NCBI GenBank assembly: GCA_003232015.1
Contig: QIKU01000106.1
Span: forward strand, 1 to 8,806
Direction: 5' to 3'
DNA length: 8,806 nt
DNA from: Gammaproteobacteria bacterium
GTDB taxonomy: Bacteria > Pseudomonadota > Gammaproteobacteria > UBA6429
Below, one piece after another: positions 1-8,806 of the stretch. Made by a program: the position numbers and the translations under genes. The notes beneath the pieces were generated by a model, which was given only the letters and a program-made list of their open reading frames with translations, did no database searches and was not told where the DNA came from. The first letter of the stretch is position 1. Each line of letters starts with the position of its first letter.

Positions 1-361
1 GTAAAACACTATCTTTCCCCATCTCGGAAAGCAGCGATTTGGGCAAACCGCGTGTTTCAGGCCCAAACAGGAAGGCATCGCCTTCTTTAAAGACCGTGTC
101 ATACACACTTTTTACGCCGTGTGTCGATAAGCCAAAAATACGTGCCGGTTTTGCACGCGCCATATAATCCTCTAAATTGGCATAGGTTTTGACGCTGGCA
201 TACTCATCGTAGTCCAGACCCGCACGGCGCAGGCGCTTGTCGTCCAGCTCAAAACCCAACGGTTCAATAAGGTGCAAATGGCAGCCCGTATTGGCACACA
301 GGCGGATAATATTACCGGTGTTCGGCGGAATTTCAGGTTCAAATAAAACAATATCAAACAT
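1..361 (-). CDS. trmL: tRNA (cytidine(34)-2'-O)-methyltransferase TrmL, 3' end cut off by the window
   Basis: SPOUT-class methyltransferase that 2'-O-methylates the wobble nucleotide of certain leucine tRNAs, using S-adenosylmethionine, in the cytoplasm. The reverse complement opens with ATG at 361 and reads without a stop to base 1, giving the first 120 residues; the family is usually about 150-160 residues, so roughly the last quarter lies outside the window. Diagnostic stretches are [20 protein letters not shown] at the N-terminus (the family's N-PxNxGNIxR signature), RLCANTG at about residues 20-26, and [10 protein letters not shown] at about residues 98-107, which forms part of the trefoil-knot SAM site. 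The start has only a weak ribosome binding site (GAAG about 9 bases upstream). It is transcribed divergently from pyrD. No key residue is missing in the visible part. Family assignment is firm. Confidence 0.93.
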
Positions 362-378
362 AATTTTTACTTCATTAT

Positions 379-407
379 TAAACAAACGCCACAATACCCT
401 TTATAAT
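379..407 (+). promoter_or_regulatory. candidate sigma70-type promoter for pyrD
   Basis: A perfect TATAAT (402-407) is preceded at 17-base spacing by TAAACA (379-384), which matches four positions of the -35 consensus. Transcription would start near 413-414, downstream of the ATG at 408. If real, this promoter excludes 408 as the start codon of its own transcript and favours TTG at 441. It overlaps the candidate trmL promoter. Confidence 0.4.
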
Positions 408-420
408 ATGGTACTTACAA
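391..420 (-). promoter_or_regulatory. candidate sigma70-type promoter for trmL
   Basis: On the minus strand, TTGTAA (415-420) and TATTGT (391-396) lie 18 bases apart, about 30 bases upstream of the trmL ATG. Each hexamer matches the consensus at four positions. The element overlaps the candidate pyrD promoter on the opposite strand. This is a reading by eye in AT-rich DNA, so it is tentative. Confidence 0.3.
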
Positions 421-440
421 TCACATTCTGGACAAACAGC

Positions 441-1379
<939 letters not shown>

Positions 1380-1412
1380 ACTAAAACTCAATTAAGCTAC
1401 TTTGAATTGTCA

Positions 1413-2123
1413 CTAATCGAAATGTGCCGGCTCAATATGTGAACTAATAAAGGCTTCCGCATCGTTCAATATTTCTTTTGCCTTGCGGCCTTTGGTGGGA
1501 ATGGCTTTACCAATGTGAATGGTGATTAAGCCCGGTTTTTTTATAAAGCCACGCTTTGGCCAGTAGTAACCGGCATTATGTGCAACCGGCACAACGGGGT
1601 AACCGCTTTTTTCGGCCAGTATGCCACCGCCTCTTTTATATTCCACTTTAGCATCGGGTGCGATGCGGGTGCCCTCTGGAAAGATAATAACCACAATATT
1701 TTCTTTTAAGCGCTGCGTACCCTTTTCTATTAACTGTTTTAATGCAAAGCGCCCTGTTCCTCTTTTAACGGCCACTGGCTTTAACATGGCCAAAGCCCAA
1801 CCAAAGAAAGGCACGTATAATAATTCCTTTTTTATCACGAACGATAGTGGTGGGAATATTAACTGCAAGGCCATTGTTTCCCAGGTCGACTGGTGACTGG
1901 AAAAAATAATAAAATTTTCATCAGGTATGTTTTCTCGCCCTTTAACTTCATAGCGAATACCACAAAGCACCCTTAAAGACCAGACATTAAAAACCGCATA
2001 GGTGCGTATAAGCTTAGAGCGTAGAGTAAAGGGAAATAAAACAAAAAAACTCGACCCCACTGTAACAATAATGGTGCTCACAATCATACCAATACTGAAT
2101 AACAACGAACGAAAAGCCTGCAT
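1413..2123 (-). CDS. plsC: 1-acyl-sn-glycerol-3-phosphate acyltransferase (PlsC/LPLAT family)
   Basis: Inner-membrane enzyme expected to transfer an acyl chain to position 2 of lysophosphatidic acid, giving phosphatidic acid for phospholipid synthesis. It has 236 residues, normal for the family. A hydrophobic N-terminal segment (about residues 8-32) should anchor it in the membrane. The catalytic block is SSHQSTWETM (75-84). His77 is followed at the HX4D position by Glu82 instead of Asp, a variant I recall in many gammaproteobacterial homologues, so probably functional. The substrate-binding block is IFPEGTR (147-153), followed by KRGGG (163-167) and VPVAHNAG (178-185). It is the last gene of the minus-strand block, 12 bases after gmhB. 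No convincing terminator was found in the 33 bases to pyrD. A related role, such as acylating another lysolipid, cannot be excluded. Confidence 0.9.
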   Translation of the reverse strand: MQAFRSLLFSIGMIVSTIIVTVGSSFFVLFPFTLRSKLIRTYAVFNVWSLRVLCGIRYEVKGRENIPDENFIIFSSHQSTWETMALQLIFPPLSFVIKKELLYVPFFGWALAMLKPVAVKRGTGRFALKQLIEKGTQRLKENIVVIIFPEGTRIAPDAKVEYKRGGGILAEKSGYPVVPVAHNAGYYWPKRGFIKKPGLITIHIGKAIPTKGRKAKEILNDAEAFISSHIEPAHFD

Positions 2124-2135
2124 AGTTTTTTATCT

Positions 2136-2672
2136 TTATTCTACAATAGAGTTAACATAATCAGCCAAAGAATCATAAACTGGAATACCGCTTATTTCTT
2201 TAGTATGGTTTTTAATCGTGCGCTCACCTTTACCGGTTTTAACCAGTATCGGTTTTGCATTTACAGTTATTGCGGCCTGCAAATCCCGCAGTGAATCACC
2301 AACAACGGTCACTTTACTTAAATCGACATCAAAACGTTTGGCAATATCCAGGTACATACCCGGCTTTGGTTTGCGGCAATGGCAGTCATCGTCTGGCCCA
2401 TGCGGACAGTAAAAAATACCATCTAAATGTGTGCCTTCATTTTGCAACAGGCGACTCAGTTTGTCATGCATCCGATGCAAGGTATCTAAGTCATATAAGC
2501 CACGCGCAATACCCGATTGATTGGTTGCAACAACAATGCGGTAACCGGCCTGTTTTAGTTTTGCGATGGCTGCCAGACTGCCTTCCAGAGGAATAAATTC
2601 TTCGGGCGATTTTATGTAATCATCCGAGTCTTCATTGATAACACCATCGCGATCCAGGATTATAAATTTCAT
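2136..2672 (-). CDS. gmhB: D-glycero-beta-D-manno-heptose-1,7-bisphosphate 7-phosphatase
   Basis: HAD-superfamily phosphatase that removes the 7-phosphate from heptose bisphosphate in ADP-heptose synthesis for the LPS inner core; cytoplasmic. It has 178 residues, normal for GmhB. HAD motif I is ILDRDGVIN (5-13), with nucleophile Asp7 and acid/base Asp9. Motif II is ATNQSG (49-54). The lysine of motif III lies in RKPKPGM (100-106), and motif IV is VVGDSLRD (123-130). The zinc-binding loop that separates GmhB from other HAD enzymes is present as Cys89-x-His91 and Cys97-x-Cys99; it is the short-loop version, shorter than in E. coli. It lies 9 bases after the MazG-like gene and 12 before plsC, so co-transcription is likely. 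The related histidinol-phosphatase is less likely because this protein has no fused dehydratase and sits in a gmhB-typical context. Confidence 0.93.
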   Translation of the reverse strand: MKFIILDRDGVINEDSDDYIKSPEEFIPLEGSLAAIAKLKQAGYRIVVATNQSGIARGLYDLDTLHRMHDKLSRLLQNEGTHLDGIFYCPHGPDDDCHCRKPKPGMYLDIAKRFDVDLSKVTVVGDSLRDLQAAITVNAKPILVKTGKGERTIKNHTKEISGIPVYDSLADYVNSIVE

Positions 2673-2681
2673 ATTTACAAC

Positions 2682-3011
2682 TTAATCTCTAAATTCTGAC
2701 ACGCGAATTTTGCCATTAATCATTTTTGATTCACGCTGCATTATTTTATCCATTTTTTTCCAGAACGCATCTTTTAAATCAAACTCAGCGGCTATTGCCG
2801 TACCCAGTAGCAAAATATAAAGATCAGCCACTTCTTCGGCTAAATCTTCCTTGCTTTTACCTTTAGTAATGGCAGAGGAAATTTCGCCCAGCTCTTCAGC
2901 CATTAAAGCAACACGGTAAGGCAAGTCCTCACCGCCGCTGTTTTTAAAGTCGTGCTTGTCATGAAAGGCCTGAACTTTTGCAAGCATTGCATCGTAAGAG
3001 TCAATATTCAT
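2682..3011 (-). CDS. MazG-like nucleotide pyrophosphohydrolase
   Basis: Small all-alpha NTP pyrophosphatase of the MazG/PRA-PH type, expected to hydrolyse a nucleoside triphosphate or a related pyrophosphate. The substrate cannot be read from sequence; cleansing of the nucleotide pool is the usual assumption. The 109 residues correspond to a single MazG core. The magnesium-binding acidic residues are visible: AEELGEI (38-44), with Glu39, Glu40 and Glu43, and EEVADLYILL (59-68), with Glu60 and Asp63. A basic C-terminal part follows, with KMDKIMQRESK at about 86-96. It lies 28 bases after glyS and 9 before gmhB on the same strand. The start ATG at 3011 is preceded by GGAT about 8 bases upstream. 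The gene is not part of the glyQ-glyS-gmhB-plsC core I know from Pseudomonas, so it may be a lineage-specific insertion in the operon. The fold assignment is good; the function is open. Confidence 0.8.
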   Translation of the reverse strand: MNIDSYDAMLAKVQAFHDKHDFKNSGGEDLPYRVALMAEELGEISSAITKGKSKEDLAEEVADLYILLLGTAIAAEFDLKDAFWKKMDKIMQRESKMINGKIRVSEFRD

Positions 3012-3039
3012 CTGTTTTATCCAAATTTATTTTTTGCCG

Positions 3040-5106
3040 CTATAACTTTGATAAATCCGCTATTTGCATAAACAAATTGCGTAAATTATTTAACAAAGCA
3101 ATCCGGTTATTTCGTACGGCTTCATCATCGTCCATAACCATTACATTATCAAAGAAAGCATCAACCGGCTCACGTAATTCGGCCAACTGATTCAAAGCTT
3201 GTTCATACTCGGATGCTTTAATGCTTTGCTGTACTTTGTCACTTAAATTATTTAAGGTCGCGAAGAAGATTTTTTCTGCATCGTCAGATAATAATTTTTC
3301 ATTAATACTCGATGGCAGCTCACCTTTTATTTTCTTCAATATATTACCGCTGCGCTTATTAGCAGCAGCTAAACTTTTTGCGGCAGGCAAAGCCATAAAA
3401 GCATTGACGGCATGCACACGCTTATTCAGGTCGACCGGATTAGTTGGCTTAATGGCTAAAACAGACTGAATAACATCCACTTCAATATTTTGATCATGAT
3501 AGTAAGCACTTAGCCGGTCTAAACAATAATCAAATACCAGTGGAATGGCTTTAGCTGCCTCTATTTTTTTATCGAAATTTGCAGCCGCCTGCGTGAGCAG
3601 TTCTTTTAAGTCGATATCGAGATTTTTTTCAATTAATATTCTGAGCACGCCCAGGGCTGCGCGTCGTAAGGCGAAGGGATCTTTAACACCCGTTGGGATT
3701 TGCCCGATAGCAAATATACCCATTAATGTATCCACCCTGTCAGCCAGTGCAACGGACTGACTAACATAAGTGGTGGGCAAGGTATCACCCGCAAAACGTG
3801 GTTTGTAATAATCATCCAGTGCATCGGCAACTTGCGCATCTTCGCCGTCATGCTGTGCATAATAGCGCCCCATTACGCCTTGCAAGCTGGGCAGTTCACC
3901 CACCATATCGGTGAGTAAATCGCACTTACATAATTCGGCGGCACGTTGCGCCAGCACATCATTTTCACCTAACTGTTTTGCTATCCAGGCCGATAAGGTT
4001 TTAACGCGTTGGGTTTTATCATACAGCGTACCGAGCTGTTTTTGAAAAACAACAGATTTTAAACGCGCTAATTGTGACTCCAGTTTTACTTTACGATCCT
4101 GATTCCAGAAAAATTCCGCGTCAGCAAAACGTGGGCGAATCACACGCTCATTACCTTCGCTGACCTGAACAGGATCTTTACTTTCTATATTGCTGATCGT
4201 AATAAAGTGTGGCATCAGCTTGCCGTTCGCATCTTCCAGGTGAAAATACTTCTGGTTTAACTTCATGGTGTAAATAAGCGCTTCTTGTGGCACGTCTAAA
4301 AAACGTTCTTCAAAATTACCTTTGACTGCAACGGGCCATTCAACCATTGCGGTAACTTCATCTAACAAATTTTCATCAATCACGGCGGTGGCTTTGGACT
4401 CAGCCGCAATAGCTTCGATTTGCCCGCGGATTATTTCTTTACGTGTATTAAAATCGGCAATGACCCTGCCTTTATTTTTTAACCGCTGTTCATAGTCGGC
4501 TGGTTTTCTAATACTGATCGCCACAGGTGCATGAAAGCGATGACCATAAGTTTGACCGCCCGAATGCACCGATAAAATATCACAATCAACAACCTTGTTA
4601 TTAAACAACACCATCACCCATTGTACAGGGCGAACAAACTGTGCGTCTAAATCACCCCAGCGCATTCTTTTTGCGATGGGTAATTTATCCAGTGCGGTTT
4701 TAATAATGTCGGCTAACAGTTGTTGCGTTTCTTTACCAGCCTGCTGTGCGCGGTACATAAGCCAGGTGCCTTTATCGGTTTCCAGTTTTTCTAAATTTGC
4801 AACATCAACACCACAGGATTTTGCAAAACCCTGTACGGCTTTGGTTGGGTTACCGTCTGCATCGTAAGCCGCTTTTAATGCGGGGCCACGCTTTTCAACT
4901 TCTTTGTCGGCCTGTTTTACTTCTAACGCTTCTATCCATATTGCTAAACGCCGAGGCGTTGCATATGAATGCACGGCTCCATAATTTAAACTTGCTTCAT
5001 CTAACAAAGTGCTTACATTTTTAGTAAAAGCATTGGATAAGGTTAACAATGCGGTTGGTGGTAACTCTTCAGTACCAATTTCTATTAACAGCTCACTGGT
5101 TTTCAT
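3040..5106 (-). CDS. glyS: glycine--tRNA ligase beta subunit
   Basis: Beta subunit of the bacterial alpha2beta2 glycyl-tRNA synthetase, which charges tRNA-Gly in the cytoplasm. The beta subunit recognises and binds the tRNA and works only with GlyQ. It has 688 residues, almost the same as the E. coli protein. The N-terminus [13 protein letters not shown] (5-17) and the following ATPRRLAIW (about 50-58) are typical of the family. An HD-like region lies in the middle (around [16 protein letters not shown]). The C-terminal end, with [16 protein letters not shown], is the DALR-type anticodon-binding domain. The ATG overlaps the glyQ stop in a 4-base ATGA, which indicates translational coupling and matches the equal stoichiometry the enzyme needs. 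No frameshift or internal stop is present. Confidence 0.97.
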
Positions 5107-6011
5107 TGCGCACTCACTTTAGCTTTATTGCTATTACTGCAAAGCGGGAAACCCAGTTCTTCGCGACGCGCATGATACGCTTCTGCTACCGCGCGCGATA
5201 AATTTCGGATGCGTAATATAAAGCGCTGCCGTTCCGTTACCGAAATGGCGTGACGCGCATCGAGTAAATTAAATGTATGCGATGCCGTTAACATTTGTTC
5301 ATAGGCTGGTAAGGGTAAATCTTTTTCGATTAAAGACTGGCTTTGTGTTTCGCACTGGTCGAATTGCTTAAACAGTTCTTCTACATTGGCGTGTTCAAAG
5401 TTATAGGCTGACTGTTCCACTTCGTTCTGATGAAACACGTCACCATAAGTCACCACGCCTTGCGGGCCTTCGGTCCAGACCAGATCAAATAAACTTTTTA
5501 CACCTTGCAGGTACATGGCAATGCGTTCCAGGCCATAAGTGATTTCACCGGTAACCGGCTTACATTCCAAACCACCCACTTGCTGAAAATAAGTAAACTG
5601 GGTAACTTCCATGCCATTGAGCCAGACTTCCCAGCCCAGCCCCCAGGCGCCCAGCGTAGGTGATTCCCAGTTGTCTTCGACAAAACGAACATCATGCACC
5701 AGCGTATCAATGCCCAGCATTTCGAGCGAGCCCAGATATAATTCCTGTATATTTTTGGGTGACGGCTTAAGCATGACCTGAAACTGATAATAGTGCTGCA
5801 GGCGGTTCGGGTTTTCACCATAACGGCCATCGGTGGGTCGCCGACAGGGCTGTACATAGGCCGTATTCCAGGGCTCGGGGCCAATCGCACGCAAGAAAGT
5901 GGCGGGGTGGAAAGTACCTGCGCCCATTTCCATGTCATAGGGCTGTAAAATTACGCAGCCCTGATCTGCCCAATACTGTTGCAAGGACATTATAAGTTGT
6001 TGAAAAGTCAT
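5103..6011 (-). CDS. glyQ: glycine--tRNA ligase alpha subunit
   Basis: Catalytic class II subunit of the heterotetrameric glycyl-tRNA synthetase, which activates glycine with ATP and joins it to tRNA-Gly. It has 302 residues, against about 303 in E. coli. The N-terminal [20 protein letters not shown] (19-38) is near-diagnostic. Class II motif 2 is seen in [19 protein letters not shown] (57-75), and motif 3 in [16 protein letters not shown] (155-170), where the arginine contacts ATP. It is the first gene of the minus-strand block and overlaps glyS by 4 bases. A candidate promoter lies 54-84 bases upstream of the start. The ribosome binding site before ATG 6011 is weak (GGA about 10 bases upstream), but the start fits the family alignment. 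Confidence 0.97.
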
Positions 6012-6064
6012 TAATTTTTATCCGTTGTCTTTATTACGGTATTTAAAGTCAGTGTTATTGCCGC

Positions 6065-6095
6065 ATTATACCTGAAACCATTATTGGTCGATCAA
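6065..6095 (-). promoter_or_regulatory. candidate sigma70-type promoter for the glyQ-glyS-MazG-gmhB-plsC block
   Basis: On the minus strand, a perfect TATAAT (6065-6070) follows TTGATC (6090-6095) after 19 bases, a little longer than the ideal 17. The predicted start near 6058 would give a leader of about 47 bases before the glyQ ATG. No T-box or attenuator-like structure is evident in that leader. Confidence 0.45.
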
Positions 6096-6258
6096 TCCCG
6101 GTGTAAAATTGCCACTTAATCTTGACGAAAGAGCCACTGCTTGCCAAAATTTTGCTGAAACAGCAGAAATAATACCTCTCAAATTGTGAAGCAGGTCTCG
6201 AAACCGGCGACCATATCGAAATTAAACTGAAATTACTGCGCCGATGGCTATCTGTTGT

Positions 6259-6287
6259 TTGATTATTATCCATCGCTCCGATACTGT
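6259..6287 (+). promoter_or_regulatory. candidate promoter for the TlpA-DUF4266-DUF3570-ApbE cluster
   Basis: TTGATT (6259-6264) and TACTGT (6282-6287) lie 17 bases apart. The -35 matches four consensus positions and the -10 matches three. A start near 6293-6295 would give a leader of about 75 bases that includes the inverted repeat at 6317-6344. This is weak on sequence alone. Confidence 0.3.
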
Positions 6288-6316
6288 AAAAGAAAAATAA
6301 TTTTCCAGCACATATT

Positions 6317-6344
6317 CTTTACTTAGCCCTTCAAGTAAGTAAAG
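6317..6344. repeat. perfect 9-bp inverted repeat in the leader of the redox cluster
   Basis: CTTTACTTA (6317-6325) and TAAGTAAAG (6336-6344) are exact reverse complements separated by 10 bases. The right arm ends 11 bases before the ribosome binding site of the TlpA-like gene. No T-run follows on either strand, so it does not look like an intrinsic terminator. It could be a dyad operator for a dimeric regulator or an mRNA leader hairpin. The pairing is seen directly; the role is inference. Confidence 0.6.
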
Positions 6345-6368
6345 CCGCTTTTATCGGGAAGAAGTTAA

Positions 6369-6860
6369 ATGCAAAAATATATTCGTTTTCTGCTGTTATT
6401 AGTGGTCACTTTTTATAGTACAGCGACGCTTGCGGCAAAAGGGACTTACCCTTCTTTTAGTTTACCGGAATTTAGTGGCAATCAAAAAGTTGAATTAGCA
6501 AAACTACGCGGTAAGGTTGTGTACATTGATTTCTGGGCTTCATGGTGTGCACCCTGCCGACAGTCTATGCCAAAATTTAATGTACTTTATAATAAACTGC
6601 CCCGCGCAAGTTTTGAAATTCTGGCCATCAACCTTGATGAATCAAAAACTGACGCACAACAATTTCTTAATGACTACCCTGTTGACTACACAGTGCTGTA
6701 TGACGCAACGGGTGCCACACCGAAACAGTTCGGTGTAAAAGTGATGCCGACCGGTTACCTGCTGGATCGATTTGGCATGGTGCGCCATGTACATCAGGGT
6801 TTTCGTAGTGGCGATGACAGGCTGTTAATGAATGAAATTAAAAAATTACTTTCGGAATAA
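6369..6860 (+). CDS. exported TlpA-like thioredoxin-fold protein
   Basis: Thiol-disulfide oxidoreductase of the TlpA/ResA type, expected in the periplasm. Residues 1-23 form a Sec signal peptide: Lys3 and Arg6, then a hydrophobic core FLLLLVVTF, ending in TLAA with cleavage likely near residue 22 or 23. The mature part carries the thioredoxin core with FWASWCAPCRQSMPKF (55-70), active-site pair Cys60 and Cys63, and the cis-proline loop VMPTGYLLD (125-133) with Pro127. Length 163 is normal for the family. The start ATG has a strong ribosome binding site, GGGAAGAAG, 4 bases upstream. It is the first gene of the cluster; the DUF4266-type lipoprotein starts 15 bases after its stop. Its neighbours suggest a dedicated partner, most obviously the terminal Cys-x-Cys of that lipoprotein. 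General cytochrome c maturation or Dsb roles are possible, but no cytochrome genes are nearby. Confidence 0.88.
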   Translation: MQKYIRFLLLLVVTFYSTATLAAKGTYPSFSLPEFSGNQKVELAKLRGKVVYIDFWASWCAPCRQSMPKFNVLYNKLPRASFEILAINLDESKTDAQQFLNDYPVDYTVLYDATGATPKQFGVKVMPTGYLLDRFGMVRHVHQGFRSGDDRLLMNEIKKLLSE

Positions 6861-6875
6861 AAGAGGCTGCTTAAA

Positions 6876-7088
6876 ATGATAATCCGTATCAGTTTATTGT
6901 TGTTTGCACTGTTAGCGTCAGCCTGTAGCACGACCATTCAACCATGGGAACGTGGCACACTGGCAAAACCTGAAATGCAATGGGTAAGCGATGCACAGGG
7001 CTTTGCTTTATCAAAGCATGTTTACTTTAGTAAAGAAGGCAGTAATGGTGGCTCGATGGTTGTAGGCGGTGGCTGCGGCTGCAATTAA
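6876..7088 (+). CDS. small DUF4266-type lipoprotein with C-terminal GGGCGCN
   Basis: A 70-residue predicted lipoprotein of unknown function that I recognise as the DUF4266 type. A short signal peptide (residues 1-16, core ISLLLFALL) ends in a lipobox read as ASAC, with the lipidated cysteine at position 17. Position -3 is Ala instead of the usual Leu. The mature form would be about 54 residues. It contains PWERGTLAKPEM (23-34), a His/Lys-containing stretch ALSKHVYFSKEG (44-55), a Gly-rich linker, and ends in GGGCGCN (64-70), placing Cys67 and Cys69 almost at the C-terminus. There is no Asp at +2 (Ser18 follows Cys17), so outer-membrane sorting is expected. AAGAGG (6861-6866) is a good ribosome binding site. 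It lies 15 bases after the TlpA-like gene and 6 before the barrel gene. The Cys pair could be a substrate of the thioredoxin or a metal or cofactor ligand; this is inference. Confidence 0.82.
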   Translation: MIIRISLLLFALLASACSTTIQPWERGTLAKPEMQWVSDAQGFALSKHVYFSKEGSNGGSMVVGGGCGCN

Positions 7089-7094
7089 AACAAT

Positions 7095-8258
7095 ATGGCC
7101 TCGTCTAACAATAAAAACAAAACCGCGCTAGCTGCTTTAACGGCAAGTGCTTTGGCACTCCCCGCTTTTCAGACTATAGCGGCCACCGCGCCAACTGAAG
7201 CTGAAGTCGGCTACCGATACAGTTCCTACGAAGAGGATGACGCACCTGCTTCCCTTGTTGCAACTGGCGACACCAAAAGATACACCATTGATACACAGCA
7301 GTTTCGTTTGCTGTCACCCGTCGGGAAAAATTTTAGTGTAAGCCTGGATATACTCACCGAAACCATGAGTGGCGCCTCACCAATGGGCACCCAGGAAGGC
7401 TCAGGTGGCGAGCCTCAACTGGTCATGAGCGGTGCCAGCATTAGCGAAGATCGTGAAGATGTCAGGGCAAACGTTACACATTATGGCAATAGCGTTACAA
7501 CCAGCATCACCGCCGGACAGTCGAATGAAAATGATTATGCTGCAACCTATTACGGTGCAGGCTGGGAATGGGTATTCAATCAGAAAAATTCGGCCTTTCA
7601 ATTCGCAATGAGCCGTTCCGATGATAAAATTACCCCCACCGATGCGCTCCTGTTTGGCCGTATTCAAAGTGCAAGTAAAAATACAACCGGGATAAGCCTG
7701 GGGTTGTCTCAGGTACTCAGCAAAACTAAACTTATTCAGTTTGGTCTGGAACTGTCACAGGACAAGGGCTATCTGGCCGCCCCCTATAAAACTGACGACG
7801 TACGCCCCGGCAGTCGCACGCGCACGGCAGCTGTAATGCGCTACCGTCATTTTTCACCTGAAAGTAACGGTGCCCTGCATTTTGATTATCGCTATTATTG
7901 GGATGACTGGGATGTCAGCTCACATACTTTTGCCCTCGCCTGGTATAAAAATGTAACCAGCCGGTTTCAGTTAATTCCCTCGGTACGCTACTATTCACAA
8001 ACCGAAGCCAGTTTTTATGAACCTTATAAAGTGGCAGCCAACACCAATCCTTATTATTCCAGCGACTATCGGCTTTCACCTTATGGCGCCATCTCCGTTG
8101 GCTTGCAATTAGTGCATAACTTCAAGCGCTGGTCCTATACCGCAAAAATTGAACGCTACGAAGCCGATGCCGATTACTCCTTAGGAAAAGTAGTAGTAGA
8201 AAACCCCGGCCTGGTCAGCTTTACTCTTATTACTGCTGGCTTTAATATTAAATTCTAA
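7095..8258 (+). CDS. DUF3570-type outer-membrane beta-barrel protein
   Basis: Predicted outer-membrane barrel of unknown function, 387 residues, which I recognise as the DUF3570 type. The N-terminus has lysines at 7 and 9, then a hydrophobic stretch ALAALTASALALPAF (11-25), consistent with a signal peptide cleaved near residue 29 or 30. The remainder shows alternating, aromatic-rich strands, for example DYRYYWDDWDV (264-274), PSVRYYSQTEASFY (295-308) and RLSPYGAISVGLQL (326-339). It ends in GFNIKF with the terminal Phe typical of barrels recognised by the BAM machinery. It contains no cysteine. Two identical MSGAS pentapeptides at 91-95 and 111-115 flank a Gly-rich segment; the first fits an ApbE acceptor-like pattern (Glu89-x-x-Ser-Gly-Ala-Ser). 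The start has no clear ribosome binding site and lies 6 bases after the lipoprotein stop, so translation is probably coupled. The 68 bases to apbE show no terminator. Confidence 0.85.
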   Translation: MASSNNKNKTALAALTASALALPAFQTIAATAPTEAEVGYRYSSYEEDDAPASLVATGDTKRYTIDTQQFRLLSPVGKNFSVSLDILTETMSGASPMGTQEGSGGEPQLVMSGASISEDREDVRANVTHYGNSVTTSITAGQSNENDYAATYYGAGWEWVFNQKNSAFQFAMSRSDDKITPTDALLFGRIQSASKNTTGISLGLSQVLSKTKLIQFGLELSQDKGYLAAPYKTDDVRPGSRTRTAAVMRYRHFSPESNGALHFDYRYYWDDWDVSSHTFALAWYKNVTSRFQLIPSVRYYSQTEASFYEPYKVAANTNPYYSSDYRLSPYGAISVGLQLVHNFKRWSYTAKIERYEADADYSLGKVVVENPGLVSFTLITAGFNIKF

Positions 8259-8326
8259 AACATTAAACTTCAGACGGTGATAGTATTTTTCCTTTAGACT
8301 TTATCGGTTAATCTTATCCACTGCTT

Positions 8327-8806
8327 ATGTCGCTTCAACAAATATCACATCACTTTCATGTTATGGGCGGGCCTGCTGAGTTACAGCTTTACCTCGACGC
8401 AGCAACACATGATCAAGCTCAGCTAATACAACTCGCAGAGTCTGAAGCCCGTCGGCTGGAAAAAAAATATTCACGCTACCGCGATGACAGTGTCACCAGC
8501 GCCATTAATAATGCAGCCAGCCAACCAAAAGGCATCATGGTTGATGACGAAACCGCAGCCTTGCTCAACTACGCACAACTCGCCTGGCAACAAAGCAACG
8601 GCTTGTTTGATATTACGTCCGGCGTATTACGCAAAGCATGGGACTTTAAATCAAACAAGCTGCCGAATAAAAAACAAATAACAAAACTATTAAACAATGT
8701 TGGCTGGCAAAAACTTTTATGGCAGCCCCCTATGTTACAGCTTCCAAAAGGAATGGAAGTAGACTTTGGCGGTGTTGTTAAAGAATATGCAGCCGATGCC
8801 ATCGCC
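8327..8806 (+). CDS. apbE: FAD:protein FMN transferase (ApbE family), N-terminal part, cut by the window end
   Basis: Magnesium-dependent enzyme that transfers FMN from FAD onto a Thr or Ser of a target protein. The frame from ATG 8327 stays open to the last base, giving 160 residues, about half of a normal ApbE. Family landmarks are HVMGGPAELQL (11-21), aligning with the usual MGT-type opening; EKKYSRYRDDSVTSAIN (45-61); SNGLFDITSGVL (90-101); and MEVDFGGVVKEYAAD (143-157), the flavin-binding glycine stretch. No signal peptide or lipobox is present, and an in-frame TAA at 8309-8311 rules out a nearby upstream extension, so the visible form appears cytoplasmic. Many ApbE proteins are exported, so this is notable beside three exported neighbours. 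No good ribosome binding site precedes the ATG. The catalytic C-terminal half cannot be judged here. Confidence 0.92.
   Translation, partial: MSLQQISHHFHVMGGPAELQLYLDAATHDQAQLIQLAESEARRLEKKYSRYRDDSVTSAINNAASQPKGIMVDDETAALLNYAQLAWQQSNGLFDITSGVLRKAWDFKSNKLPNKKQITKLLNNVGWQKLLWQPPMLQLPKGMEVDFGGVVKEYAADAIA

Follow-up and report, generated by a model that had tools for sequence, protein, structure and literature searches.

Genes and features of the cluster

The window, a stretch of 8,806 nucleotides that makes up positions 1 to 8,806 of contig QIKU01000106.1 of a gammaproteobacterium, ends in four open reading frames on the plus strand, which encode a thioredoxin, a DUF4266 lipoprotein, a DUF3570 protein and an ApbE protein and are separated by gaps of 15, 6 and 68 bases (Table 1). 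The last of these reading frames runs past the end of the window, and the apbE gene is therefore cut. A terminator-like site was not found on the plus strand between the DUF3570 and ApbE genes (8259-8326), and promoter- and terminator-like matches across 6000-8806 occurred at chance level. The four-gene run had been proposed in the original prediction, and its strand, gaps and family identities agree with the ORF list and the Pfam scores; the WCAPC motif, the CGCN end and the cysteine-free DUF3570 protein with a final phenylalanine were likewise confirmed by direct reading of the sequence. Two SGAS motifs of DUF3570 had been overlooked.

Table 1. Features of the four-gene cluster in the window.
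Feature	Position	Strand	Evidence
TlpA/ResA-like thioredoxin with signal peptide	6369-6860	+	Pfam Redoxin, 82 bits (Redoxin/AhpC-TSA)
WCAPC of the thioredoxin, codons 59-63	6543-6557	+	read directly
DUF4266 lipoprotein	6876-7088	+	Pfam PF14086, 74 bits (cutoff 27)
DUF4266 lipobox, lipid Cys17	6924-6926	+	read directly
DUF4266 C-terminal CGCN	7074-7085	+	read directly
DUF3570	7095-8258	+	Pfam PF12094, 208 bits (cutoff 25); AF2 model; barrel fold matches
DUF3570 signal peptide ALAALTASALALPAF	7095-7184	+	weakly hydrophobic, conserved; cleavage site placed by eye
First flavinylation motif (SGAS at residues 92-95), with Ser95 as the predicted FMN site	7368-7379	+	motif rule in parts of PMC8238504 and PMC12052999
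Second flavinylation motif (SGAS at residues 112-115), also in loop L2, with Ser115 as the predicted FMN site	7428-7439	+	
ApbE, N-terminal 160 residues, cut by window end	8327-8806	+	Pfam PF02424, 107 bits (cutoff 25.6)

Clusters of ApbE, DUF3570, a thioredoxin and DUF4266 have been described by Meheust et al. 2021, whose passages on these systems list 316 clusters without DsbD and DsbD in a subset only (PMC8238504). The window shares with them the joint presence of the four families, two [S/T]GA[S/T] motifs and the C-terminal CxC of DUF4266, but lacks the DsbD of the subset, and its thioredoxin scores best as Redoxin/AhpC-TSA, whereas PF13899 is named in these passages. The cluster type is already known; relative to the open-licence literature outside bioRxiv, the additions made here are the barrel and loop topology, the ApbE without signal peptide, its altered triad and a sister class of barrels, class B. 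The missing signal peptide, the altered active site and the class B operon are not treated in the relevant passages of PMC8238504, and the word 'barrel' was not found in its main text.

Recurrence of the gene families

In a survey of 185 evenly drawn genomes, 45 were positive for DUF3570. Sixty loci were fetched and 56 scored, after removal of L103, which is the same locus as L001, and of L102, L104 and L108, whose DUF3570 is shorter than 300 amino acids; four fragment matches (two in G088, one in G148, one at G149:C7) lie outside the survey. Two further collections are drawn on below: set 1 (L001-L080) holds the 80 top-scoring loci among at least 442, is biased towards the DUF4266 of the window and contains a near-duplicate pair (L032 and L034 are 99% identical), and set 3 holds 19 of the 20 best-scoring places from the 36 positive genomes among 112, G242:C106 at a contig end being skipped. 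Loci were assigned to class A, that of the window, or to class B by operon genes in the survey count and by loop pattern in the other counts, and the totals differ slightly.

DUF4266 lies within 2 kb of DUF3570 at 52 of the 56 scored loci and a thioredoxin within 3 kb at 46, and ApbE is the least constant member (within 2 kb at 17/56; 15/28 in class A versus 2/28 in class B). The expectation that the families recur as a unit is supported, with the correction that ApbE is not universal. In the window all four families are adjacent, and a complete ApbE is present in the relative L103. At 18 of 134 loci, some of which lie at contig ends, a thioredoxin gene is missing from the surrounding 3 kb, and L003 lacks DUF3570 because its contig ends. 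L045 carries the only DUF4266 reading frame without CxC in the last eight residues, and among loci with enough sequence downstream it alone yielded no DUF3570, a genome-wide search giving the same result; it is a single case and possibly a broken copy.

DUF3570 as a probable flavinylated outer membrane barrel

The AF2 model of DUF3570 (pLDDT 90, pTM 0.85) is a 16-strand barrel. The even strand number, the aromatic C-terminal residue, the match to barrel folds and the export signal are all features of outer membrane β-barrels. Both SGAS motifs fall in the connection from strand 3 to strand 4, at the end of the barrel away from the termini, which places both flavin sites on a single predicted extracellular loop, L2. 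Conservation is concentrated on the same side: 34 of the 36 residues that are at least 97% invariant map to extracellular loops or to the outer third of strands, regions that make up 185 of the 357 scored positions, and rotating the conservation profile gave an equal bias in one of 356 cases. Exactly two flavinylation motifs are present in 110 of the 120 homologues listed, of 468 found. In Chlorobium luteolum, a DUF3570 protein was shown experimentally to be flavinylated at two [S/T]GA[S/T] motifs by its cognate ApbE, as reported in the section of PMC8238504 on this system. As the window's DUF3570 carries both published motifs, it is likely to be doubly flavinylated and the target of the cluster ApbE, an assignment that is well supported. 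Flavin loading of a cluster protein by ApbE, as originally predicted, thereby acquires a likely target, and the assumed lack of any assigned function does not apply to DUF3570, for which that part of PMC8238504 already gives a role.

The signal peptide of the barrel is conserved (L15, A19 and P23 in at least 90% of sequences) and weak. Its maximum 10-residue hydropathy is 1.89, just below the mark of 1.9. Values under this mark are also seen in 22 of the 90 class A barrels, and class A medians are lower than those of class B (2.03 versus 2.64). The same was seen at further loci, with 1.42-1.94 in four class A and 2.06-3.24 in 16 class B barrels.

The proposed placement of redox cofactors at the cell surface by a large outer membrane barrel resembles the MtrCAB porin-cytochrome conduits, and the Foldseek matches of DUF3570 include chain B of 6r2q, an Mtr complex, a likeness of fold only. 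DUF3570, however, would bear covalent flavins on the barrel itself, with no known haem inside it and no known sequence kinship to the conduits. The window contains no multihaem gene; in relatives, a protein with two CxxCH motifs is encoded downstream.

An ApbE subfamily without apparent signal peptide and with an altered triad

The ApbE domain of the window begins at residue 13, no signal peptide precedes it, and the N-terminus is near-identical to that of L001. By hydropathy with the mark of 1.9, which is not a trained predictor and under which some class A barrels, that of the window included, fall as well, a signal-like hydrophobic stretch is absent in 72 of the 73 ApbEs encoded no more than 2 kb from a class A barrel gene, in all four class A ApbEs from another phylum (Myxococcota-type loci) and in 119 of 120 homologues listed as closest among 4339 ApbE matches. 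Lacking a signal peptide, ApbE is by sequence not an envelope protein, contrary to its earlier description as an envelope member.

Class A ApbEs share with periplasmic ApbE/FmnB (PF02424) the domain, two residues of the proposed triad (Ser and His) and a GGxxKxxAxD-type motif, but differ in the missing signal peptide and in the replacement of the triad Asp by Gly together with a conserved Cys. Gly was found in place of Asp in 75 of 92 aligned ApbEs, with Cys four residues before it in 73 of these. The ApbE of L001/L103 retains Ser and His and has no Asp in either alignment, the column being filled by Gly in our own alignment and by Thr in the HMMER alignment to FmnB; from this close relative, the cut gene of the window is inferred to have the same exchange to Gly with a nearby Cys. 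Because the triad Asp is lost, the activity of class A ApbEs is not certain.

Cytosolic loading of DUF3570 is moderately supported. An ApbE could also enter the periplasm by a route hidden from hydropathy and load the same barrel in that compartment, the usual site of ApbE action. According to passages of PMC12052999, most characterised ApbEs are lipoproteins of the periplasm, and clear signal peptides are found in ApbEs of class B operons at gammaproteobacteria-type loci (L114, L115, L116, L127, L130, L132 and L137). We nevertheless consider periplasmic loading unlikely, given the near-complete absence of a hydrophobic stretch in class A and the fact that 59 of the 73 enzymes have at most 30 residues ahead of the domain anchor. 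Furthermore, the passages of PMC12052999 on Klebsiella describe a cytosolic ApbE, also without signal peptide, which flavinylates fumarate reductase; that target is soluble and served in the cytoplasm, whereas DUF3570 is exported.

The sister class of barrels

Class B barrels have a short loop and are encoded within a cytochrome/ExbB-type operon, with HZS_alpha-like CxxCH proteins at 33 loci; both signal peptide and triad Asp are present in 9 of 16 class B ApbEs. Barrels without canonical SGAS were considered as flavinless, a reading weakened by the modified motif D-x-x-[ST]-x-A-[ST], which is kept in the aligned region at 39 of 41 class B loci, usually with another residue for Gly. A change of Gly to Ala in another target retained about half of flavinylation, as stated in a passage of PMC12052999, and class B barrels may therefore still be loaded. 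The raw counts couple the motif to ApbE (Fisher p 8e-10, n 112), but after correction with a tree built without L084, L013 and L133 the coupling is gone (independent pairs, median p 1), and the correlation was set aside as proof and kept as description. Contrasts between the classes represent few evolutionary events, and the signal peptide contrast shares this weakness of kinship, the Myxococcota-type check apart.

Thioredoxin, DUF4266 and a possible source of electrons

The thioredoxin scores below the curated NCBIfam cutoffs (ResA, the best, 99 versus 170 bits; TlpA 71 versus 230); it would work like a TlpA-fold thioredoxin, and membership in the TlpA or ResA equivalogs is not claimed. At class A loci, hydropathy assigns signal peptides to 75 of 78 thioredoxins and 90 of 91 DUF4266 proteins. 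The C-terminal CxC is present in all 120 listed DUF4266 homologues of the 252 found, and redox cycling of this motif has been proposed by Meheust et al. in their discussion of the clusters (PMC8238504). It is plausible that the thioredoxin acts on the CGCN cysteines. DUF4266 is tiny and has a Gly-rich tail; its AF2 model, with a pLDDT of 60 overall and values under 50 along most of the tail, was too poor to serve as evidence. Fusions of DUF4266 to DUF3570 were set aside as evidence of docking, since the long DUF4266 reading frames look like overlapping-frame extensions.

DsbD was not found in the window or in the stretches of its nearest relatives (L001/L103 and L002); three relatives (G001, G002 and G022) encode it at another place in the genome, and it lies upstream on the same strand at L141, L142 and L144. 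DsbD-type genes lie near seven loci of sets 1 and 2 and near three of the Myxococcota type, which suggests a continuing electron supply. This, together with the proposed redox cycling of CXC, argues against a role of the thioredoxin and DUF4266 in assembly or maturation, by which a CGC kept reduced by the thioredoxin would enable DUF4266 to insert the barrel, to act as its chaperone or to shield the flavins. Such a role would suit the small size and the poorly modelled Gly-rich tail of DUF4266, and also the presence of DUF4266 (26/28) and thioredoxin (25/28) beside modified-motif class B barrels that have ApbE nearby in 2/28 cases; on balance it appears doubtful, if slightly less so than periplasmic loading.

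Proposed mechanism

In the reading that fits best, Ser95 and Ser115 of DUF3570 would receive FMN from a dedicated ApbE of the subfamily without signal peptide, most probably while the protein is still in the cytosol. The loaded protein would then be exported by Sec and folded by BAM, leaving both flavins in loop L2, where the barrel opens to the cell exterior. Electrons would probably pass from DsbD to the TlpA-like thioredoxin, on to the CGC end of DUF4266 and then to the barrel flavins. The loci that lack a thioredoxin, the absence of DsbD from the window and from beside the clusters of its nearest relatives, and the lost triad Asp count against this scheme. Taken as a whole, this sequence of loading, export and relay seems to us evenly balanced between right and wrong. 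A bolder version, with cytosolic loading by the Gly/Cys ApbE, a weak, conserved signal peptide that delays export until the FMN is in place, and a haem-free flavin gate at the surface fed by the DUF4266 tail within the pore, is tentative and rather improbable.

To our knowledge, all outer membrane electron conduits known so far rely on haems, and a barrel whose own extracellular loop carries flavins would, if true, be a second chemical solution beside them. Cytosolic loading would mean that a chain already bearing its cofactor travels through Sec and BAM, and would revise the idea that exported targets of ApbE receive their flavin only after leaving the cytosol; we know of no precedent for the passage of an FMN-bearing chain, and none was found in titles and abstract openings from the open-licence literature outside bioRxiv. 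DUF4266, with its almost invariant CGCN end, gains a testable role.

In the nearest relatives, the CxxCH protein encoded beside ApbE is a candidate partner of the barrel. Its presence also bears on a reading in which the ResA/CcmG-like thioredoxin serves haem attachment to neighbouring CxxCH cytochromes, the cluster as a whole matures a cytochrome system and DUF4266 binds a metal or haem. In L001 (L103) and L002, genes for a DUF1501 protein and a protein with two CxxCH motifs lie downstream of ApbE, in L106 both lie inside the cluster, and the HZS_alpha-like proteins of class B operons would fit as well. This reading is, however, the least probable of those considered and very unlikely, as in sets 1 and 2 the two-CxxCH family was found at only three separate loci of class A, and loci without it mostly retain both the thioredoxin and DUF4266.

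Gene organization and relation to the published cluster type

The four-gene, one-strand cluster of the original prediction was borne out by ORF calling and Pfam searches, and a scan of the gap between the DUF3570 and ApbE genes found no terminator-like site on the + strand.

Genes of the same-strand run in the window
Gene	Position	Strand	Remark
TlpA-like thioredoxin	6369-6860	+	
DUF4266 lipoprotein	6876-7088	+	
DUF3570	7095-8258	+	
ApbE	8327-8806	+	cut by window end

glyQ and glyS lie upstream of the cluster on the opposite strand. Positions 237-6011 hold ordinary neighbours (acyltransferase, HAD phosphatase, MazG-like, glyS and glyQ) and an ORF that presumably encodes a dihydroorotate dehydrogenase-like protein. 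The gene order of the window is repeated in its nearest genome relative (locus L001, the same locus as L103), in which ApbE is complete (291 aa) and is followed 3' by a protein that resembles PSCyt3/DUF1592 and carries two CxxCH motifs, and then by a DUF1501 protein whose Tat-signal match is weak and does not reach the cutoff.

The window cluster belongs to the cluster type of Meheust et al. 2021 (PMC8238504), the one article in the searched library in which DUF3570 or DUF4266 is named; it counts, in DsbD gene clusters, DUF3570 in 227, DUF4266 in 221 and a thioredoxin-like PF13899 protein in 183. According to the same text, flavinylation of C. luteolum DUF3570 was shown by co-expression, and its loss requires the replacement of both serines. 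Three features described below, namely the topology of the barrel, the ApbE subfamily of signal-less Gly/Cys type and the split into two classes, were not found in print by paper searches and are additions to the published cluster type; the available part of a further article mentions the outer membrane a single time as a site of flavinylated domains, there without DUF3570 or a barrel (PMC11334425).

Conservation of the cluster

It had also been predicted that the four families recur together, and this was examined by a neighbourhood survey. Set 1, the best 80 of at least 442 DUF4266 loci, contains DUF3570 in 78 loci, which have ApbE within 2 kb in 59 cases and a thioredoxin within 3 kb in 70. 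In a fairer sample (set 2), 185 genomes were drawn evenly from the class of the relative; DUF3570 was present in 45 of them, and 56 of 60 fetched loci were scored. DUF4266 lies within 2 kb in 52 of these 56 loci and a thioredoxin within 3 kb in 46, but ApbE is found within 2 kb in 17 and within 8.5 kb in 25. All 20 loci of set 3, namely 19 from the phylum of genome G004 (the genome of the Polyangia locus L046), which we take to be Myxococcota, and one from the Eisenbacteria genome of L035, possess DUF4266; a separate count over 249 genomes from the phylum of the relative found DUF4266 in 19. The constant core is DUF4266 plus DUF3570, and ApbE is the variable part.

Two classes of DUF3570 barrels

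The DUF3570 protein of the window carries the flavinylation motif SGAS at residues 92-95 and 112-115, both in the predicted extracellular loop L2. A search found 468 homologues; of the 120 that were listed, 110 have exactly two motifs, eight have one and two have three. One-site barrels predominate farther from the window. Barrels like that of the window (class A) have a long L2 with mostly SGAS/SGAT-type motifs; sets 1 and 2 contain 93 class A rows, of which 82 have a canonical loop motif and 23 have two or more. Class B barrels have a short L2 with D-x-x-[ST]-x-A-S. When the tree rows are sorted by their loop, 91, the window included, fall into class A and 41 into class B; on a FastTree phylogeny from which the loop columns were omitted, this division requires two changes. 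An ApbE gene is located no more than 2 kb away in 74 of 93 class A and 2 of 41 class B loci. The genome of the nearest relative holds one locus of each class (L103 and L137, respectively).

Class B genes mostly reside in long operons encoding an HZS_alpha-like CxxCH lipoprotein, SH3/barrel proteins, thioredoxin, DUF4266, DUF3570, TPR proteins and a MotA/TolQ/ExbB-type protein, and the lipoprotein is paired with DUF3570, DUF4266 and thioredoxin in 33 class B loci. A class B locus is often adjoined by a divergent gene whose product carries CxxCH (c9 in 19 loci, c12 in 17), and in six loci by a gene for a twin-arginine protein (c21); no Pfam match was found for neighbours of these types. In our reading, they resemble the CxxCH/DUF1501 pair of class A. 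The operon is conserved in L137, L127, L115, L130, L132 and others and includes small barrel proteins, with the ExbB-type protein in some only.

Signal peptides and active site of ApbE

Signal peptides were assessed by the maximal 10-residue hydropathy (signal-like from 1.9), which stands in for a trained predictor. Of 73 class A ApbEs encoded no farther than 2 kb from the barrel gene, one has a hydrophobic stretch before the domain anchor, namely the Asp-type ApbE of the divergent locus L123; in class A loci, the same measure is positive for DUF4266 in 90/91, thioredoxin in 75/78 and DUF3570 in 68/90. Seven of the 12 class B ApbEs of sets 1 and 2 have a signal-like stretch, the others being Burkholderiales-type (L043, L049, L059, L066 and L068). 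In set 3, it occurs in none of four class A ApbEs and in two of four others (L154 and L158).

The available text of PMC12052999 proposes an Asp-Ser-His triad for ApbE. The triad Asp is replaced by Gly in 75 of 92 aligned ApbEs, 73 of which have a Cys four residues before it; among the remaining 17, the residue is Asp in 10 and Glu in 7. In class B ApbEs, a signal-like stretch goes together with Asp in all nine cases, and its absence with Glu in all seven. The five Burkholderiales-type proteins combine this Glu with Lys for the usual Thr and lack a clear signal peptide. The ApbE of L103 has no Asp in either candidate column for FmnB Asp301, which was placed by counting along the alignment and differs by one column in HMMER's own alignment. 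The window stops short of this site; judged from L103, its ApbE is probably of the Gly/Cys type. Within eight genomes, 20 ApbE loci served as a control. All four ApbEs adjoining DUF3570 and DUF4266, two of which repeat L042 and L072, are Gly/Cys proteins without a signal; among the 16 located elsewhere, 15 are of the Asp type (11 have a signal-like stretch, one looks twin-arginine-like on visual inspection and three have no such signal) and one, near a contig end, is Gly/Cys (L167). A homologue search found 4339 ApbE proteins; the 120 closest that were listed are all Gly/Cys, and 119 of them lack a signal-like stretch.

Export of the barrel

The DUF3570 signal sequence is conserved in close relatives of the window, with L15, A19 and P23 at 90% or more. 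Its hydropathy is weak in class A (median 2.03 vs 2.64 in class B; window 1.89), as in set 3 (1.42-1.94 in four class A loci vs 2.06-3.24 in the other 16), a contrast limited by the few evolutionary events that the classes represent. With a slow, post-translational export signal, the barrel might stay in the cytosol long enough for an ApbE there to modify it.

Putative electron transfer

Of 134 loci, 111 encode a DUF3570 that contains no cysteine beyond residue 45, and among 136 DUF4266 ORFs, 126 end in CGCN and 135 have CxC within the last eight residues. Since class A ApbEs, which have a conserved Cys, are predicted to be cytosolic, the CGC end suggests itself as the periplasmic partner of the thioredoxin, which would pass electrons to it there. 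The disulphide potential of Cys-Gly-Cys is similar to that of protein disulphide isomerase. Seven loci of sets 1 and 2 have a DsbD-type gene nearby. In three further loci (L141, L142 and L144), such a gene is found upstream in the same orientation, possibly with unlabelled genes in between, and three relatives encode DsbD at another place in the genome. Redox cycling of the DUF4266 CXC is suggested as possible in the available text of PMC8238504, which also reports a VIT1 association. As to direction, outward metal reduction or iron assimilation seem likeliest, the latter being hinted at by the VIT1 association.

Two-component genes, a cupredoxin-like gene and one or two proteins that have no Pfam match are encoded near nine class A clusters (L011, L012, L028, L029, L031, L033, L061, L078 and L087), a setting that suggests sensing of metals or of redox state. 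A DUF4266 ORF without the CGCN end (L045:99-320) has no DUF3570 downstream or by genome search. DUF4266 ends in CGCY in L084, L105, L123 and L158 and in CGCEQ in L111 and L113.
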